A program made the translations under genes and the position numbers. DNA of 64,000 nucleotides from Salisaeta longa DSM 21114 (lineage in GTDB: Bacteria; Bacteroidota; Rhodothermia; Rhodothermales; Salinibacteraceae). The stretch is taken from positions 2,006,005 through 2,070,004 of the forward strand of contig NZ_ATTH01000001.1 of the NCBI RefSeq assembly GCF_000419585.1, given 5' to 3'. Under the pieces are notes generated by a model. It was not told the origin of the DNA, did no database searches, and was given only the letters and a program-made list of their open reading frames with translations. Positions 1 through 64,000 of the stretch are shown piece after piece (the first letter of the stretch is position 1; every line of letters begins with the position of its first letter).

Positions 1-31
1 GTACATTCCCTATCAACCAGAGGTAGCCCTT

Positions 32-271
32 ATGGCTAACGATATCGAAGGATCAGTCAAGTCGATCATTGTCGAGAAGCTCGGCGTAGACGAAGCCGAT
101 GTTGAGCGCGACGCATCGTTCACGAACGATCTGGGCGCCGACTCGCTCGACAACGTCGAACTCATCATGGAGTTTGAGAAGGAATTTGGCATCAAGATTC
201 CGGATGAGGACGCCGAAAAGATCGCGACGGTGGGCGACGCAATCGACTACCTCGAAGAAAACGCTGCGTAA
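32..271 (+). CDS. acpP: Acyl carrier protein
   Basis: A 79-residue acidic protein with the acyl carrier signature [15 protein letters not shown]; Ser38 of the DSLD motif is the site to which 4'-phosphopantetheine is attached. It carries growing acyl chains as thioesters for cytosolic type II fatty acid synthesis. Length and motif position are typical of the family. An AGAGG ribosome-binding sequence lies about 10 bases before the ATG, one of the clearer ones in the window. The next gene on the same strand is fabF, the usual partner, so the two probably share a transcript although a stable hairpin lies between them. Confidence 0.97.
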
Positions 272-293
272 GCCCCCTTTGGGCTGTGTGCCA

Positions 294-338
294 AACCCGG
301 CGAGCGAGGCGCCTGTGGGCGTGATGGCTTGCCGGGTT
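294..338 (+). other. Stable hairpin between acpP and fabF
   Basis: Positions 294-305 and 327-338 can pair over 12 base pairs (one G-U) around a 21-base loop. A smaller hairpin (271-275 with 281-285) sits directly after the acpP stop. Neither is followed by a run of T, so they are not classical intrinsic terminators. They could protect the abundant acpP message or partly reduce readthrough into fabF. Confidence 0.4.
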
Positions 339-409
339 CGGTATATTGGGCCGTATGCCTGTGCATGCGGTTCCTTTGCTAAACTTGTGGACCTGTTGAC
401 GTTTTTCCT

Positions 410-1669
410 ATGTCTTCCACCAACCGCCGTGTCGTAGTCACGGGCATGGGCGCCTTAACGCCTATTGGCAACACCGTTGCAGACTACTGGGATGGGCTGA
501 TGAATGGCCGAAGCGGCGCAGCCACCATCCAATCGTTTGATCCCGAAGGCCTGCGCACCACGTTTGCCTGTGAGCTAAAAGATTTCGATGCCGAGGCGCA
601 CCTCAATGCCAAAGAGGTCCGGCGCATGGATCCGTTTTGCCAATACGCCCTTGTAGCGGCCGATGAGGCCGTGCGTGATGCGGGCCTCGATACTGAACAG
701 ATGCCGCAGGACACCAAAGACCAGATCGGGGTCATCTACGGCAGCGGCATTGGCGGCATGCAGGCGTTCTACGACCAGACGAAGTATTTCGTAGAGCACG
801 ACGAACGCCGCGTCTCGCCGTTCTTCATCCCGATGCTCATTCCGGATATTGCCAGCGGCCAGATTGCGATGGCCCACGGCTTTCGCGGGCCCAACCACGC
901 CATCGTTTCGGCGTGCGCGACGGGCAATCACAACATTGGCGATGCGTACCGCCTCATCCGCGACGGCGACATCGACGGGGCCGTGTGTGGCGGTACCGAT
1001 GCCTGCGTAACGCGCCTGGGCATCGCGGGCTTCGCCTCGATGCGCGCGCTTTCCACCCGCAACGACGACCCGGCCCACGCCAGTCGTCCGTTCGACAAGC
1101 AGCGCGACGGCTTTGTGATGGGCGAAGGCGCCGGTGCATTGTTCTTGGAAGACCTGGAGCACGCCAAAACGCGCGGTGCTACCATCTACGCCGAAGTGCT
1201 GGGCGTGGGCATGTCGGCCGATGCGCACCACCTCACCGCCCCCGACCCCGAAGGCGGCGGCGTGCGGCTGGCCCTAGAGCGCACCATGGAGCGCGCGGGC
1301 CTCAACCCCGAAGACATCGACTACGTGAACGCACACGGCACCTCGACCCCACTGGGCGATGCGGCCGAAACCGGCGCGCTGAAGCAAGTCTTTGGCGACC
1401 ATGCGTACGACATGAACGTATCCTCGACGAAAAGCATGACGGGCCACCTGCTCGGAGCTGCGGGTGCCATCGAGGCTATCGCGTCCATCCTTGCAATTCG
1501 AAATAACGTGGTACCGCCTACCATCAACTTCGAGGCGCCCGATCCGGCCTGCGACCTCAACTACACGTTCAACGAGCCGCAAGAACGCACGGTGGACGTG
1601 GCGCTGAGCAATGCCTTTGGATTCGGTGGGCACAACACCTCGGTAGCGTTCCGCCGCTTTACCGATTGA
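410..1669 (+). CDS. fabF: Beta-ketoacyl-ACP synthase II
   Basis: A 419-residue condensing enzyme that elongates acyl-ACP with malonyl-ACP in fatty acid synthesis. The thiolase-fold triad is complete: Cys169 in VSACATG, the first histidine in NAHGTSTPLGD, and the second in GHLLGAAGAIE. The N-terminal VVVTGMGALTPIGN and the C-terminal NAFGFGGHN motif fit FabF rather than FabH. Length is normal for the family. It lies 138 bases after acpP on the same strand, the common acpP-fabF arrangement. Confidence 0.97.
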   Translation: MSSTNRRVVVTGMGALTPIGNTVADYWDGLMNGRSGAATIQSFDPEGLRTTFACELKDFDAEAHLNAKEVRRMDPFCQYALVAADEAVRDAGLDTEQMPQDTKDQIGVIYGSGIGGMQAFYDQTKYFVEHDERRVSPFFIPMLIPDIASGQIAMAHGFRGPNHAIVSACATGNHNIGDAYRLIRDGDIDGAVCGGTDACVTRLGIAGFASMRALSTRNDDPAHASRPFDKQRDGFVMGEGAGALFLEDLEHAKTRGATIYAEVLGVGMSADAHHLTAPDPEGGGVRLALERTMERAGLNPEDIDYVNAHGTSTPLGDAAETGALKQVFGDHAYDMNVSSTKSMTGHLLGAAGAIEAIASILAIRNNVVPPTINFEAPDPACDLNYTFNEPQERTVDVALSNAFGFGGHNTSVAFRRFTD

Positions 1670-1792
1670 TGCGACACTGCCCGAGCGCATGCTTCTTTAC
1701 CATCTTGATGGAAGAGCGTGCGGGCAGAATCTCCTGCTTGGCCGCGCCGTTGCATCGCGCGGTCTTATACCTCTGGATGATCTTGCTGCCCG

Positions 1793-2524
1793 ATGCCTAC
1801 CCGACCGCCCATTGGAGAAGTTGATGGGAAAGCCCATGCGGTGGAATCGATGTTTGATGCGATTGCCCCCCGCTACGACGCGCTCAATCGCATCTTAAGC
1901 CTCGGGATCGATCAGTACTGGCGCTACCGGGCCATCCAGTGGCTGGCCACCGAGCCGCACAGCCGTATCATCGACGTGGCCACCGGCACGGCCGACCTGG
2001 CCATTATGGCCGAGCGGCGGCTGCACCCCCGTGAGGTTGTGGGCGTCGATCTCTCGGCACAGATGCTTGACGTGGGCCGCCAGAAGATCCGTCGCCGCGG
2101 GCTTTCGCCCCGCATTCGCCTCGTACAGGGCGATGCCGAACAGATCCCCGCGCCCGACGATGCGTTTGACGCGGGCCTCGTGGCCTTCGGCGTCCGCAAT
2201 TTCGAAGACCTTGAAGCAGGCCTCCGCGGCATTGCACGGGTTATACGACCCGGTGGCGCCCTCGTCGTGCTGGAGTTCAGCCACCCGCGCCGCTTCCCGA
2301 TGAAGCAACTCTACGACGCCTACTCACGGCACGTGCTGCCCCGCATTGGCGGCGCCATCAGCGGCGACAGCAGCGCCTACGAGTACCTCCCGGCCTCCGT
2401 ACGCGCCTTCCCCGACGGCCCCGACTTCCTCGCACGCATGGCGGCGGCTGGCTTTGTTGACGTGGCCTGGCAGCCCCTCACATTTGGCATCGTTTCGCTC
2501 TATAAGGGCCGTATCCCTCAATAG
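1793..2524 (+). CDS. ubiE: Demethylmenaquinone/2-octaprenylphenol methyltransferase
   Basis: A 243-residue class I SAM methyltransferase. The family start FDAIAPRYDALNRILSLG, the SAM-binding motif IDVATGTADLAI, the acidic loop VVGVDLSAQML and the motif AFGVRNFEDLEAGL are all present. In a Bacteroidota-like cell without ubiquinone it would methylate demethylmenaquinone (menG function). The region between fabF and this gene has a short inverted repeat (CTGCCCG near 1677) without a T tract. The first 19 residues before the in-frame Met at residue 20 are not conserved-looking, but that Met falls inside the family motif, so the upstream ATG is preferred. Confidence 0.92.
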   Translation: MPTRPPIGEVDGKAHAVESMFDAIAPRYDALNRILSLGIDQYWRYRAIQWLATEPHSRIIDVATGTADLAIMAERRLHPREVVGVDLSAQMLDVGRQKIRRRGLSPRIRLVQGDAEQIPAPDDAFDAGLVAFGVRNFEDLEAGLRGIARVIRPGGALVVLEFSHPRRFPMKQLYDAYSRHVLPRIGGAISGDSSAYEYLPASVRAFPDGPDFLARMAAAGFVDVAWQPLTFGIVSLYKGRIPQ

Positions 2525-2591
2525 ATACAGGTGCTAGGCGTTTGGGGCTGGCGCACACAAGCCTTCATCCTCTGACGTGAGATAAAAATTC

Positions 2592-2620
2592 TTGAATGTT
2601 ACTGTCCCATTTATTAAAAT
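2592..2620 (+). promoter_or_regulatory. Candidate promoter for the lipoprotein gene
   Basis: TTGAAT at 2592-2597 and TAAAAT at 2615-2620 are separated by 17 bases, a good match to a sigma-70 type promoter in an AT-rich island. Transcription would begin near 2627, which makes the GTG at 2629 nearly leaderless and favours the ATG at 2659 as the translation start. Confidence 0.45.
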
Positions 2621-2658
2621 GGTGAGGAGTGTTTTCTGGAACTGTTTTTCTGATAGCT

Positions 2659-3336
2659 ATGCAAACACGTAATATTCAGCTTATTGGATTTCTTTCGCTG
2701 CTGTTGCTGGTAACAGGATGTGGTAGCTCAGGCAAAGTGATCATGCCAAGCAACAATCAGTCGGAGGATGTGCGTCATCGCATGACGGGCCCCTACAGCT
2801 ACCTCCAGCAGGAAAAGGAGGATGTTCGGGTCGTGGTTAGCATGCGTGCAGCGACACCGTCCTACGTCCAGTGGTATTTGGCTGTTGAAAACAAAAGTGA
2901 TTCGCCCGTACAGGTGAATCCGCAAGACATGTACATTGTGCTTCGCAAAGCATCGGGAGAGGAAAAGCGCCTGCAGGCCTACGCAGCATCTGAGGTACCG
3001 GGGCTTGCGGCCGATGATGCAATCCAGGATGCACAAATGGCTGCTGAGATGAGCAGGGGCATCATGGGAAAACAAGCACAGAATTACGGGACGGTTTCAC
3101 GGGATAACCGGGGCAGCTACGGATCTAGCGGCAGCGAGGCAGAGAGCAACAACTCTGCACTTCTCGAAGGCCGCGCGCTATCGTCCGGAAATGTTGCCTC
3201 CGGCTTCGTGTATGCCCCATTCGACATGGCCTATCAGAAGCTAGCAATCCACGTTCCAATGGGCGGCCACGAGTACGTATTCCGGTACGATCTTCTGCCG
3301 CCCGAAAGCTCCACGCAGGGCGCTGTTCGTCAGTAG
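2659..3336 (+). CDS. Secreted lipoprotein of unknown function
   Basis: A 225-residue protein beginning with a short basic segment, a hydrophobic stretch and a lipobox ending LLVTGC, so the mature protein should be lipidated at Cys21. The body has no motif I recognise: a beta-rich region (residues about 50-110) followed by a serine/glycine-rich linker (SYGSSGSEAESNNS) and a final segment with two aromatic-rich strands. A GTG at 2629 gives a ten-residue extension but sits only two bases from a GGTGAGGA sequence and at the predicted transcription start, so ATG 2659 is chosen. Base composition is noticeably lower in GC than the flanking genes. It converges on the carboxypeptidase gene. Confidence 0.75.
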   Translation: MQTRNIQLIGFLSLLLLVTGCGSSGKVIMPSNNQSEDVRHRMTGPYSYLQQEKEDVRVVVSMRAATPSYVQWYLAVENKSDSPVQVNPQDMYIVLRKASGEEKRLQAYAASEVPGLAADDAIQDAQMAAEMSRGIMGKQAQNYGTVSRDNRGSYGSSGSEAESNNSALLEGRALSSGNVASGFVYAPFDMAYQKLAIHVPMGGHEYVFRYDLLPPESSTQGAVRQ

Positions 3337-3362
3337 CGCCCCGCGCGGAACGCCGTACGACG

Positions 3363-4874
3363 TTACTCCGGGAGGGCTTGCTGGTAAAACGCCTCTGCGT
3401 TCTCAAGCAGCGTCTCCAGTGCCGGCTGGTACAGGTACATCATGTGGCCCGCCCGGTAGTAACTCCGGCTGATGTTGTCCTGGTACGTCTCCGCAAGTTG
3501 CAGGTGGTTTAGCACGTAATCGCTTGCAAAGTAGGGCGTGGCGAGGTCGTAGTACCCGCTGGCCACATGCACGTGCAAGGCCGGATTTTTGTGGATCGCG
3601 GAGCGGAGGCGTTCGGCGACGTTCAGGTACTCATTTTCTGATGTGTCGTAGCTCCACGGCCACACGCGGCCCGTCAGAATCTCGTACGGCAAGTCGGTGG
3701 TGAAGCCCAGCTCGGTGCGTACGTAGTGATTAAACGCCGAGGTGTACGCCCCGCGGATGACGGCGTAGCTCGGATCGTAATCGGGCGTTGCGCCGGTGCT
3801 GCGGCGGTCGCGGCCGGTAAACCGGCTGTCAAAGCGCCCCACCGTCAGGTCTTCCGCGCGCAGCAGCTCCTTAAAGAACTCGAAGACGTGAATACGCAGG
3901 TTGCTGTTCTCGATAAACGTCCGGCTCAAGCCGGTGTAGGCGTGTAGCGAATCGACGATCTGTTGCCGCTTCGCATCCGCCAGTCGGTCGCCTTTGCGCA
4001 GCGCCAGCGTATAATCGTTCATGGCAAACCGCTCGGCGTCGGCAAGAAGCTGATCCAGCGACTTCTGCTGCTGCGCGGCCGGAAGCTCGTTGTGATAGTG
4101 CGCCGTGGCAGCGTAGGTGGGCAGGTAGGTGGCGTACGGCAGGTCGTTGCCCACATTAAAGTCGTAGGCCTGAAAGTTGAGCACCGAGGAGACCAGCGTG
4201 ATGCCGTTCAGGTACATGCCATGATCCTCTTGAAGCGTCTCGGCCAGGCCCGCGGCCCGCGTGGTGCCGTAGCTTTCGCCCACCAGAAACTTCGGCGAGA
4301 TCCACCGCTCGTAGCGCGTGGTGTACAGCCGAATGAAGCGCGCCACCGAGGCAATATCGGCCTCTACGCCATGAAACGCCGCGGAGGCATCCGTTCCCTT
4401 CGCCGCCCGGCTGTACCCGGTGGTGACCGGATCGATGAACACCAGATCGGTAAACTTGAGCCAGCTGTGCGGATTGTCCTGCACACCGTGGGGCGGGGGC
4501 GTGGCGTTCGTTTTGCCCGTCACGGCCTCTACCCGCTTCGGCCCCAGCGCGCCCATGTGCAGCCACACCGAGGACGACCCCGGGCCGCCGTTAAAGGCGT
4601 AGGTGATGGGTCGCTGCGCGGCCGTCGCGTCGTTGCGCGTGTAAGCGGTAAAGAACACGTAGGCCTGCACCGTGCCATCTTCTTGGCGTAGCGGAAGATA
4701 CCCGGCGGTCGCGGTGTAACGAATCGTTTCGCCATCCACCGTCACCTGATGCTCGGTCACCGACAGCTCGTCGGGGTACAGCGGCGGCCCGTTGAGGGTG
4801 TCGGGGGCCTGGGCGGCAACGAGCCCCGTGAGGCAGAACAGTCCAACAACGCTAAGCAGTACACGACGCACCAT
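3363..4874 (-). CDS. S10 family serine carboxypeptidase, exported
   Basis: A 503-residue protein with an N-terminal signal peptide (cleavage probably after LTGLVAAQA). Peptidase S10 hallmarks are visible: the oxyanion segment AFNGGPGSSS around residues 94-101, the nucleophile Ser201 in VGESYG, the aspartate in SGYYDLATP and the histidine in RAGHMMY near the C terminus. Such enzymes remove C-terminal amino acids from peptides, here in the periplasm or outside. Length fits bacterial members of the family. It is separated by about 107 bases from mutY upstream on the same strand and may have its own promoter. Confidence 0.9.
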   Translation of the reverse strand: MVRRVLLSVVGLFCLTGLVAAQAPDTLNGPPLYPDELSVTEHQVTVDGETIRYTATAGYLPLRQEDGTVQAYVFFTAYTRNDATAAQRPITYAFNGGPGSSSVWLHMGALGPKRVEAVTGKTNATPPPHGVQDNPHSWLKFTDLVFIDPVTTGYSRAAKGTDASAAFHGVEADIASVARFIRLYTTRYERWISPKFLVGESYGTTRAAGLAETLQEDHGMYLNGITLVSSVLNFQAYDFNVGNDLPYATYLPTYAATAHYHNELPAAQQQKSLDQLLADAERFAMNDYTLALRKGDRLADAKRQQIVDSLHAYTGLSRTFIENSNLRIHVFEFFKELLRAEDLTVGRFDSRFTGRDRRSTGATPDYDPSYAVIRGAYTSAFNHYVRTELGFTTDLPYEILTGRVWPWSYDTSENEYLNVAERLRSAIHKNPALHVHVASGYYDLATPYFASDYVLNHLQLAETYQDNISRSYYRAGHMMYLYQPALETLLENAEAFYQQALPE

Positions 4875-4981
4875 AAAACAAACGAGGTTAGGAAGCGGAA
4901 CGAAGTGATGCCAAGATAGGAACCGCAGCCGACGAATGAAACGGCCCCTGGGTCAGCCGCACGTGGGTGTTACGGGAGGGC

Positions 4982-6118
4982 CTACGCGCCGGGCGTATCG
5001 AACAGCGACGGCTCGGTTTGGCGCCGGCGCAGCTCCTCAATGAGCCGCGTGTTGGCTCGCGGAAAGGCGTAGTCGTCGAGCGCATCGATGGCCACCCACC
5101 GAAACGGCTGATCGAGCGTCGGCGTGGGCGTACCCTCCACGATGCGACACCGGAAGGCGTGCAGGGTAATCTTGAAGTGCGAATAGGCATGCTTCAGCGT
5201 GTAGAACAAATCGCCCACCGCTACGGTGATGCCAAGCTCCTCCTTCAACTCGCGCCGGCACGCCGCCGCAAGCTCCTCGCCCTCCTCGCGCTTTCCGCCC
5301 GGAAACTCCCACAGCCCGCCCAGCAGCCCTTCGTCTGGACGGCGCTGGATGAGCAGCTCGCCCGCGTCGTTGAACACGAGCCCCACGGCAATGTCGTGGT
5401 GCGGGATGGGCGTCGACTCGGGCGTGACGGGAAAGTCCTCGGGGCGGCCGTCGGCGACGGCTTGGCACACCGGCTGCAGCACGCACTCGGGGCAGGCGGG
5501 CTGCCGCGGCGTGCACACCGTGGCCCCAAGCTCCATAAGCGCCTGGTTCCAATCGCCGGGGCGCGCGCGGTCAATCAGCGTGTTTGCCAGGGCCCGCAGG
5601 CGGCGTTTGATGGCGCTGCGCGTGCTGTCTTCGTCGATGGCAAACACCCGCGTGAGGACCCGAATGACGTTGCCATCGAGCACAGCGTGCGGCTTTTCGT
5701 AGGCAATAGACAGCACCGCGGCCGCCGTGTAGGGCCCAATGCCCTTCAATTCGCGGATGGCGTCCCACGTGCGCGGCACCGTCCCGTCGTGGGCGTCCAC
5801 CACATGCTGCGCCGCCTCGTGCAAGTAGCGGGCCCGCGAGTAGTAGCCCAGGCCCTCCCACTGCTTCAGCACATCGTCGCGGTCGGCCGCGGCCAGCGCC
5901 TCAACCGTCGGAAAAGCCGTGACGAAGCGGTGGTAATAGGGCGCCGCCTGGTCGACCCGCGTCTGCTGCAGCATAATTTCCGAAACCCAAATGCGGTACG
6001 GATCGTCGGTGCGGCGCCACGGCAGGTCGCGCTTTACGTCATCGTACCAAGCCAGCAGGGCATCGCGCATGTGCGTGCGATGGGCCGCCGTAGGCGTTGC
6101 AAGGGCGTCATCGGCCAT
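4982..6118 (-). CDS. mutY: A/G-specific adenine glycosylase
   Basis: A 378-residue base-excision repair enzyme that removes adenine mispaired with 8-oxoguanine. The N-terminal half carries the catalytic Glu47 in WVSEIMLQQTRV, the helix-hairpin-helix LKGIGPYTAAAV (124-135), the catalytic Asp148 in VLDGNVIRV and the [4Fe-4S] ligands Cys202, Cys209, Cys212 and Cys218 (C-x6-C-x2-C-x5-C). The C-terminal half is a NUDIX-like 8-oxoG recognition domain containing GGLWEFPGGKREEGE. Full length. It starts three bases after the stop of a small exported protein gene, so the two are probably co-transcribed. Confidence 0.96.
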   Translation of the reverse strand: MADDALATPTAAHRTHMRDALLAWYDDVKRDLPWRRTDDPYRIWVSEIMLQQTRVDQAAPYYHRFVTAFPTVEALAAADRDDVLKQWEGLGYYSRARYLHEAAQHVVDAHDGTVPRTWDAIRELKGIGPYTAAAVLSIAYEKPHAVLDGNVIRVLTRVFAIDEDSTRSAIKRRLRALANTLIDRARPGDWNQALMELGATVCTPRQPACPECVLQPVCQAVADGRPEDFPVTPESTPIPHHDIAVGLVFNDAGELLIQRRPDEGLLGGLWEFPGGKREEGEELAAACRRELKEELGITVAVGDLFYTLKHAYSHFKITLHAFRCRIVEGTPTPTLDQPFRWVAIDALDDYAFPRANTRLIEELRRRQTEPSLFDTPGA

Positions 6119-6121
6119 GGA

Positions 6122-6496
6122 TTACGGCGTGATGGTTACGGTGAGAGCGAGCGTGTCGGCCGGCGCGCTCGGGTAGTGCGCATGCAGCCGGATGGTGTGC
6201 GTACCGACGTCCGACGGCCGCGTGATCCACGTAAACGAGAACCCCGCCAGGCCCGCCATCATCGGCGCCTCGTCGATCGTATAGCCGCGCACCGCGCCGC
6301 GCTGCAGCGTATGCGGAAGCTCCAAGACCAACGTGCGCCCGGCGTCTACCGAACGCTGAAGCGTATCGCGCACCAGCAGCGCACGCGCAACATCGGTTGA
6401 CGGCGACGGTTTGACGGCGCGTGCCTCCACCGCAACGAAGGCCACAAGCAGCGCCCCACAGAGCAGCAGCCCGCAAGCCGCAAGGCGGTTCCTCAT
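6122..6496 (-). CDS. Small exported protein of unknown function
   Basis: A 124-residue product with an N-terminal signal-like segment (two basic residues, then a hydrophobic run, likely cleaved after AVEARA). The rest is a single beta-rich domain ending in a strand pattern (TIRLHAHYPSAPADTLALTVT) resembling an immunoglobulin-like or cadherin-like fold; this is a guess from the pattern. It is directly upstream of mutY, three bases apart. Its ATG overlaps the divergent ATG of the Omp85-type gene, so its promoter must lie inside that gene. No family is recognised. Confidence 0.65.
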   Translation of the reverse strand: MRNRLAACGLLLCGALLVAFVAVEARAVKPSPSTDVARALLVRDTLQRSVDAGRTLVLELPHTLQRGAVRGYTIDEAPMMAGLAGFSFTWITRPSDVGTHTIRLHAHYPSAPADTLALTVTITP

Positions 6497-8276
6497 GATG
6501 CGTCAGACCAATTGGTGGGTAGTGGTTGGAAGACGATGGCTCTACGTGCCGGGGGTCTTCGTGTTGCTCCTGCTCGGTGCCCTTCCCAGGTCTTCACGGG
6601 CCCAATCGGCGGAAACAAAGTGGCGCGTAGTTGGCGATACGCGGGCGGTTGCGTGGCCTGCTACGGTTGCGCGCCCAACGCACGATGCGCTTACGCCCGC
6701 TGCAAAGCGCTTGCTGCATCACCTGCGCACGGCCGGCTACTACTTTGCTACGGTCGACTCGGTGCGCGTTAGCGGTGCCACCGGGCGCTTTTACGTTCGG
6801 CGCGGCCCGCGCGTGGCCCTGGGCACCGTGCAGCTGCAAACCGACGGCGTCATTCCGGCGGACACGCTGCGGCACTGGCTTCGACTGCCGACGATGCAGT
6901 ATTTTCGTCCGTCGGTGTTTGCGAAGCGCGTGCCCATCGTGCTCGATCGCTACGCGGCCCGCGGCTATCCGCGCGCTGAACTTCGCATCACCGGCCTACG
7001 CCTCGATACAACCGCCCACGGCCCGCGGCTGCGGCTTACCCTTCGCGTGCAGCGCGGCCCCCGGCTGCGGCTTGAGCGCGTGGCCCTCCCGGACGACGCC
7101 CGCACCAATCCCTCGTTTGTACGGAATGTGGCCGGCCTGCAGCGCGGCGCGCCGCTCCGCCGCATCGACCGGTCGGCCCTCCAAACGGCGCTGCAAAACA
7201 CCGGACTGTTTGCCTCGGTGGGGATGCCCGAGGTGCGCATCGACAGCACCGGCGGTGCTACGCTGTTCGTCCCGCTCACCGAAGCGCCACCCGGCACGTT
7301 TGACGTGGTGGTGGGCTACCTGCCGCCCGCGCAGGGCCAGGGCGGACAACTTGTAGGTACGGGGCAGCTCGCGCTTATCAATCCATTTGGCGGTGGGCGT
7401 ACGCTTAGCGCCGCGCTCAACCGTCCGGCCGGCCGCTCCAGCACGGTGCGCCTACAGGCCGAAGCGCCGTACGTGCTGGGCTGGCCGCTGCGCCTGGGCG
7501 CGGGCTTCGCGGGGGAGCAGCGCGACTCCACCTTTTTGACACAGACGTTCGACGGCGCGTTGGGCTGGTCGCCCACGTCCAGCCTCACCGTCTCGGGCAC
7601 CCTCCGCTACACGCGCACCCGGCCCGGCCCGGCGGGCGCGCGCCTACGCGACGGACGCTCTGTGGTACCGCAGGCCCGCCAGGTGCTGTATGGGCTCCTG
7701 CTCCGCTACGGACGGCCGTCTGCCACCGTGCGGCCGGCACTGGCGGGATGGTTTAGCGGCGGCATTCGACAGGGCATTCGGCGCGAACAATTCCGGCGCG
7801 TCCTCAACGGCGACACCACCACGACGCGACGGCGCCTGCGGCAGCTTCAAGCAGACGCCGCGGGGCGCTTGTCGGTGCCTACATTTGGTCAGCAGGCCCT
7901 GGTGGTGGGCGGCAACGCACAGCTCGTGCTCAGCGATGCCTATACCACCGATATGCTTTACCGCTGGGGCGGCACGCAGACCTTGCGCGGCTACGACAGC
8001 GACCGCTTTCTGGGCCACATTGTGGCGCGGGCGCTGGCCGAGTACCGCTACTACGCCGGGCCACGCTCGTTTGCCTACGCGTTTCTGGATCTTGGCTTTG
8101 TGCGACGGCCCGAGCTACGCGGCCGCCCTGCCACAGCCGGCTGGCACCCGGGCTATGGCATCGGGATCCGAACACAGACGGGCATCGGGCGGGTGGACGT
8201 CAGCTATGCCCTGAACCCCACCGATAGCAGCCCGGCCAACGGGCGCATCCACCTTGGGCTCTCGGTAACGCTGTAA
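6495..8276 (+). CDS. Omp85-type outer-membrane protein (BamA/TamA-like)
   Basis: A 593-residue protein with signal peptide (ending near SSRAQS), at least two POTRA-like repeats in residues about 50-240, and a C-terminal 16-strand type barrel. The Omp85 barrel marks are the loop motif TLRGYDSDRFLGH, corresponding to the conserved (V/L)RG(Y/F) of loop 6, and the closing strand pattern GYGIGIRTQTGIGRVDVSYA. It could insert or export outer-membrane or surface proteins; it is shorter than BamA and more like the TamA/ShlB or bacterial surface antigen group. The reading frame is open upstream to 6411, but the twin ATG at 6495/6498 begins the signal peptide. A GTG about nine codons later is another possible start. 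Confidence 0.8.
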   Translation: MMRQTNWWVVVGRRWLYVPGVFVLLLLGALPRSSRAQSAETKWRVVGDTRAVAWPATVARPTHDALTPAAKRLLHHLRTAGYYFATVDSVRVSGATGRFYVRRGPRVALGTVQLQTDGVIPADTLRHWLRLPTMQYFRPSVFAKRVPIVLDRYAARGYPRAELRITGLRLDTTAHGPRLRLTLRVQRGPRLRLERVALPDDARTNPSFVRNVAGLQRGAPLRRIDRSALQTALQNTGLFASVGMPEVRIDSTGGATLFVPLTEAPPGTFDVVVGYLPPAQGQGGQLVGTGQLALINPFGGGRTLSAALNRPAGRSSTVRLQAEAPYVLGWPLRLGAGFAGEQRDSTFLTQTFDGALGWSPTSSLTVSGTLRYTRTRPGPAGARLRDGRSVVPQARQVLYGLLLRYGRPSATVRPALAGWFSGGIRQGIRREQFRRVLNGDTTTTRRRLRQLQADAAGRLSVPTFGQQALVVGGNAQLVLSDAYTTDMLYRWGGTQTLRGYDSDRFLGHIVARALAEYRYYAGPRSFAYAFLDLGFVRRPELRGRPATAGWHPGYGIGIRTQTGIGRVDVSYALNPTDSSPANGRIHLGLSVTL

Positions 8277-8289
8277 GACGCACGGCGTG

Positions 8290-9261
8290 CTACCCCACCA
8301 GTTCGCCTTCGTGGGCACGGTACCAGTCGTACGTTTGTTGAATGCCTTCCCGCAGCCCCGTCTGGGCCGTCCAGCCCAGCGCGTTCATGCGCGACACGTC
8401 CACCAGCTTCCGCGGCGTGCCGTCGGGCTTCGAGCGGTCGTGCGTGATGGCGCCCTCGTGGCCCACCACGTCTTGAATCAGCGTGGCGAGTTCGTTGATC
8501 GAGAGGTCTTCGCCCACGCCCACGTTGAGCATGCCGTCGGGCGCCACATCGCGAATCTCTGACGCCGGCTGCTCCAGCACAAAGCGGACGGCATCGGCCA
8601 GGTCGTCGGCATACAAAAACTCGCGCTTGGGCGTGCCGCTGCCCCACAGCGTAACCGGCGCATCGCCCTGCTGGTGCGCCTCGTGAAACTTCCGGAGCAG
8701 CGCCGGGAGCACGTGGCTCGTTTCCAGGTCGAAGTTGTCATTGATGCCGTACAGGTTGGTGGGCATCAGCGTAAGCATGTCGTCGCCGTGCTGACGATGA
8801 AACGCCTCGCACAGCTTGTGGCCGGTAATTTTGGCAATGGCGTACCACTGATTGGTCGGCTCCAGCGGCCCCGTGAGAAGCGAATCTTCGGGCATCGGCT
8901 GGGGCGCGTGCTTCGGGTAGATGCAGGTGCTGCCCAAAAAGATTGTGCGCTGCACCCCGGTGGCGTGCGCGGCGTGTAGCACGCTCTGCTCGATGGCCAC
9001 GTTGTCGTACAGAAAGTCGGCCGGATACTGATCGTTGGCCAAGATGCCACCCACCTTCGCCGCCGCCATCACCACGAAGTCCGGTTGCTCGGTTTCAAAG
9101 AAGGCCTGCGTGGCGCGCCCGTCGCGCAGGTCGAGTTCGCTGCTCGTGCGCATGACGAGGTTGGTGTACCCGGCGGCCTTGAGGCGACGGACTACGGCGC
9201 TGCCCACCATGCCACGATGGCCGGCCACATAGATTTTTGCTTCGGGATCGGCGAGATGCAT
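8290..9261 (-). CDS. fcl: GDP-L-fucose synthase
   Basis: A 323-residue extended short-chain dehydrogenase that converts GDP-4-keto-6-deoxymannose to GDP-L-fucose. The NAD(P) motif AGHRGMVGSAVVRRL, the catalytic YxxxK in WYAIAKITGHKL, and the family segment GSTCIYPKHAPQPMPED are all present. It is the last gene of the minus-strand polysaccharide cluster, 27 bases after the Wzz-like gene. The enzyme that makes its substrate, GDP-mannose 4,6-dehydratase (gmd), is not in the window. It converges with the Omp85 gene with 13 bases between them. Confidence 0.95.
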   Translation of the reverse strand: MHLADPEAKIYVAGHRGMVGSAVVRRLKAAGYTNLVMRTSSELDLRDGRATQAFFETEQPDFVVMAAAKVGGILANDQYPADFLYDNVAIEQSVLHAAHATGVQRTIFLGSTCIYPKHAPQPMPEDSLLTGPLEPTNQWYAIAKITGHKLCEAFHRQHGDDMLTLMPTNLYGINDNFDLETSHVLPALLRKFHEAHQQGDAPVTLWGSGTPKREFLYADDLADAVRFVLEQPASEIRDVAPDGMLNVGVGEDLSINELATLIQDVVGHEGAITHDRSKPDGTPRKLVDVSRMNALGWTAQTGLREGIQQTYDWYRAHEGELVG

Positions 9262-9288
9262 AAACAGATCGGCTAAACGTTATTGGGG

Positions 9289-10509
9289 TTACGACGAGCG
9301 CCCCACGAGCGACCGCAGGCGGCTGACGAGGCCCTCCATATCGAAGGCGTCTTTGATTTCTTCCAGCTTTTCTTGCTCCTCCTCGTTCTCCTCCTGGCTG
9401 TTGAGGAAGGCCCCCACAAACGCAAAGCCCACGCCCACAAATCCCCCCAGGATGATGCTGAGCAGCACAATGAGGGTGCGCTTCGGCGCGCTTCGCTCCA
9501 GTGGCGGCGACGGCTCCTCTACCACGGTGATCACGGGCTGTTGCTTCTGCAGGTCGAGCCGCGTTTGGGTCAGTTGCGCTTGCAGGTTGCTGTAAAGCTG
9601 CTCCTTGAAGGTGACCTGCCGCTGCAGACGATCGCGCTGGAATTCGAGCTGCGGCGAGTTGATGCGTTGGTTGCGCGCCAGGAACTCCGCAAGGCGGTTC
9701 TCGGCGGCCTTGAGCTCTTGCTGAGCTTCGGCAAAGCGCTGCTGGATGAACTGGAGGTTTTCGCGCACCTTTTGAGTACGAAGCGCACGTACGCGCTTTC
9801 GCAGCGCATCGAGCACGTCTTGCGCCATACGCGCCGAGAGCACGGGGCCGCCGGCCGTAACGGAGATCGTCATCAGTCCGCTTTCGGCGTTCACCGACGA
9901 CGCGATCATTTCGCCCATGGCCTTGATGGCTTCGGATTCCGCCTCGGTGGGGTAAATGAGCGTACCCGTGCTGTCGCGGCCAGCAGGAAGAGGGGGGTTG
10001 GCAGGTGTAACCGCCTCCTTCAACGTCCACGGGAGCTTGAGGGTGTACTTCAGCAGCGCGCCCACAACGCCAGGCGGGCGGTCGATGTAATCGACGAACG
10101 TCATGCGCCGCTCAATGTCTGGAAAGTAGAAGGTGTCGCGCGCCACATCCAGGCGCACCTCGCGGCTCGCCAAAATCTCCGGATAAGCCTCAGCGCTCAA
10201 TCCGCCCGACAGGCCACCCAGGCTGATCCCAAAGCTGCTGCCAAGGGCCGAGAGCCCGCCCGGCAGGCTCGGCGCATCTTCCCCCGTCTCGCGCACCACC
10301 TTTGTGCTCGATGTAAACTCCTCCGGTGCAAGCAGCGCATACGTAACGCCTAGCACGGCAAAGACCATGACGGTGCGCACGATCAGCGTCTTATGGCGCG
10401 CGAGCACCAGCAAGAGATCGAGCAGCGACACTTCTTCCTCGGCGTACGCCGGGGGCGGCGCAGCACCTTCAGGACGTCGTATGTCTTCCGGAGCGGTACG
10501 ATCGGTCAT
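9289..10509 (-). CDS. Wzz-family polysaccharide chain-length/co-polymerase protein
   Basis: A 406-residue inner-membrane protein with the Wzz layout: a cytosolic N terminus rich in Pro/Glu, TM1 at about residues 38-60 (KTLIVRTVMVFAVLGVTYAL), a large periplasmic part with a long coiled coil (about 245-325, heptads rich in Leu, Gln and Glu), and TM2 near residue 350 (TLIVLLSIILGGFVGVGFAF). A highly acidic tail follows TM2 (SQEENEEEQEKLEE). It lacks a tyrosine-kinase domain. It follows the SLBB export gene by three bases, so the two are co-transcribed and probably form the export machine of a Wzy-dependent pathway. Confidence 0.88.
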   Translation of the reverse strand: MTDRTAPEDIRRPEGAAPPPAYAEEEVSLLDLLLVLARHKTLIVRTVMVFAVLGVTYALLAPEEFTSSTKVVRETGEDAPSLPGGLSALGSSFGISLGGLSGGLSAEAYPEILASREVRLDVARDTFYFPDIERRMTFVDYIDRPPGVVGALLKYTLKLPWTLKEAVTPANPPLPAGRDSTGTLIYPTEAESEAIKAMGEMIASSVNAESGLMTISVTAGGPVLSARMAQDVLDALRKRVRALRTQKVRENLQFIQQRFAEAQQELKAAENRLAEFLARNQRINSPQLEFQRDRLQRQVTFKEQLYSNLQAQLTQTRLDLQKQQPVITVVEEPSPPLERSAPKRTLIVLLSIILGGFVGVGFAFVGAFLNSQEENEEEQEKLEEIKDAFDMEGLVSRLRSLVGRSS

Positions 10510-10512
10510 GGA

Positions 10513-13500
10513 TTAGTTGAAGGCTCGCGTGGCGAGGACGATGATCGTAAGCGCGCTTGAGAGGACCGCCGTGGTTTGCTGAATGACCTGCCCAACGTCC
10601 ACGTCGTCCTGGTTTTCGGGCTCGGGCTCTTTGGCGATGACGCGGATCGTTGCGCCGTCGTCTACCTCGGGCGTTACGCGGAACCAGCCGGTTTGGATGC
10701 GGAAGGTGGCGCCGTTGGCCTGCGTAAGCAAGATGGTCTTTGTATCGTCTTGCGCCCCGCCGGCCCGATCGAGGTAGTATTCCACGCGTTTGCCTGGATT
10801 GTGCTTGATGAGCCCTTCGTTGGCTACGTTACCGCGGACGGCCACCGTGTTGGGCTGCGGTGGAATTATAATCTCGTCGCCCGCTTGCAATGAGAGGTTG
10901 GCGTCGCCCTTCCGCGCGATGGCCCGCCCAATTTCCACAATGACTTGCTCGCCGTTGCGGCGCAGGCGCCCGCCCTTGGGGTACCCGGTGGGCAAGATGC
11001 CACCCGCGCGTTGAATGACGCTGGCAAGGGTCTCGTCGCTGCGCAGCAGGGTGTACTCGCCCGGATACGTAACCTCACCGCGCACAACCACCGTACGTTG
11101 CGGCTGAAAGCTGGGCGAGGTGCGCACAAACACACGATCGCGGTGCTCCAGCACAAAGGTGTCGGCCGATCGCATGGCCCGCGTCGTATCGCCGACCGAA
11201 AAGCTGACATTCTGCGACGTAGCGCCGGGCATGTTCAGCGGAACGATAATGGTGCGCGCCCGGCGCTTCACGTCGTTGTCGCGCACCATGCGGGTAACCT
11301 CTATGCTGCGTAGCGAGGCGCCCTCGGTGAAGCCCCGCGCCTGCACAATGATGTCCTTCAGCGTCATGTTGTCGTAGTAGGTGTAGCGTCCCGGCGCTTT
11401 AACGGCCCCGCTGATGCGCACAAACCGGTCTTTCAGCTCCTGAAGGCTGTCGGCATAAATGCGGATCTCGTCGTCGGGCAGGAGGTTGCGCGTGGCGAAG
11501 CCGCCCCCCCGCAGCGCCCGCGCAAGATCGAACGGGATAATGCGCTTCGTCTTGCCGTCCGGCATCTCGCGGTACAAGTCGGCACGGCCCAAAAAGACCT
11601 CCTTTAGGAACTGCCGGTCGTACAGCCCCCCTGCCATAAACAGCAAGTCGCCCACGGTCATGCTGTCGCGGTAGGCGTACGTACCGGGGTTGCGCACTTT
11701 GCCTGAAATACGCACCGTGCGCTCCTGTCGCATGGCCTGCACAGATGCAACATGAAGGCTATCGCCCGGGCGGAGCACGACGTTGGCCGTGGGCACGTCG
11801 TCCATCACGGCGCGCAGATCAAGGCGCGTCACCTGGAAGTCGAGGTTGGGACCAATGCGGTAGAGCTGCGCCCGCGGCTTGTAGGCGTCGCCCGTCAGTC
11901 CATCGGCGCGTTGCACAAGGTCGCGCACCGTGCGCAGCCCGCTGCCCAGGGCATACGTGCCGGGCTGGTAAACCGCACCGGTGACTTCCACCTTCGGGAT
12001 GTTAGCTCGCGCCACGCGGTCGCTGTCTGGCCGAATCGACAAGATGCGTACCTCGTCGCCGTCGGCGAGCGGCACCTGCGCTGTATCGCTGCGCACCGCG
12101 GCTAGGCTGCGGTCGAGCACCGTACGGGCAATCCCTGTGCTGTCGCGCTCGGCAAACGGCACAATGCGACTGATCTGAAAGCGCTGCGCATAGGCCTCAG
12201 GCGTGAGTCCGCCGGCAAACTGCAGCAAATCGCTCACGGTTTCTTCCGGCTTCACCTCGTAGATGGCGGGCCGCTGCACCTCGCCGCGAATGGAGACCGT
12301 TTCGCCACGTGGCGGCACAAAGATGTAGTCGCCGCCTTGCAAATGCACGGGATTAGGCGCGCGCGCGCCGACGAGGTAGCCGTACAGGTCAACCGTATCC
12401 ACAACGTCGCCGTTGCGCACCACCTGAATGTTGCGCAGGCTTCCGCTAGTGAGCGGGCCGCCTACGCTGTACAAGGCGTTAAAGACGGTAGCGTAGCTGC
12501 TTACCGTGTAGCCGCCGGGTTGGGGCACCGCGCCCAACACGTACACCTGAATGGGCCGCACGCGCGTAACCATCAGATCCATAAAGACGGTGGGCGGATC
12601 GCTGACGAGCCCCGAGTAGTAGCGGCCCAGCCACTGCCTTAAGTCTGTTCGGAGATCTGCGAGCGATTTGCCCGCTACGGTGTACTGCCCTACGCTGGGG
12701 ATGGTGATGCGCCCCTGCCGGTCGACTTGCAGGTCGTACTGAAACTCGGCCCCGCCCCACACAGTCAGCCGCAACTCATCGTTGGGGCCCACCACGTAGC
12801 TATCGTCTACCGGTCCGGTTGGACTTGGCTGAAAGGCCTGCGGGATTGTGTTAAAGACATCGTAGCCGAAGTATTGGAGGGAATCGCGCGTGGCCCTTCG
12901 GTCCTCGTCGCGCTCAAAATCTTCAGGGAGAAGCACCAACCGCGATCCGGTAAGCAACGAAACGGTGGTATCGCGCGTGGCTGCCCGCACAAAGAGCGTC
13001 CACGTACCAGCCATCGAGTCTCGCGGAATGCGCAGCTCGCCCTGCCAGGTGCCCCGCAGCACCGATCCTTCGATGCGCTGCACGCGCCGCACGTTGGCCG
13101 TATCGCCCGCCGGTGTCAAGAAAAACGGCTGCACGCGCTGCATGATGCTGTCGGAGCGGAGCGACACCTCCACCTGTACCGTCTGTGGCAAACGCGTTAC
13201 CGAGAGGCTATCGGGCGTGATGGTGGGCCGATCGGTGAGCGTCGGTTGAGGGGGCGTTGTGATGGCTGCACCGCTGGTGCCTGCCGCCCCGGATGCCGCT
13301 TGTGACTGCCGCACCGCCTGCAGCAGCGCCTGTATCCGCGCTTCCGGAATGCCGAGTTGCCGGGCCCGCCGGATGGCCTGTTGGGGGTTTGAGAGGTCGA
13401 TGCCCAGCGCCTGGGCGCGCTGCCGGGCTTCCTGGACGGTCATGCCCCGGCGCTCCAATTCGTCCTGCACCGCTTCCGGCACCGGCTGCTGCTGCGCCTG

Positions 13501-13566
13501 CACGTTCCCGGCCATAAAAAAACCAGCCCATCCGAGCACGAGCAGGGCGATAAGTCGCTGTACCAT
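10513..13566 (-). CDS. Polysaccharide export protein with seven SLBB repeats
   Basis: A 1017-residue Wza-like outer-membrane export protein. After a signal peptide (ending near NVQAQ) come a helical N-terminal region, a Poly_export domain (VGPNDELRLTVWGG onwards) and then seven SLBB units, each recognisable by a start such as VRGEVQRPAIY, VTGAVYQPGTY, ISGKVRNPGTY or ISGAVKAPGRY followed by an L..AGG-like segment. A C-terminal hydrophobic helix (SSALTIIVLATRAF) ends the protein. Standard Wza has two or three SLBB domains and about 380 residues, so this is the long form seen in Bacteroidota and relatives. The frame extends 34 codons upstream, but ATG 13566 begins the signal peptide. It probably conducts the rhamnose/fucose-containing glycan across the outer membrane. 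Confidence 0.9.
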   Translation of the reverse strand: MVQRLIALLVLGWAGFFMAGNVQAQQQPVPEAVQDELERRGMTVQEARQRAQALGIDLSNPQQAIRRARQLGIPEARIQALLQAVRQSQAASGAAGTSGAAITTPPQPTLTDRPTITPDSLSVTRLPQTVQVEVSLRSDSIMQRVQPFFLTPAGDTANVRRVQRIEGSVLRGTWQGELRIPRDSMAGTWTLFVRAATRDTTVSLLTGSRLVLLPEDFERDEDRRATRDSLQYFGYDVFNTIPQAFQPSPTGPVDDSYVVGPNDELRLTVWGGAEFQYDLQVDRQGRITIPSVGQYTVAGKSLADLRTDLRQWLGRYYSGLVSDPPTVFMDLMVTRVRPIQVYVLGAVPQPGGYTVSSYATVFNALYSVGGPLTSGSLRNIQVVRNGDVVDTVDLYGYLVGARAPNPVHLQGGDYIFVPPRGETVSIRGEVQRPAIYEVKPEETVSDLLQFAGGLTPEAYAQRFQISRIVPFAERDSTGIARTVLDRSLAAVRSDTAQVPLADGDEVRILSIRPDSDRVARANIPKVEVTGAVYQPGTYALGSGLRTVRDLVQRADGLTGDAYKPRAQLYRIGPNLDFQVTRLDLRAVMDDVPTANVVLRPGDSLHVASVQAMRQERTVRISGKVRNPGTYAYRDSMTVGDLLFMAGGLYDRQFLKEVFLGRADLYREMPDGKTKRIIPFDLARALRGGGFATRNLLPDDEIRIYADSLQELKDRFVRISGAVKAPGRYTYYDNMTLKDIIVQARGFTEGASLRSIEVTRMVRDNDVKRRARTIIVPLNMPGATSQNVSFSVGDTTRAMRSADTFVLEHRDRVFVRTSPSFQPQRTVVVRGEVTYPGEYTLLRSDETLASVIQRAGGILPTGYPKGGRLRRNGEQVIVEIGRAIARKGDANLSLQAGDEIIIPPQPNTVAVRGNVANEGLIKHNPGKRVEYYLDRAGGAQDDTKTILLTQANGATFRIQTGWFRVTPEVDDGATIRVIAKEPEPENQDDVDVGQVIQQTTAVLSSALTIIVLATRAFN

Positions 13567-13704
13567 AGCGTTTGTTTGATTCGGCGTATCGTTACAACAC
13601 GTTAGCGCAATCGACGGCAGAAAAGATGTGGCCGACCTGTATCCTTGATAAGGTGCGGTGCTAAACAAATGCGAATGGGAGGACCGAGGGGCGTTGCAAG
13701 TTTC

Positions 13705-14592
13705 TCAAATCTTTGTCGGGGCATCGCGCATCGCTGCTGCGCAGGCCGCGAGCTGCGTGCGCCACGAGGGAATGGAACAGCCGAAGCGCGCTTTGGCCTT
13801 TGCGGAGGTCATCGCGGTGTGCGCGGGGCGCGCCGCGGGCGTCGGGTAGTCGCGGGTGGGAATGGGCTGTACGGCCACGGCCAGGTCGAATGCGTCCATA
13901 ATGGCTTCTGCAAACCCGTGCCACGAGGTACATCCCTGACTGCACAGGTGGTACACGCCGCGCTTTTCGGTGGGGTCGTCGGCGGCGAGCTGTTGCACGA
14001 TCGACGTGGTGGCCTCGGCAATCCAACCGGCCCACGTGGGGCTTCCGTACTGATCGTTTACCACCCGCAGCGTGTCATGCGTTTCGGCCAGCCGCAGCAT
14101 GGTGCGCAAAAAATTGGACCGGTAGGGGCTGTACACCCAGCTGGTACGCAGCGTCACGAACCGTCCGCCGGCCGCTTGCACAGCAGCCTCGCCCGCAGCT
14201 TTCGTTTCGCCGTAGACGTTTACCGGCGCCACGGGGTCGTCCTCGGTGTACAGCCGGTCGTGGGTGCCATCGAAGACGTAATCGGTGGAGTAGTGCACCA
14301 GCCAAGCGCCCAGCCGGCGGGCCTCTTCGGCTAGCACCCCAGGAGCCACGGCGTTGATGGCGTGCGCACGCTCCGCCTCTTCTTCGGCGTCGTCAACGGC
14401 GGTGTAGGCCGCAGCATTCACGATGATGCTCGGCTCCACGTCGCGCACAACGGCACGAAGGGTGGCGGGGGCTTCGAGGTTGGCCCGCTCGCGCCCGGGG
14501 GCCGCGACGGTACCCACCGGTTGCAGGGTACGGTGCAGGTACTGCCCCACTTGCCCCGTGGCCCCCAACAGCAAAAGGGTTGGCTTATCCAT
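13705..14592 (-). CDS. rfbD: dTDP-4-dehydrorhamnose reductase
   Basis: A 295-residue extended SDR that reduces dTDP-4-keto-L-rhamnose to dTDP-L-rhamnose, the last step of the pathway. Features: LLLGATGQVGQYL nucleotide-binding motif at the N terminus, VNAAAYTAVDDAE, the STDYVFDG motif and YGETKAAGE carrying the YxxxK catalytic pair, plus VLRTSWVYSPY-like segment (here TLRTSWVYSPYRSNF). It overlaps the end of rfbC by eight bases. Gene order rfbB-A-C-D on the minus strand is a standard rhamnose operon. Confidence 0.95.
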   Translation of the reverse strand: MDKPTLLLLGATGQVGQYLHRTLQPVGTVAAPGRERANLEAPATLRAVVRDVEPSIIVNAAAYTAVDDAEEEAERAHAINAVAPGVLAEEARRLGAWLVHYSTDYVFDGTHDRLYTEDDPVAPVNVYGETKAAGEAAVQAAGGRFVTLRTSWVYSPYRSNFLRTMLRLAETHDTLRVVNDQYGSPTWAGWIAEATTSIVQQLAADDPTEKRGVYHLCSQGCTSWHGFAEAIMDAFDLAVAVQPIPTRDYPTPAARPAHTAMTSAKAKARFGCSIPSWRTQLAACAAAMRDAPTKI

Positions 14593-15157
14593 CGGCAGCT
14601 TGCGTTGAATGGAACGTACGGGCAGCGGCCGGCAGGGCCGCGAGCGGGGGCGCCCCGGCGTCTTTCGACGATACGACCGGGTCGTCCACGGGCCAGTCGA
14701 TAGCGAGCGCCGGGTCGTTCCAGTGCACGCTGTGCTCGCCGGCCGGGTGATACGGCGCGGTGCACTTGTAATAAAACAAAGCTTCGTCGCTCGTCACCAC
14801 AAAGCCGTGCGCAAACCCCTCGGGCACGTACAGCTGCCGGTGGTTATCGGCCGAGAGGTAGTGGCCCGTCCACTGCCCGGCCGTGGGCGACGACGCCCGT
14901 ACATCAACCACCACGTCGTACACTTCGCCGGCCAGCACTTGCACCAGCTTGGCTTGCGGCTTCGGGTTCTGGAAGTGCAGCCCGCGAAGCACACCGCGCA
15001 CCGAGCGCGATAGGTTGTCCTGCACGAAGGCCGCGTCAATACCGGCGTCGGCGTAGCGCGCGGCGCGCCACAGCTCCATAAATGCCCCGCGCGCATCGGG
15101 GTACACGTCGGGGACGAGCAGCTGCACCCCCGGCAAGTCGGTGGCGTGAACGGTCAT
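14585..15157 (-). CDS. rfbC: dTDP-4-dehydrorhamnose 3,5-epimerase
   Basis: A 190-residue cupin-fold epimerase. Recognised by [11 protein letters not shown] at the start, [18 protein letters not shown] carrying the catalytic histidine, [17 protein letters not shown], and the segment [12 protein letters not shown]. The frame is open 42 codons further upstream, but that part reads in a second frame of rfbA and the ATG at 15157 overlaps the rfbA stop in an ATGA arrangement typical of translational coupling, so this start is chosen. Length is normal for RfbC/RmlC. Confidence 0.95.
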
Positions 15158-16053
15158 GACGTGGCGGGGGAGGCGGCGTGGTGACGGCGAACGAGGCGCA
15201 GCAGGTACTGCCCGTAGGCGTTGTTGGCCATCGACTGCCCCAGGCGGGCGACATCGTCGATCGAAATCCAGCCCTTGCGCCACGCGATTTCTTCCGGACA
15301 GCTGATCTTCAGACCCTGCCGGGCTTCAATGGTTTGCACGAAGTTAGCCGCCTGCAGCAGCGCATCGTGCGTGCCGGCATCCATCCAGGCCATGCCCCGG
15401 CCCATGTGCTCTACGTGCAGCGCGCGTTCGCGCAGGTAGTGGCGGTTGACATCCGTAATTTCGAGCTCGCCGCGCGCCGAGGGCGTCAGCGTGCGGGCCA
15501 CGTCGACCACCGTGGCATCGTAAAAGTACAATCCGGTGACGGCGTAATTGGAGGCCGGCGCGTCGGGCTTTTCCTCAATCGACACCGCGCGGCCGGAGGC
15601 GTCGAAGTCGACCACGCCGTAGCGCTCGGGGTCGTTTACGTAGTACGCAAACACCGTCCCGCCGCTGGGCCGTTGTGCCGCGCGCATCAGCTGGCCGCTA
15701 AGGCCCTCGCCATAAAAAATGTTATCGCCCAGGATGAGCGCCACCGGATCGTCTCCGATAAAGTCGGCGCCAATTACAAAGGCCTGCGCGATGCCTTCCG
15801 GGGCGTCTTGCACGGCGTATTGCAACGAGAGGCCCCAGTCGGCGCCGTCGCCCAATAGCTCCTGAAAGCGGGGCAGGTCGCGCGGCGTTGAGATGACGAG
15901 CACCTCACGAATGCCCGCCAGCATGAGCGTGGCCAGTGGGTAGTACACCATGGGCTTGTCGTACACCGGCAAGAGCTGTTTGCTCACGCCGCGCGTCATG
16001 GGATGCAGGCGCGTGCCGGCGCCGCCCGCCAAAATGATCCCCTTGCGTTGCAT
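15154..16053 (-). CDS. rfbA: Glucose-1-phosphate thymidylyltransferase
   Basis: A 299-residue nucleotidyltransferase that makes dTDP-glucose from dTTP and glucose 1-phosphate. The signature [16 protein letters not shown] with [16 protein letters not shown] sits at the N terminus, and the metal-binding LGDNIFYG and the GEIT-like segment [13 protein letters not shown] follow. Full length. It lies 30 bases after rfbB and overlaps rfbC by four bases. Confidence 0.97.
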
Positions 16054-16083
16054 GGGTTAGGCAAGTTATTGCAGCAGGCGATG

Positions 16084-17151
16084 TCAGGAGGCCGTGCCCA
16101 GGCGCTCCATGGCGTAGCGGTCTTCCAGCACCCGTTCGCACCACTCGCGGTGCGCCAGGTACCAGTCCACAGTGCGGGCCACGCCGCTTTCAAACGTCTC
16201 CTCCGGTGTCCATCCCAGGTCCTGCTCAATCTTGGAGCAGTCGATGGCATAGCGCCAGTCGTGGCCGGGACGATCGTCCACAAAGGTGATCTGCTCGGCA
16301 TAGGGCGTGCCGTCGTCCCGCGGGGCCCGCTCATCGAGCAAGCGGCAAATGGTGCGCACCACCGCAATGTTTTGTTTTTCGCTTTTCCCGCCAATGTTGT
16401 ACGTCTCGCCCACCGTGCCGCGGCGTAGCACCCGGCGCAGCGCCCGCGCATGATCGTCCACGTACAGCCAGTCGCGCACGTTTTCGCCCGTGCCATACAC
16501 CGGAATGGGGTCGCCCACCAGCGCCTTCAAAATCACCACCGGCATGAGCTTTTCGGGGAATTGGTACGGCCCGTAGTTGTTGGAGCAGTTGGTAACGAGC
16601 ACGGGCAGCCCGTAGGTGCGATGCCAAGCCCGCGCCAGATGGTCGGCCGAAGCCTTGCTGGCAGAATACGGCGAGCTCGGGTCGTACGGCGTTGTCTCGG
16701 TAAAGGCCCCCTCATCGCCCAGCGTGCCGTACACCTCATCGGTGGATACATGGAGGAACCGAAAGCCCTCCCGCTTCGGGCCGCCCAGCGTGCGGTAGTA
16801 CTGCCGCGCCGCCTCCAGCAGCGTGTACGTCCCCACAATGTTGGTGCGGATAAAATCCGACGGCCCATCGATGGACCGATCGACGTGGCTCTCGGCGGCC
16901 AGGTGCAACACACCGTCCGGCGCAAACTGATCAAACAGGCGCGCCATCGCATCGGCATCGGCCACGTCGGCCCGCGCAAAGTGGTAGCGGTCGCTGTCGG
17001 CCACCGGCTGTACGGTAGAGCGGTGGCCGGCGTACGTCAGCTTGTCGATGTTTACGACCAGGGCGTCGGTTTCCGAAATCAGCTGGCGCACCACCGCCGA
17101 CCCGATGAAGCCGCATCCGCCGGTTACGAAAAGCGTGGGAGTATCCGTCAT
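16084..17151 (-). CDS. rfbB: dTDP-glucose 4,6-dehydratase
   Basis: A 355-residue extended SDR that converts dTDP-glucose to dTDP-4-keto-6-deoxyglucose. Motifs: [16 protein letters not shown] for [30 protein letters not shown] with the catalytic Asp-Glu pair, and [11 protein letters not shown] with the catalytic Tyr and Lys. The segment [15 protein letters not shown] is diagnostic of RmlB. It is the first gene of the rhamnose operon, and the promoter probably lies in the 36 bases between it and the small gyrB-linked gene or further upstream. Confidence 0.97.
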
Positions 17152-17187
17152 GTGGAGCGAAATGTGAGCAGAAAGCGTTCGAGCGTC

Positions 17188-17418
17188 TTACGCCGCATCC
17201 GAGGCGCGCTCCTCGATGATTCGTGCCTCTTCAATGTTGGCATCGCGCCCCTCGGCGAAGGCTTTGCGCGAGTCGGATGCAATTTGAGACGCGCGGCGCG
17301 CGGTGGCATCCAGCGCGTTCGCCGTCAGGCGCATGGCTGTACCGCCCAAAAAGACGGTTTTGCCAAGCCAGTTCAGATCGGTAAAGCGAAATTCGCGTTG
17401 TTCGTCAGGGCGTTCCAT
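17188..17418 (-). CDS. Small charged protein next to gyrB
   Basis: A 76-residue protein with no recognised domain. It has a mildly hydrophobic centre (LGKTVFLGGTAMRLTANAL) and a charged C-terminal helix rich in Ala, Arg and Glu (FAEGRDANIEEARIIEERAS). The frame is open to 17544, but the upstream part overlaps gyrB and looks like its shadow, so ATG 17418 is used. It begins 19 bases after the gyrB stop, so it is probably on the gyrB transcript. Function unknown. Confidence 0.6.
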   Translation of the reverse strand: MERPDEQREFRFTDLNWLGKTVFLGGTAMRLTANALDATARRASQIASDSRKAFAEGRDANIEEARIIEERASDAA

Positions 17419-17437
17419 CGGTCGGTATCGGGGGCTG

Positions 17438-19429
<1,992 letters not shown>

Positions 19430-19626
19430 TTACGGTACGGCCGCGCAAAAAGCGGGCCGTCGAAACGCATCTTTATCGTAACGTACGGCGCAGCGCGCGG
19501 TTCTGCAACGGCCGTGCATGGATTCCCCTCAAAGCCCGCGCTGCCACCGGGCGGCTCCAGAAACAAAGCGCTGGGGACGGAGGTGCATCTTGGTGTGCCG
19601 CCCTTTCCCAAGATGTACCGATCGCC

Positions 19627-20751
19627 ATGGCCGTTACCCGCGAAGCTGTGCTGAAGGCGCTGAGCCAGATTGTAGAGCCGGAGCAGCGCAAAGACATTGT
19701 GCGCCTCGACTTGGTTAAGAACCTAACGGTGAGCGACGACGCCGTTTCGTTTACCGTGGTGGTGCCCCGCCCCGACACCCCGTTTGCCCAGCAGGTGGCC
19801 GAGGCGTGCCGCCGGGTGCTGCACGAGGAGGTAGACCGCGCCCTAACTGTGGATGTGGAAGTAGACAGCGAGATGATTTCGCTGGGTGACGACATTCAAG
19901 TGGGCGACCAAGGCGGCAACAAGAAAAAGCAGGGCGGCGGGGGCGGCGTCCAAAACACGATTGCCGTGGCCAGCGGCAAGGGCGGCGTGGGCAAAAGCAC
20001 CGTGGCCGTCAACCTCGCCGTGGCCCTCTCTGAACAGGGCTATAACGTCGCCCTCGTCGACACCGACATCTACGGGCCGTCGATTCCGAAGATGATGGGG
20101 ATGGAGGGGGAACGCCCGCGCATGACCGACGAGCGCAAGATCAAACCGCTCGAAAAGCACGGCATCAAGCTCTTGTCGATGGGCTTCATGGTAGACCCCG
20201 ACAAGGCCGTGGTGTGGCGCGGACCGATGGTTACGAAAGCGGTGCAGCAGTTTTTGGGGGATGTGCACTGGGGCGATATCGAATACATGGTGCTCGACCT
20301 GCCGCCCGGCACCGGCGACATCCAGCTTACCATCGTTCAGACGATTCCGCTCACCGGCGCCCTCATCGTGTCGACCCCCCAAGAGATTGCGCTGGCCGAT
20401 GCCCGCAAAGGCGTGGCCATGTTCGACAACGTGAACGTACCGGTGGTGGGCATCGTCGAGAACATGGCCTACTTTAGCCCGCCCGACCAGCCGGATCGCA
20501 AGTACTACCTGTTTGGCCGCGGCGGCGCGCGTACCCTCGCGCAAGACCTCGATGTGCCGTTTTTGGGCGAAGTGCCCATCGAACAGCACGTGCGCGAAGG
20601 CGGCGATGATGGAACGCCGGTGGTGCTCGGTCACCCGGAGAGCACGTCGGCCCAGGCCTTCCACCAGATCGCGGAGCAAACGGTGGAACAGGTGGCCCTG
20701 CGCAACGCCGAACAAGACCCGACCCAAAAGGTGGAAATCCTCTACCGCTAG
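19627..20751 (+). CDS. mrp: Mrp/ApbC-type Fe-S cluster carrier ATPase
   Basis: A 374-residue protein with an N-terminal MIP18/DUF59 domain (residues about 5-95), a Lys/Gly-rich linker and a P-loop ATPase with a deviant Walker A, ASGKGGVGKST (115-125). The YMVLDLPPGTGDIQL segment marks the Mrp family. The CxxC cluster site of enterobacterial Mrp is absent: the corresponding segment reads VENMAYFSPPDQPD, a form known in Bacteroidota Mrp. It probably delivers Fe-S clusters to client proteins. It is followed after about 100 bases by an Nfu-type protein, which fits that role, and is divergent from gyrB. Confidence 0.93.
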   Translation: MAVTREAVLKALSQIVEPEQRKDIVRLDLVKNLTVSDDAVSFTVVVPRPDTPFAQQVAEACRRVLHEEVDRALTVDVEVDSEMISLGDDIQVGDQGGNKKKQGGGGGVQNTIAVASGKGGVGKSTVAVNLAVALSEQGYNVALVDTDIYGPSIPKMMGMEGERPRMTDERKIKPLEKHGIKLLSMGFMVDPDKAVVWRGPMVTKAVQQFLGDVHWGDIEYMVLDLPPGTGDIQLTIVQTIPLTGALIVSTPQEIALADARKGVAMFDNVNVPVVGIVENMAYFSPPDQPDRKYYLFGRGGARTLAQDLDVPFLGEVPIEQHVREGGDDGTPVVLGHPESTSAQAFHQIAEQTVEQVALRNAEQDPTQKVEILYR

Positions 20752-20853
20752 CGCGCCGCGGGGGGCCGTCCATTTTTAAGCGGGCGGCGAACCCTGTCCG
20801 GGGCTTCCCGTACCTGATGGTGCGCAACCGATTCTGTAGATGCTTGCTTTGCT

Positions 20854-21132
20854 ATGCCCGATGCCCCCGACGCGACGCCCGCCAATGACGCGGCCCTGCG
20901 CAACCAGATTGAAGAGGCGCTCGACACCATACGCCCGTACCTCATGGCCGATGGCGGCTCGGTGCGCGTGCTTAACATCACCGACGACCATGTGGTGGAG
21001 CTAGAGCTGCTCGGCGCCTGCGGCTCGTGCCCCATGAGCACCATGACGCTGCGCGCGGGCATCGAGCAGGCCCTGAAGCGCTCCGTCCCACAAATCAAAC
21101 GCGTGGAGGCCGTCAACGCCACGGCGGCCTAA
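20854..21132 (+). CDS. NifU C-terminal domain (Nfu-type) Fe-S protein
   Basis: A 92-residue protein consisting of one Nfu domain. The cluster-binding CxxC is in LLGACGSCPMSTMTL, and PYLMADGGSVRVLNI is the typical start of the domain. Proteins of this type bind a [4Fe-4S] cluster between two subunits and pass it on to apoproteins. Its position just after mrp on the same strand supports a joint role in Fe-S delivery. Confidence 0.93.
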   Translation: MPDAPDATPANDAALRNQIEEALDTIRPYLMADGGSVRVLNITDDHVVELELLGACGSCPMSTMTLRAGIEQALKRSVPQIKRVEAVNATAA

Positions 21133-21234
21133 GCTGCACACGCCTCGTTTTTGGCCGCGCCTCCCCACGCACCTCGCGCCCTCTGTTATGCGCGCCAGGC
21201 CCCGTGCCTGACGCCTTGTCGCATCCGGACCCGG

Positions 21235-21645
21235 CTACCCCCGCCACGTGTCTACCGCCCACGCGTTGTACTGGCGGAAATGCAGCAGCACGAAGTAGAT
21301 AAGCACGTACAACATCTGCGTGGCCAAGCCGTCCCATTGCTCGCGAAGGGCCGTGCCAAACACGAGCGCGGCCATGAGCAGGCTTCCGGCAACCAGCGCC
21401 TCACGCGTCCTCCACCCTATCACGAGCAGGGCGCCTACCACCACTTCCCAGGGCACCAGCACGTAGGCAAACGCCCGCACCAGCACGGCCGGCAGCACGG
21501 TACCGGCAAAGGCCTGCGTGATGCCTTCCGCAAAGGCGGCCCACTTGGGCACGCGCACGGCACCATGCAGGAAGATGTTGATGCCCAGAATGAAGCGTAG
21601 CAGCGCGTAGGCCCACTGGCGGTCGTGGGTGGTTTCGTCGGTCAT
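21235..21645 (-). CDS. DoxX-like membrane protein
   Basis: A 136-residue protein with four predicted membrane helices and the DoxX pattern: LRFILGINIFLHG in helix 1, a loop FAEGITQAFAG, and WEVVVGALLVIGWRTREALVAG around helices 2-3. The family includes subunits linked to thiosulfate oxidation and redox stress, but the exact role of this branch is unknown. It lies downstream of a DsrE-like gene on the same strand, 42 bases apart, and may be part of the same redox-related group. Confidence 0.75.
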   Translation of the reverse strand: MTDETTHDRQWAYALLRFILGINIFLHGAVRVPKWAAFAEGITQAFAGTVLPAVLVRAFAYVLVPWEVVVGALLVIGWRTREALVAGSLLMAALVFGTALREQWDGLATQMLYVLIYFVLLHFRQYNAWAVDTWRG

Positions 21646-21687
21646 ACGCCTCGGTCGGTTATGGGAAGGAGCACCGCCGCGTCCGCA

Positions 21688-22050
21688 TCAAAACGTGAGG
21701 GTGGTGTCGTGGGCAGCTGCCTGCTTGGCCATGTCGCCCGCCCCGCCAAACCGCGCCCACGGGGCCAAGTCGTCGGCTGTGATGCCGCGGGCCTCGGCGC
21801 ACGGCTTGCACACCACAAACGCCTCAATCATGTCCTGCTGCAGGAGCGCATCGACGACGGCCCGTACCGTGGGCAGGCCGGGGGCCTTGAGCTCCGACAA
21901 GTCGGCATGGCGCGTGCTGGCGAGGTAGGTGGCTTCTTGCATCGCAAAAAACGCCGACGCCTCGCCCTGGCTCATGGCGCCTTTGGCCGCAATGAAGGGC
22001 AGGACGGCTTTCGTCGCATTTTCGGGTCCGATGGTGGTGATGATATGCAT
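21688..22050 (-). CDS. DsrE/DsrF-family protein
   Basis: A 120-residue single-domain protein of the DsrE fold. It starts with a short strand and an alpha helix (NATKAVLPFIAAKGAM), carries alternating strands, and has a cysteine pair in VVCKPCAEARGI, at the place where DsrE-like proteins keep their active cysteine. Members take part in sulfur transfer or have no known role. Neighbours on the same strand are an NmrA-like oxidoreductase and a DoxX-like protein, which hints at a redox or sulfur context only. Confidence 0.75.
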   Translation of the reverse strand: MHIITTIGPENATKAVLPFIAAKGAMSQGEASAFFAMQEATYLASTRHADLSELKAPGLPTVRAVVDALLQQDMIEAFVVCKPCAEARGITADDLAPWARFGGAGDMAKQAAAHDTTLTF

Positions 22051-22113
22051 GGGCGTTCACCGCTTGGAGAAAGATTCGAGGGACAACGTTCCACCCGACG
22101 CGCGCGCCGGTGT

Positions 22114-22983
22114 TCACGACGATGCAAAAGCCGTTGCTGCACCGCGGGCAAACTGCTGCAACGAGCGCGGCGGCTGCCCGGTAATCTCCTCAACGGCCTC
22201 GGTGACAGGCGCGGCGTGGCCGGCGCGCACGTTCTGGAACAGGCCCACCAGCATCTGCGCATACGCCTCGTCAAGCCCCGCCTGCGCAAACATCGCGCGG
22301 GCCGCTTCGTCGCTGACCGCCTCGTAGGAGATGTCGCGGCCCCAAACCTGCGACAGCACGTCGGCGGCCTCGGCATAGGTGAGGGCCTCGGGACCGGTCA
22401 GCGTGTACGCGGTGCCGCGATGTGCCGCATCGGTGAGGGCCGCCGCCGCGACGGCCGCGATGTCTCCGGCGTCAATGAAGCTCGTCTGGGCATCGCCCGC
22501 CGGCAGCCGAAGCACGCCGTCGCCCATGATCATGTCGTGCCAGTACGTCAGAACATTTTGCATGAACCAGTTGGGCCGCAGGAGGGTGGCGTGCAGGGGG
22601 CTCGCCTGCAGATGCAGTTCGGCGCGGCGCAGCGGCACATCGTCGGGCGCCTGGTCCACGCCCATCGCCGTCATGAACACCACGTGCTCGGCCTGCGACT
22701 GCGCCACCGCGTCGATGAACGGAACGAGCTGCGGGTAGACGGCCGTGTCGGAGGGCGCCAGCATAGAAACGCGGGCTACGCCCTCTAGCGCCGGGGCGAA
22801 GGTCGACGGGTCGGTGAAGTCGAAGCGCACCGCTTCCGCGCGGGCCCCGGGCGGTGCGTACGCCTCGGGCAAGCGGGTGGCCGCCCGGATCGGGGCAGAA
22901 CCGGATGCCAGTTTTCTCACGAGGCGCCGGCCTACGGTGCCCGTGGCTCCCAAGATGAGCGTCGTCGCAGAATCGGTAGCCAT
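22114..22983 (-). CDS. NmrA-like NAD(P)-binding protein
   Basis: A 289-residue atypical SDR. It begins with LILGATGTVGRRLVRKL, the NAD(P)-binding loop of the NmrA/azoreductase-like branch, and contains LRPNWFMQNVLTYW, which is characteristic of that branch. No catalytic YxxxK is obvious, so it may be a redox sensor or a quinone/azo reductase. An upstream extension to 23106 does not look conserved. It is between the MerA-like flavoprotein gene and the DsrE gene. Confidence 0.82.
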   Translation of the reverse strand: MATDSATTLILGATGTVGRRLVRKLASGSAPIRAATRLPEAYAPPGARAEAVRFDFTDPSTFAPALEGVARVSMLAPSDTAVYPQLVPFIDAVAQSQAEHVVFMTAMGVDQAPDDVPLRRAELHLQASPLHATLLRPNWFMQNVLTYWHDMIMGDGVLRLPAGDAQTSFIDAGDIAAVAAAALTDAAHRGTAYTLTGPEALTYAEAADVLSQVWGRDISYEAVSDEAARAMFAQAGLDEAYAQMLVGLFQNVRAGHAAPVTEAVEEITGQPPRSLQQFARGAATAFASS

Positions 22984-23125
22984 AAGCAGCAAAAAATGTT
23001 GAATGCGGAGCGTGTGTGGTAGAACACTGCGAGCAGGGCAGACCGGTTTCAACCATTCGTCCCCTGTGCGTGGAGTACACGACAAATGGCTGCGCGCCGA
23101 TCCCACGCCCCCGTTCCTGCACGCT

Positions 23126-24535
23126 CTATGCCGGCGTCACCGCCTCTAAGCTGTCGAGCGTCCACGGCATAAGCTCGGAGATCGTCGGGTGCGCAAGCAC
23201 GATGGTCCGGAACTCGTCGTACGGCATCTCGGCATGCATGATGGTAGCAAACAAGCTGATGATCTCGTCGCCGTTTGCACCAAGCACCGAAGCGCCCACA
23301 AGCTGCGACGTATCGGCATCCACCAGGATTTTAACGAAGCCCTTCGTTTCGCCCATCTCCTTCGCCCGGCTGATGCGGTCCATGGAGCGGGTAGCCTTCA
23401 GCAGGTTGATGCCCTCGTCAAGCGCTTGCTGCTCGGTGAGCCCCACGCGGCCAAGCGGCGGATCGGTGAAGAGCGCGTAGGTCAGGGTCCGGTCGTCGAC
23501 GGTGCGCACCCCGCCGGGGACATCGCCCCCAAACAGGTAGCTGAGCGCAATTTCGGTGTCGTTAACCGAGGTATGCGTGAAAGCGCCCGGCGCGCTGTTG
23601 ACGTCGCCCAGCGCATACACGCCCTCCACGCCGGTCTGCATCACGTCGTTCACAACAATCTCGCCGCGATCGTTGAGCGCAAGTCCCCCGGCCGCGGCGT
23701 CGATGCGGTCGCTGTTTGGCACGCGCCCGGCGCCAATCAGCAGATGCGAACCAGCGACCGTGCGCGCAGCCTCACCGTCGCTAGCGGCTAGGTCTACCGC
23801 GATTGTGCCGTCATCGGCCTGCGTCACGTGGGCGGCTTCGGCCTGGCACACGATGTTAATGCCTTCGTCTTCCAGCATCTCACGGACCGCCGCCGAGACG
23901 TCGGGATCTTCGCGGCCAATGAGGCGGTCGGCACGCTCCAAGATCGTGACCTCAGCCCCGAAGCGCCGAAAGACCTGGCCAAACTCCAGCCCAATGTAGC
24001 TGCCGCCCACAATGACGAGATGCTCCGGCACCGCGTCGAGCTCCAGGATGCGGCGGTTATCGAGCCAGTCGACATCGTCGAGGCCGTCGATGGACGGGAC
24101 GCGTGCCCGAGCGCCTACGTTCACGAAGATCGTCTCCGCAGTGATGGTGGCATCGCCTACAGCAATCGCTTTCTCGCCAACGAAGCGGCCCCAGTCATGA
24201 TAAAACGTGACGGCCTCTTCCGACGTGAGCCAGCCGCGCAGTCCGTCGCGGCTCCCATGACGAATGCTATTCATGCGCTCCATCACCGTGTCGAAGTCAA
24301 CCGACACCGGCCCCGTCTCGACCCCGTATTCAGAAGCTGTGCGGGCCTTGTGCGCTATCTTAGCGCTGGCTACGAGTGTCTTGGTAGGCGTGCAGCCCAC
24401 GTTCACACACGTACCGCCGACGTCTCCACCCTCAATGACAGCGATGGAGCCGCCGCGCGTTAGCAAATCTGCGATGAGTGTGCCGGTGGCCTGCCCGGTG
24501 CCCAGCAAAACATAGTCGTACGCGTGATCAGCCAT
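23126..24535 (-). CDS. MerA/lipoamide-dehydrogenase-like flavoprotein
   Basis: A 469-residue class I pyridine nucleotide-disulfide oxidoreductase. The redox-active disulfide is Cys43-Cys48 in GGTCVNVGCTPTK; the NAD(P) motif is VIVGGSYIGLEFG; FAD contacts include VYALGDVN; the C terminus has AHPTISE, the His-Glu pair acting on the opposite subunit. It lacks both the N-terminal heavy-metal domain and the C-terminal Cys pair of true mercuric reductase, so mercury reduction is not supported. The start at 24535 is chosen by homology; the frame stays open to 24727. An ArsR-type palindrome at 24863-24876 lies upstream, tying it to the metal efflux regulon. Confidence 0.85.
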   Translation of the reverse strand: MADHAYDYVLLGTGQATGTLIADLLTRGGSIAVIEGGDVGGTCVNVGCTPTKTLVASAKIAHKARTASEYGVETGPVSVDFDTVMERMNSIRHGSRDGLRGWLTSEEAVTFYHDWGRFVGEKAIAVGDATITAETIFVNVGARARVPSIDGLDDVDWLDNRRILELDAVPEHLVIVGGSYIGLEFGQVFRRFGAEVTILERADRLIGREDPDVSAAVREMLEDEGINIVCQAEAAHVTQADDGTIAVDLAASDGEAARTVAGSHLLIGAGRVPNSDRIDAAAGGLALNDRGEIVVNDVMQTGVEGVYALGDVNSAPGAFTHTSVNDTEIALSYLFGGDVPGGVRTVDDRTLTYALFTDPPLGRVGLTEQQALDEGINLLKATRSMDRISRAKEMGETKGFVKILVDADTSQLVGASVLGANGDEIISLFATIMHAEMPYDEFRTIVLAHPTISELMPWTLDSLEAVTPA

Positions 24536-24862
24536 CAGTAGAATCGGTAGTATGCGTTGAAGAACGTGTGGCGCGTGCCGCCGGGTGGGGAAAGGGCCAC
24601 GCACGCATGGCCTCTCCCGTCCAATCTGCCCGCAAGCCCCCGCGAACAGGCGCTTCGATCGCGGCATTTCTATCAACGGCACGCGATGGTCGGTGCGGTT
24701 GCTTCCGGATGCGTTACACGCAGGCACCTAGCCGGGCGGCTTTAGGATCTGCGCAGGTTGCCTCATTCCGAGGGGCGCGAGAAAGCGGATGACAGTGCAG
24801 TTTGATTCGAATCGTTCGAACACGTTGTGCACAGGGGCACGCCGTCAACCTCGCCTATCGAA
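24536..24862 (-). other. Long leader upstream of the MerA-like gene
   Basis: About 330 bases between the ArsR-type palindrome and the MerA-like start hold no convincing gene on either strand. Two TTCGAA hexamer palindromes three bases apart (24807-24821) stand out and could be a second operator. If transcription starts near the ArsR palindrome, the message has a leader of more than 300 bases. Confidence 0.4.
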
Positions 24863-24876
24863 TGATCATTTGCTCA
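24863..24876 (-). promoter_or_regulatory. ArsR/SmtB-type operator 2
   Basis: The imperfect palindrome fits TGAnCAnTTGnTCA, the pattern of SmtB/CzrA operators, and it shares the 13-mer TTGCTCATACGAT with operator 1 at 32465, in the same orientation. On the minus strand a TTGACG box (24906-24901) lies upstream at a distance suitable for a promoter whose -10 region touches the palindrome. Confidence 0.6.
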
Positions 24877-24921
24877 TACGATTTGAATTGAACGGTATTC
24901 CGTCAATGGATGAGATAGGGA

Positions 24922-25266
24922 TCAGGCCGCTTCCTCACCATGCGAGAGCGCATTGTCGAGCATCTCTTCCACATGGGCATCCGCTAGTTGATAGTAGACG
25001 TGTCGCCCCTCCCGGCGATGCACGACGAGGCGGGCATCACGCAGCGTACGGAGCTGATGGCTCACGGCCGACTGGCTTACGTCAAGGGCCTTGACGATCT
25101 CGTGCACACAGATCTCGCGCCCGCGAAGGAGGCACAGGATCTTCAGGCGCGTCTCGTCGGCAAACCCTTTCAGGAGCTGAACGGTAACCGCTGTAACGGC
25201 ATCACTCGGGAGAGCCGCCTCTGGGGTTGTATCGGTGCCGCAAGAGGTGGTAACGTCGTCCGGCAT
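24922..25266 (-). CDS. ArsR/SmtB-family metal-sensing repressor
   Basis: A 114-residue winged-helix repressor. The recognition helix is in LDVSQSAVSHQLRTL. The alpha-5 zinc-site signature is complete: Asp96, His98, His109 and Glu112 (D-x-H-x10-H-x2-E), matching the layout of SmtB. Cys53 in EICVHEI and Cys9 near the N terminus could add an alpha-3N type site. These point to zinc or cobalt as the signal, released from DNA when metal binds. It lies at the end of the efflux operon behind the PII gene, and palindromes of the right kind precede both the efflux operon and the MerA-like gene. Confidence 0.92.
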   Translation of the reverse strand: MPDDVTTSCGTDTTPEAALPSDAVTAVTVQLLKGFADETRLKILCLLRGREICVHEIVKALDVSQSAVSHQLRTLRDARLVVHRREGRHVYYQLADAHVEEMLDNALSHGEEAA

Positions 25267-25402
25267 AGGTCACAGGTTCTGGAGGCAAACAGATAGGCTA
25301 ATTTATGCATACAATCCCCCAGAAGGTTCACCTCGCGTACTTACCGCCCCTTGGGAACGGTGAAACGCAACGAGCCACAATGCCCAAGAAGGCTTGGCCG
25401 AT

Positions 25403-25738
25403 TCATTCTGCGTCAGGGAACCGCACGGCGGCCTCATCGCGCTCGCCGGTGCGGATGCGCACGGCGCCTGTCACGTTGGAAACGAAGATCTTCCCGTCGC
25501 CATACCGCCCGGTGTGAGCGTATTCGATGATGGTATCCAACACGGATTCAACCTGCACGTCGGGCACAACGATTTCCAGTTTTGTCCGCTGGGTAAGCTG
25601 CGCAGGACCGCCTCCTTTCGGATGGCCGTAGCCCCGCACGTCGCTGACAGTGACGCCCGGCGACTCGGGGCTGTTTTCGAGCGCGTCAATGACCCGATCG
25701 GCCTGGTTCGGACGAACAAAGGCTTTAATTTCTTTCAT
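25403..25738 (-). CDS. Divergent PII-family protein of the metal-efflux group
   Basis: A 111-residue GlnB-fold protein. The family C-terminal signature TGRYGDGKIFV and AVRIRTGE are intact, so the nucleotide-binding core is likely kept. The T-loop differs from nitrogen-sensing PII: the segment after GYGHPKGGG has no tyrosine at position 51 (Arg there), so the usual uridylylation site is missing. A branch of PII proteins (PII-NG) is known to be linked to heavy-metal RND efflux genes, and this gene sits right after czcA. It probably senses nucleotide state and modulates efflux rather than nitrogen metabolism. It is about 137 bases upstream of the arsR gene. Confidence 0.85.
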   Translation of the reverse strand: MKEIKAFVRPNQADRVIDALENSPESPGVTVSDVRGYGHPKGGGPAQLTQRTKLEIVVPDVQVESVLDTIIEYAHTGRYGDGKIFVSNVTGAVRIRTGERDEAAVRFPDAE

Positions 25739-25755
25739 GGTTGTTGACCTTCGGT

Positions 25756-25796
25756 GAGTAAAAACAAAGAGCCGGGCTGAAGACCGCTAGCCCGGC
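25756..25796 (-). terminator. Intrinsic terminator after czcA
   Basis: On the minus strand an 8-bp GC stem (GCCGGGCT/AGCCCGGC with a 10-base loop, 25771-25796) is followed by a T-rich stretch (TCTTTGTTTTTACTC). It lies between czcA and the PII gene and should end or reduce transcription of the efflux operon there. Confidence 0.75.
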
Positions 25797-25809
25797 CTGC
25801 GGGTACGGC

Positions 25810-28800
25810 TTAAATCGCAGCTTCGCCGACGTCTTCAGCAAACCACGGGTAGATGCTCGGCAGCACGAAGAGCGTTAGCAAAGTTGAGGTGACCAGCCCG
25901 CCAATGACGACCGCCGCCAGCGGGCGCTGCACGTTCGAGCCGATAGCGTCGGTCAAGAGAAGCGGCAGGAGTCCCAACGACGTGGTGAGCGCCGTCATGA
26001 GCACCGGCCGCAAACGCAGCTCCGCGCCAGTGACGGTGGCCTCCTGCATGGATCGTCCCGCTGCGCGCAGCTGGTTGATATAGCTGACCAGCACGACGCC
26101 GTTCAAGACGGCCACGCCGAAGACCGCGATGAACCCTACGGCCGCCGGCACGGACACGTAGAGCCCACCGAGCCACAGTGCCACGATGCCGCCGATCGTA
26201 GCGAACGGCACGTTCAGGAAGATGAGCGTGGCGTAGCGCAGGCTGCTAAAGGTGGAAAAGAGCATCAGAAAGATGAGGGCCAACGTAATGGGCACGACGA
26301 CGTAGAGCCGCTGCATGGCCCGGCGTTGATTCTCGAACTGTCCGCCGTATTTGACGAAGTAGCCCGGCGGCAGGTCGACCTGCGCTTTCACCTTCCGCTG
26401 GATCTCTTCGACGACCGAGCCCATGTCGCGCCCGCGCACGTTGAGCTGCACGTAGGTGCGGCGGCTGGCCTTGTTGCGTGAGATCTGCTTCGGTCCGGTG
26501 AAGACCTCCACGTCCGCGACCTGCTCCAGTGGCACGATAGCCCCCTTCGCCGTGCGGATGGGAAGCTGACGGACCTGCTCAATCTGGCTCCGCTCGCCCT
26601 CTTGCAAGCGCGTAAAGACGGCGTAGCGCCGGATGCCTTCAAACACTTGTCCGGCCGTCGAGCCGCCGATCCCCGTTTCCACGGTGGCTAACAAAGCATC
26701 CACCGAAATGCCCAGCCGGGCCAGCGCCTGCCGATCCGGCCGTACGAGCACCTGCGGCTTACCGCCCTGCTGCTGCGCCCGCACGTCGACAGCGCCCGGC
26801 ACCGTCTCGATGACTTCTTTCATGGCCTGCGCCTTCTGGGCGAGCACCTCCAGGTCCTCGCCGTAGAGGCTGGCCACGACCTGGGCGCGCACGCCGCTCA
26901 GGAGCTCATCGGTGCGGAGCTGGATGGGCTGGGAGAAGTTGGCAGCAATGCCCGGCACCTGCTCTTGCAGCCGCTCGGCCATGACGGTTTGCAGCGCCTC
27001 GTAGCTGCGGCCCGATGACCATTCGTCGAGCGGTTTGAGCCCAACCACGTTGAAAATGACATTCACCGGTTCGGGGTCGCCGCCCACCTCGGCGCGGCCC
27101 ACGCGCGAGTAGACAGATTCCACTTCCGGAAATTCCTGAAAGACGGCCTGCACGCGGCGCGTGTACGCCTGGGTAGACTCCAGATTTGCACTGGGCGGGA
27201 GCACGGCGCGGACGGCGAACGTGCCCTCCCGGAGCGTCGGCGCGAACTCGGAGCCCAGGAACGGGAAGAGGACCAGGCTCCCTAGAAAGAGGGCGCTCAC
27301 CGTCGCCAACACGGTCCGGGGGCGCGCTACGCTCCAATGGGCCAGCGGCCGAAAGCGCGCCTTCAGCCAGCGCACCAGCCGGGGCTCCCCGCCGGAAATC
27401 TGCTGTGGCGACACCAGATAGCTGCTGACGACCGGCGCAAACGTAACGGCCAAGAACATCGCGCCCAGCAGCGCGAAGGTGATCGTATACGCCATGGGCG
27501 AGAACATTTTGCCTTCCACGCCCTGGAGCGTAAAGAGCGGCAGAAAGACGATGATGATAATGCTGGTGGCAAACACCACCGGCCGTCCGACCTCGCGCGC
27601 GGCTTCACTCACCAGGCGCACCATCGAGATGTTTTCGGTTTCCTCGAGCTCCTCCAGCATGCGATACACGTTCTCAACCACTACGGTGGTACCGTCGCCG
27701 ATCATGCCGATGGAGATGGCGAGCGCGCCGAGCGTCATGAGGTTGGCCGAGAGCCCGGCGACCCACATGCCGATGAAGGCAGTGAGGAAGGCCAAGGGCA
27801 CCGTCGTCATGATGATGAGCGTCGAACGCACGTCGCCCATAAAGAGGTAGAGGACCAGCAGAACGAGCACTGCGCCAAATACGAGCGCATTCGTGACAGT
27901 GCTCATCGCCTTGTCGACGAGCGCGCCCTGCGAGTAGAAGGGAACCAGCCGCATGCCCTCTGGCAGGGCTTCGTTGATCGCGGCGATTTGCTCGTTGACG
28001 CGGGCCAGCACGCCCTGCGTGTTCGTGCCGATGAGCTTCTGGACGAAGCCGCCCACTGTTTCCTCGGAAGCCGGCGCCGCGGAGGCGTTTTGCGCCGCTG
28101 ATGTGTTCTGTGCCGCCGATGTGTTCTGCACAACGGATCCGTTCTGCGCCGCAGCCTGCGACGTATCGCTGATGCGCCGGCTGGCCATGAGGGCCCCGCG
28201 CCGGATGGCCGGGCCAAAGGTGACCTTGGCGACCTCGCTTACGTACACCGGCGTGCCGTTGTGGCTGCCCAGCACAATGTTGCGGATGTCATCCAGCCCG
28301 TCCTCGCCCGGGCGAATCCAGCCGTAGCCGCGCACGATGTATTCCTCGCCGCCCCGCTCGATGAACGAGCCGCCGACGTTGCGATTGTTAGCACCCAGGG
28401 CTTTCTCTACATCCGCCACGGTGAGGCCGCGCGCCAGGAGCTCGTTCATGTCGAGGTTGACCTGGTACTGCTTCACATAACCGCCGATGGAGAGCACGCC
28501 GGTGACGCCCTGGACCGTACGCAGCCGCGGCTTCACGATCCAATCTTGGGCCGTGCGCAGTTCGGTGAGCGAGTGGTTGGCTCCCCGTTCGTTGCGGACC
28601 TCGTACATCATGATGGTGCCAAGGCCTGTAGTGATGGGACCCAACTGCGGGTTGCCCAGACCGGGGGGGATCCGGTCGCGGGCTTTGGCCAGGCGCTCCA
28701 TCACCAGGCGGCGCGCAAAGTAGATATCGGTCCCATTTTCAAAATAGACGTTCACCCGGGAGAGGCCAAAGATCGACGTACTTTGCACGCGCTTGAGCTT

Positions 28801-29031
28801 CGGAATGCCGTACATCGAAATCTCGATCGGGTAGCTGATCTGCTTCTCGACGTCGACGGGCGAGAGGCCCGGACTCACGGTGAACACCTGTACGAGGGTT
28901 GGTGAAACGTCAGGGTACGAATCGGCAGGCACTTCGGTAAACGCCCAGTAGCCCGCCCCCGCGATCCCCATAATGAGGATTAGCACCATCAGGCGGTTGC
29001 GGAGCGAGGCGTCGATAATACGTTCAATCAT
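25810..29031 (-). CDS. CzcA/CusA-family heavy-metal efflux RND pump
   Basis: A 1073-residue inner-membrane proton-driven pump with the RND duplication: TM1 near residue 15, TM2-6 around 345-545, TM7 and TM8-12 in the C-terminal half. The TM4 segment ISIGMIGDGTTVVVENVY keeps the proton-relay Asp and Glu of the metal (HME) subfamily, though the first Asp of CzcA is replaced by Ser. The segment STAGQVFEGIRRYAVFTRL resembles CzcA more than CusA and the CusA methionine near it is absent, so divalent ions (Zn, Co, Cd) are likelier than Cu/Ag. An unusual run of tandem hexapeptides (…SAAQNT…) interrupts a conserved periplasmic region. Start at 29031 by homology. Confidence 0.93.
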   Translation of the reverse strand: MIERIIDASLRNRLMVLILIMGIAGAGYWAFTEVPADSYPDVSPTLVQVFTVSPGLSPVDVEKQISYPIEISMYGIPKLKRVQSTSIFGLSRVNVYFENGTDIYFARRLVMERLAKARDRIPPGLGNPQLGPITTGLGTIMMYEVRNERGANHSLTELRTAQDWIVKPRLRTVQGVTGVLSIGGYVKQYQVNLDMNELLARGLTVADVEKALGANNRNVGGSFIERGGEEYIVRGYGWIRPGEDGLDDIRNIVLGSHNGTPVYVSEVAKVTFGPAIRRGALMASRRISDTSQAAAQNGSVVQNTSAAQNTSAAQNASAAPASEETVGGFVQKLIGTNTQGVLARVNEQIAAINEALPEGMRLVPFYSQGALVDKAMSTVTNALVFGAVLVLLVLYLFMGDVRSTLIIMTTVPLAFLTAFIGMWVAGLSANLMTLGALAISIGMIGDGTTVVVENVYRMLEELEETENISMVRLVSEAAREVGRPVVFATSIIIIVFLPLFTLQGVEGKMFSPMAYTITFALLGAMFLAVTFAPVVSSYLVSPQQISGGEPRLVRWLKARFRPLAHWSVARPRTVLATVSALFLGSLVLFPFLGSEFAPTLREGTFAVRAVLPPSANLESTQAYTRRVQAVFQEFPEVESVYSRVGRAEVGGDPEPVNVIFNVVGLKPLDEWSSGRSYEALQTVMAERLQEQVPGIAANFSQPIQLRTDELLSGVRAQVVASLYGEDLEVLAQKAQAMKEVIETVPGAVDVRAQQQGGKPQVLVRPDRQALARLGISVDALLATVETGIGGSTAGQVFEGIRRYAVFTRLQEGERSQIEQVRQLPIRTAKGAIVPLEQVADVEVFTGPKQISRNKASRRTYVQLNVRGRDMGSVVEEIQRKVKAQVDLPPGYFVKYGGQFENQRRAMQRLYVVVPITLALIFLMLFSTFSSLRYATLIFLNVPFATIGGIVALWLGGLYVSVPAAVGFIAVFGVAVLNGVVLVSYINQLRAAGRSMQEATVTGAELRLRPVLMTALTTSLGLLPLLLTDAIGSNVQRPLAAVVIGGLVTSTLLTLFVLPSIYPWFAEDVGEAAI
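28070..28159 (-). repeat. Tandem 18-bp repeats within czcA
   Basis: Five imperfect in-frame copies of an 18-bp unit encode hexapeptides of the form SAAQNT (AAAQNG, SVVQNT, SAAQNT, SAAQNA, SAAPAS). The middle copies differ by only a few bases, which suggests recent slippage or duplication inside the pump gene. Confidence 0.8.
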
Positions 29032-29086
29032 AAAAAAAGAAGGATTGGGGTCAGCAAAGCGCGGCGATAATAAGCGATGTGCGTAC

Positions 29087-30367
29087 TTAGTGGCCGTGTG
29101 CCGCACTACGTGTGGATGCTGTAAGCGCTGATTTGAGTTCGAAGGCGCCGCGCGTGACGGCCACGTCGCCCGGCTGCAAGCCGCCCACAATTTCTATCAT
29201 TCCGTCCTGCGACTCGTCGCCCGTGCGCACAGGGACAGCACGAAAGTGCCCCACCTCGTCGCCCGGTACAAACACAACCGACTGGCCATCGATGGTCTGC
29301 ACGGCATCGGTGGACACGAGGGCGCTGGTGACGTGCGTATCGGTATAGATGCGCGCCTGCCCGTACATCCCGTCGCGCAGGAGGCGGCGGTTGTTGTCGA
29401 CGATTGCACGGACCCGCAACGTACGCGTCTCAGGATCGAGCGTCTGCGAAACGAAATCGATGGTGCCCTCGAAGGAGGATTCCGGCAGGCTACGCACGGA
29501 GAGCGACACGCGCTGACCCGTTCGCAGGACGGGTACGTCACGCTCGTAGGCGTCAATCATGACCCACATGCGCGAGGGGTTAGCCACATGGAACGGCGTT
29601 TCCTGCGCACCGATCGTCTCGCCGGGCGCGGCGTCGCGTTGTTGCAGCGTGCCCGCGATCGGGCTGGTTACGTGAAAGTGCGAGAGCGGCTCACCGTGGG
29701 ACTGCTCTGTTTCGACTTCGGCCTCGGAAAGCCCATAGAGCCGCAGCGTCTCGTGCACTGCCTTCAGCTCCGCCTGTGCTTCTTCAAAGGCCGCGCGCGC
29801 TTCGAGAAGGGCCGCCTCGCTGGAGATGCTATCGGCATAGAGGGTCTGCTCCCGTTCGTAGGCGCGTTTTTGGGTGTTGAGGCGCGCCTTGGCCGTCAGG
29901 TACTGCGCTTTGGCTTTGCCCAGCTCCACGCTGCTCATGATGGCCAGCGTCTCGCCGACTTCTACCCGTTCCCCGAGGTCGGCCGTCACGCGTCGCACCT
30001 TGCCTTCAATGCGCGGTCCAACGTTCGCCGTGCGGTCCATGTCGAAGTGCACCGCGGCGGGGCGGCTCAGCACCGAGGTGGCGCTGCCAGCCTGCAGCGT
30101 GTCGAGGCGAATGCCGATGGCTTTTGCTTGCGCCGGCGTCATGGCCACACCGCGTGGCGCGCCCTCCGAATGCTGGGCATGCTCACCCGCAGCTTTCTCG
30201 TCTTGATGCTGTCCAGCGTGCTGGGGCGTCGCCTCCGAGCCCCCACAGCCCGCTAGCATCAGCGTGGCCAGCACCAGCAGTGCAATGGAGAAGAGAGGCC
30301 GCACAGCAGACGGCAGCGAGAGCGACGGAAGGAAACGTGTGATCGTCTTCATAACTCGGATCATCAT
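29087..30367 (-). CDS. CzcB/CusB-type periplasmic adaptor lipoprotein
   Basis: A 426-residue membrane-fusion protein linking the RND pump to the outer-membrane channel. The signal region ends in a lipobox LMLAGC. Directly after lipidation comes a His-rich stretch (PQHAGQHQDEKAAGEHAQHSE) that could bind metal, as in other CzcB/CusB proteins. A lipoyl-like domain (GPRIEGKVRRV..GERVEVGETL), a coiled-coil hairpin around residues 150-230 and a beta-barrel domain follow. The frame starts earlier at 30439, overlapping czcC by eight bases, but that would place 64 residues before the lipobox cysteine, so one of the twin ATG codons at 30367/30364 is preferred. Confidence 0.9.
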   Translation of the reverse strand: MMIRVMKTITRFLPSLSLPSAVRPLFSIALLVLATLMLAGCGGSEATPQHAGQHQDEKAAGEHAQHSEGAPRGVAMTPAQAKAIGIRLDTLQAGSATSVLSRPAAVHFDMDRTANVGPRIEGKVRRVTADLGERVEVGETLAIMSSVELGKAKAQYLTAKARLNTQKRAYEREQTLYADSISSEAALLEARAAFEEAQAELKAVHETLRLYGLSEAEVETEQSHGEPLSHFHVTSPIAGTLQQRDAAPGETIGAQETPFHVANPSRMWVMIDAYERDVPVLRTGQRVSLSVRSLPESSFEGTIDFVSQTLDPETRTLRVRAIVDNNRRLLRDGMYGQARIYTDTHVTSALVSTDAVQTIDGQSVVFVPGDEVGHFRAVPVRTGDESQDGMIEIVGGLQPGDVAVTRGAFELKSALTASTRSAAHGH

Positions 30368-30431
30368 TGGATACTTAGCGGGGAAGGGACGGTGGGGCGT
30401 GGGTGGCTCCTGGGGAGCGCTCAAAGGAGAA

Positions 30432-31820
30432 TTATTCATTGGTCACTGCTGCCAGGGGCGTGGCGATGAGCCGCTCAACGGTGGCGCGGCGCTGGTAATA
30501 GTCACTCAGGGCGCGCACCTCCTGGCGTCGCACGTCAAAGAGCGTGCGCTGGGCGTCGAGCACGTCGAGGGAGCTGAATTTCCCCGCGCGGTAGCCCTGG
30601 CGGATGGCCTTGAAGGCCGATCGGGCGGCGGGAAGCGTCTCGCTGCGGAGCGTCCGTACTTCGTTGTAGGACGCGGCGAGGCGGTGGTAGGCCCGCGTCA
30701 GGGCCGTGTCGACCTGCACCCGGGCGTCCTCCCGTTGCGCCTGGGCGCGTTGCACGCGGTAGCGGGCGCGCTGCGTAGCCCCCTGGTTGCGGTCGAACAG
30801 CGGGAGCGGCAGGGCGATGCCTGCGGTGAAGGCCTCCGTGCCCAGCCCACCAAAGCGTTGCCAGCCCGCCGTGAGCTTGGGGATCGGGAAGCGGCTTGCC
30901 TTCTCCAGCGCAAGCCGTGCCTCGGCCTGCCGGATGTTGGTTTGCTGGCGTGCAATGCGGGGGTTGCGCGCGGCCAGCGGCTGCAAGGCACGCAGTGAGG
31001 GGGGCTTGTGCACGGGACCAAACGTTCCCGTAACGGCCTCGAAGGGCGGCCTCTCCAGACGCCCCCATGTGCCGGCTAGTGTATTGCGGGCGGCGGCAAG
31101 GGATTGTCGGGCGCGGCTGAGCTGGATGCGCGCCTCAGAGAGCGGCACGCGAGCGCGGGTCTGCTCCACCGGGCTTACCTTGCCGGCTTCAACCTGCCGG
31201 CGTACCGTCTGGTAGACCTCCTTGGAGAGGCCGACGAGGGCTTCGGCGAGGCGCACGCGCTCTTGCGCCGCCAGCACGCCGATGAACGCCTGCGTCACCT
31301 GCGTCGTCACGTCGAGGCGAACGGCTTCGTAGGTCCACCCAGCCAGGTCGCGCGTAGCCTCGGCCACATCGCGCCGCTTCCAGGGTCGTCCCCAGAGCTC
31401 CAAGGGCACGCCCAGGCGCACGGATTGCTCGGCTCCCGAGAACCCATCAAAGGGGGCATCTGTCGGTAGACTCTCCGCTTCTGCAGAGAGCGTGGGGTTG
31501 GGATAGAGCCCAGCCTGAAGGACCTGTGCCTCGCGAGCGCGCACCTCCCAGGCAAACGATCGCAGCCGCGGGTTTTCCTGGAGCGCCAGCGCGAGCGCCT
31601 CGGGCAAGGAGAGCGTGTCATCGAGCGTGAGCATGCGGCCTTCAGCGTCTATTGCGGCACGGTCCGCAGCCCGGTCTACGTCGATCGGGGGGCGATACGC
31701 CGCCGTGTCTGGCCCCAAAGGCCGGGAGTCCGGCCAGGCAGCATCGTGCGTGGTTGCACAACCGGCGAGGAGCCCGGCAGCAAGAAAAACGGGTAGGATG
31801 GAGATATACCACGGGTTCAT
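30432..31820 (-). CDS. CzcC/CusC-type outer-membrane channel lipoprotein
   Basis: A 462-residue TolC-like protein. The signal peptide ends in lipobox LLAGC. Two OEP repeats with long amphipathic helices are visible (LPEALALALQENPRLRSFAWEVRAREAQV marks the first; residues about 260-440 the second). It forms the outer-membrane exit duct for the CzcBA pump. It is 147 bases downstream of the small Cys/His protein gene and overlaps or abuts czcB. Start at 31820 is taken because it begins the signal peptide. Confidence 0.92.
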   Translation of the reverse strand: MNPWYISILPVFLAAGLLAGCATTHDAAWPDSRPLGPDTAAYRPPIDVDRAADRAAIDAEGRMLTLDDTLSLPEALALALQENPRLRSFAWEVRAREAQVLQAGLYPNPTLSAEAESLPTDAPFDGFSGAEQSVRLGVPLELWGRPWKRRDVAEATRDLAGWTYEAVRLDVTTQVTQAFIGVLAAQERVRLAEALVGLSKEVYQTVRRQVEAGKVSPVEQTRARVPLSEARIQLSRARQSLAAARNTLAGTWGRLERPPFEAVTGTFGPVHKPPSLRALQPLAARNPRIARQQTNIRQAEARLALEKASRFPIPKLTAGWQRFGGLGTEAFTAGIALPLPLFDRNQGATQRARYRVQRAQAQREDARVQVDTALTRAYHRLAASYNEVRTLRSETLPAARSAFKAIRQGYRAGKFSSLDVLDAQRTLFDVRRQEVRALSDYYQRRATVERLIATPLAAVTNE

Positions 31821-31967
31821 AAGTGGTGCTCTGATCAGGATTGGAGGAGGCAGCCAGAATGGTGGCACTTGCACAGGCGTGAGAAGCGCCGTGCAGATAC
31901 AGTCTGCCGGTGGATTGACAGCAGAAGGCAGGGTGTCGCCAGGGATAGGCGACTGATCAGAGAGCGA

Positions 31968-32444
31968 CTATATCAGCAGCACGACGGTGCTGTGCGGACG
32001 AGAAGAAAAGCCGGTGGACTCGTCCGATGAAAGAATAGAATGTGGGGAGCGGGTGGGCCGGTCCCGGTCAAGCCAAGCAACGACCCGGTCTACGGAGTGC
32101 TTGTCCGCGCCCGACGTGTCCACCTGTATAACCGGATGGCACACATCGTCTGCGCGCGTCATCCGAATCGGCACGTCCGTGCAAGAGACGTCGTCTACGG
32201 CAGTGGGCTGAGCGTCCCCAAAGGTCGCCACCATGGGCAACGAATGCGACGACAGCGTGCTTGCCTGCGCCCTGCTTTCGTCATGATGATCGGCGCGGGC
32301 CGACTCCACAGCGACGTGACTCTCGCTGATGCAGAGCACCATTCCCTGCGCCAGATGCGGGCTGAACGACGGAAGCACGGTCACAAGCAGAAGCCACACG
32401 AGCGGCTTCAGACGGCTTCGTATGTTCAGCAGAGAGAGGCGCAT
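31968..32444 (-). CDS. Small exported Cys/His protein heading the efflux operon
   Basis: A 158-residue product with a long N-terminal hydrophobic segment (WLLLVTVLPSFSPHLAQ) that should export it. Right after it comes MVLCISESHVAVE, then an Asp/His-rich run (ADHHDESRAQ), and later DVSCTDVP and DVCHPVIQ: three cysteines and about ten histidines in a short mature protein. This suggests metal capture in the periplasm. Similar short proteins at the head of czcCBA operons are something I recall from other bacteria, but I cannot name the family. The palindromic operator lies 21-34 bases before its start codon, so it is the first gene under ArsR control. Confidence 0.65.
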   Translation of the reverse strand: MRLSLLNIRSRLKPLVWLLLVTVLPSFSPHLAQGMVLCISESHVAVESARADHHDESRAQASTLSSHSLPMVATFGDAQPTAVDDVSCTDVPIRMTRADDVCHPVIQVDTSGADKHSVDRVVAWLDRDRPTRSPHSILSSDESTGFSSRPHSTVVLLI

Positions 32445-32464
32445 CAGATTTTGATTTGTTCAAG

Positions 32465-32478
32465 TGAGCAATTGCTCA
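32465..32478 (-). promoter_or_regulatory. ArsR/SmtB-type operator 1
   Basis: TGAGCAATTGCTCA is a perfect 14-bp palindrome that fits the SmtB/CzrA operator pattern. It lies just before the first gene of the efflux operon, where bound repressor would block transcription. Confidence 0.75.
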
Positions 32479-32695
32479 TACGATAGATAAAGGGACTGTA
32501 GTTTCGCTAAGATTCGATGACCCCCAGGTCGACCATGCTGATTCCAAGCTCGGGATCGTCGACATGGCGCAGGCACTCGGCAATTTGCTTCCGGATCGGT
32601 GTTATCCGTCTCACTAACTTCCGCGGATCGCCCGGCGCCCGCTCGGGTACGATTCCCTGTCACACCATTGCCCGGCACACGTCACAGGGGGCCCC

Positions 32696-33193
32696 ATGGA
32701 ACCGGCTACTGCTTCGCTCTGGCACCGCGCGCTGCACGATCCGCAGCTGCAAGACCTACCGTTCAAGATTGAGACCAATGCGCACGGCCACCTCGTTTTG
32801 AGTCCGCATAAACCACAGCACAGCTTTTTGCAGTCACGCATCCTTACCCAGCTGGTTCAGCACATACAGACGCCAGGCGAGCCCGCCGTTGAATTTGCCC
32901 TCGACACTCCGAAAGGCATCAGAGTGCCCGATGTGGTGTGGATGTCTGAGGAACGAATCCAGCAAATTCCTGGGAACGCAGAGGCGAGCCCGGTGATGCC
33001 CGAACTCTGCGTCGAGGTGCGCTCCGAAAGCAACACCGACACGGAGATGGCGGCCAAGCGACAGCTGTACTTCGAGGAAGGGGCGACGGAGGTCTGGATC
33101 TGCGACCCCGAGGGCCGCCTGCGCTTCTACACGGCCGATGGCGAACAGTCGTCTTCTGCGTTGGCGCCGTCGTTTCCTGCAACTATCGAGTAG
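32696..33193 (+). CDS. Uma2-family (PD-(D/E)xK-like) protein
   Basis: A 165-residue protein of the Uma2 group of putative restriction-endonuclease-fold proteins. The core is visible: VRVPDVVW-like strand here GIRVPDVVWMSEE with the catalytic Asp, then PELCVEVRSESNTDTEM with the second acidic residue, KRQLYFEEGATEVWICDPE, and a final strand FYTADGEQ. Members are abundant in cyanobacteria and related genomes as single genes; their biological role is not established. It stands alone between the efflux operon and the Rrf2 gene. Confidence 0.85.
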   Translation: MEPATASLWHRALHDPQLQDLPFKIETNAHGHLVLSPHKPQHSFLQSRILTQLVQHIQTPGEPAVEFALDTPKGIRVPDVVWMSEERIQQIPGNAEASPVMPELCVEVRSESNTDTEMAAKRQLYFEEGATEVWICDPEGRLRFYTADGEQSSSALAPSFPATIE

Positions 33194-33648
33194 CGTGGCC
33201 GGCGAAAACCCCACAATGCCGCCGCATGTGCTGGCGCTTCAAATAGTGCTTGGCTCAAAAAATACAAAATACTATTCTTTGCGGTGTATTCGCAACAGAT
33301 CGCCCCGAGGCCGGGACGAAATCCCCTGCGCAGGGCATATACATGCAGTAACTCGCGTGTCCGTGTACCGCCTGTCTTCGTCATTCGTATCAATCCGGAC
33401 CTTATTCATCACGACACACGCCGGCTGTCCCGGTACGCCAATTATCCCACCGCGCCGCACTCCTCGACAGACCTGACGGCTACTGATTTCCTTGACGCGG
33501 ATGCGCCAGCATCTACGAGGAGTCCCCCGGCACAGACCTCCCTGGCCTTTCGCCTTCCAAGGTGAGCCGCTGCGGCATGACCTGCCTGCATGGCACGCTG
33601 CTTCTGTTGAGGGGCAGCTCGTGAGACCTTCTTGCTTCGATCGATTGT
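33194..33648 (+). other. Intergenic region upstream of the Rrf2 gene
   Basis: About 455 bases with no convincing reading frame on either strand. An AT-rich island near 33250-33290 (TTGGCT and TATTCT separated by 17 bases) may contain a promoter. Nothing else was recognised. Confidence 0.35.
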
Positions 33649-34080
33649 ATGCTTTCCAACAGTTGTGAATACGGACTTCGCGCTGCGCTTTACCTGGCGC
33701 ACCTGGACCGCGCCGGGTACGTGTCAATTCGCACGATTAGCGATGAGCTTGATATCTCGTTTCCGTTCTTAACCAAGATCTTCCAGCAGCTAAAGGCGGC
33801 TTCGCTGGTGGAATCGATGCGGGGGCCCAAGGGCGGCGTGCGTTTTACGCGACCCGCGGATGAGATTACGCTGCGCGAGATTGTGGTAGCCATCGATGGG
33901 TCCGATCTCTTTGAGACGTGCGTGCTGGGCTTGCCCGGCTGCAGCGATGAGGCCCCCTGCCCGCTGCACGACCGATGGACCACCGAGCGCAGCCGCCTCG
34001 AAACGTTGTTCACGCATGCAACACTCGCAGACATGGCGGACCAAATCGACAGCTTCAACGCCCGGCTTGCAGCTACCTGA
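33649..34080 (+). CDS. Rrf2-family Fe-S transcription regulator
   Basis: A 143-residue winged-helix regulator. The N terminus SNSCEYGLRAALYLA and the HTH segment ISFPFLTKIFQQLKAASLV followed by GPKGGVRF are typical of Rrf2. Cys91, Cys98 and Cys104 (C-x6-C-x5-C, in CVLGLPGCSDEAPCPLH) should bind an Fe-S cluster, as in IscR and NsrR, so it may sense cluster status, nitric oxide or redox state. No isc or nitrosative-stress genes are nearby, so its targets cannot be deduced. It converges on the cotransporter gene. Confidence 0.9.
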   Translation: MLSNSCEYGLRAALYLAHLDRAGYVSIRTISDELDISFPFLTKIFQQLKAASLVESMRGPKGGVRFTRPADEITLREIVVAIDGSDLFETCVLGLPGCSDEAPCPLHDRWTTERSRLETLFTHATLADMADQIDSFNARLAAT

Positions 34081-34167
34081 CCGACTCGTTGCGTCGTCCG
34101 ACTACAGCGCGCAACGGCGCGGGTGCTCCGTCGGTATGTGATGGGGCCTTTTGGAAGCTCAAAGCTT

Positions 34168-36396
34168 TCAATCGATCAGCATTTCTTCGAACGCCATAGG
34201 CTCTGCTGCAAGGAAGAAAACCGTCGGCGGAAGGTCCTCCGTCTTCGCTCGAAGCGCTTCGTAATAGGCCGTAAAATGGTCTGTCTCGTCCGGCGCAGCC
34301 AAGCCCATAAAGATCAGGTTAGCGTCGCGAGATGAAGTATGGAGGACCTCTTCGAAGGAGCGCCCGCGGCTGACAATCACGTCCAGTTCGGCTCCTGTGC
34401 GCATGCGTTGAAGAATGGGGTTAATGTTGGAGTAGGCATCCTCGGCAGCCGCCTCAGTCTCCACCATCATCTTGAGCACCACCTGGGCCTCTTGCCAGCG
34501 GAGGCTTGTCTGAAGGAGATACGCCATGATCTTCATCAAGCCACCGTTTCCTTTCAGGCCGCCCCACCAGACGTCGATGCGCTTACGCGAGCCAAGGTCC
34601 TGATCCTCCTCTTGCTGCACAATGATGACGTTTCGCCCGGCGTGGTACAGGCGACGAATCATGGCGCAGTACCGCTCGTGATGTGCCGGATCGCGCGTGT
34701 CACCCAGGAGAACCGTGTTCGGAGCCAACTCGCCTAGCCCGTACGCTTCGACCAGGCGCTCGGACCCCTCGAAGGGGTTCTCGGCACGAATCGTACGCAC
34801 GAGGCTTTGCACCCCGCGCTCTGCGAGATACTCCTTAATGAGATTCTGCATGTTCTGCTGGCGCTCGAGCGAGAAGCCCTCGTCGGGCAGCACGGTAGCC
34901 ACAGTCATGAGCGCCCGGTTGTGGGTCCACGACGAGGCCAGGTCAATAAGATGCCACCGGCTCGTGGGCGCCCCGGTGAGCACGAGAATGTGCGGGCGCC
35001 AGTTTTTAGGATCGGGCCGCCCGCTGTACCGCATCAGGCCGGCCCGGACGGCCGCCATCCAGAGGCCTTGCCGGACGTCGCCCCAGGCAGCCTGTAGCCC
35101 ACGCCGTTTGAGCCATGCGAAGATCGCACTCACAGCGACCATGGCAATCACGGTGGCTGTCGCGTTAATGAGAAACATGACCGCCAGGCAGCCGGCAGCG
35201 CCCAGCAGCGAAAAGCTCCAGTGCACCTTGAAGGTCGGACGAAACGACGGACTGTTTAGGGCTGTTTCGATGCCGGCGGCGACGTTCAACACGCAGTAGG
35301 TTGTCAGGAAGAACATCGTAAGCACCGGCGCAATGGCATTCAGGTCGCCAAGCCCGACGGCCAACAGTGCAATGCCCATCGTGAGTAGCGTCCCATAGCG
35401 CGGCGTGTCCTCCTCGCCGCTGCCATGGCCCAGCCACCGAAGCCAGCGCGGCAGCACGCCATCGCGCGCCAGGGCCTGCATCACACGCGGCGCGCCCAAA
35501 ATACTGCCCACAGCGCTAGAAAGGGTCGCGCCCCAGACCCCCAGCAGGATGGCATCGCCCCAGAAAGCGATCCGTCGCATGATGAGTGGGTCTTCGATCA
35601 GCGTCGCGGCATCGGCCCGCGTGGCCAGCACGAGAGGCAACGTCATGTAGATCAGGTAGCCCACCCCTACAGCTGCAAACGTACCCGTTGGAATCGATTT
35701 TCCCGGATCCTTCAGATCTCCGGACAAGTTCACGCCCGCCATGATGCCCGTAACGGCCGGAAAAAAGACAGCAAAAACGACCCAGAATGGCTCAGAGAGG
35801 CGATCGCGAGCCCCCCACATCTCGATGTCACTCGGCTCGACCGGGCTCCCGAAGTAGAGCGATATCAGGGACACCCCAATGGCCGCCATAATGACGTACT
35901 GTGCGCGGATAGCGGCCTTAGCGGAGACGAGTGCAATGGCCGCCACACCCAGGGTCGTGACGAGGCCGACCACGCGCTGATTCAAGCCGGGAAAGACGCT
36001 GACGACGCTCTCGGCAAACCCCACCGTGTAGAGCGCAACCGAGAGGGCCAGCGCAAAAAAGAGCGGAATGCCCACGGCGCCGCCCGTTTCCAGCCCCAGC
36101 GAGCGGCTGATCATGTAGTACGCCCCGCCGATCCGCACGCGCTGGTCCGTCGCAATGGAAGCGATGGAAAAGGCGGTGAGCAGCGTGATGCCCGTCGACA
36201 GCGTCACGACGAGCAGTGCACCCAGCAGCCCAACGTTCCCCACGACCCATCCGTACCGAAGGTACATAATGACCCCGAGGATCGTCAGGATCGATGGGGT
36301 AAACACCCCGCCAAACGTACCCAGGCCGCCTTGCTTCCCTGGCACTACCTCCTGCTCCTCAGAAGATGATAGGGGATTCCATGATGAGGAGGCCAT
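34168..36396 (-). CDS. Cation-chloride cotransporter (SLC12-like)
   Basis: A 742-residue membrane protein. TM1 contains GTFGGVFTPSILTILGVI and MYLRYGWVVGNVGLLG, the signature of the cation-chloride (Na-K-Cl) cotransporter family within the APC superfamily; about 12 helices occupy residues 25-470. The C-terminal cytosolic part (about 500-742) begins RPHILVLTGAPTSRW and contains two Rossmann-like halves resembling universal stress proteins, as in eukaryotic and archaeal members. It probably moves Cl- with Na+ and/or K+, plausible for salt balance in a halophile. An ordinary amino-acid permease is the less likely alternative. Confidence 0.85.
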   Translation of the reverse strand: MASSSWNPLSSSEEQEVVPGKQGGLGTFGGVFTPSILTILGVIMYLRYGWVVGNVGLLGALLVVTLSTGITLLTAFSIASIATDQRVRIGGAYYMISRSLGLETGGAVGIPLFFALALSVALYTVGFAESVVSVFPGLNQRVVGLVTTLGVAAIALVSAKAAIRAQYVIMAAIGVSLISLYFGSPVEPSDIEMWGARDRLSEPFWVVFAVFFPAVTGIMAGVNLSGDLKDPGKSIPTGTFAAVGVGYLIYMTLPLVLATRADAATLIEDPLIMRRIAFWGDAILLGVWGATLSSAVGSILGAPRVMQALARDGVLPRWLRWLGHGSGEEDTPRYGTLLTMGIALLAVGLGDLNAIAPVLTMFFLTTYCVLNVAAGIETALNSPSFRPTFKVHWSFSLLGAAGCLAVMFLINATATVIAMVAVSAIFAWLKRRGLQAAWGDVRQGLWMAAVRAGLMRYSGRPDPKNWRPHILVLTGAPTSRWHLIDLASSWTHNRALMTVATVLPDEGFSLERQQNMQNLIKEYLAERGVQSLVRTIRAENPFEGSERLVEAYGLGELAPNTVLLGDTRDPAHHERYCAMIRRLYHAGRNVIIVQQEEDQDLGSRKRIDVWWGGLKGNGGLMKIMAYLLQTSLRWQEAQVVLKMMVETEAAAEDAYSNINPILQRMRTGAELDVIVSRGRSFEEVLHTSSRDANLIFMGLAAPDETDHFTAYYEALRAKTEDLPPTVFFLAAEPMAFEEMLID

Positions 36397-36603
36397 ACGT
36401 CGTGGAGTAGGTAAGGAAGAGTACTTCTTGGGCGCATCCCGTTTGCAGAAATGCCCCTACAGCATAGGTATCACAGCGCTCGTCGTCAACCGTTGGTCTT
36501 AACGCAGGCGTCTACCTGCTCATCCAAACCAACCATTCATGGCATTGAAGGAGCAAGCGGCGTCAGCACTGCCATCGAGATGCGCGCCCGTTGTATGCCA
36601 TGC

Positions 36604-38400
36604 TCAGCGTCCAAACAGCGCGAGCCCCGCGCCCAGGGCCAACAGCCCGGCCCACAGCCACACTGCCGCCCCCTGCACCGCGGCCAGGACGCCCGCGATG
36701 ATGCAGGCCCCCGCAATGATGCCGCTGCGCAGATCGGCCAGCGGATTGCCCTCAGGCGCGCGGTTGCTCAGCCGCCCCTCAAGCGCGTGCGCCCCGGAGG
36801 AGAGCAGCTCGGGCAGCTGCACCATCAGGTCGAGCACCTCGGGCATCCCGCTGATCAGCTCGCGGCTTAGCCGTCGCGGATCGAACCGTTCCCGAAAGAT
36901 GGAGCGCACGTGTGCACGCGACACTTCCATCACGTCGAGCGACGGATCGAGCGTGCGCCCAACGCCCTCAAACGTCACCAACGCCTTCACCATCAGCGTC
37001 ATCTCCACCGGAAAAAACACGCGATAGCGCGCGCCTAAACTCAGCGACTCCAAAATCATGTGGGCAATACTGGGCGCCCGCCCGCGGCCCGCGGAAAAGT
37101 GCCGCACCAGGTCGGTCACGGCGCGCCGAAAGCCCTGCGGATCGCCGCCCTCGCCCACCCGCGCCATTTCCAGCAGATACCGCGCCGCATTCTCCACATC
37201 GCCCCGCACCAGCGCGTAAAAATAATAGAGCATCCGCTGCCGCACGCGCGGCCCAAACCGCCCCACCATCCCCAAGTCGATAAAGCCTACCTTCAGGTCC
37301 TGTGGCGTGTCGCCCGGGATGATCTTCAAATTTCCGGCGTGCAAATCGGCGTGGAAGAAGCCGTCCTGGTACAGCATGCGAATGATGGCCGTTGCGCCCA
37401 GATCGATCACCCGTGCACGCTCCTCGGGCGAAAGCTGCCGTGCCGCCGCTGCCCCCGGCCGCAGCCCGTCAATGAACGACATGGTAAGCACATTTTCGGT
37501 GCTCAGGTGCCGGTAAATGGACGGAAAGACAATGCCGGGTTCCTCCTGGAAGTTGGCTGCAAACACCTCGGCATGGTCGGCCTCGAAGGTGTAATCGACC
37601 TCACGCAGCGTGTAGGCGCTAAACTCGTCAATGATTTGCTGCGGCTGGTACTGCGGGATGATCCATTGCAAGAACACCCCAAAAAACTCCAGCAGCTTCA
37701 AGTCGGAGGTCACCACATCGCGGCTGCCGGGCTTAATCACCTTCACGACCACGTCGTCGCCGGAAAGGGTGCGCGCGCGGTGCGCCTGGGCGATGGAGGC
37801 CGAGCCCAGCGGCTCCTCGTCGACCCACTGGAAATGATCCGCGACCGCGCCGCCCAGCTCCTCCCTCAAGATGTCCTGCACCTGCACGAACGGAATCGGC
37901 GGCAGGTGATCCATCAGCCGCTCCAGCTCCTTCGTGATGACCGGCGGCAAGAGGTCCTCGCGGATGGCCAGGATTTGGCCGAGTTTGGTAAAGGTGGGGC
38001 CTAAGATTTCGAGGCGCTTGCGCAGTTGTACCGGAAACGGCAGCGTGCGCAGGTCGCGTTGCACCAGGGGGCGCAGCAGAACGGCCAGCAGCCGCTTGCC
38101 CGGCGACCGCAGGCCGCGCGTTTGCACATCGGGCAGCGAGCGGACGTACGCCAGGTGCCCGCCCATGAGGAGCCCCACCACGTGGCGATACACCGTAAAG
38201 AAGCGCCGCAGCGCGCCCCGGTACGGCGCCAGCGGATCGAAGTCCGCGAGCGGCGAGCGCTGTTTTTGGCGCGCCTCAGCGGGGGACGGTTGGGCCTGTC
38301 CGTCGCCACGCGCTGAGGGCAACGCCGCCGCAGACGTCTCCTCGGACGCTCCGTGAGCAGCGGCCGTCGGGCGTGAGGACGATGAGGAGGCATCAGGCAT
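36604..38400 (-). CDS. ABC1/UbiB-family atypical kinase
   Basis: A 598-residue protein. The first 60 residues are low complexity (Ser, Ala). Then comes the ABC1 core with the KxGQ motif in TFTKLGQILAIREDLLP, the Ala-rich loop in EEPLGSASIAQAHRA with VVVKVIKPG providing the ATP-binding Lys, and the catalytic HADLHAGNLKI with LGMVG. Two hydrophobic helices end the protein (around 560-598). UbiB-type proteins support quinone synthesis or lipid distribution; here menaquinone is the probable quinone. An ATG ten codons upstream (38430) is possible. Confidence 0.9.
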   Translation of the reverse strand: MPDASSSSSRPTAAAHGASEETSAAALPSARGDGQAQPSPAEARQKQRSPLADFDPLAPYRGALRRFFTVYRHVVGLLMGGHLAYVRSLPDVQTRGLRSPGKRLLAVLLRPLVQRDLRTLPFPVQLRKRLEILGPTFTKLGQILAIREDLLPPVITKELERLMDHLPPIPFVQVQDILREELGGAVADHFQWVDEEPLGSASIAQAHRARTLSGDDVVVKVIKPGSRDVVTSDLKLLEFFGVFLQWIIPQYQPQQIIDEFSAYTLREVDYTFEADHAEVFAANFQEEPGIVFPSIYRHLSTENVLTMSFIDGLRPGAAAARQLSPEERARVIDLGATAIIRMLYQDGFFHADLHAGNLKIIPGDTPQDLKVGFIDLGMVGRFGPRVRQRMLYYFYALVRGDVENAARYLLEMARVGEGGDPQGFRRAVTDLVRHFSAGRGRAPSIAHMILESLSLGARYRVFFPVEMTLMVKALVTFEGVGRTLDPSLDVMEVSRAHVRSIFRERFDPRRLSRELISGMPEVLDLMVQLPELLSSGAHALEGRLSNRAPEGNPLADLRSGIIAGACIIAGVLAAVQGAAVWLWAGLLALGAGLALFGR

Positions 38401-38534
38401 AAGGGAGGCAGCACGCAAGCCAGCAGGCACAAACCGAACGGACCCTCAACATAGGGATCGACACGGCCGGGTGCAACGCGCTACCAGCAGCGTGCGCATT
38501 CGTCCGGTTGATACGTGGCGTCGCGGCACGCGTG

Positions 38535-39599
38535 CTAGCCGCCGTGCATCTGCTCGGAGACGTCGTGCACGGCTTCGATGAAGGCGCGCGCGTGCTCGGG
38601 GTCGTGGGTGGGGTGCATGCCGTGGCCGAGGTTGGCGATGTGCGGCTGCGGCCCGAAGCCCGCGAGCATGTCGTGGACGTGCCGCCGGATGTCGGCCGGG
38701 GCGGCATAGAGCGCGCAGGGGTCGAGGTTGCCCTGCAGCACCGCCCGCGCGCCTACCGTCTGCCGTGCCGCGGCGGGGTCCATGGTCCAGTCGAGGCTGA
38801 TGACGTCGTACGGCGTGTCGGCCAGGGCATCCAGCGCGTAGGGCGCGCCCTTGGCAAACACAATGGCCGGGGTGTCGGGATGGGCTGCTTTCACGCGCTC
38901 GGCAATTGCCGTGAGGTACGGCAGGCCGAACGTCTGAAACGTAGACGGGCCAAGCAGGCCCGCCCACGAGTCGAACACCTGCACGAGCTGCGCGCCGGCG
39001 TCGATCTGCCGCACGAGGTAGTCGCCGATGAGGGTAGCGAGGCGTTCGAGGAGCGCGTGCGCCGCGTCGGGATGGCGGTACAGCCAGGCCCGCGCTTGTT
39101 TGTAGGTCTTGCTGCCGCCCCCCTCAATCATGTAGGCCATGAGCGTCCACGGCGCCCCGGCAAAGCCGATGAGCGGCACCCGGCCGTCGAGGCGATGGCG
39201 CGTGAGCGTAAGGGCCTCAAACACGTGCCCGAGGGCCGCGTCTAGGTCGGGCGTGACGAGCCGATCGAGGGCCGCGGGCCCATCCAGCGGCTCGGGAAAG
39301 TGCGGGCCCTTGCCCGGCACCATCTCTACCGTGAGCCCCAGCGCCTGCGGGATGACGAGGATGTCCGAAAAGATGATCGCCGCATCCAGCGGAAAGCGCT
39401 CGATGGGCTGCAGCGTCACCTCGGCGGCCAGCTCGGGCGTGCCCACCACCTCAAAAAAGGAATGCTTGGCGCGCACCGCCTGGTACTCCGGCAGGTAGCG
39501 TCCGGCCTGGCGCATCATCCACACCGGCGTGCGGGCGGTGGGCGCCCCGCGGGCCGCGCGGAGGATCAAGTCGTTTTGCAGGGGCGGAAACGAAGGCAT
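38535..39599 (-). CDS. hemE: Uroporphyrinogen decarboxylase
   Basis: A 354-residue haem-pathway enzyme that removes four carboxyl groups from uroporphyrinogen III to give coproporphyrinogen III. The N-terminal PVWMMRQAGRYLPEYQ with the substrate-binding Arg residues, the segment IIFSDILVIPQALGL with the catalytic Asp, and GFAGAPWTLMAYMIEGGGSKT are diagnostic. The start at 39599 is preferred over 39626 because it matches the usual N terminus. It stands alone without other hem genes in view. Confidence 0.97.
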   Translation of the reverse strand: MPSFPPLQNDLILRAARGAPTARTPVWMMRQAGRYLPEYQAVRAKHSFFEVVGTPELAAEVTLQPIERFPLDAAIIFSDILVIPQALGLTVEMVPGKGPHFPEPLDGPAALDRLVTPDLDAALGHVFEALTLTRHRLDGRVPLIGFAGAPWTLMAYMIEGGGSKTYKQARAWLYRHPDAAHALLERLATLIGDYLVRQIDAGAQLVQVFDSWAGLLGPSTFQTFGLPYLTAIAERVKAAHPDTPAIVFAKGAPYALDALADTPYDVISLDWTMDPAAARQTVGARAVLQGNLDPCALYAAPADIRRHVHDMLAGFGPQPHIANLGHGMHPTHDPEHARAFIEAVHDVSEQMHGG

Positions 39600-39686
39600 A
39601 ACAACGGGTCCAATCAGAGCAGACAAGCGAACGCCCGGCAGCTCGTTGGAAAGCCACCGGGCGCATGGCCATAAGCCGACCGCTGG

Positions 39687-40616
39687 TTACGAAGCGGGTT
39701 CCGCAGCGGGCGGGCCATCGTACAGGTATTTGCGGAGAAACTGCGTGGCCTTGTCCCACGCATCGGCCGCGGCCTTCGGGCTGAAGCTGGTGCCCGAGGG
39801 GTTTGCAAATGCGTGGCCGGCATCCTCATAGATGTAGATGTTGGCCGTTACGCCGGCCTGCTCCAGCATCTCCTCGAAGTCCGTCACCCCTTCCACCGGA
39901 ATGCTGCCATCCTGGCCGCCGTAAAATCCTACGATGGGAAAGGCGATGGGGCGCACGTCGCTCGGCTCAACGCCTTCCACGCGACCGTAGTACACCACGG
40001 CGCCGTTCCACGCCTTCGGCTGATTGACCGCTGCCTGCAGGGCCATGCCGCCGCCAAAGCAAAAGCCCATTACGGCCACCTCGGGCGCGCCGCTCTCGGT
40101 ACGCAGGAAGGTTTGCGCCGCCGCAAGGTTGGCCAGCAGCTGGTCCTCGTTCTGCATCGCGGTCGACATCAAGTCGCGAGCGCCTTCGGGCGTTTCCGCC
40201 GTCATGCCGTTGTAGAGGTCCACAGCCAGCACGCGGTAGCCCTCGCCCGCCACGCGGCGCGCATAGGCCCGAATGTTGTCGTTGAGGCCCCACCATTCAT
40301 GGATGAGCACCACGCCCGGCAGCTGGGTGCTGTCGGGGGTAAGGCCGCGCTGCGCAAGCACCGAATCGGCATTCATCGGCTCCGCCATGTAGCCCGTCAC
40401 CGCCTCGCCGGCATCGGTGGTGTGGTACGACACGGTGGCCGCGTTTACCGGAATGTGAGGCTCGCGCACGGCCGCCGTGGCCTCGGGCGTATCCCCCTGA
40501 TGCTGCTGCGCCATGCTGTCGGCATACGAAGCGTCGGCCGGCGCATCGGACGAGGAGCCGCCGCATGCGGCCAGTACAAAGGCACAAAGGAGAAGAACCG
40601 GGACGGAGCGCATCAT
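39687..40616 (-). CDS. Dienelactone hydrolase-family lipoprotein
   Basis: A 309-residue alpha/beta hydrolase. The signal peptide ends in lipobox VLAAC followed by a Gly/Ser linker, so it is lipid-anchored in the periplasm or outer membrane. The DLH core includes VVLIHEWWGLNDNIR, the nucleophile Cys in MGFCFGGGMAL, the acidic residue in YGGQDGSIP, and the histidine in EDAGHAFANPSG. Cytosolic dienelactone hydrolases act on aromatic breakdown products; the substrate of this exported form is unknown. Twin ATG codons at 40616 and 40613 are both possible. Confidence 0.88.
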   Translation of the reverse strand: MMRSVPVLLLCAFVLAACGGSSSDAPADASYADSMAQQHQGDTPEATAAVREPHIPVNAATVSYHTTDAGEAVTGYMAEPMNADSVLAQRGLTPDSTQLPGVVLIHEWWGLNDNIRAYARRVAGEGYRVLAVDLYNGMTAETPEGARDLMSTAMQNEDQLLANLAAAQTFLRTESGAPEVAVMGFCFGGGMALQAAVNQPKAWNGAVVYYGRVEGVEPSDVRPIAFPIVGFYGGQDGSIPVEGVTDFEEMLEQAGVTANIYIYEDAGHAFANPSGTSFSPKAAADAWDKATQFLRKYLYDGPPAAEPAS

Positions 40617-40861
40617 GGGGCTGGGCGGACGTTTCAACAATCAGTGGACGGTGTGCACGTGTAGCATACCACGGGCCGTTCCTCCTGCGCAAGGCGCTAC
40701 ACAAAGATGTTACGGCTTCGCCGCCCGCGCGCCCCGCGAAGCATGGTTGAATTGTGTCGTGGACGCGCGCTGCGCTCCCGCCTCGGCGTTAGACCGCGGA
40801 AACTTCAGCCGGGTCGCCCGTTTCCGCTACGATCCTTCTACTCGGCCAATACGCTCCTTCC

Positions 40862-42679
40862 ATGCAGCAGACCAACCTCCGCGACATCGCCATTGTGGCG
40901 CACGTCGACCACGGCAAAACCACCCTCGTCGATGCCATGCTGTGGCAAAGCGGCACGTTTCGGGACAACGAGGACGTGCAGGAGCGCGTGATGGACTCGA
41001 TGGACCTGGAGCGCGAAAAGGGCATCACCATCATGGCCAAGAATACGGCGGTGCGCTACGGCGAACACAAGATCAACATCGTCGATACGCCGGGCCACGC
41101 CGATTTTGGCGGCGAGGTGGAGCGCACCCTGCGCATGGTGGATGGCATCATGCTGCTTGTGGATGCCGCCGAGGGGCCGCTGCCGCAAACCCGCTTTGTG
41201 GTGCAGAAGGCCCTAGAGCTGGAGCTGCCTGCCATCGTGGTGCTCAACAAGATCGACCGGAAGGACGCGCGCCCCGACGAGACGCTGGACGCCATCTACG
41301 ACTTGTTCATCGACCTGGGCGCCGATGCCGAGCAGATCGAGTTTCCGGTGCTGTACACCATCGCCACCGAGGGCCGCTGCACCACCAACCTCGACGATGA
41401 CGACGCCTGGACGGACCTGCATCCGCTCCTCGACCAAATTCTGGAGACCGTACCGCCGCCCGCGGGCGACCCCAGCGCCACGCTGCAAGTGCTCGTCACC
41501 AGCGTGCAGCGCGACAACTACCTCGGCCCGGTGGCCGTGGGCCGCGTCGAGCAAGGCACGCTCAGCAACCGCCAGCGCGTGAGCCTGTGCCACCGCGACG
41601 GCTCGCAAGAAACCGCCGAGGTGACGGCCCTCTTTACCTACGAGGGCCTGCAGCGCGTGGAGGCCGACACGGCCGGTCCGGGCGACATCGTGGCCGTGGC
41701 CGGGGTGGAGGGCATCGGGCTGGGCGAGAGCCTCTCGCATCCCGAAACGCCCGCGCCGCTCGATCCCGTGCACGTCGACGAGCCCACCCTCTCGATGGCT
41801 TTCCGCGTAAACAACGGACCGCTGAGCGGCCGCGAGGGCGACTACGTCACGTCGCGCCAGCTGCGCGACCGCCTCTTCGACGAGGCCCGCAACAACCTCG
41901 CGATCCGCGTTGAAGACACCGACGCCGCCGACACGCTGCTCGTGTACGGCCGCGGCGAGCTGCAAATGGCCATCCTCATCGAACAGATGCGCCGCGAGGG
42001 CTACGAGTTTTGCGTGGGCATGCCGCAGGTCATCACCAAAACCATCGATGGCCAGCAGATGGAGCCCTACGAAATTGCCGAGGTCGACATTCCCGAAACG
42101 CACATGGGCGTCGTGATGGAGCGCCTTGGCGAACGCAAGGGCACCATGCAGCACATGGTGAACAACGGCACGGGCCGCGTGCGCCTCACCTTTCGCGTGC
42201 CCAGCCGCGGGCTCATTGGCTACCGCTCGAAGTTTCTGACCGACACCAAGGGAACCGGTCTGCTCACGCACCGCTTTGAGGACTTTGGGCCGTGGGCCGG
42301 CGAGATTCCGCACCGCACCACCGGCGCCCTCGTCGCGGACCGCCAGGGCAAGGCCACCGGCTACGCGCTGCTGAACCTGCAAGACCGCGGCACCTTCTTC
42401 GTGGCGCCGGGCGATGCCGTATACGAAGGCATGATCGTGGGCGAAAACAACCGCCCGCAAGATCTGGACGTCAACATCACGAAGGAGAAGAAGCTCACGA
42501 ACATGCGCGCGGCCGCCGGCGAAGAGCTCGAGCGCCTGCCCCCGCCCCGCGACCTGTCGCTGGAAGAAGCCATCGAGTTTATCCGCTCGGACGAGCTCAT
42601 CGAGATTACGCCCAAGCGCTTTCGCCTGCGCAAGCTCTACCTGGACCCGCACAAGCGCAAAAAGGCGCAGATGGCGTAG
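40862..42679 (+). CDS. typA: Ribosome-associated GTPase TypA/BipA
   Basis: A 605-residue translational GTPase. G-motifs: G1 AHVDHGKTT, switch I with REKGITI, G3 [15 protein letters not shown]4 NKIDR. The C-terminal half carries the EF-G-like domains III and V and the BipA-specific domain ([42 protein letters not shown]). It binds the ribosome and supports assembly or translation under stress. It is followed on the same strand by rsgA, another ribosome GTPase, 59 bases later. Confidence 0.97.
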
Positions 42680-42738
42680 CGTTGGCTTTCGCCCCACGCC
42701 GCCGAGCGCGCCTGCGCTCCTGTTGATTGCTTCTGCCT

Positions 42739-43704
42739 ATGGCCGAGACCGCCCACCGCGAAGGCATCGTGACCCGCTCCACCGGCAGCTGGTATGACGT
42801 ACGCACCGACGACGGCACGACGGTGCCCGCCCGGGTGCGTGGCAAGTTTCGTCTGGCCGATAACGACGTGACCAATCCCGTGGCCGTGGGCGACCGGGTG
42901 ACGCTGCGGATGAACGAGCAGGACGATACGGGCCTTATCGTGGACATTCACGAGCGTACGACCAAGCTCAGCCGCCGCGCGGCGGGCCGGCGGGCCGGCG
43001 AGGAGCACGTAATCGTGGCAAATGTGGACCGGGCCTGGGCCGTGCAGGCGGTCGATCTGCCGCGCTTCAATCCGGGCTTCGTGGACCGCTTTCTGGTCAT
43101 GGCCGAGGTGTTCGATCTGCCCGCGGGCATCATCCTCAACAAGATCGACCTCATGGACGACATCTCGTCCGAACACGCCGCTGCGGTGGACGACTTCTGC
43201 ACGCTGTACAACGACCTGGGCTACCCGGTGCTGCCAACCAGCGCCACCGCGCCGGCCAACATCGACCTGCTGCGCGAGGCCCTACACGATGAAGTGAGCG
43301 TCGTGACGGGGCCCTCGGGCACGGGCAAGTCGAGCTTGCTTAACGCCGTTGAGGATACGCTGGACGTAGCCACCGGCGCGGTGAGCCAGAAGACGCGCAA
43401 GGGCACGCACACCACCACCTACGCCACGCTGCACCCGCTTTCCTTTGGCGGCTACATCGTGGATACGCCGGGCATCCGCGAGTTTGGGCTGCTGGACATG
43501 CACCCGGCCGACCTGTGCCACTTCTTCGTGGAGTTCATCCCCTACCTGGACGACTGCCGCTTTCCCGACTGCACGCACGACCATGAGCCGGGCTGCGCGG
43601 TGAAGGACGCCGTAGACGCGGGCGCCATCCACCCGATGCGCTACGAGAGCTACTGCAACATCTTGTACTCGCTGCAGGACGGCCAGGAAGGCACCGGACG
43701 GTAG
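42739..43704 (+). CDS. rsgA: Small ribosomal subunit biogenesis GTPase RsgA
   Basis: A 321-residue circularly permuted GTPase: an N-terminal OB fold (GIVTRSTGSWYDVRTDDG), G4 NKIDL before G1 GPSGTGKSSLLN, and G3 DTPGIREFG. The C-terminal zinc knuckle is Cys-x4-Cys-x-His-x5-Cys in CRFPDCTHDHEPGC. It acts late in 30S assembly. A TTG four codons upstream is possible, but ATG 42739 fits the family start. Paired with typA, a likely ribosome-assembly operon. Confidence 0.96.
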   Translation: MAETAHREGIVTRSTGSWYDVRTDDGTTVPARVRGKFRLADNDVTNPVAVGDRVTLRMNEQDDTGLIVDIHERTTKLSRRAAGRRAGEEHVIVANVDRAWAVQAVDLPRFNPGFVDRFLVMAEVFDLPAGIILNKIDLMDDISSEHAAAVDDFCTLYNDLGYPVLPTSATAPANIDLLREALHDEVSVVTGPSGTGKSSLLNAVEDTLDVATGAVSQKTRKGTHTTTYATLHPLSFGGYIVDTPGIREFGLLDMHPADLCHFFVEFIPYLDDCRFPDCTHDHEPGCAVKDAVDAGAIHPMRYESYCNILYSLQDGQEGTGR

Positions 43705-43830
43705 CAAACAAAGCGCTGGCTGGAACGTCAGCAGGTCAGCAGGTGAGCGCGTGGCAGCCCGCACGCAAAGAGGGAATCGCCGCCCTGCGACGATCCCCTC
43801 CATGCCCGTTTGCCGCCTTGCCCGCTTGGC

Positions 43831-45210
43831 TCACGCCCCGCTGTAATACGGATTCTGCTCCAGCGCCGGATTGGCGTCGATCTCGCGCTGCGGGATCGGG
43901 TAGAGAATCTGGCCCGAGTCGTACGGGATGGAGCCTACGCTGCGCTGCGTGCGCTTCAGGTCGTGCAGGAGGTTGCCCTCGAAGGAGAGCTCCAACCGCC
44001 GCTCGCGCAAAATGTCGGACACCGTCACGCTGCTCACCGCGCTGAGCCCCGCCCGCTGGCGCACGATGCTCACATCTTCGGCGGGCGTGTTGGGCCCCAC
44101 GCCCGCGCCCGACCGCAGATTTCCCTCGGCGCGCGTCAGGTACAGCTCGGCAAGGCGCACCACCGGGATGTTGGCCTGATCGGCCTCATCGTCGCGCCAC
44201 TTTGCGGTGCGCACCACGCTTTCGCCGTCGACGTAGAAGAACGCGCCGCGTGCGTCGCCGGCAGCGTAGCGGTTCAGGTGTTGCTGCTGGATGTCGATGT
44301 CGCCGCGGCCGCCGTTCTCCTGCGACCCGTAAAACGTGTTCAGGTCGTTGGTGCCATCCTGCGCCGTAACCTGTATCGCGAAGATGTACTCCGGAATGTC
44401 ACTCACGTTGTTGAACGCCTGCGCAAACGTGGGCGCGAGCTGATACAGGTCCGACTCGATCACGCGATTGGCCGCTTCCGCTGCCAGTTGGTAGCGCCCC
44501 TGCATCAGGTAGACGCGTGAGAGGATGGCGCTCGCCGCGTAGGTATCGGCAAAGAAGCCGTTGCTCTCCGGAAGCAGGCTCGCCGCGGTGGTCAGATCGT
44601 CGATCGCCTGTTGATAAACCGCCGCAACGCTTGCGCGGGGCACGTTCAGGTTTTCGCCAATCTCGCGGGTGGGCTCCAGCACCAGCGGCACGCCCGGCGC
44701 TTGGTCCGGATTGCCAGCGCTCCACGGCGGGCCAAAGAGGCGCACGAGCTCGAAGTACAGCATGCCCCGAATGAAGAGCGCCTCACCGCGCACGCGCTCG
44801 GCCGTGGCAGCGTCGTCAAAGACGTCCACCGCGCTGAGCACGTTGTTGGCAATGTTGATCGTCTCGTAGGCGTCGGTCCACTGGGCCTCAATGAAGCTGT
44901 TGCTCACGAGGATATTTTTGTTCCAGATGGCCGCCGGCTGCTCGAAGGTGCCGGTCCATTGCACATCGCCGTTGTCAGCCAGCAGGTCGGGCGACATCAT
45001 GTACTGCCCGCCGTACAAGTCGGCATCGCCAAGGGCGTTGTAGGCGCCTACCAGCGCCGCCTCAACGTTTTGCGGCGTAGCGAGCGCCGTTTCTGAGGGA
45101 ATCGATTGTTTGGGCGTGCGCTCCAGGAAGCTGTCGCAGGCGCTGAGCACCAGGAGAGCGCCCGTGAGCAAGAGGGCTGTTCGTGCAGTAAGGAAGGATG
45201 GAATAGACAT
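43831..45210 (-). CDS. SusD/RagB-family nutrient-binding lipoprotein
   Basis: A 459-residue lipoprotein (lipobox VLSAC) with the SusD start CDSFLERTPKQSIPS, TPQNVEAALVGAYNALGD and the TPR-like helices of the family. The C terminus ends RTQRSVGSIPYDSGQILYPIPQREIDANPALEQNP, split typical SusD ending with the phrase PIPQREID. It sits on the outer surface over the SusC channel and captures oligosaccharides or peptides. It follows susC by 51 bases, so both are in one operon. Confidence 0.95.
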   Translation of the reverse strand: MSIPSFLTARTALLLTGALLVLSACDSFLERTPKQSIPSETALATPQNVEAALVGAYNALGDADLYGGQYMMSPDLLADNGDVQWTGTFEQPAAIWNKNILVSNSFIEAQWTDAYETINIANNVLSAVDVFDDAATAERVRGEALFIRGMLYFELVRLFGPPWSAGNPDQAPGVPLVLEPTREIGENLNVPRASVAAVYQQAIDDLTTAASLLPESNGFFADTYAASAILSRVYLMQGRYQLAAEAANRVIESDLYQLAPTFAQAFNNVSDIPEYIFAIQVTAQDGTNDLNTFYGSQENGGRGDIDIQQQHLNRYAAGDARGAFFYVDGESVVRTAKWRDDEADQANIPVVRLAELYLTRAEGNLRSGAGVGPNTPAEDVSIVRQRAGLSAVSSVTVSDILRERRLELSFEGNLLHDLKRTQRSVGSIPYDSGQILYPIPQREIDANPALEQNPYYSGA

Positions 45211-45261
45211 AAGGTCGGTAGCAGAAAGTAGGTGGGACGGTTGCGCAGGCTGGGTGCAGCG

Positions 45262-48200
45262 TTAGAAGCTAAACTGCAATCCGCCGCTGATGGAGCGGGC
45301 CTGCGGGGCGGAGTAAAACTCGTTGCCGAGGCCGATATTGCCCGCTGCAAAGTCGGCGTTAACCTCGGGGTCCCACCACGGGTACTTGGTAAAGGTGAGC
45401 AGATTGATGCCTGTTACGTAGACGCGCGCCCGGCTCAGCCCCACCGATTCCAGAAACCGGGAGGGGACGTTGTAGGCGAACGTCACGTTTTTGAGGCGCA
45501 GGTACGAGGCGTCGTACAAGAAGCGGCTCGATTCGGTGCCGCCGTTGTTCACGAACAAGCGGGCCTCGGGTACGTCCGTTTGGTCGCCTGGCTCTTGCCA
45601 CGCATCGAGCTGGGTGGCGAGCTGGTTGTCCAGGAACCGCGCATTCGAGGTTTTGAACGTGCCGCCCCCATCGAACACCTGCTTTCCGTATTCAAACTGG
45701 AACAGGAAGCTGAGGCTGAAGCCCTTGTACGACAGCTCGTTGCCCACGCCGCCCGTAAAGTCGGGGTGCGGGCTGCCGACCACCACACGGTTCGCTTCGT
45801 TGGGATTGGTGGTGGTGGCCTCCGGATTGACGATGTCGCCGTTGGCATTGCGCTCATTGACGTAGTAGAGCGCATCGCCCGTTTGCGGGTCGACGCCGGC
45901 GTACTCATACGTGTAAAACACGCCAATCGGCTCGCCCTCAACGGCGCGGTTCACAAAGCCGCCCTCAATCACCTGTCCGTTGATGTCGGTGATCTTATTG
46001 CGGTTCAGCGCAAAGTTGATCGACGAGGTCCAGTTGAAGCTGCTGCTTTGCACGTTTTGCGTTTCGACGAGCGCTTCGATGCCCCAGTTTTGCAGGTTTC
46101 CGAGGTTCACCGTGCGCGACAGAAAGCCCGATGTGCCGGGTACGTTCACGCCCAGCAGCAGGTCGCGGGTTTCCTTGCGGTAGTAGTCTGCCTCTAGCGT
46201 GATGCGGTCGTTAAACAGCCCCAGGTTGATGCCAGTGTTGAGCTGGGCGGTTTGCTCCCATTTTAGATCGGGGTTCGGGGTTTGCACGGGCTGCGTGCCG
46301 GGAATCCCGCTGTAGCCCAAGCCGCCCCACAACGCCTGCGTGAGGAAGTTACCGATGCTCGCGTTCCCCGTAAGGCCATAGCTCGCGCGCAGCTTCAGGT
46401 AATTGATCGCCCCCACGTCGAAGAACGACTCTTGGCTCACCACCCATCCGCCGGAAACCGCCGGAAAGAACCCAAAGCGGTTGTTGGCGCCAAAGCGCGA
46501 GGAGCCCTCGTAGCGCCCACTAAGCGTGAGAAAGTACCGATCGTCGTAGCCGTAGTTGGCGCGCGCAAAGTAGGCCAGGAAGCTGTAGCCCGTCTCGTAC
46601 GCCCCGCCGCCCGTGATCTCGGCCGCGCTGTTCACCTGACCGAAGCTGTCGTTGGGGAACTGCTCGCCCTGCACAAACGACCCGTCTTGCTGCACGGCCT
46701 GTATGCTCGTTCCTACCGTGCCCTTCACGTCGTGGACGCCATTGAACGCCCGATCGTACGTCAAGAATGCATTGGCGTTGTAGTTCACCACACGATCCCA
46801 CGCGTTAACCCCCAACCCGCGGGCCGCGCCGGTATTGTCGGCCACTTGGCTGTTGAAGTACTGATCTTCGTTCTGATCCAGCACATCGATGCCAAATTGT
46901 CCACGCAGCTTCAGCGTGGGCAAGAACGAATACTCGGCAAACGCGCTACCAATGCTGCGAAAGATGCGCGTGTCGTACCGCACATTGCCCTGATACAAGA
47001 GGTTGTTGAAGTACAGGGTCTCGGTGTTCAGGTCGTCGGTGGGCACGTACTGCTGCAGGTAGCCGTTGGGCCCGGTGGCAATGCCTTCGGTCTGCGGCTG
47101 ATAGATCGGCGAGATCGGCATCTGCGCGATCAACTGCATGGGCGTCGAGAACTGATTATCATCCGGCAAGCGCGTGTGCTTCACGCGGGTCAGGCTGAGC
47201 TTACCGCCCACGTTAAACCGATCGTTGAACGTGTGATCGACATTCACGCGGCCCGCGATTTTGTCGTAGTTATCGCGGATGAGGATGCCGTCTTGGATGT
47301 TGTACGTCCCCGACAGGTAAAAGCGCGTGTCCGCATCGCCGCCGCGCGCGCTGATGTCGGCCTGAAAGCCGCCAGCATCGTCGCGGAACGCCTGGTCTTG
47401 CCAGTTGGCATCCACCTGCTGCTCCCGCCAGTTGGTGCCCCGTGCAAAAAAATCGAAGTAAAAGGTCTCCAGCACAAAATCTTTCCAGTAGGCAATGGCC
47501 GCCTCCCGGCTTGCGAAGGCACCGGCCGCGAACTCATCTTCGGCCCGGTTGATCGCCGCTTCCTGGTAGAAACTGACGTACTCCTGCGCGTTCATCATGT
47601 CCACCGTGTTGGTGGGGCTGCTTACCGTGCGCTGGATGTTGACCGTTACCTCCGAGCCGCCCCCGGCCACGCCACTCTTGGTGGTGATGAGCACCACGCC
47701 GTTGGAAGCGCGCGCGCCGTAGATGGCCGCAGCCGACGCGTCTTTCAGAATCTCGATCGACTTGATGTCGCTCACGTTTAGCTGCGCCAGCGGGTTGGTG
47801 GGCGCATCGTTACCCGACAGGTTTGGCGTCGTCAGCGGAATGCCGTCCACCACGTACAACGGCTCGTTGCTTGCCGAAATTGACGAAGCGCCGCGGATAC
47901 GCACCTGAATGCCTTGCCCCAGCTTGCCATTCCCGTTGGTAATCGTAACGCCAGCCACTTGGCCCTGCAGCGCTTCCTCAAAACTGTTTACCGGCTGGTT
48001 CTGGATGTCTTGCGCCGACACCTGCGCAATACTTCCGGTGATGGAGCGCTGCTCCTGCTCGCCGTACCCCACCTTCACGATCTGATCGAGCTCGCGGAAG
48101 TCGGGCTGCAGCGTCACATTGATCACCCGCTTGTTGCCCAGGGCCACCGTTTGCGTTTGATACCCGACGAAGGAGAACCGCAACGAATCGGCGCTGCTTG

Positions 48201-48399
48201 GTACGCGTAGGCTGTAGGTGCCGCGGGCGCTCGTGGCCGTGCCAATTTGCGTTCCGGCTACCACGACGGTGGCGCCAGCTAGTGGGCGCCCGTTCTCGCC
48301 GTCGGTTACCGTTCCGCGTACCGTGCGATCGCGCTCCTGAGCCAACGCCGGCAGGGTGCAAAGGAAGAAGAGGGGTAAAAGGAGTATCGCTCGTCTCAT
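45262..48399 (-). CDS. SusC/RagA-family TonB-linked outer-membrane transporter
   Basis: A 1045-residue protein with signal peptide (ending LPALAQ), a carboxypeptidase-like regulatory domain (VRGTVTDGENGRPLAGATVVV), a plug carrying the SusC hallmark YGARASNGVVLITTKSG, and a 22-strand beta-barrel. It imports the ligand of its SusD partner using TonB energy. No glycoside hydrolase, peptidase or sensor is encoded nearby, so the substrate is unknown. LacI-type palindromes lie 160-195 bases upstream. Start at 48399 begins the signal peptide; the frame continues to 48501. Confidence 0.95.
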   Translation of the reverse strand: MRRAILLLPLFFLCTLPALAQERDRTVRGTVTDGENGRPLAGATVVVAGTQIGTATSARGTYSLRVPSSADSLRFSFVGYQTQTVALGNKRVINVTLQPDFRELDQIVKVGYGEQEQRSITGSIAQVSAQDIQNQPVNSFEEALQGQVAGVTITNGNGKLGQGIQVRIRGASSISASNEPLYVVDGIPLTTPNLSGNDAPTNPLAQLNVSDIKSIEILKDASAAAIYGARASNGVVLITTKSGVAGGGSEVTVNIQRTVSSPTNTVDMMNAQEYVSFYQEAAINRAEDEFAAGAFASREAAIAYWKDFVLETFYFDFFARGTNWREQQVDANWQDQAFRDDAGGFQADISARGGDADTRFYLSGTYNIQDGILIRDNYDKIAGRVNVDHTFNDRFNVGGKLSLTRVKHTRLPDDNQFSTPMQLIAQMPISPIYQPQTEGIATGPNGYLQQYVPTDDLNTETLYFNNLLYQGNVRYDTRIFRSIGSAFAEYSFLPTLKLRGQFGIDVLDQNEDQYFNSQVADNTGAARGLGVNAWDRVVNYNANAFLTYDRAFNGVHDVKGTVGTSIQAVQQDGSFVQGEQFPNDSFGQVNSAAEITGGGAYETGYSFLAYFARANYGYDDRYFLTLSGRYEGSSRFGANNRFGFFPAVSGGWVVSQESFFDVGAINYLKLRASYGLTGNASIGNFLTQALWGGLGYSGIPGTQPVQTPNPDLKWEQTAQLNTGINLGLFNDRITLEADYYRKETRDLLLGVNVPGTSGFLSRTVNLGNLQNWGIEALVETQNVQSSSFNWTSSINFALNRNKITDINGQVIEGGFVNRAVEGEPIGVFYTYEYAGVDPQTGDALYYVNERNANGDIVNPEATTTNPNEANRVVVGSPHPDFTGGVGNELSYKGFSLSFLFQFEYGKQVFDGGGTFKTSNARFLDNQLATQLDAWQEPGDQTDVPEARLFVNNGGTESSRFLYDASYLRLKNVTFAYNVPSRFLESVGLSRARVYVTGINLLTFTKYPWWDPEVNADFAAGNIGLGNEFYSAPQARSISGGLQFSF

Positions 48400-48560
48400 G
48401 GAAACGTATCGAAAGTCGTTAAACACACGGGCCCCCGCGGTGAACTGGAGTGTTCGGAGGCCCATGCAAATTGCGCACAGAAGCCTTCGGAACACAAGCA
48501 TAACACGGTAGGTGGCTTCACCCTACACATAATACAGACGAAACACAAGTCCTACGCGTT

Positions 48561-48593
48561 TGGAAGCGCTTTTAATCTTTGGAAGGGCTTCCA
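48561..48593 (-). promoter_or_regulatory. Two LacI-type palindromes upstream of susC
   Basis: TGGAAGCGCTTTTA (48561-48574) and TGGAAGGGCTTCCA (48580-48593) lie with centres 19 bases apart. The second is a perfect inverted repeat with a GG spacer and the first has a perfect AAGCGCTT core. Both resemble operators of LacI/CcpA-type regulators and lie 160-195 bases before the susC start, the likely promoter region of the susCD operon. The rest of the 363-base gap to the next gene shows nothing else clear. Confidence 0.5.
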
Positions 48594-48763
48594 GCCGTCC
48601 GTTACGGAACGAGCCCGCCGTGGTTGACAGCCCTCTCCGCAACGCCTAAGTTTTGTAGGCTCTGTCTGAAAAACTAGCCGTGTGAACACGCTGCCGGCTG
48701 GCCGGCCCGCGCGGATGCTTTCCTACCGAGCCACGTACGTTTTTCTGCCGAACCGTCCCCGCC

Positions 48764-49102
48764 ATGCCTGAGCACCCACCCCTCATTCCCGATCATCTGC
48801 TTCCGCGTGTTGCGCAGCGCCTCAAAATTATTGGGGAGCCGGTGCGCCTGGAGCTGCTGAACCTGCTGCGCGTGCATGGCGAGCTGAGCGTACAGGCGCT
48901 TGTGGATGCCTCCGGCCACCGGCAGGCGAATGTGAGCAAGCACCTGGGCATCATGATGCGCGAAGGCCTCGTGGCCCGCCGGAAAGAGGGGGTGCAGGCG
49001 TTTTACTCGCTGGATGACCCCAGCCTGCCGGGCCTTTGCGTGCTAGTGACCAACCAACTGCGGCAGGAAACCGACGCCAACGTATCGCCCACACCTTCCT
49101 GA
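48764..49102 (+). CDS. ArsR-like winged-helix regulator without metal ligands
   Basis: A 112-residue HTH protein of the ArsR type: LKIIGEPVRLELLNLL in helix 1-2, VDASGHRQANVSKHLGIMM as the recognition region, and a wing EGLVARRKEGVQAFYSL. Neither the alpha-3 cysteine motif nor the alpha-5 Asp/His set is present, so it likely responds to something other than metal. It is the first gene of a five-gene unit that ends in a signalling module, four bases before the next gene. Confidence 0.85.
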   Translation: MPEHPPLIPDHLLPRVAQRLKIIGEPVRLELLNLLRVHGELSVQALVDASGHRQANVSKHLGIMMREGLVARRKEGVQAFYSLDDPSLPGLCVLVTNQLRQETDANVSPTPS

Positions 49103-49106
49103 TGCC

Positions 49107-49361
49107 ATGCGTACCGCCGACGCCCGAACGCGCGCGGCCCTTGGGGTGCTTGCGCTAAGCGGCGCACTGCTGCTCAACTACCCGTTGCTTTCACTCGTTA
49201 ACCGCCCGCTGTACGTAGGCGGTGTGCCACTGCTGTACGTTGCCCTCTTTGTCATCTGGGCGGCACTCATTGGCGGCACCGCCTACCTGCTGCGCAAGCC
49301 CCCGCCGTCGCGCGACGACACGCCGCCCGCTCGTTCTCATCGGCCGCCGCCCTCGCCGTGA
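49107..49361 (+). CDS. Small two-helix membrane protein preceding the symporter-kinase
   Basis: An 84-residue protein with two predicted membrane helices (about 12-30 and 42-62: LYVALFVIWAALIGGTAYLL) and a proline-rich basic tail. The middle reads LLNYPLLSLVNRPLYVGGVPLLYV, a pattern like small proteins encoded beside sodium-symporter/kinase fusions. It overlaps the next gene by four bases (GTGA), so translation is coupled; it may be a subunit or stabiliser of that transporter. Confidence 0.75.
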   Translation: MRTADARTRAALGVLALSGALLLNYPLLSLVNRPLYVGGVPLLYVALFVIWAALIGGTAYLLRKPPPSRDDTPPARSHRPPPSP

Positions 49362-52105
49362 CGCCTGCTCTTGTCATCGGTCTGGCTGTGGGCTACGTGG
49401 GGCTGCTGTTTGCAGTGGCCTACGGCGCCGACCGCCGCGCGCGCTCCGGGCGCAGCGTGGTCAGTCATCCCGCGGTGTATACGCTTTCGATGGCCGTGTA
49501 CTGCACCGGGTGGACTTTCTTCGGCAGCGTGGGCCGCGCGGCCTCCGGCGGGGTCGAGTTTCTCACCATCTACCTCGGCCCCACCCTCCTCGCGGTGGGC
49601 GGCTGGGTGATCTGGCGCAAAATGATTCGCATCAGCACCCACCAACGCCTCACCTCGATCGCCGACTTTCTGGGCGCGCGCTACGGCAAGAGCGCCCGCC
49701 TCGCCAGCCTGGCTACCGTGGTGGCGGTGGTGGGCGTGGTGCCCTACATCGCCCTTCAGCTGAAAGCGGTAGCGGCCGGCTATGCGGCCCTCACCCAATT
49801 TCCCCACACGCCCCCGGCAGCCCCCAACGAGCCCTTTTACTTCGACACGGCGTTTTACTGCGCGCTGGCGCTTGCGGCTTTCACCATCTTGTTTGGCACC
49901 CGCCACCTGGATGTCACCGAGCGCCACGAGGGCTTGGTGGCTGCTATCGCCTTCGAGTCGGTTGTAAAGCTGGTGGCGTTTGTGGCCGTCGGCGTGTTCG
50001 TGACGTTTGGGCTGTACGACGGCTTCGGGGCCCTCTTTGAAGCGGGCGCCGCGGTGCCCTCCATCCGGGCCCTCTACACCATGGGTGCCGAAACGACCTA
50101 CGGCGACTGGTTTTGGCTTACCGGTCTGGCGTTGCTTGCGGTGTTGCTGCTGCCGCGCCAGTTTCAGGTGACCGTGGTCGAAAACACCGACGCCGACCAC
50201 GTGCGCACCGCTGCCTGGGGCTTTCCGCTGTACCTGCTGGTCATTAACCTGTTTGTGCTGCCTATTGCGGTGGCGGGCCAGTTGGCGTTCGGGCCGGGTG
50301 CCAATGCCGATATGTTCGTGCTTACGCTTCCGCTGGCCGAAGGCCAAACGGCCCTGGCCTTGCTGGCTTTTATTGGCGGCCTCTCGGCGGCTACGGGCAT
50401 GGTCATCGTGGAGGCTACGGCCCTTAGCACCATGATCTGCAACGACTTGGTGCTGCCGCTGCTGCTGCGCGTGCCGGCGTTTCAGATGGCGCGGCGGCGG
50501 CGCCTCACCGGCGTCATTCTGGGCATCCGGCGCGTGGCCATCCTGGCGGTGTTGCTGCTGGGCTACCTGTACGTCCGCTCGGTGGTGGGCACGTACGCGC
50601 TCGTGTCGATTGGCCTCATCTCGTTTGCTGCGGTGGCGCAGCTGGCGCCCGCGATGCTGGGCGGATTGTTTTGGACCGGCGGCACGCGCTACGGGGCCTT
50701 GGCGGGCCTCGCGGTGGGCTTTGGGCTGTGGGGTTACACCCTGCCGCTGCCCACACTGGCTGAGGCGGGCTGGCTCCCCCTCTCGTTTATTACGGACGGC
50801 CCCTGGGGCGTTGCGCTCCTCAAGCCGTACGCGCTGCTCGGCCTCGATACGATGGGTCACGTGCCGCACGCGCTGTTCTGGAGCCTCGGCCTCAACGCGC
50901 TGCTGTACGTGAGCGTGTCGATTGCCACGCGGCCCTCGGTGATGGAGCGCACCCAAGCCGAACGCTTCGTGCATGTGTTCGACTATGCCTCCGATGCGGG
51001 GCGCGCGGCGTGGCGGGGCACCGCTGCCGTCGCCGAGCTGCGGCGGCTGCTCCGGCGCTACCTGGGCTGGCGCGAGGCCGACCGCGTGCTGCACGAGTAT
51101 GCCGACCGGCACGGCCTGGCGCTTCGTGACCTCGACGAAGCCGACGAGGCCCTCGTCCACTTTGCCGAGCGCGTGCTGGCTGGCGTGCTGGGGGCCTCCT
51201 CGGCCCGCGTGGTCATTGCCTCGGTGGTGCGCGAACAGCCCCTCCGCATGGAGGAGGTGATCGACCTGCTCGACGAAGCCCAGCAGATGGTGGCGTACAA
51301 CCGCGAGCTGCAGCAAAAGCGCCACGCCCTGGAGCAGGCCACGCGGAAGTTGCAAGAAGCCAACGCCGAGCTGCGCGCCATCGACCGCCTCAAGGATGAC
51401 TTTGTGGCCACCGTCACGCATGAGCTGCGCACCCCGCTCACGGCCATCCGCGCCATCAGCGAAATTATGCACACGGCCGAGACGCTTGCCCCTGCGCAGC
51501 GGCAGCAGTTTGCCCACACCATCCTCCGCGAAACAGAACGCCTGACGCGGCTCGTAAACCAGGTGCTCGACCTGCAACGCCTGGATGCCGACGCGCCCCT
51601 GCCGGCTACGGTTGTGGACCTGAACGAAATAACCGCCGACGCGCTCGACGCGATGCGCGAAACGTTTGCACGGCGCAACATTGCGTGTGAGGTGACGCGC
51701 CCCGTGCAGCCTACGCCCGTCACCGGCGATGCCGACCAGCTGACGCAGGTGGTGCTCAACCTCCTCTCGAACGCTGCCAAGTTTGCCGACGACACCGCAC
51801 CGCACGTGGCCCTCCACCTTCGCGCGACGGGCGAGCACATCCAACTCGCCGTTACCGATAATGGCCCCGGCTTGCACCCCGACGACCAGGACGCGATCTT
51901 CCAGAAATTCCGTCAGGTGGAGCGTCGCGCCGGCACCCACGCGGGCAGCGGGCTGGGGCTGGCTATCACCCGCCAGATTGTGCACCGCCACACCGGCGAC
52001 GTATGGGTGGAAAGCACGCCCGGCCACGGCGCTACGTTTGTGGTACGCCTCCCCCAAGCCGCGTCGCACCGCGCCCCGTCTTCTGCCTCCCCAAGCCCTG
52101 CTTGA
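49358..52105 (+). CDS. Sodium:solute symporter-histidine kinase fusion (CbrA-like)
   Basis: A 915-residue hybrid sensor. Residues 1 to about 520 form a sodium:solute symporter domain with some 13 helices. A STAC-like linker follows (DRVLHEYADRHGLALRDLDEADEAL…), then a coiled coil and a histidine kinase: DHp box FVATVTHELRTPLTAI with the phospho-acceptor His, N-box VVLNLLSNAAKF, G1 DNGPGL and G2 GSGLGLAI. This is the architecture of CbrA/CrbS, which sense nutrients such as histidine or acetate. Start codon is GTG, overlapping the upstream gene. Its cognate response regulator is probably the receiver encoded next. Confidence 0.93.
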   Translation: MTPALVIGLAVGYVGLLFAVAYGADRRARSGRSVVSHPAVYTLSMAVYCTGWTFFGSVGRAASGGVEFLTIYLGPTLLAVGGWVIWRKMIRISTHQRLTSIADFLGARYGKSARLASLATVVAVVGVVPYIALQLKAVAAGYAALTQFPHTPPAAPNEPFYFDTAFYCALALAAFTILFGTRHLDVTERHEGLVAAIAFESVVKLVAFVAVGVFVTFGLYDGFGALFEAGAAVPSIRALYTMGAETTYGDWFWLTGLALLAVLLLPRQFQVTVVENTDADHVRTAAWGFPLYLLVINLFVLPIAVAGQLAFGPGANADMFVLTLPLAEGQTALALLAFIGGLSAATGMVIVEATALSTMICNDLVLPLLLRVPAFQMARRRRLTGVILGIRRVAILAVLLLGYLYVRSVVGTYALVSIGLISFAAVAQLAPAMLGGLFWTGGTRYGALAGLAVGFGLWGYTLPLPTLAEAGWLPLSFITDGPWGVALLKPYALLGLDTMGHVPHALFWSLGLNALLYVSVSIATRPSVMERTQAERFVHVFDYASDAGRAAWRGTAAVAELRRLLRRYLGWREADRVLHEYADRHGLALRDLDEADEALVHFAERVLAGVLGASSARVVIASVVREQPLRMEEVIDLLDEAQQMVAYNRELQQKRHALEQATRKLQEANAELRAIDRLKDDFVATVTHELRTPLTAIRAISEIMHTAETLAPAQRQQFAHTILRETERLTRLVNQVLDLQRLDADAPLPATVVDLNEITADALDAMRETFARRNIACEVTRPVQPTPVTGDADQLTQVVLNLLSNAAKFADDTAPHVALHLRATGEHIQLAVTDNGPGLHPDDQDAIFQKFRQVERRAGTHAGSGLGLAITRQIVHRHTGDVWVESTPGHGATFVVRLPQAASHRAPSSASPSPA

Positions 52106-52108
52106 CCC

Positions 52109-52477
52109 ATGGCGTACGTTCTCATCGTTGACGACGAGCCCAGCATTGTTTTGCCGCTGGAATACCTGATGCAACAGCACGGCCACGAGACGCACGTGCT
52201 TGCCGACGGCGCAGCGGTGCTTCCGGCCCTTGAGGAACGCCTGCCCGACCTGGTGCTGCTGGACGTGATGCTGCCCAACCAGGACGGCTACGCGTTGTGC
52301 GAGGCCATCCGAGCGCGCGCGGCCTGGGACGACCTAAAGATTGTCATGCTCACCGTCAAAAGCCGCGCTGCCGACCGCGAAAAGGGACGGGCCCTGGGCG
52401 CAGACGCCTACATCACCAAACCATTCAGCGTGGAAACCGTCGTAGCCACCGTACAGGAACAGCTCCGCGCTGCCTAG
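52109..52477 (+). CDS. Single-domain response regulator receiver
   Basis: A 122-residue CheY-like domain with no output part. The acidic pair is in LIVDDEPS, the phosphorylated Asp in LVLLDVMLPNQDG, the Thr in IVMLTVKS and the Lys in YITKPFS. It begins three bases after the symporter-kinase and is the likely phosphate acceptor. With no DNA-binding domain it must act through a partner, possibly the kinase-like protein that follows. Confidence 0.93.
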   Translation: MAYVLIVDDEPSIVLPLEYLMQQHGHETHVLADGAAVLPALEERLPDLVLLDVMLPNQDGYALCEAIRARAAWDDLKIVMLTVKSRAADREKGRALGADAYITKPFSVETVVATVQEQLRAA

Positions 52478-52484
52478 CCGACGT

Positions 52485-53468
52485 ATGCCCGTGTCTGCCA
52501 CAAACGATGCCCTTATCGATGCGCTGCTTTCGGCCGTGCCGAGGCCCGCGCTGTTGTGCACGCCGGCCGGCGACGTCGTAGCGTGCAATGCCGGGGCCAA
52601 GCGCCTCTTGGCGGGAACGAATGCCGCCGGGCCGCCGGGTGCCAACGTGCTCGATGACTGGCCGAGCGACGCCCTGCGCCAGGCGCTGCACGCTGCGCCC
52701 GATGCTCCTCCAACGGTTGTTGCGCTGTCCGACGCATCGGCCGATGATCTTGGGGCGCTTGTTGTGCAGCCCGCGCCGCCTTATGTGCTGCTGAGCGCCG
52801 CCCCGGAGGCCGCGCCGCCCCGCACCTCGCGCGTGCTGCGCGACCTTATCGAAGCCATGCGCGAGCCGCTGGCTAGCGTGCGCGCTGCCGTGGAGACGAT
52901 GACCCACTTCCCGTCGATTGACACGGCCGCCGCCACCCAATTTCTGCAGATTATCGAGGAGCAAACGGTGCGGCTCAGCGACCAACTGGAGGCCGCGGTG
53001 TCGGCCTACGCCGCGCACTATCGCGCCAGCACGTACCTCCAGCCCATGAACCTGCAGGCCCTGGCCGACCTCGTCGCGTCGGCCGGAGCTCCCGCGCCCC
53101 ACGCCATCCATCGGGCCGACGATGCACGCGTTGTGGTTGCGGTGCACCCTTCGACCTTTCCGCCGCTCGTCTCGTTTCTTGTGCGCCGCGTGCGGCACGC
53201 AACGCAATGCCCGAAGGTAACCTTGCACATCGTTCCGCGCGAGGCGACTGTCGCGCTTGACCTTCGCTGGACGGGGCCCGCCATCACCACGGCCCGCCTG
53301 CAGCGCTGGCACGGCAGCCCGCTTCCCACCGGCGATACGCTCGTAGAGCTGACGGTGCAGGACGTGCTGGACGACCACGAAGCGCAGCTGTGGCCCACCG
53401 CAAACGCTTCTACCGCGGCCGTGCGCCTGCTGCTGCCCACCGAGCGCGTCGCCCCCTCGCACACGTAG
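52485..53468 (+). CDS. Degenerate histidine-kinase-like protein with PAS-like start
   Basis: A 327-residue protein. Residues about 8-60 look like a small PAS domain (IDALLSAVPRPALLCTPAGDVVACN). A DHp-like helix follows in LIEAMREPLASVRAAVETM, aligned with HELRTPLTAIRA but with Glu where the phospho-acceptor His belongs. The later part has the spacing of a HATPase domain, but the N-box Asn is replaced (FLVRRVRHA) and the DNGPGI motif is broken (WTGPAITT). It is probably a kinase-derived sensor or scaffold without activity. It starts seven bases after the receiver gene. Confidence 0.65.
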   Translation: MPVSATNDALIDALLSAVPRPALLCTPAGDVVACNAGAKRLLAGTNAAGPPGANVLDDWPSDALRQALHAAPDAPPTVVALSDASADDLGALVVQPAPPYVLLSAAPEAAPPRTSRVLRDLIEAMREPLASVRAAVETMTHFPSIDTAAATQFLQIIEEQTVRLSDQLEAAVSAYAAHYRASTYLQPMNLQALADLVASAGAPAPHAIHRADDARVVVAVHPSTFPPLVSFLVRRVRHATQCPKVTLHIVPREATVALDLRWTGPAITTARLQRWHGSPLPTGDTLVELTVQDVLDDHEAQLWPTANASTAAVRLLLPTERVAPSHT

Positions 53469-53578
53469 CCACGCGTATTGCTCTCCCTATCTTGGCGTAC
53501 GGGTTGCATCTTAAACATTCAGTTATCTTTTTCATTAAGCAGCCATCACCTTTTCTGCTCAACAGGGTCCTCCATACG

Positions 53579-54151
53579 ATGCGTCTCATACTGCTTTTAG
53601 CTCTCCTCGTCGCTAGCATGGGCTGCCAACGCGGAAACGTAGCAGACGTGCAAGCGCGCGCCGACTCGCTCCAGGCGGCCAACGCGCAGTTGCAAGCAAC
53701 CGTGCAGCAACTGCGAAGTCAGGTCAGCCGGCTGCAGGCGGAGCCAGCGGCGGCCTCGCCCAGCAGCATCCAGCTCGAACCGGCCATCTACTTTCCGTCG
53801 GGCAGCGCCTGGCTGACGGACCGCGGGCGTGACGCGCTCGACCAGATTGCGCAACAGATCAAGTCGCAGTACCCGAATCGCGACTTCCGCATCAAAGGCT
53901 ATACCGACAGCATGCCAATCGGCGAAGCGCTGAAAGACACCTACCCCAGCAACTGGTATCTCTCGGCGCAGCGCGCGGCGGCAGTGGCGCACTACCTCGA
54001 CAAAGCGCACAACATCCAGACCCCTACGCTGGAAATTGGCGCCTACGGTCCGCAGCAACCGGTAGCCAGCAACGAGACGCCGACCGGGCGCCAGCAAAAC
54101 CGCCGTGTGGTGATTGTGATCGACGAGCCAGCCCCCGACCCGGGCGCGTAG
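53579..54151 (+). CDS. OmpA-like peptidoglycan-binding lipoprotein
   Basis: A 190-residue protein with a short signal and a lipobox-like ASMGC, a coiled-coil stretch (residues about 27-55: VQARADSLQAANAQLQATV) and a C-terminal OmpA domain. The OmpA-C features are the FPSGSAWLTDRGRDALDQIA start, FRIKGYTDSMPIGEAL, LSAQRAAAVAHYL and GRQQNRRVVIVI. It would anchor the outer membrane to peptidoglycan. The frame begins earlier (53390), inside the previous gene, but ATG 53579 starts the signal. Confidence 0.88.
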   Translation: MRLILLLALLVASMGCQRGNVADVQARADSLQAANAQLQATVQQLRSQVSRLQAEPAAASPSSIQLEPAIYFPSGSAWLTDRGRDALDQIAQQIKSQYPNRDFRIKGYTDSMPIGEALKDTYPSNWYLSAQRAAAVAHYLDKAHNIQTPTLEIGAYGPQQPVASNETPTGRQQNRRVVIVIDEPAPDPGA

Positions 54152-54340
54152 CGGTGCGAATGCGTCCGAAACGAGCACTGCGCTGAAGGTCGTAAGGCCC
54201 GCCCTGACGCCGCACAGCGCGCCTGCGGTATTCTCTGCCGATCTTTTCACGCCGCCCGCGGCACGCGCGGGGCGATACGTCGTAGAGCACTCCTAGCGCT
54301 TTTGCTCTATGCTCGCTCCGTTCCGTTTGCTGTACGGCCC

Positions 54341-57235
54341 ATGACGCAGACCCTCGACGCCGCCCCTACGCAAGATCCGGTGATTGCCAACGCCTCCCCC
54401 GAGGCCCGCGCCAAAGCCCGCGACCATATCGTGGTGCGGGGCGCCCGGCAACACAACCTCAAAGACATCTCGCTCGACATCCCGCGCAACCGCCTCGTGG
54501 TGTTTACCGGCCCCTCGGGCTCGGGCAAGTCCAGCCTCTGCTTCGACACCATCTACGCCGAGGGCCAGCGCCGCTACGTGGAGAGCCTCAGCGCGTACGC
54601 CCGCCAGTTCCTGGAGCGGATGGACAAGCCCGACGCGGATCTTATCACCGGCCTCGCCCCCGCCATCGCCATCGAGCAAAAAGCCGCGGGGAAAAATCCG
54701 CGCTCGACGGTGGCCACCCAGACCGAGATTTACGACCACCTGCGGCTTCTCTTTGCCCGCATTGGCACCACCATCTCGCCGATCAGTGGGGAGCCCGTTA
54801 CCAAAGATACGCCCCGCAGCCTGGCGCTAGCGTTGGAGGAGCGCCTGGAGGACGGGACGCGCTTTTACCTGTGCTTCCCCGTCCCCGAACACCGCGACAT
54901 TGCCCTGCGCGACGAGCTCAAGAGCCTGCGCGAACAGGGCTTTTACCGCATCGTGCTGCGTCCCACCGAAAAGCAAGCCGCCGATGGCGCGCAGCCCGAG
55001 GTGTTTGACCTCAACGAAACGCCGCCTTCTACGGTGAACAACTATGGGCGCGACCGGCTGCTCGTACTGGTTGACCGTCTGAAGGTGAAGGCGGGCGACG
55101 AAGACACCCGCTCGCGCATCGCAGCGTCGGCCGAGCAAGCCTTTACCGAGGGGCCCGGCGTGTGCATGATTCAGCCGGTGCGCCGCGACGGCCCCACGCC
55201 CGCGCCGCTTCGCTTCAGCAAGTTTTTTGAACGCGACGGCCGCCGCTTCGAGGAGCCCACGCCGCTCATGTTCAGCTTTAACAGCCCGGTGGGCGCGTGC
55301 CCCACGTGCCAGGGCTTTGGGCGCGTGCCGGGCATCGACCCCGACCTGGTCGTTCCCAACAAGGAGCTGTCCATCCGCGAAGGCGCGCTCGCGCCCTTCC
55401 GCACCGACAAATGGCAGAAGCACTTCAAGAAGCTCATCGCGGTGGCCTCGGAGGAAGGTCTCAACATCGACTGCCCCTACCGCGAGCTGGACGACTGGGA
55501 GCGCACCCTCATCTGGGACGGCAAGGGCGACTACATTGGCCTGCACGGCTTCTTCGAGTTTCTGAATAAGCGCTCCTACAAAACCCATTACCGCATCTTC
55601 CGGGCCCGCTTTCGCGGCTACTCCACCTGTCCCGATTGCCAGGGCTACCGCGTGAACGAGGACGCGCGCTGCGTGAAGATCAACGGCAAGCACATCGGCG
55701 AGGTGTGCGCCATGACCACCGTAGCGGCGCGCGACTTCTTCGAAGGGCTCCGCTTGTCTGCTCACGAAGAGGAAGTGGCCGGCCGGGTGATGGAGGAGCT
55801 CCGCAAACGCAGCCGGTACCTGGTGGACGTGGGCCTCACGTACCTCACCCTCGACCGCCTGGCCCAAACGCTCTCGGGCGGCGAAACGCAGCGCATCAAC
55901 CTGTCGACGTCGCTGGGCTCCTCGCTTGTCGGATCGCTGTACGTGCTCGACGAACCCACGATTGGCCTGCATCCGCGCGACAACGACCGCCTGCTCGACA
56001 TCCTGCGGCGCCTGCGCGACCTTGGCAACTCGGTGCTTGTGGTTGAGCACGACCCGGCCACCATGCGGGCCGCGGATCAGCTCATTGACATGGGCCCGCG
56101 CTCGGGCGCCTTCGGCGGTGAGGTCACGTTTCAGGGGACGTACGAGGACATCCTGGAGGCCGAGGACTCGCTTACCGGGCGGTACCTGAGCGGGCGCGAG
56201 GCCATCGGCACGCCCGCAGAGCGCCGCGCGGTGAATGACGAGCGCTGCATCATCGTGGAAAACGCCCGCCAGCACAACCTGAAGCACCTCGACGTGCGCT
56301 TTCCGCTCGACATGATTACGTGCGTCACCGGCGTCAGCGGATCGGGCAAATCGACCCTCACCAACCAAACCCTGTACGAGGGGCTCGACCGGCTGAAGGG
56401 CGGCAGCGGCGACAACAAAGTGGGCGCCCACGATGCCATTCGCGGCCACCATCGCATCGACGCGGTGGAATTGGTCGATCAGCAACCCATTGGCCGGACG
56501 CCGCGCTCCAACCCGGCCACCTACACCGGTGCCTTCGACGGCATCCGCAAGCTCTTTTCCGAGACGCGCCAGTCGCAGATTCACGGCTACGCGCCCGGGT
56601 TCTTTAGCTTCAACGTGGCCGGGGGGCGCTGTGAGGCCTGTAAGGGAGAGGGCGTCGTGAAGGTGGAGATGCAGTTCCTGGCCGACCTGTACCTGGAGTG
56701 CGAAGCCTGCAACGGCCAGCGCTACAAGCAGGAAGTGCTAAGCGTGACGTATAACGGCAAAAACATCGCCGATGTGCTAGAGATGACCGTCGACGAGGCC
56801 GCAGCGTTCTTTGCGGGCGAGCGGTCGGTCACCAACAAGCTGGAGGTGCTGCAAGACATTGGCTTGGGCTACCTGACGCTCGGGCAGCCGTCCACTACGC
56901 TCTCGGGCGGCGAAGCGCAGCGCATCAAACTGGCCAGCCACCTCAGCGGCCGCCACACCGACCGCCGCCTGTACATTTTCGACGAACCCACCACCGGCCT
57001 CCACTTCAACGACATCAAGAAGCTGCTGCACGCCTTCGATCAGCTCGTAGCGCACGGCCACTCGGTCGTCATTGTGGAGCACAACCTGGACGTGATTGCC
57101 TACGCCGACTACGTCATTGACCTGGGGCCCGAGGGTGGCGATGCGGGGGGCGAGGTTGTCGTGGCCGGAACGCCGGAAACGGTCGCGGCGCATCCCACCA
57201 GCCACACGGGACGCCATCTGCGCGAGATCCTTTAA
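54341..57235 (+). CDS. uvrA: Excinuclease ABC subunit A
   Basis: A 964-residue DNA damage-recognition ATPase with two ABC modules: Walker A FTGPSGSGKSSL and TGVSGSGKSTL, signatures LSGGETQRI and LSGGEAQRI, and Walker B LYVLDEPTIGL and LYIFDEPTTGL. Zinc-binding pairs are seen in CPTCQGFG, CPDCQGYR, CEACKGEG and CEACNGQR. The early CPxCG of proteobacterial UvrA is replaced by TISPISG, as in Bacteroidota. Full length. A thirteen-codon upstream extension is not conserved-looking; ATG 54341 is used. Confidence 0.97.
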   Translation: MTQTLDAAPTQDPVIANASPEARAKARDHIVVRGARQHNLKDISLDIPRNRLVVFTGPSGSGKSSLCFDTIYAEGQRRYVESLSAYARQFLERMDKPDADLITGLAPAIAIEQKAAGKNPRSTVATQTEIYDHLRLLFARIGTTISPISGEPVTKDTPRSLALALEERLEDGTRFYLCFPVPEHRDIALRDELKSLREQGFYRIVLRPTEKQAADGAQPEVFDLNETPPSTVNNYGRDRLLVLVDRLKVKAGDEDTRSRIAASAEQAFTEGPGVCMIQPVRRDGPTPAPLRFSKFFERDGRRFEEPTPLMFSFNSPVGACPTCQGFGRVPGIDPDLVVPNKELSIREGALAPFRTDKWQKHFKKLIAVASEEGLNIDCPYRELDDWERTLIWDGKGDYIGLHGFFEFLNKRSYKTHYRIFRARFRGYSTCPDCQGYRVNEDARCVKINGKHIGEVCAMTTVAARDFFEGLRLSAHEEEVAGRVMEELRKRSRYLVDVGLTYLTLDRLAQTLSGGETQRINLSTSLGSSLVGSLYVLDEPTIGLHPRDNDRLLDILRRLRDLGNSVLVVEHDPATMRAADQLIDMGPRSGAFGGEVTFQGTYEDILEAEDSLTGRYLSGREAIGTPAERRAVNDERCIIVENARQHNLKHLDVRFPLDMITCVTGVSGSGKSTLTNQTLYEGLDRLKGGSGDNKVGAHDAIRGHHRIDAVELVDQQPIGRTPRSNPATYTGAFDGIRKLFSETRQSQIHGYAPGFFSFNVAGGRCEACKGEGVVKVEMQFLADLYLECEACNGQRYKQEVLSVTYNGKNIADVLEMTVDEAAAFFAGERSVTNKLEVLQDIGLGYLTLGQPSTTLSGGEAQRIKLASHLSGRHTDRRLYIFDEPTTGLHFNDIKKLLHAFDQLVAHGHSVVIVEHNLDVIAYADYVIDLGPEGGDAGGEVVVAGTPETVAAHPTSHTGRHLREIL

Positions 57236-57238
57236 GTT

Positions 57239-57261
57239 AGAGACCGTTCTCTTTAGATTTT
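57239..57261 (+). terminator. Possible weak terminator after uvrA
   Basis: AGAGA and TCTCT pair around CCGT (57239-57252) and are followed by TTAGATTTT. The stem is only five base pairs, so at best it is partly effective. It lies between uvrA and the low-GC ATPase gene. Confidence 0.3.
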
Positions 57262-57297
57262 CCAACGTATCCTGCGTCAATAAAGTGGGTCGAACGC

Positions 57298-58467
57298 ATG
57301 AGCTCCCGTATACTTTCGCTTCAACTTCAAGGCTACCGGCCCTTTAGAGATCTTAGCGCTCAACTGGATAATCTGGAAGTTATCGCAGGAGCTAACGGAT
57401 CTGGCAAGTCGAGTTTATTTGAGTTTCTGCGATTCCTTCGAAACTCGATTTACAGCGATATTCCACCGGAGATTGTGGAAGGCTCAATCGGCCAGCGCAT
57501 CTTTCATGTCGCAGGGCCCGACCGATTTCGATGGACGGTGGAGATAGATACAGGGCATCCCGTTCCGCTTCACTATGAAGGAGAACTACTGGGGCCGGTA
57601 GGCAAAACACATGTAGCAAGTGAATCAGTGAAGACCGCCGAACCACTAGGGCAAACCCATGACGAGCCGTATATTTTCATGGACATTCGGGAGCGCGAAG
57701 GGGTCGTCAACGAAGCGGGCGATTTAAACAAGCAAGATATTTCGCTCAAGCGACCCAATCAGCTCGCTTTGAGCGCTATGACGAATCCGGCACTCGATAC
57801 GCTTTACAAACTTCGAGAATACATTCGCGGATGGCGGTTCTACAACGCCTTCAATATCAACAACCAGGCGATCCGGCGTTCGGTGCCCATTGAGCAAGAA
57901 CCGGTCTTGCATGAGGACGCAGGCAATTTGAGTTCGGTCCTGCATTATCTGATGACCGAACACCGCACAGCATTCGACGAACTGCAGCATCACTTGCGCA
58001 TGGCGGTGCCCGGCTTTAAAGGGCTCAACGTGAAGGCACGCGGCGGGCCTGGAGAGGTGATCGCCTTTTGGCAGGAAGGGAGCGTCGATGAAGAGCTTAG
58101 CCTAGCTGATCTCTCGGACGGAATTCTCCGACTTATCTGCTGGATCACTCTGTCGGTTCACCCCAGCCCTCCAACGCTCATTTGCATTGACGAACCGGGG
58201 CAAGGCGTACACCCACGCACCCTTCCGATCCTGGCCGGTCTCTTTCAGAAAGTGGCAGAACGCACGCAGGTCCTCTTGGCCACGCACAATTCGTACTTTT
58301 TAAAGCAGTTCGATATTGATCAGATCGCTGTTATGCGAAAGGAGGATGGGGGGGCACAATTCCTGAAACCGAAGAATTCGAAGGTGCTCATGTACAACCT
58401 CGAAGAGTTCGGCACGGAAGAGCTGGAAGCCATGCATCGGAGCGATGAATTGGAGCGTTTGGCATGA
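57298..58467 (+). CDS. AAA ATPase of the OLD/SMC-like (AAA_21) type
   Basis: A 389-residue ABC-type ATPase related to the ATPase domains of OLD nucleases and RecF/SMC proteins. Walker A is GANGSGKSS (31-39), a signature-like LSDG is at 272-275, Walker B LICIDEP at 294-300, and the switch His in ATH at 328-330. The middle (about 90-240) is a variable helical insert. There is no fused nuclease domain; instead the next gene, overlapping by four bases (ATGA), encodes a TOPRIM-like protein. ATPase plus separate TOPRIM is the layout of PARIS and some OLD-like defence pairs, so an anti-phage role is inferred. A hand-counted 60-base sample (57421-57480) is 45% GC against 63% in uvrA (56281-56340), which suggests horizontal gain. 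Confidence 0.85.
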   Translation: MSSRILSLQLQGYRPFRDLSAQLDNLEVIAGANGSGKSSLFEFLRFLRNSIYSDIPPEIVEGSIGQRIFHVAGPDRFRWTVEIDTGHPVPLHYEGELLGPVGKTHVASESVKTAEPLGQTHDEPYIFMDIREREGVVNEAGDLNKQDISLKRPNQLALSAMTNPALDTLYKLREYIRGWRFYNAFNINNQAIRRSVPIEQEPVLHEDAGNLSSVLHYLMTEHRTAFDELQHHLRMAVPGFKGLNVKARGGPGEVIAFWQEGSVDEELSLADLSDGILRLICWITLSVHPSPPTLICIDEPGQGVHPRTLPILAGLFQKVAERTQVLLATHNSYFLKQFDIDQIAVMRKEDGGAQFLKPKNSKVLMYNLEEFGTEELEAMHRSDELERLA

Positions 58468-59102
58468 ACGTTATCGTGTATGTGGAGGGCCCGTCGGATG
58501 CTAATGCCATGGAAGCGTTGCTAGCCCCTCTCATAAAAGAAAAATTGCGGCGGGGGATACATATCAAATTCTTTGGGGCCCCAACAGGACATAAGAAGAA
58601 ATCGGTTCTTCTCAAGGTGCCCGTCCGGGCGGTAAACATCCTGCGCAACAGGCCGAAAGCACGTGTGGTAGCCTTGCCTGACCTGTATCCCCCAAATGCA
58701 GGTTTTCCCCATGAAACTGTAGAGGAGCTTCGTGAAGGAATGCAGGAAACGTTTCGTGCCCACGTGCAGGAAAAAGGCCTTCAGGACGCCCGTCTGGGGC
58801 AGCGCTTCGAGGCGTTCTGTTTCAAGCACGATCTGGAGGCTCTTGTCCTTGCTGCTGAGAATTCACTCGGTGCACGACTTGGCACCGACTCGCTCCCTGT
58901 CTCTTGGCAGACACCTGTCGAAGACCAAAATCATGATAAACCGCCCAAGCGCATTGTGGAAGAGCTTTTCGAAGCGCACGGCACTCGCTACCGCGGCGCC
59001 ATTGATGCGCCACTTATTCTGTCGAGGGCCCGGTACGAGGACATCGTTGAGCAATGTCCACAGGGCTTTGGGCCATTCGTGGAGTTTCTCGAACGTCTGT
59101 GA
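58464..59102 (+). CDS. DUF4276 (TOPRIM-like) protein
   Basis: A 212-residue protein that matches DUF4276 in pattern: VYVEGPSDANAMEALL with Glu8 and Asp12 at the N terminus, ARVVALPDLYPPN with Asp73, and FKHDLEALVLA with His122 and Glu125. The Glu..Asp spacing and strand order are those of OLD-family TOPRIM nuclease domains, in which these acids hold Mg2+. Its start overlaps the ATPase stop by four bases, so the two proteins are made together. I infer it to be the nuclease or effector arm controlled by the ATPase; biochemical function is not established for the family. Confidence 0.82.
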   Translation: MNVIVYVEGPSDANAMEALLAPLIKEKLRRGIHIKFFGAPTGHKKKSVLLKVPVRAVNILRNRPKARVVALPDLYPPNAGFPHETVEELREGMQETFRAHVQEKGLQDARLGQRFEAFCFKHDLEALVLAAENSLGARLGTDSLPVSWQTPVEDQNHDKPPKRIVEELFEAHGTRYRGAIDAPLILSRARYEDIVEQCPQGFGPFVEFLERL

Positions 59103-59169
59103 GGCGCCAGATTGGGTGCGTGGTGGTCGCGGGGGCTGCAGACCATAGGTCACGTTGTAACCCCAGGCG

Positions 59170-59784
59170 CTACGTCTGCTTCTGCAGGATCTCCTGAACC
59201 GGCAAGGCCTCAAGGGTTGGCAGCGCCTCCACCGCAAGCGTATCGCCGCGCGTTGCACGCGTGATCGTGGTGTAGCGCCCCGCCTCGGGCCCGCGGGCCA
59301 CTTCCACCGTCTCGGCTGCTAGGTCGACGAGCCAGTACTCGGGGATGCCGGCGGCCGCGTAGCGCGGCCGCTTCTCCGTGCGGTCAAAGTCCGCACTTGT
59401 GTCGGCCACTTCAATGAGCAGCAGCACGTCGTCGGGGATGGGCGTGCGGTCTTGCGGCGCATCGGGGCGCAGCAGCACCAGATCGGGCTCCGGCTCGCTG
59501 TGTGGGGTCAGGCGCACGGGGTTCTGCACGCTAATTCGCGCTAGCGGTGCACCCGAGTGATAAAGGCGCCGGGCGAACAGTTCGTTGAGGCGGTTGACGC
59601 AGTGCAGATGCTTCGATCCGATCGGAGACATGGCGACGATGCGGCCGTCTAGCAGTTCGACGCGGCTATCTTCTGTTAGGATGCCAGCTGCAGCGAGGGC
59701 ATGGTATTCCTCTACCGTAAATGGGCGCTCTCGCTGCATCAAACGCTGCGACGGCGGACGCGGCCCTGTAGCGACGTTAGCCAT
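59170..59784 (-). CDS. Uma2-family (PD-(D/E)xK-like) protein
   Basis: A 204-residue Uma2 protein. Core motifs: FTVEEYHALAAAGIL, RVELLDGRIVAMSPIG, SEPEPDLVLLRP with the catalytic Asp, LLLIEVADTSADFD with the second acid, and RPRYAAAGIPEYWLVDL. It is closer to the common cyanobacterial form than the copy at 32.7 kb. The frame continues upstream to 59922, but the conserved part begins after ATG 59784. It is convergent with the ATPase/DUF4276 pair, 67 bases apart; no direct link is shown. Confidence 0.9.
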   Translation of the reverse strand: MANVATGPRPPSQRLMQRERPFTVEEYHALAAAGILTEDSRVELLDGRIVAMSPIGSKHLHCVNRLNELFARRLYHSGAPLARISVQNPVRLTPHSEPEPDLVLLRPDAPQDRTPIPDDVLLLIEVADTSADFDRTEKRPRYAAAGIPEYWLVDLAAETVEVARGPEAGRYTTITRATRGDTLAVEALPTLEALPVQEILQKQT

Positions 59785-60139
59785 ATGTCCTGCCCACACT
59801 TGAACCGAGGGTGTACGCGAACTTACACGCTTGAGGTACGCCCCTTCGACCGCAAGCGGTTCCGAGCGCCGCGGAAAGAGCCGCCCCTCCATCACGGGCG
59901 CGCGCTCACGTCGGTTTTTCAAACACAGCTTAATTTTTACACCGCAGCACGCGACAGGACCACGCGAGACTAAATATTTTGGGCGATTTATCGATTGGCG
60001 CTACAAAATACGGTGTAAGCGCTTTTATGCCCTAACAACTTGCACTACAAGTCCCTATCACATAGAATATATTTCGTAACGTGATCAATTAGACGTTTTT
60101 CTTTCGCCTGTTCGTCTCATACGCCAAAATAATGCTGGT
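59785..60139 (+). other. AT-rich region between the Uma2 gene and amtB
   Basis: About 355 bases of divergent promoter space, clearly richer in A and T than its surroundings from about 59930 to 60130. No reading frame is convincing. TGTAAGCGCTTTTA at 60014-60027 differs in one base from the first palindrome upstream of susC (48561) and may be a LacI-type operator for amtB. No clear NtrC or sigma-54 site was seen. Confidence 0.35.
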
Positions 60140-61486
60140 ATGATGCGTTTCGTCCTTTGCTGTGCGGTACTGCTGTTCGTGCCACTAGCGGCGCACGGCG
60201 CGCCCCAAGAAGCGCCGGAGGCCGCTGCTGTGCAGTTGCACCTGAACTACGTGTGGACCATTCTGGCGGCGTGCATGGTCTTCTTGATGCAGGCCGGCTT
60301 TGCCTTGTTGGAAACGGGCTTCACACGGGCCAAGAACGCCGTCAACATCATCATGAAGAACGTGATGGATGCTGGCGCCGGCGTCATCGCCTTCTTTCTG
60401 GTGGGCTTCGGGCTGATGTTCGGTTCGTCGTGGGGCGGCCTCGTAGGAACGACGGGGTTTGCGCTTCAGGGGCTTGCCGACGCAGCGTCTACGTCCTGGA
60501 CCTACGCTTTCTTTTTCTTTCAGGCGGTGTTTGCGGCCACGGCGGCCACGATCGTTTCGGGGGCGGTGGCCGAGCGCATCAAGTTTAGCGGCTACCTCGT
60601 GTTTTCGATTGCCATCACGGCCGTCATCTATCCGGTTGTTGGATCGTGGGCGTGGGGCGGACTCCTGGCGGGTGGCGGCTGGCTGGAGGGCCTGGGCTTT
60701 ATCGACTTCGCCGGATCCACGGTCGTGCACTCGGTGGGCGGATGGGCCGCGCTGGCGGGTGCATTGGTCCTGGGCCCACGCGCTGGTGCGTACGACGCCG
60801 CCGGTCGGCCGCGCGACATCCCGGGCCATAGCTTGCCCCTGGCCGCGCTGGGCGTGTTCATCTTGTGGTTTGGCTGGTTCGGCTTCAACGCCGGCTCCAC
60901 CACGGCGGGCACCACGAGCATTGCCCTCATTGCGCTGAACACATTCCTCGCGGCGGGCGCGGGCGCGGTCGGGGCCATGGCCTACACCTGGATCGTGCAT
61001 GGCACGCCCGATGCCCCCATGACGCTGAACGGCGTACTGGCGGGCCTCGTGGGAATTACCGCGGGCTGCGCAGCCCTTGCGCCCGCGTTTGCGCTGCTCA
61101 GCGGCGCCGTTGCGGGCGTCCTGGTGGTTATCGCAACGCAGGCCCTCCGCCGCATTATCGACGACCCGGTGGGCGCGGTGGCCGTACACGGCGTCTGCGG
61201 CGTGTGGGGCACGCTCGCCGCCGGCCTCTTTGCAAGCAGCGGGTTCTCCCTCGCGCAGGTGGGTGTGCAGGCGCTGGGCGCGCTCGCTGCTTTTCTGTGG
61301 ACGTTCCCGCTCAGCTATGGGCTGTTTTGGACGCTGGACCGCACGCTGGGCCTGCGCATCAACGGCTCGCTCGAAGATGTGGGCCTCGATTTGCACGAAC
61401 ACGACGTCCGCGCCTATCCGGAGTTCATCGCGGCCCGCGGCGAGACGGGCGACGGTACGTCGGTTCCTGCAACGGTGCAGTCCTGA
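60140..61486 (+). CDS. amtB: Ammonium transporter
   Basis: A 448-residue Amt-family channel. A signal-like start (MMRFVLCCAVLLFVPLAAHG) is followed by 11 helices. Family marks: ETGFTRAKNAVNIIMKN after TM1, GSTVVHSVGGWAAL with the first pore His, and AVHGVCGVWGTLAAGLF with the second. The C-terminal tail DVGLDLHEHDVRAYPE is the PII-interacting region. It carries ammonium inward. No glnK is adjacent; the only PII-like gene in the window is in the metal operon and belongs to a different branch. Confidence 0.95.
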   Translation: MMRFVLCCAVLLFVPLAAHGAPQEAPEAAAVQLHLNYVWTILAACMVFLMQAGFALLETGFTRAKNAVNIIMKNVMDAGAGVIAFFLVGFGLMFGSSWGGLVGTTGFALQGLADAASTSWTYAFFFFQAVFAATAATIVSGAVAERIKFSGYLVFSIAITAVIYPVVGSWAWGGLLAGGGWLEGLGFIDFAGSTVVHSVGGWAALAGALVLGPRAGAYDAAGRPRDIPGHSLPLAALGVFILWFGWFGFNAGSTTAGTTSIALIALNTFLAAGAGAVGAMAYTWIVHGTPDAPMTLNGVLAGLVGITAGCAALAPAFALLSGAVAGVLVVIATQALRRIIDDPVGAVAVHGVCGVWGTLAAGLFASSGFSLAQVGVQALGALAAFLWTFPLSYGLFWTLDRTLGLRINGSLEDVGLDLHEHDVRAYPEFIAARGETGDGTSVPATVQS

Positions 61487-61502
61487 GGCGGGCGCCGCGC
61501 GT

Positions 61503-61582
61503 AAGGAGGCCCGGCCCAAACGTTGTTTGATAGCAGATGGCTGCTTTACCTCGGCAGATCTAGCTACCGGACGGGCCTCCTT
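61503..61582. repeat. Long-loop inverted repeat between amtB and the receptor gene
   Basis: AAGGAGGCCCG (61503-61513) and its exact complement CGGGCCTCCTT (61572-61582) flank 58 bases in the gap between two convergent genes. There is no T tract, and the loop is long for a terminator, but it may act as a bidirectional terminator or be an element footprint. Confidence 0.45.
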
Positions 61583-61604
61583 GCCTCCCTGATGCAGGCA
61601 CCAA

Positions 61605-64000
61605 TCAGTACTGAAGACGCACCAACGCGCTGAGCCGTCGGCCGGGCAAAACGCGTTTCTGAAACGCATACCCCGAGGCTGCAGGGTACGCGCTCCAGTC
61701 GAAGGGATTCTCTCGGTTCAGTACGTTGAGGACACCAGCCTCAACGTAAACGTTTGTAGTGCCAAGGCGCCATGTCCCACGGACCGTGAGATCTAGCCGC
61801 CGGTATGGCGCGAGCTGCTGGCGTCCCGGAGCCCGGAGATTTAATGGCTCGGGCAGCACAGACGTTTCGGTAAGCGCTAGGTAGTCATAATACGATTGGC
61901 GCAACGCCCACGTCTGTCCCCAGCTGCCCCGCCAACGCGCTCCCGCACGCACGCCCCAGCCTACGCTGCGCGACACGTACGCATCGAGCTGCACCGGCTT
62001 CTCCCAAGGAGCAGGCACCCACCGCCCGCCAAAGCGCCCGGGATAACGCTGCCTTACGCGCTGCAGCGCAAGCGTCATGCCGCCTGCAAAGGCTTCCTGG
62101 GCTCGTTCTACGGTTACGGACGCCCCAAACGAACGACCGCGAGCAGCCGTCATGAATGCAGACGCCTGCCCCACCGATTGGAGCGGAGCCGCACGCGCAT
62201 CGGCAAAGGGCGTAGCGCGCACCAGTGCAGGGTAATCAATGGTAAGGCTGCGCGATTGCCACTTAGCGTAGGTTTCAAGACGCAGTGTCCAGTGGCTTGT
62301 AGGTTCCCAAAGTACGTCGAATGCGGTGTGGTAAGCGCGCGGTGGGGCAAGCGACGCGTCCAGCGGGAGCCAGAATTGCATCGTGGGCACTGCAGCCATG
62401 GGCCCCGTATTGCTAACCTCAGACTGCATAACAAACATCCGGTACAGCCCTGCTGCTCCCCGGAGGGCAATGGTGCCCCATGCGGCGCTGGCATCATAGC
62501 GCACAAGCGCACGCGGCTCTGCATAAACAGTTTGGCGGGCTGGAAGATACGTAAAGCGGCTACCCATCGTGGCAGAGATGCCCGTTGGCCACGACGCTTT
62601 CACCTCGGCAAAGCTGGCCATGTGCCACGTATTTACATCATAAGCTAGCGCTCCCAAAAATCGGTTGCGGAGCCGTACGCTGGCGCTGTATGCCTTGGGT
62701 TCAAGCGCCGCCGTGAGTTGGTAGTGCGGCGTCAGGCTCACGTCTACCGTGGCGCTTCCGCCCCACGTGCGCAGGCCGTTGCGCTGCGTCGCATGATCCA
62801 TAGCCTCGAGGGGAGGAGAGACAACGCGCACTCCATCTTCAAGGATCGTGGGCTGCATGGTGACATCGAGCATGCCAACCTGCATCTGCGAGTGGCCCTC
62901 GCTGATGTATGCTTGCGTCGCAAGCGTAGTCCGCGCATTAACGGCCCACAGATGCCGCATCTGCACCAAGCGATTCGACCAGTCGGTACGTCCCGCGCCG
63001 GCAAGCACCCGATCCGGCGCCCCCGTGCGCAATGCGGCGGTATGCGTCTCTAAAGCATTGACACCGGCATAGACGGATGCCTCAAGCGTCTGAAATGGTG
63101 TGAGTGCTTGGCGCACCGCGCCGTGGACGTCCCAGAAGGAGAGAGCAGAGGTCTCTTGATGCGTAAACGACCCTTCACCGGCGCTGCCTCCAGGCATCCA
63201 TTGCGCAGCGAGCAACGGATCCGGCGCCGTCCACGATTCCAAGCGCTGCTGCAACGCCGGCGCTTCGTACACCGGCCACACACTGGTACGAGCAGCAACG
63301 GCGGCAGCACCCGCCCGCCGGGCAGTTGGCCCCCACCTCGCCTCGGCGCGCATGTTCGCACTCACTGGATCGATGCTCACCGATGCGTGCGAAAGATCGG
63401 GGCGGTTCAGGTCGTGCGTCGCCGCTAGCACACCGGCACTGTGGCTGCCGTAGCGCGCCGGAAAGCCTGCCTTGTGCGTTGTGACGCGCTCTAGCGACAG
63501 GGGACTAAAGGCGGAGAGGAGCCCGCCGAGAACAACCGGCTGACGCACCGGCACGCCGTCAAGAAGCGTCAGGTAGCTCCCCGGGCGTTCTCCTTGAATG
63601 CTTACGTCTACGTTAACGCGTGCTGTAGCAACGCCTGCCTGCTGGCCGACCGTCCGGAGCACGTCCGGCGTCCCGCTGCTTCGCAAGCGCGCTAGCGCCT
63701 CGGCCGATTGTTGGCCGCGCCCAAACCGTGTTGAGGGCCTGCGTCGCTGCAAACCGTCAACGATAAGTGGGGGCGTACGGATGGGTTGCGGCGGCAAGGC
63801 AACACGCAACGATTGGACTCCCCGCTTCCTCACCCGTACGCTGTCGACGACCGATTGATACCCCACATAGCTCACGATTACTCGGTGTTGCCCCGTCAGC
63901 ACCTCAGGAAAGGCGAACCGGCCGGCCGGGTTGGTTGTGGCCCCGGCCCCGGCATCGGCAAGCAGCACATGCGCATCAGGCAGCGGCTCGCCCGTCACAG
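61605..64000 (-). CDS. TonB-dependent receptor, 5' end outside window
   Basis: At least 797 residues of an outer-membrane TonB-dependent receptor. The visible N terminus is inside a carboxypeptidase-like regulatory domain (TGEPLPDAHVLLADAGAGATTNPAGRFAF), so the signal peptide and first strands lie beyond the window edge; the GTG at 63998 is not the true start. A plug domain follows (DVLRTVGQQAGVATARVNVDVSIQG, LTLLDGVPV) and then a barrel ending LVRLQY. The pattern is of the small-ligand receptors with an N-terminal CarboxypepD_reg domain, not SusC; ligand unknown. Convergent with amtB. Confidence 0.88.
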   Translation of the reverse strand, partial: VTGEPLPDAHVLLADAGAGATTNPAGRFAFPEVLTGQHRVIVSYVGYQSVVDSVRVRKRGVQSLRVALPPQPIRTPPLIVDGLQRRRPSTRFGRGQQSAEALARLRSSGTPDVLRTVGQQAGVATARVNVDVSIQGERPGSYLTLLDGVPVRQPVVLGGLLSAFSPLSLERVTTHKAGFPARYGSHSAGVLAATHDLNRPDLSHASVSIDPVSANMRAEARWGPTARRAGAAAVAARTSVWPVYEAPALQQRLESWTAPDPLLAAQWMPGGSAGEGSFTHQETSALSFWDVHGAVRQALTPFQTLEASVYAGVNALETHTAALRTGAPDRVLAGAGRTDWSNRLVQMRHLWAVNARTTLATQAYISEGHSQMQVGMLDVTMQPTILEDGVRVVSPPLEAMDHATQRNGLRTWGGSATVDVSLTPHYQLTAALEPKAYSASVRLRNRFLGALAYDVNTWHMASFAEVKASWPTGISATMGSRFTYLPARQTVYAEPRALVRYDASAAWGTIALRGAAGLYRMFVMQSEVSNTGPMAAVPTMQFWLPLDASLAPPRAYHTAFDVLWEPTSHWTLRLETYAKWQSRSLTIDYPALVRATPFADARAAPLQSVGQASAFMTAARGRSFGASVTVERAQEAFAGGMTLALQRVRQRYPGRFGGRWVPAPWEKPVQLDAYVSRSVGWGVRAGARWRGSWGQTWALRQSYYDYLALTETSVLPEPLNLRAPGRQQLAPYRRLDLTVRGTWRLGTTNVYVEAGVLNVLNRENPFDWSAYPAASGYAFQKRVLPGRRLSALVRLQY

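Follow-up and report, generated by a model that had tools for sequence, protein, structure and literature searches.

Histidine kinase-like proteins that have lost catalysis and instead read the phosphorylation of a receiver are represented by essentially one well-studied case, DivL. In this protein the direction of kinase signalling is reversed, and the R553A substitution, at the third residue past the acceptor position, eliminates binding of DivK~P (PMC4211667). The authors of that study raised the question of how common such reversed signalling is in nature (PMC4211667). A second set of described systems comprises CbrA/CbrB and CrbS/CrbR (MxtR/ErdR), whose SLC5-STAC kinases are of the same symporter-kinase type as the one described here and are preceded by a small CbrX-like gene to which their translation is coupled (PMC13022988, PMC6591292), CbrX being the precedent for a small gene at a symporter-kinase locus (PMC13022988). 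CbrB and CrbR bind DNA, whereas in the locus we describe the kinase gene is followed by a bare receiver and then a pseudo-kinase.

A pseudo-histidine kinase at the end of a symporter-kinase operon

The window, the whole 64,000-nucleotide stretch of Salisaeta longa DNA that was analysed, contains five genes in a tight run at 48764-53468, with gaps of 3-7 nt or a 4-nt overlap between them. These genes, together with two codons of the last one, are as follows.

48764..49102, + strand: ArsR/SmtB-type winged-helix regulator (NF033788, E = 3.8e-21), which opens the operon and is conserved in position
49107..49361, + strand: CbrX-like small protein of 84 aa with hydrophobic segments at residues 10-32 and 34-63, its gene sharing 4 nt with the start of the symporter-kinase gene
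49358..52105, + strand: CbrA/CrbS-like symporter-histidine kinase (HisKA, E = 2.8e-18; HATPase_c, E = 1.9e-29), catalytic motifs intact
52109..52477, + strand: single-domain response regulator (PF00072, E = 5.7e-25), receiver only, catalytic residues intact
52485..53468, + strand: pseudo-histidine kinase of 327 aa with an eroded PAS-like region, a pseudo-DHp (~113-182) and a pseudo-CA domain (~186-321), lacking TM segments and an exonuclease
52851..52853, + strand: codon of Glu123, at the phospho-acceptor His position by alignment
52860..52862, + strand: codon of Arg126 (His+3), kept family-wide and equivalent by alignment to DivL Arg553 (PMC4211667)

The ArsR-type regulator, which contains a single Cys, could be a DNA-binding output; its gene is part of the locus only in the Rhodothermales families f1, f3 and f10. 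Homologues of the small CbrX-like gene were found at 106 of the 111 symporter-kinase loci, and this small membrane protein is conserved across phyla, far more widely than in the described Pseudomonas cases. The symporter-kinase has many TM segments, with an SLC5-like transporter region (52-69% identical to that of relatives) fused to an active-type histidine kinase with intact HisKA and HATPase_c domains; the SLC5 label denotes likeness to CbrA and CrbS, as Pfam gave no SSF match.

The last gene, an ORF running from ATG to TAG that starts 7 nt past the receiver stop, was described in the initial annotation as a pseudo-histidine kinase in which the DHp His is replaced by Glu, the N-box Asn by Arg and DNGPGI by WTGPAI, and all three replacements are borne out. 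The H box reads LIEAMREPLAS, with Glu123 at the His position, compared with THELRTPLTA in the adjoining symporter-kinase. In the N box, NLLSNAAK has become RRVRHATQ, with the second Asn additionally changed to His, and WTGPAI occupies the G1 box where DNGPGL/I (DxGxG) is expected. GxGLGL is absent from the sequence, Pfam detected HisKA only below threshold (16.4 bits against a cutoff of 26.9), and no HATPase_c match was obtained with Pfam.

The same annotation held that PAS-like and helical scaffolds remain. For the helical kinase scaffold this agrees with an AlphaFold model built with 44 family sequences, which has a clear DHp hairpin (113-141 and 147-182) and a CA-like domain at pLDDT values mostly of ~90 or more, and with Foldseek, for which the top matches were HK853 (including HK853-RR468 complexes), WalK, EnvZ chimeras and DivL. 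Profile matches included HK853 and VicK, and the curated profiles nearest to the PAS-DHp-CA part were those of PhoR/WalK-type kinases, although here all catalytic motifs are lost. The PAS-like region can still be read, but it is eroded and was weakly modelled. Judged as a HisKA kinase, the protein has the DHp hairpin and the CA fold and lacks the acceptor His and the N and G1 ATP motifs.

Family-wide loss of catalytic residues and fusion to an exonuclease

An orthologue of the pseudo-kinase is encoded in 16 of the 60 genomes searched, the window genome included. The search for a shared gene order, suggested along with the initial annotation, revealed 15 relatives from the same order in which orthologues with the same replacements lie beside the same receiver/symporter-kinase pair wherever the contig permits, a recurrence far above what chance would give. 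The symporter-kinase and the pseudo-kinase co-occur in the same 15 of the 60 genomes, plus one in which the kinase is cut by a contig edge, and genomes of genus g8 have neither. All 16 aligned orthologues have Glu at the His position, an invariant Arg at +3, Arg-Ala-Ala at +10 to +12 and Glu-Thr at +14/+15.

When a profile of the Rhodothermales orthologues was run over ORFs near symporter-kinases from other phyla, it matched 46 proteins, mostly of ~720 aa and nearly all full-length (E = 1e-68 to 1e-29); further searches brought the family to 115 ORFs. Full-length members consist of two TM helices, a HAMP-like linker, PAS, pseudo-DHp, pseudo-CA and a C-terminal DEDDh exonuclease (PF00929, E = 1e-35 to 1e-39). 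The window protein belongs to this family in a soluble, shortened form: it has the homologous PAS-pDHp-pCA core and neither the TM-HAMP N-terminus nor the exonuclease C-terminus. The family was detected in 19 of 369 genomes of Gammaproteobacteria (in the GTDB sense), 7 of 289 of Alphaproteobacteria, 13 of 297 of Desulfobacterota and 5 of 40 of Calditrichota, as well as in Bacteroidota.

A complete set is present on plasmid 1 of the laboratory strain Paracoccus denitrificans PD1222 (L197:3876-10776, PDEN_RS25395-25415), where five overlapping genes encode, in this order, a DUF294 nucleotidyltransferase, a small protein, the symporter-kinase, the receiver and the pseudo-kinase-exonuclease. Cupriavidus necator has at least the small gene, the symporter-kinase, the receiver and the pseudo-kinase-exonuclease. 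The fusion protein is annotated only as an exonuclease domain protein in PD1222, and in Paracoccus ferrooxidans it bears the name DNA polymerase III epsilon. In the open-access literature we found no description of a histidine kinase-like core joined to an exonuclease, of its regular occurrence beside a bare receiver and a symporter-kinase or of the paralogue split reported below. While DivL-like working would follow a known principle, this architecture, pairing and split are thus apparently undescribed.

Relatives retaining the His and the ATP residues, as would be expected for local decay of the window copy, were looked for and not found. The acceptor His is present in 0 of the 107 homologues whose DHp could be aligned, this position being occupied by Glu (68), Arg (23), Asp (5) or other residues (11), and the G1-box Asp is replaced by Trp in 96 of the 107. 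At the same loci the His motif is kept in 99 of 104 symporter-kinases and DEDDh in ~90 of 94 exonuclease domains. These intact neighbours argue that the kinase core alone is disarmed across the family, with new residues, Trp262 and Arg126, conserved in place. In close pairs of orthologues from relatives dN/dS was 0.07-0.29, the window gene itself lying on a long branch, and the pseudo-kinase orthologues are under purifying selection. In most close pairs the DHp evolved more slowly than the rest of the protein, as in L025/L026 (dN 0.032 vs 0.154 elsewhere). Local decay is ruled out by the family-wide loss together with the low dN/dS in relatives. That the gene is a decaying kinase without any function is hardly credible: the window copy does diverge fast, with PAS eroded and TM segments and nuclease lost, but low dN/dS in relatives, recurrence of the same replacements across phyla, the newly conserved Trp and Arg and the retained gene order all speak against it.

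Two further assignments were rejected. Matches from the Bacteroidota family f27 were considered as possible His-bearing ancestors, and L142, the one clearly read, has the SHELRTPL motif of an ordinary PAS kinase. ChpT/Spo0B-type phosphotransferases have a histidine kinase-like fold with an ATP-incompetent, degenerate CA domain, as here, and keep a phospho-His. By that description the pseudo-kinase family is set apart from them, and a ChpT-like phospho-His phosphotransferase (HPt/ChpT) is ruled out because the phosphorylatable His is missing.

Association with a single-domain receiver

The initial annotation also pointed to an adjoining receiver without an output domain; PF00072 is indeed the only domain at 52109..52477, and this organization extends to the family. 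Among the 101 members that have a DHp and for which upstream sequence was available, 85 follow directly on a receiver gene on the same strand, usually near a symporter-kinase and a CbrX-like gene. All 85 adjacent receivers are single-domain, carry the phospho-Asp and Lys and extend for no more than 26 residues past the domain. The adjacency holds in at least four phyla, and it persists where the symporter-kinase is several kb off (L038, L049). Arg is found at His+3 in 83 of the 84 receiver-paired members. Canonical kinases often carry Arg or Lys at this position, so the conservation of Arg126 is support for receiver binding, not proof.

The family resembles DivL in having a HisKA-type DHp-CA core without the acceptor His, PAS upstream and Arg at acceptor+3; its probable partner, judged from gene order, is likewise a single-domain receiver. 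The acceptor position holds Tyr in DivL, which can support ATP-dependent autokinase activity once Tyr550 is changed to His, and Glu, Arg or Asp in the family members, which also lack the G1 Asp. DivL is not nuclease-fused, and its target is CckA. Beyond the histidine kinase fold, no close sequence relation to DivL was found, and orthology was rejected given Glu123 instead of Tyr and the G1 Asp missing from the ATP site.

Where no receiver adjoins, the DHp is often degenerate or deleted while PAS is intact. The key residues of helix 1 scored 0.64 in members without a receiver vs 0.87 in members with one, the corresponding PAS values being 0.83 and 0.79. The association between DHp decay and receiver absence gave p = 0.003 in a Mann-Whitney test that ignores phylogeny, and among phylogenetically independent pairs 2-3 were for and 0 against it, too few for significance; the association is suggestive only. 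Members L172-L175, L165-L167 and L180 have no adjoining receiver and a degenerated DHp motif with PAS and exonuclease kept, and possibly are receiver-independent nucleases.

We also weighed whether the DHp-like domain might have nothing to do with receivers and serve, for instance, as a linker for dimerisation, with the receiver linkage due to operon hitch-hiking. Consistent with this, mutual information between receiver and pseudo-DHp columns gave no interface signal across 84 pairs, and the DHp motif is kept in 7 of the 16 members without an adjacent receiver (L096, L080, L150, L151, L156, L190 and L024, the last with a divergent gene order). The covariation result is uninformative, however, because the interface columns hardly vary, and a pure linker needs no conserved surface residues at +3, +7, +10, +12 and +14 and would leave the adjacency across phyla unaccounted for. 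We regard this explanation as quite improbable.

Nor is the pseudo-kinase likely to be a dedicated receiver phosphatase, a kinase-dead core that only dephosphorylates receiver~P, even though a DHp of histidine kinase fold lies beside the receiver and the operon encodes no other dedicated phosphatase. The HisKA phosphatase motif consists of an acidic residue at His+1 and Thr or Asn at His+4. This motif is not kept in the family, where +1 is mostly Gly (57/107) and +4 is Ala, Gly, Ser, Arg or Glu, making such an activity improbable.

A stronger competitor, if still an unlikely one, is that the pseudo-kinase acts allosterically on the symporter-kinase. Its DHp would pair or compete with that of the kinase and so tune kinase activity, and the receiver would be a ligand or sink common to both proteins. 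In length the DHp hairpin equals that of the adjoining kinase, its residue pattern is similar, and the two genes co-occur and are linked in operons. But the pseudo-kinase is linked more tightly to the receiver than to the kinase, and the full-length members sit in the membrane and carry a HAMP-PAS input and a nuclease output of their own, as would better suit a separate protein acting downstream.

A proposed signalling path and its separable output

Given the lost catalytic residues, the retention behind a phosphorylatable receiver and the nuclease-fused kin, the pseudo-kinase probably senses the receiver rather than phosphorylating it. The reading we favour, with moderate confidence, is that a dead histidine kinase core has been kept as a docking module for the upstream receiver and works as a DivL-like sensor of receiver~P. 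From the intact residues and the gene order, the symporter-kinase would sense or transport a small nutrient, autophosphorylate and phosphorylate the single-domain receiver. Receiver~P might then dock on the pseudo-DHp hairpin of a dimeric pseudo-kinase, as DivK~P does on DivL, and docking would alter the conformation of the pseudo-kinase, a change relayed to an output. In the full-length form this output may be the C-terminal DEDDh 3'-5' exonuclease carried on the same membrane-anchored chain; the domain is present, and its regulation is the predicted part.

The initial annotation proposed that the pseudo-kinase itself is the output partner reading the receiver's phosphorylation. The reading function has gained strong circumstantial support from sequence, but the family has a nuclease as its output domain, and the window copy no longer carries it. 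In the window lineage a soluble PAS-pDHp-pCA adaptor would remain, and since both nuclease and membrane anchor are gone, it would have to act through another protein. Speculative candidates are the symporter-kinase, the ArsR repressor and a stand-alone RNase_T elsewhere in the genome.

Duplicated copies in some relatives bear on how these parts can be divided. Two paralogues per locus are present in genus g9 (L025, L026) and family f3 (L027-L029, L185), and the split is also given for g11. In g9 and f3, the receiver-adjacent paralogue is soluble and keeps the pseudo-DHp with the nuclease absent, and the other, adjoining and divergent from the ArsR gene, keeps TM, HAMP, PAS, CA-like domain and nuclease but has either no DHp or a low-complexity linker in its place. 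The pattern, seen in two Rhodothermales lineages, resembles complementary loss following a duplication and suggests that the nuclease can be separated from the DHp function. Only the DHp copy is present in the window genome and in several relatives; the tree is compatible, with weak support, with a single origin of the shortened form. A search of the window genome for the lost exonuclease half returned only generic DnaQ-like matches (~39%) and, next to a DUF294 gene, a stand-alone RNase_T of divergent sequence.

More tentatively, we suggest a new kind of signalling in which the receiver directly controls a nuclease through the pseudo-kinase, the path running from nutrient transporter-kinase to receiver to dead core to DEDDh exonuclease, so that the output would be nucleic-acid trimming, not transcription, and the Rhodothermales copy would be the receiver-reading half left after the paralogue split. 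If sensing of the receiver is correct, the family would be a second, independent example of a receiver-reading pseudo-kinase, spread over at least four phyla and with a built-in candidate output enzyme, and would give a role to the many SLC5-type kinases that occur together with a bare receiver.

The joint occurrence of a DUF294/CBS-type enzyme, an RNase_T exonuclease and an SLC5-type kinase has a parallel in PP_0354/PP_0353 of Pseudomonas putida. We take PP_0354, described as CBS domain-containing, to be a DUF294 protein. This CBS-domain gene and the RNase_T gene are both under the control of MxtR/ErdR, an SLC5-type kinase system, and growth on pyruvate requires PP_0353 (PMC9927547). The P. 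putida exonuclease is separate and transcriptionally controlled, whereas in the full-length family form it is fused to the pseudo-kinase. Away from the operon, the window genome (L205:8240-10810) and genome G003 (L206:6806-9405) each encode a cNMP-CBS-DUF294 nucleotidyltransferase directly followed by a stand-alone RNase_T exonuclease, a pair of the PP_0354/PP_0353 kind. Collectively, the PD1222 operon, PP_0354/PP_0353 and these two pairs indicate that exonuclease and nucleotidyltransferase are, as judged from gene content, recurrent companions of such nutrient-sensing kinases.

Elsewhere in the window, an AAA_21 ATPase gene followed by an overlapping DUF4276 gene (57298-59102) is a candidate anti-phage pair by its PADLOC match to HEC-01A/HEC-01B (E = 4e-54 and 1e-11) and adjoins a Uma2-family gene (59170-59922).

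Follow-up and report, generated by a model that had tools for sequence, protein, structure and literature searches.

The question raised by this locus is whether two adjacent genes lying just behind uvrA (positions 57298-59102 of the window, i.e., the whole 64,000-nt stretch of DNA that was analysed) form an anti-phage system. In the list of open reading frames, gene 1 (57298..58467, + strand) encodes an ABC/OLD-type ATPase of 389 aa and gene 2 (58464..59102, + strand) a DUF4276 protein of 212 aa. The two genes had been described in an earlier note on this DNA as overlapping by ATGA, and the frames do share the nucleotides 58464..58467 (+), in which the ATPase stop meets the DUF4276 start. The same 4-nt overlap recurs in two homologous loci (L013 and L014) and translation of the two genes is likely coupled. 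A gap of 62 bp (57236..57297, +) separates the uvrA stop codon from the ATPase gene and marks the left edge of the insert. A Uma2-family gene (59170-59922; putative restriction endonuclease by its Pfam name) is convergent with the pair and probably unrelated to it. It was ruled out as a third member by its opposite strand and normal GC content.

The ATPase matches Pfam AAA_21 with 95 bits (cut-off 27), and the Pfam search found no TOPRIM or other nuclease domain in it. It carries a Walker A motif (GANGSGKS, residues 31-38; 57388..57411, +), an ABC signature (LSDG, residues 272-275; 58111..58122, +), a Walker B motif with the catalytic Glu299 (LICIDEP, residues 294-300; 58177..58197, +) and an H-loop His330. 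Among 13 divergent ATPases G31, N33, G34, G36, and K37 are invariant, and S273, G275, E299, and P300 nearly so. The description of gene 1 as an ATPase with all ATP-binding motifs and without a nuclease is therefore correct. The nearest solved folds to its AF2 model (pLDDT 85) are PtuA of Septu and retron effectors, followed by SMC and Rad50 heads. In the ATPase tree the window protein forms one sub-clade with the homologues from G014 (a genome of the same family), L013 (Acidobacteriota) and L014; the stem of this sub-clade is 1.47 changes per site long and its support is 100/100.

The product of gene 2 matches DUF4276 (PF14103) with 66 bits (cut-off 30.2) over all 192 profile positions. An AF2 model (pLDDT 87) was built from a ten-sequence alignment. 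In Foldseek its four best solved matches are C-terminal TOPRIM regions of OLD proteins (6nk8/6njv; E values 4e-4 to 1.3e-3), which are significant yet modest (TM ~0.5), and unrelated alpha/beta folds rank lower. These fold matches, the VEGxxD motif and an invariant Asp at a predicted strand end support assigning the modelled protein a TOPRIM fold that most resembles the corresponding region of OLD nucleases. The earlier proposal of an ATPase with a separately encoded TOPRIM-type partner is thus supported. Three acidic residues are invariant in ten divergent partners: Glu8 in TOPRIM motif 1 (VEGPSD; 58485..58487, +), Asp73 in motif 2 (PDLY; 58680..58682, +) and Glu125 (58836..58838, +). These had all been listed as kept, together with His122, which dropped out of the list since it is Tyr in the closest homologues (L013 and L014). 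The second Asp of the canonical DxD in motif 2 is Tyr here (DxY). The main DUF4276 branch usually has DxY, and DxD is found in other branches. With only one Asp in motif 2, catalysis is not certain, and the protein is a predicted metal-dependent TOPRIM nuclease. Searching the PDB by sequence with this protein returned no match, and only the fold search was informative. A tblastn search against plasmids also gave no match, though DUF4276 genes adjoin the ATPase matches there, so single-sequence searches with this protein are too weak. The literature search, whose scope did not include bioRxiv preprints, found no mention of DUF4276 or PF14103.

The earlier note knew of no characterised function for the pairing, which implied that it was new. 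This implied novelty does not hold, as PADLOC already has models for both proteins. The ATPase matches HEC-01A (PDLC04175) with 182 bits (E value 4e-54, residues 3-376). The DUF4276 protein matches HEC-01B (PDLC04188) weakly, with 43 bits (E value 1e-11, residues 2-200 of 212), and HEC-01B is the sole PADLOC family that it matches. Because both matches are nearly full-length, we place the window pair, as a divergent member, in a candidate defence family that has already been published. The two genes are adjacent on one strand in the window (with the ATGA overlap), their order and strand are those of HEC-01, and relatives of the pair are embedded in Hma-like and R-M systems as in HEC-01. It differs in that its ATPase belongs to a separate, long-branched sub-clade and that the window copy stands alone behind uvrA, not inside a defence operon. 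We treat embedding in Hma or other defence systems as the context in which HEC-01 was discovered and not as a requirement on each copy. The guilt-by-embedding study of Payne et al., a bioRxiv preprint of 2024, is reportedly the source of the HEC families. HEC stands for "Hma-embedded candidate". The study (doi 10.1101/2024.01.29.577857) is cited in PMC12255303 and, as the guilt-by-embedding study, in PMC12988326, and our description of HEC-01 rests on citing papers and on the PADLOC model names. Several HECs, HEC-06 being named, are active in assays according to one of these papers (PMC12988326), and HEC-01 occurs in Desulfovibrio piger genomes (PMC12724379). Whether HEC-01 acts against phages was stated nowhere in the literature searched, which contained no bioRxiv preprints.

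Among relatives the two genes are almost always paired. An ATPase gene is adjacent in 28 of the 28 loci that were collected by DUF4276 alone (L046-L073). At the ATPase loci whose partner was missed by the first profile, the neighbour is mostly DUF4276-like with the same motifs, and on viral contigs a DUF4276/TOPRIM-like gene comes next after most of the ATPases, which were found without requiring a partner. A DUF4276 gene is lacking beside some of the plasmid ATPases (25-30% identity), and these were left out of the evidence for the pair. Viral contigs scanned with two sub-clade alignments (A3 and A4) yielded no relatives. A different, deeply separate pair of ATPase and DUF4276-like genes with a VEGxLD motif was seen in other genomes of the family, at L005, L006, and L007 (genomes G016, G021, and G011). 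Closely related versions of the pair occur on a plasmid of Meiothermus and in a genome from the same order as the window (L036 and L076, ATPases ~0.19 changes per site apart), which suggests a transfer between phyla.

The composition of the pair is foreign to the window. Its GC content is 53.5%, as compared with 65.1% for uvrA and 63.6% for the window, and the GC3 of its genes is 58 and 56 versus 85 in uvrA. It falls 3.5 s.d. under the window mean for stretches of its length, and no other 1.8 kb of the window is as poor in GC; outside the pair the minimum for a stretch of this size is 57.5%. The genes are richer in GC than the 45% given in the earlier note, a value reached only in the 62-bp gap before them (45.2%). 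The earlier note had also held that a core locus shared by all related genomes, with no defence neighbours, would speak against a defence system. The proposal withstands this check: PF14103 was found over the cut-off in only two of 25 genomes of the family that were searched, those of the window and of G014, and three further genomes of the family gave weak matches of a different DUF4276 branch.

G014 belongs to another genus of the family. Its pair (locus L110) is 73% and 61% identical to that of the window and likewise lies directly behind uvrA, starting at the same point. Next comes a diverged duplicate, ~240 bp long, of the 3' end of uvrA (C12 7798-8040) and then sequence matching G004, a genome of the same genus as G014; a cluster of tRNA-Gly/Cys/Val genes lies further downstream of the duplicate. 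In G004 the site is empty (locus L111), with uvrA leading straight into the downstream region. No pair follows uvrA in G002, G003, and G005, whose UvrA is closer to that of the window (80-81%). This distribution is better explained if the pair came in horizontally, through recombination at the 3' end of uvrA, than by descent with many losses, though just two filled uvrA sites were found and the window has no uvrA duplicate. The copy in G014 has 63-64% GC, which is ordinary for its genome neighbourhood and may mean that each copy arrived on its own. More tentatively, the uvrA 3' end could be a recurrent landing site for a minimal 1.8-kb integrase-less defence cassette, entering by recombination across a co-transferred uvrA tail, and this HEC-01 sub-clade could at the same time have a TOPRIM chemistry (DxY) and a trigger unlike those of PARIS; we regard this combined proposal as doubtful.

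The location raises the alternative that the pair is a DNA-repair or chromosome-maintenance accessory of uvrA, in which an SMC/Rad50-like ATPase and a TOPRIM nuclease process DNA ends and are kept beside uvrA for that reason. The pair follows uvrA directly in two genera of the family, the predicted fold of its ATPase resembles Rad50/SMC heads, and the archaeal OLD-family ATPase Cran1 is an essential cell-cycle factor and not defensive (PMC12796447). We consider this role improbable all the same, since none of the other genomes examined has the pair behind uvrA, even where UvrA is closer, the L013 homologue does not adjoin uvrA, GC and GC3 of the pair are foreign in the window, and relatives occur in R-M systems, on plasmids and on viral contigs. 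The genome has two uvrA-like genes (in the regions 54344-61486 of the window and G000:C1:2205559-2208414). In several relatives (e.g., G007) an ammonium transporter gene adjoins the second uvrA; in the window it is found on the far side of the first uvrA and the pair, which is a local rearrangement.

Enrichment of ATPase-DUF4276 neighbours in defence islands, which had been named as a check, was examined at 20 loci of the phylum (three genes on each side, PADLOC at 1e-25) and at control positions in the same genomes. A link was found at the family level: 89 PADLOC families occur near the pair and 9 in the controls, family counts that overstate the contrast because several PADLOC models match one gene. 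Counted by locus, R-M genes are present at five of the 20 loci and at none of the 20 controls (one-sided Fisher p ~0.02). Three pairs adjoin type III R-M Mod and Res genes (L123, L127, and L133), and type I R-M genes are found at at least two further loci (L120 and one more). Matches to 'mad3' among the neighbours were left out of the defence counts since the mad3 model (PDLC04135) also matches UvrA (54302-57235) at 5e-86; single mad3 hits may be false MADS positives. Two Aeromonas plasmids have the order Mod-ATPase-DUF4276-Res, with the pair inside a methylase/helicase type III-like operon, and in a third plasmid the pair adjoins SNF2 and methylase genes. It adjoins methylase and Mrr genes in an Ideonella plasmid. 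In a Meiothermus plasmid it lies inside a type I R-M system, with hsdS and a DUF4433/macro-domain (DarTG-like) pair on one side and hsdR on the other. Within the window's own sub-clade, L015 (54-55% identity) stands directly after a PglX/type IIG-like gene. Beside the window copy no defence system was found, its neighbours being housekeeping genes only.

Many copies lie on plasmids and some on viral contigs, which would also fit a module whose targets are not phages but plasmids or other mobile elements, or else a selfish cassette of the addiction type. The embedding inside R-M operons is typical of anti-phage candidates, there is no antitoxin-like small partner, and the AAA_21 label is a generic ATPase name; this alternative is in our judgement unlikely. 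A further alternative is that the window copy is a decaying, inactive remnant, to which its lack of defence partners, its atypical composition and the Tyr in place of the second motif-2 Asp would point. Both reading frames are intact, every ATPase motif is kept, the residues are common to ~60%-identical homologues in other phyla, and DxY is the usual form of the main DUF4276 branch. An inactive remnant is therefore very improbable.

The possible anti-phage role raised in the earlier note is well supported at the family level by the link to defence loci and mobile elements, and the pair is patchy in distribution and foreign in composition; we hold a defence role of the pair to be highly probable. 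The whole reading that we favour, and consider probable, is that of a HEC-01-type anti-phage module of two genes, a sensor ATPase and a nuclease, which was acquired horizontally and inserted just behind uvrA. The new elements are the evidence for a TOPRIM fold in DUF4276, the divergent sub-clade and the site of insertion at uvrA. As the HEC-01 family is already catalogued, this is a refinement and not a discovery. DUF4276, a domain of unknown function, is linked by it with the TOPRIM fold and the logic of OLD-type defence, and it offers three residues to mutate. It also suggests that an ATPase with a separate TOPRIM nuclease is a broad architecture of which PARIS is only one branch, and the uvrA sites with and without the insert hint at a way in which small modules that lack their own recombinase may move.

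PARIS, consisting of AriA and AriB, is a class 4 OLD system. In both, an ABC/OLD-type ATPase and a separately encoded TOPRIM protein are specified by adjacent genes. If the pair works like PARIS and other OLD-type systems, the ATPase and the DUF4276 protein would form a complex, and the ATPase would sense either infection or the impairment of another defence system. Its ATP cycle would release or activate the DUF4276 subunit, which could cut nucleic acid (tRNA or DNA) with a bound metal and so stop the growth of the phage or the cell. A sensor with a released nuclease is our best guess because this design is common to PARIS, in which phage triggers are sensed by AriA, a hexameric ABC ATPase, and the TOPRIM nuclease AriB is set free by it to cut tRNA (PMC12409363). 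We infer the trigger, the target and a preformed complex from this analogy, and give a PARIS-like mechanism about an even chance. The pair differs from PARIS in its partner protein: it was stated earlier that DUF4276 is not DUF4435 (AriB), and the window protein indeed has no match to DUF4435/AriB in Pfam or PADLOC. The AriA models match the window ATPase with 84 bits, as compared with 182 bits for HEC-01A. The OLD proteins of classes 1 to 3 (P2 Old, GajA, retron OLD) have the C-terminal TOPRIM region that is the closest fold to DUF4276, but ATPase and TOPRIM are in one polypeptide there and in two ORFs here, and neither a GajB helicase nor a reverse transcriptase lies beside the window pair. 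AbiL and MADS are also listed as systems of an ABC ATPase plus TOPRIM (PMC12409363). The MADS ATPase is related, as MAD3 matches the window ATPase, but with 102.7 bits against a cut-off of 420 bits, and the window locus has no MADS operon. AbiLi matches with 76 bits and no AbiLii partner is present, the DUF4276 protein matching only HEC-01B in PADLOC. PtuA of Septu and retrons is the nearest fold to the window ATPase, but the partner is DUF4276 and not an HNH protein PtuB. PARIS, MADS, AbiL, and Septu are thus ruled out as the identity of the pair by its partner.
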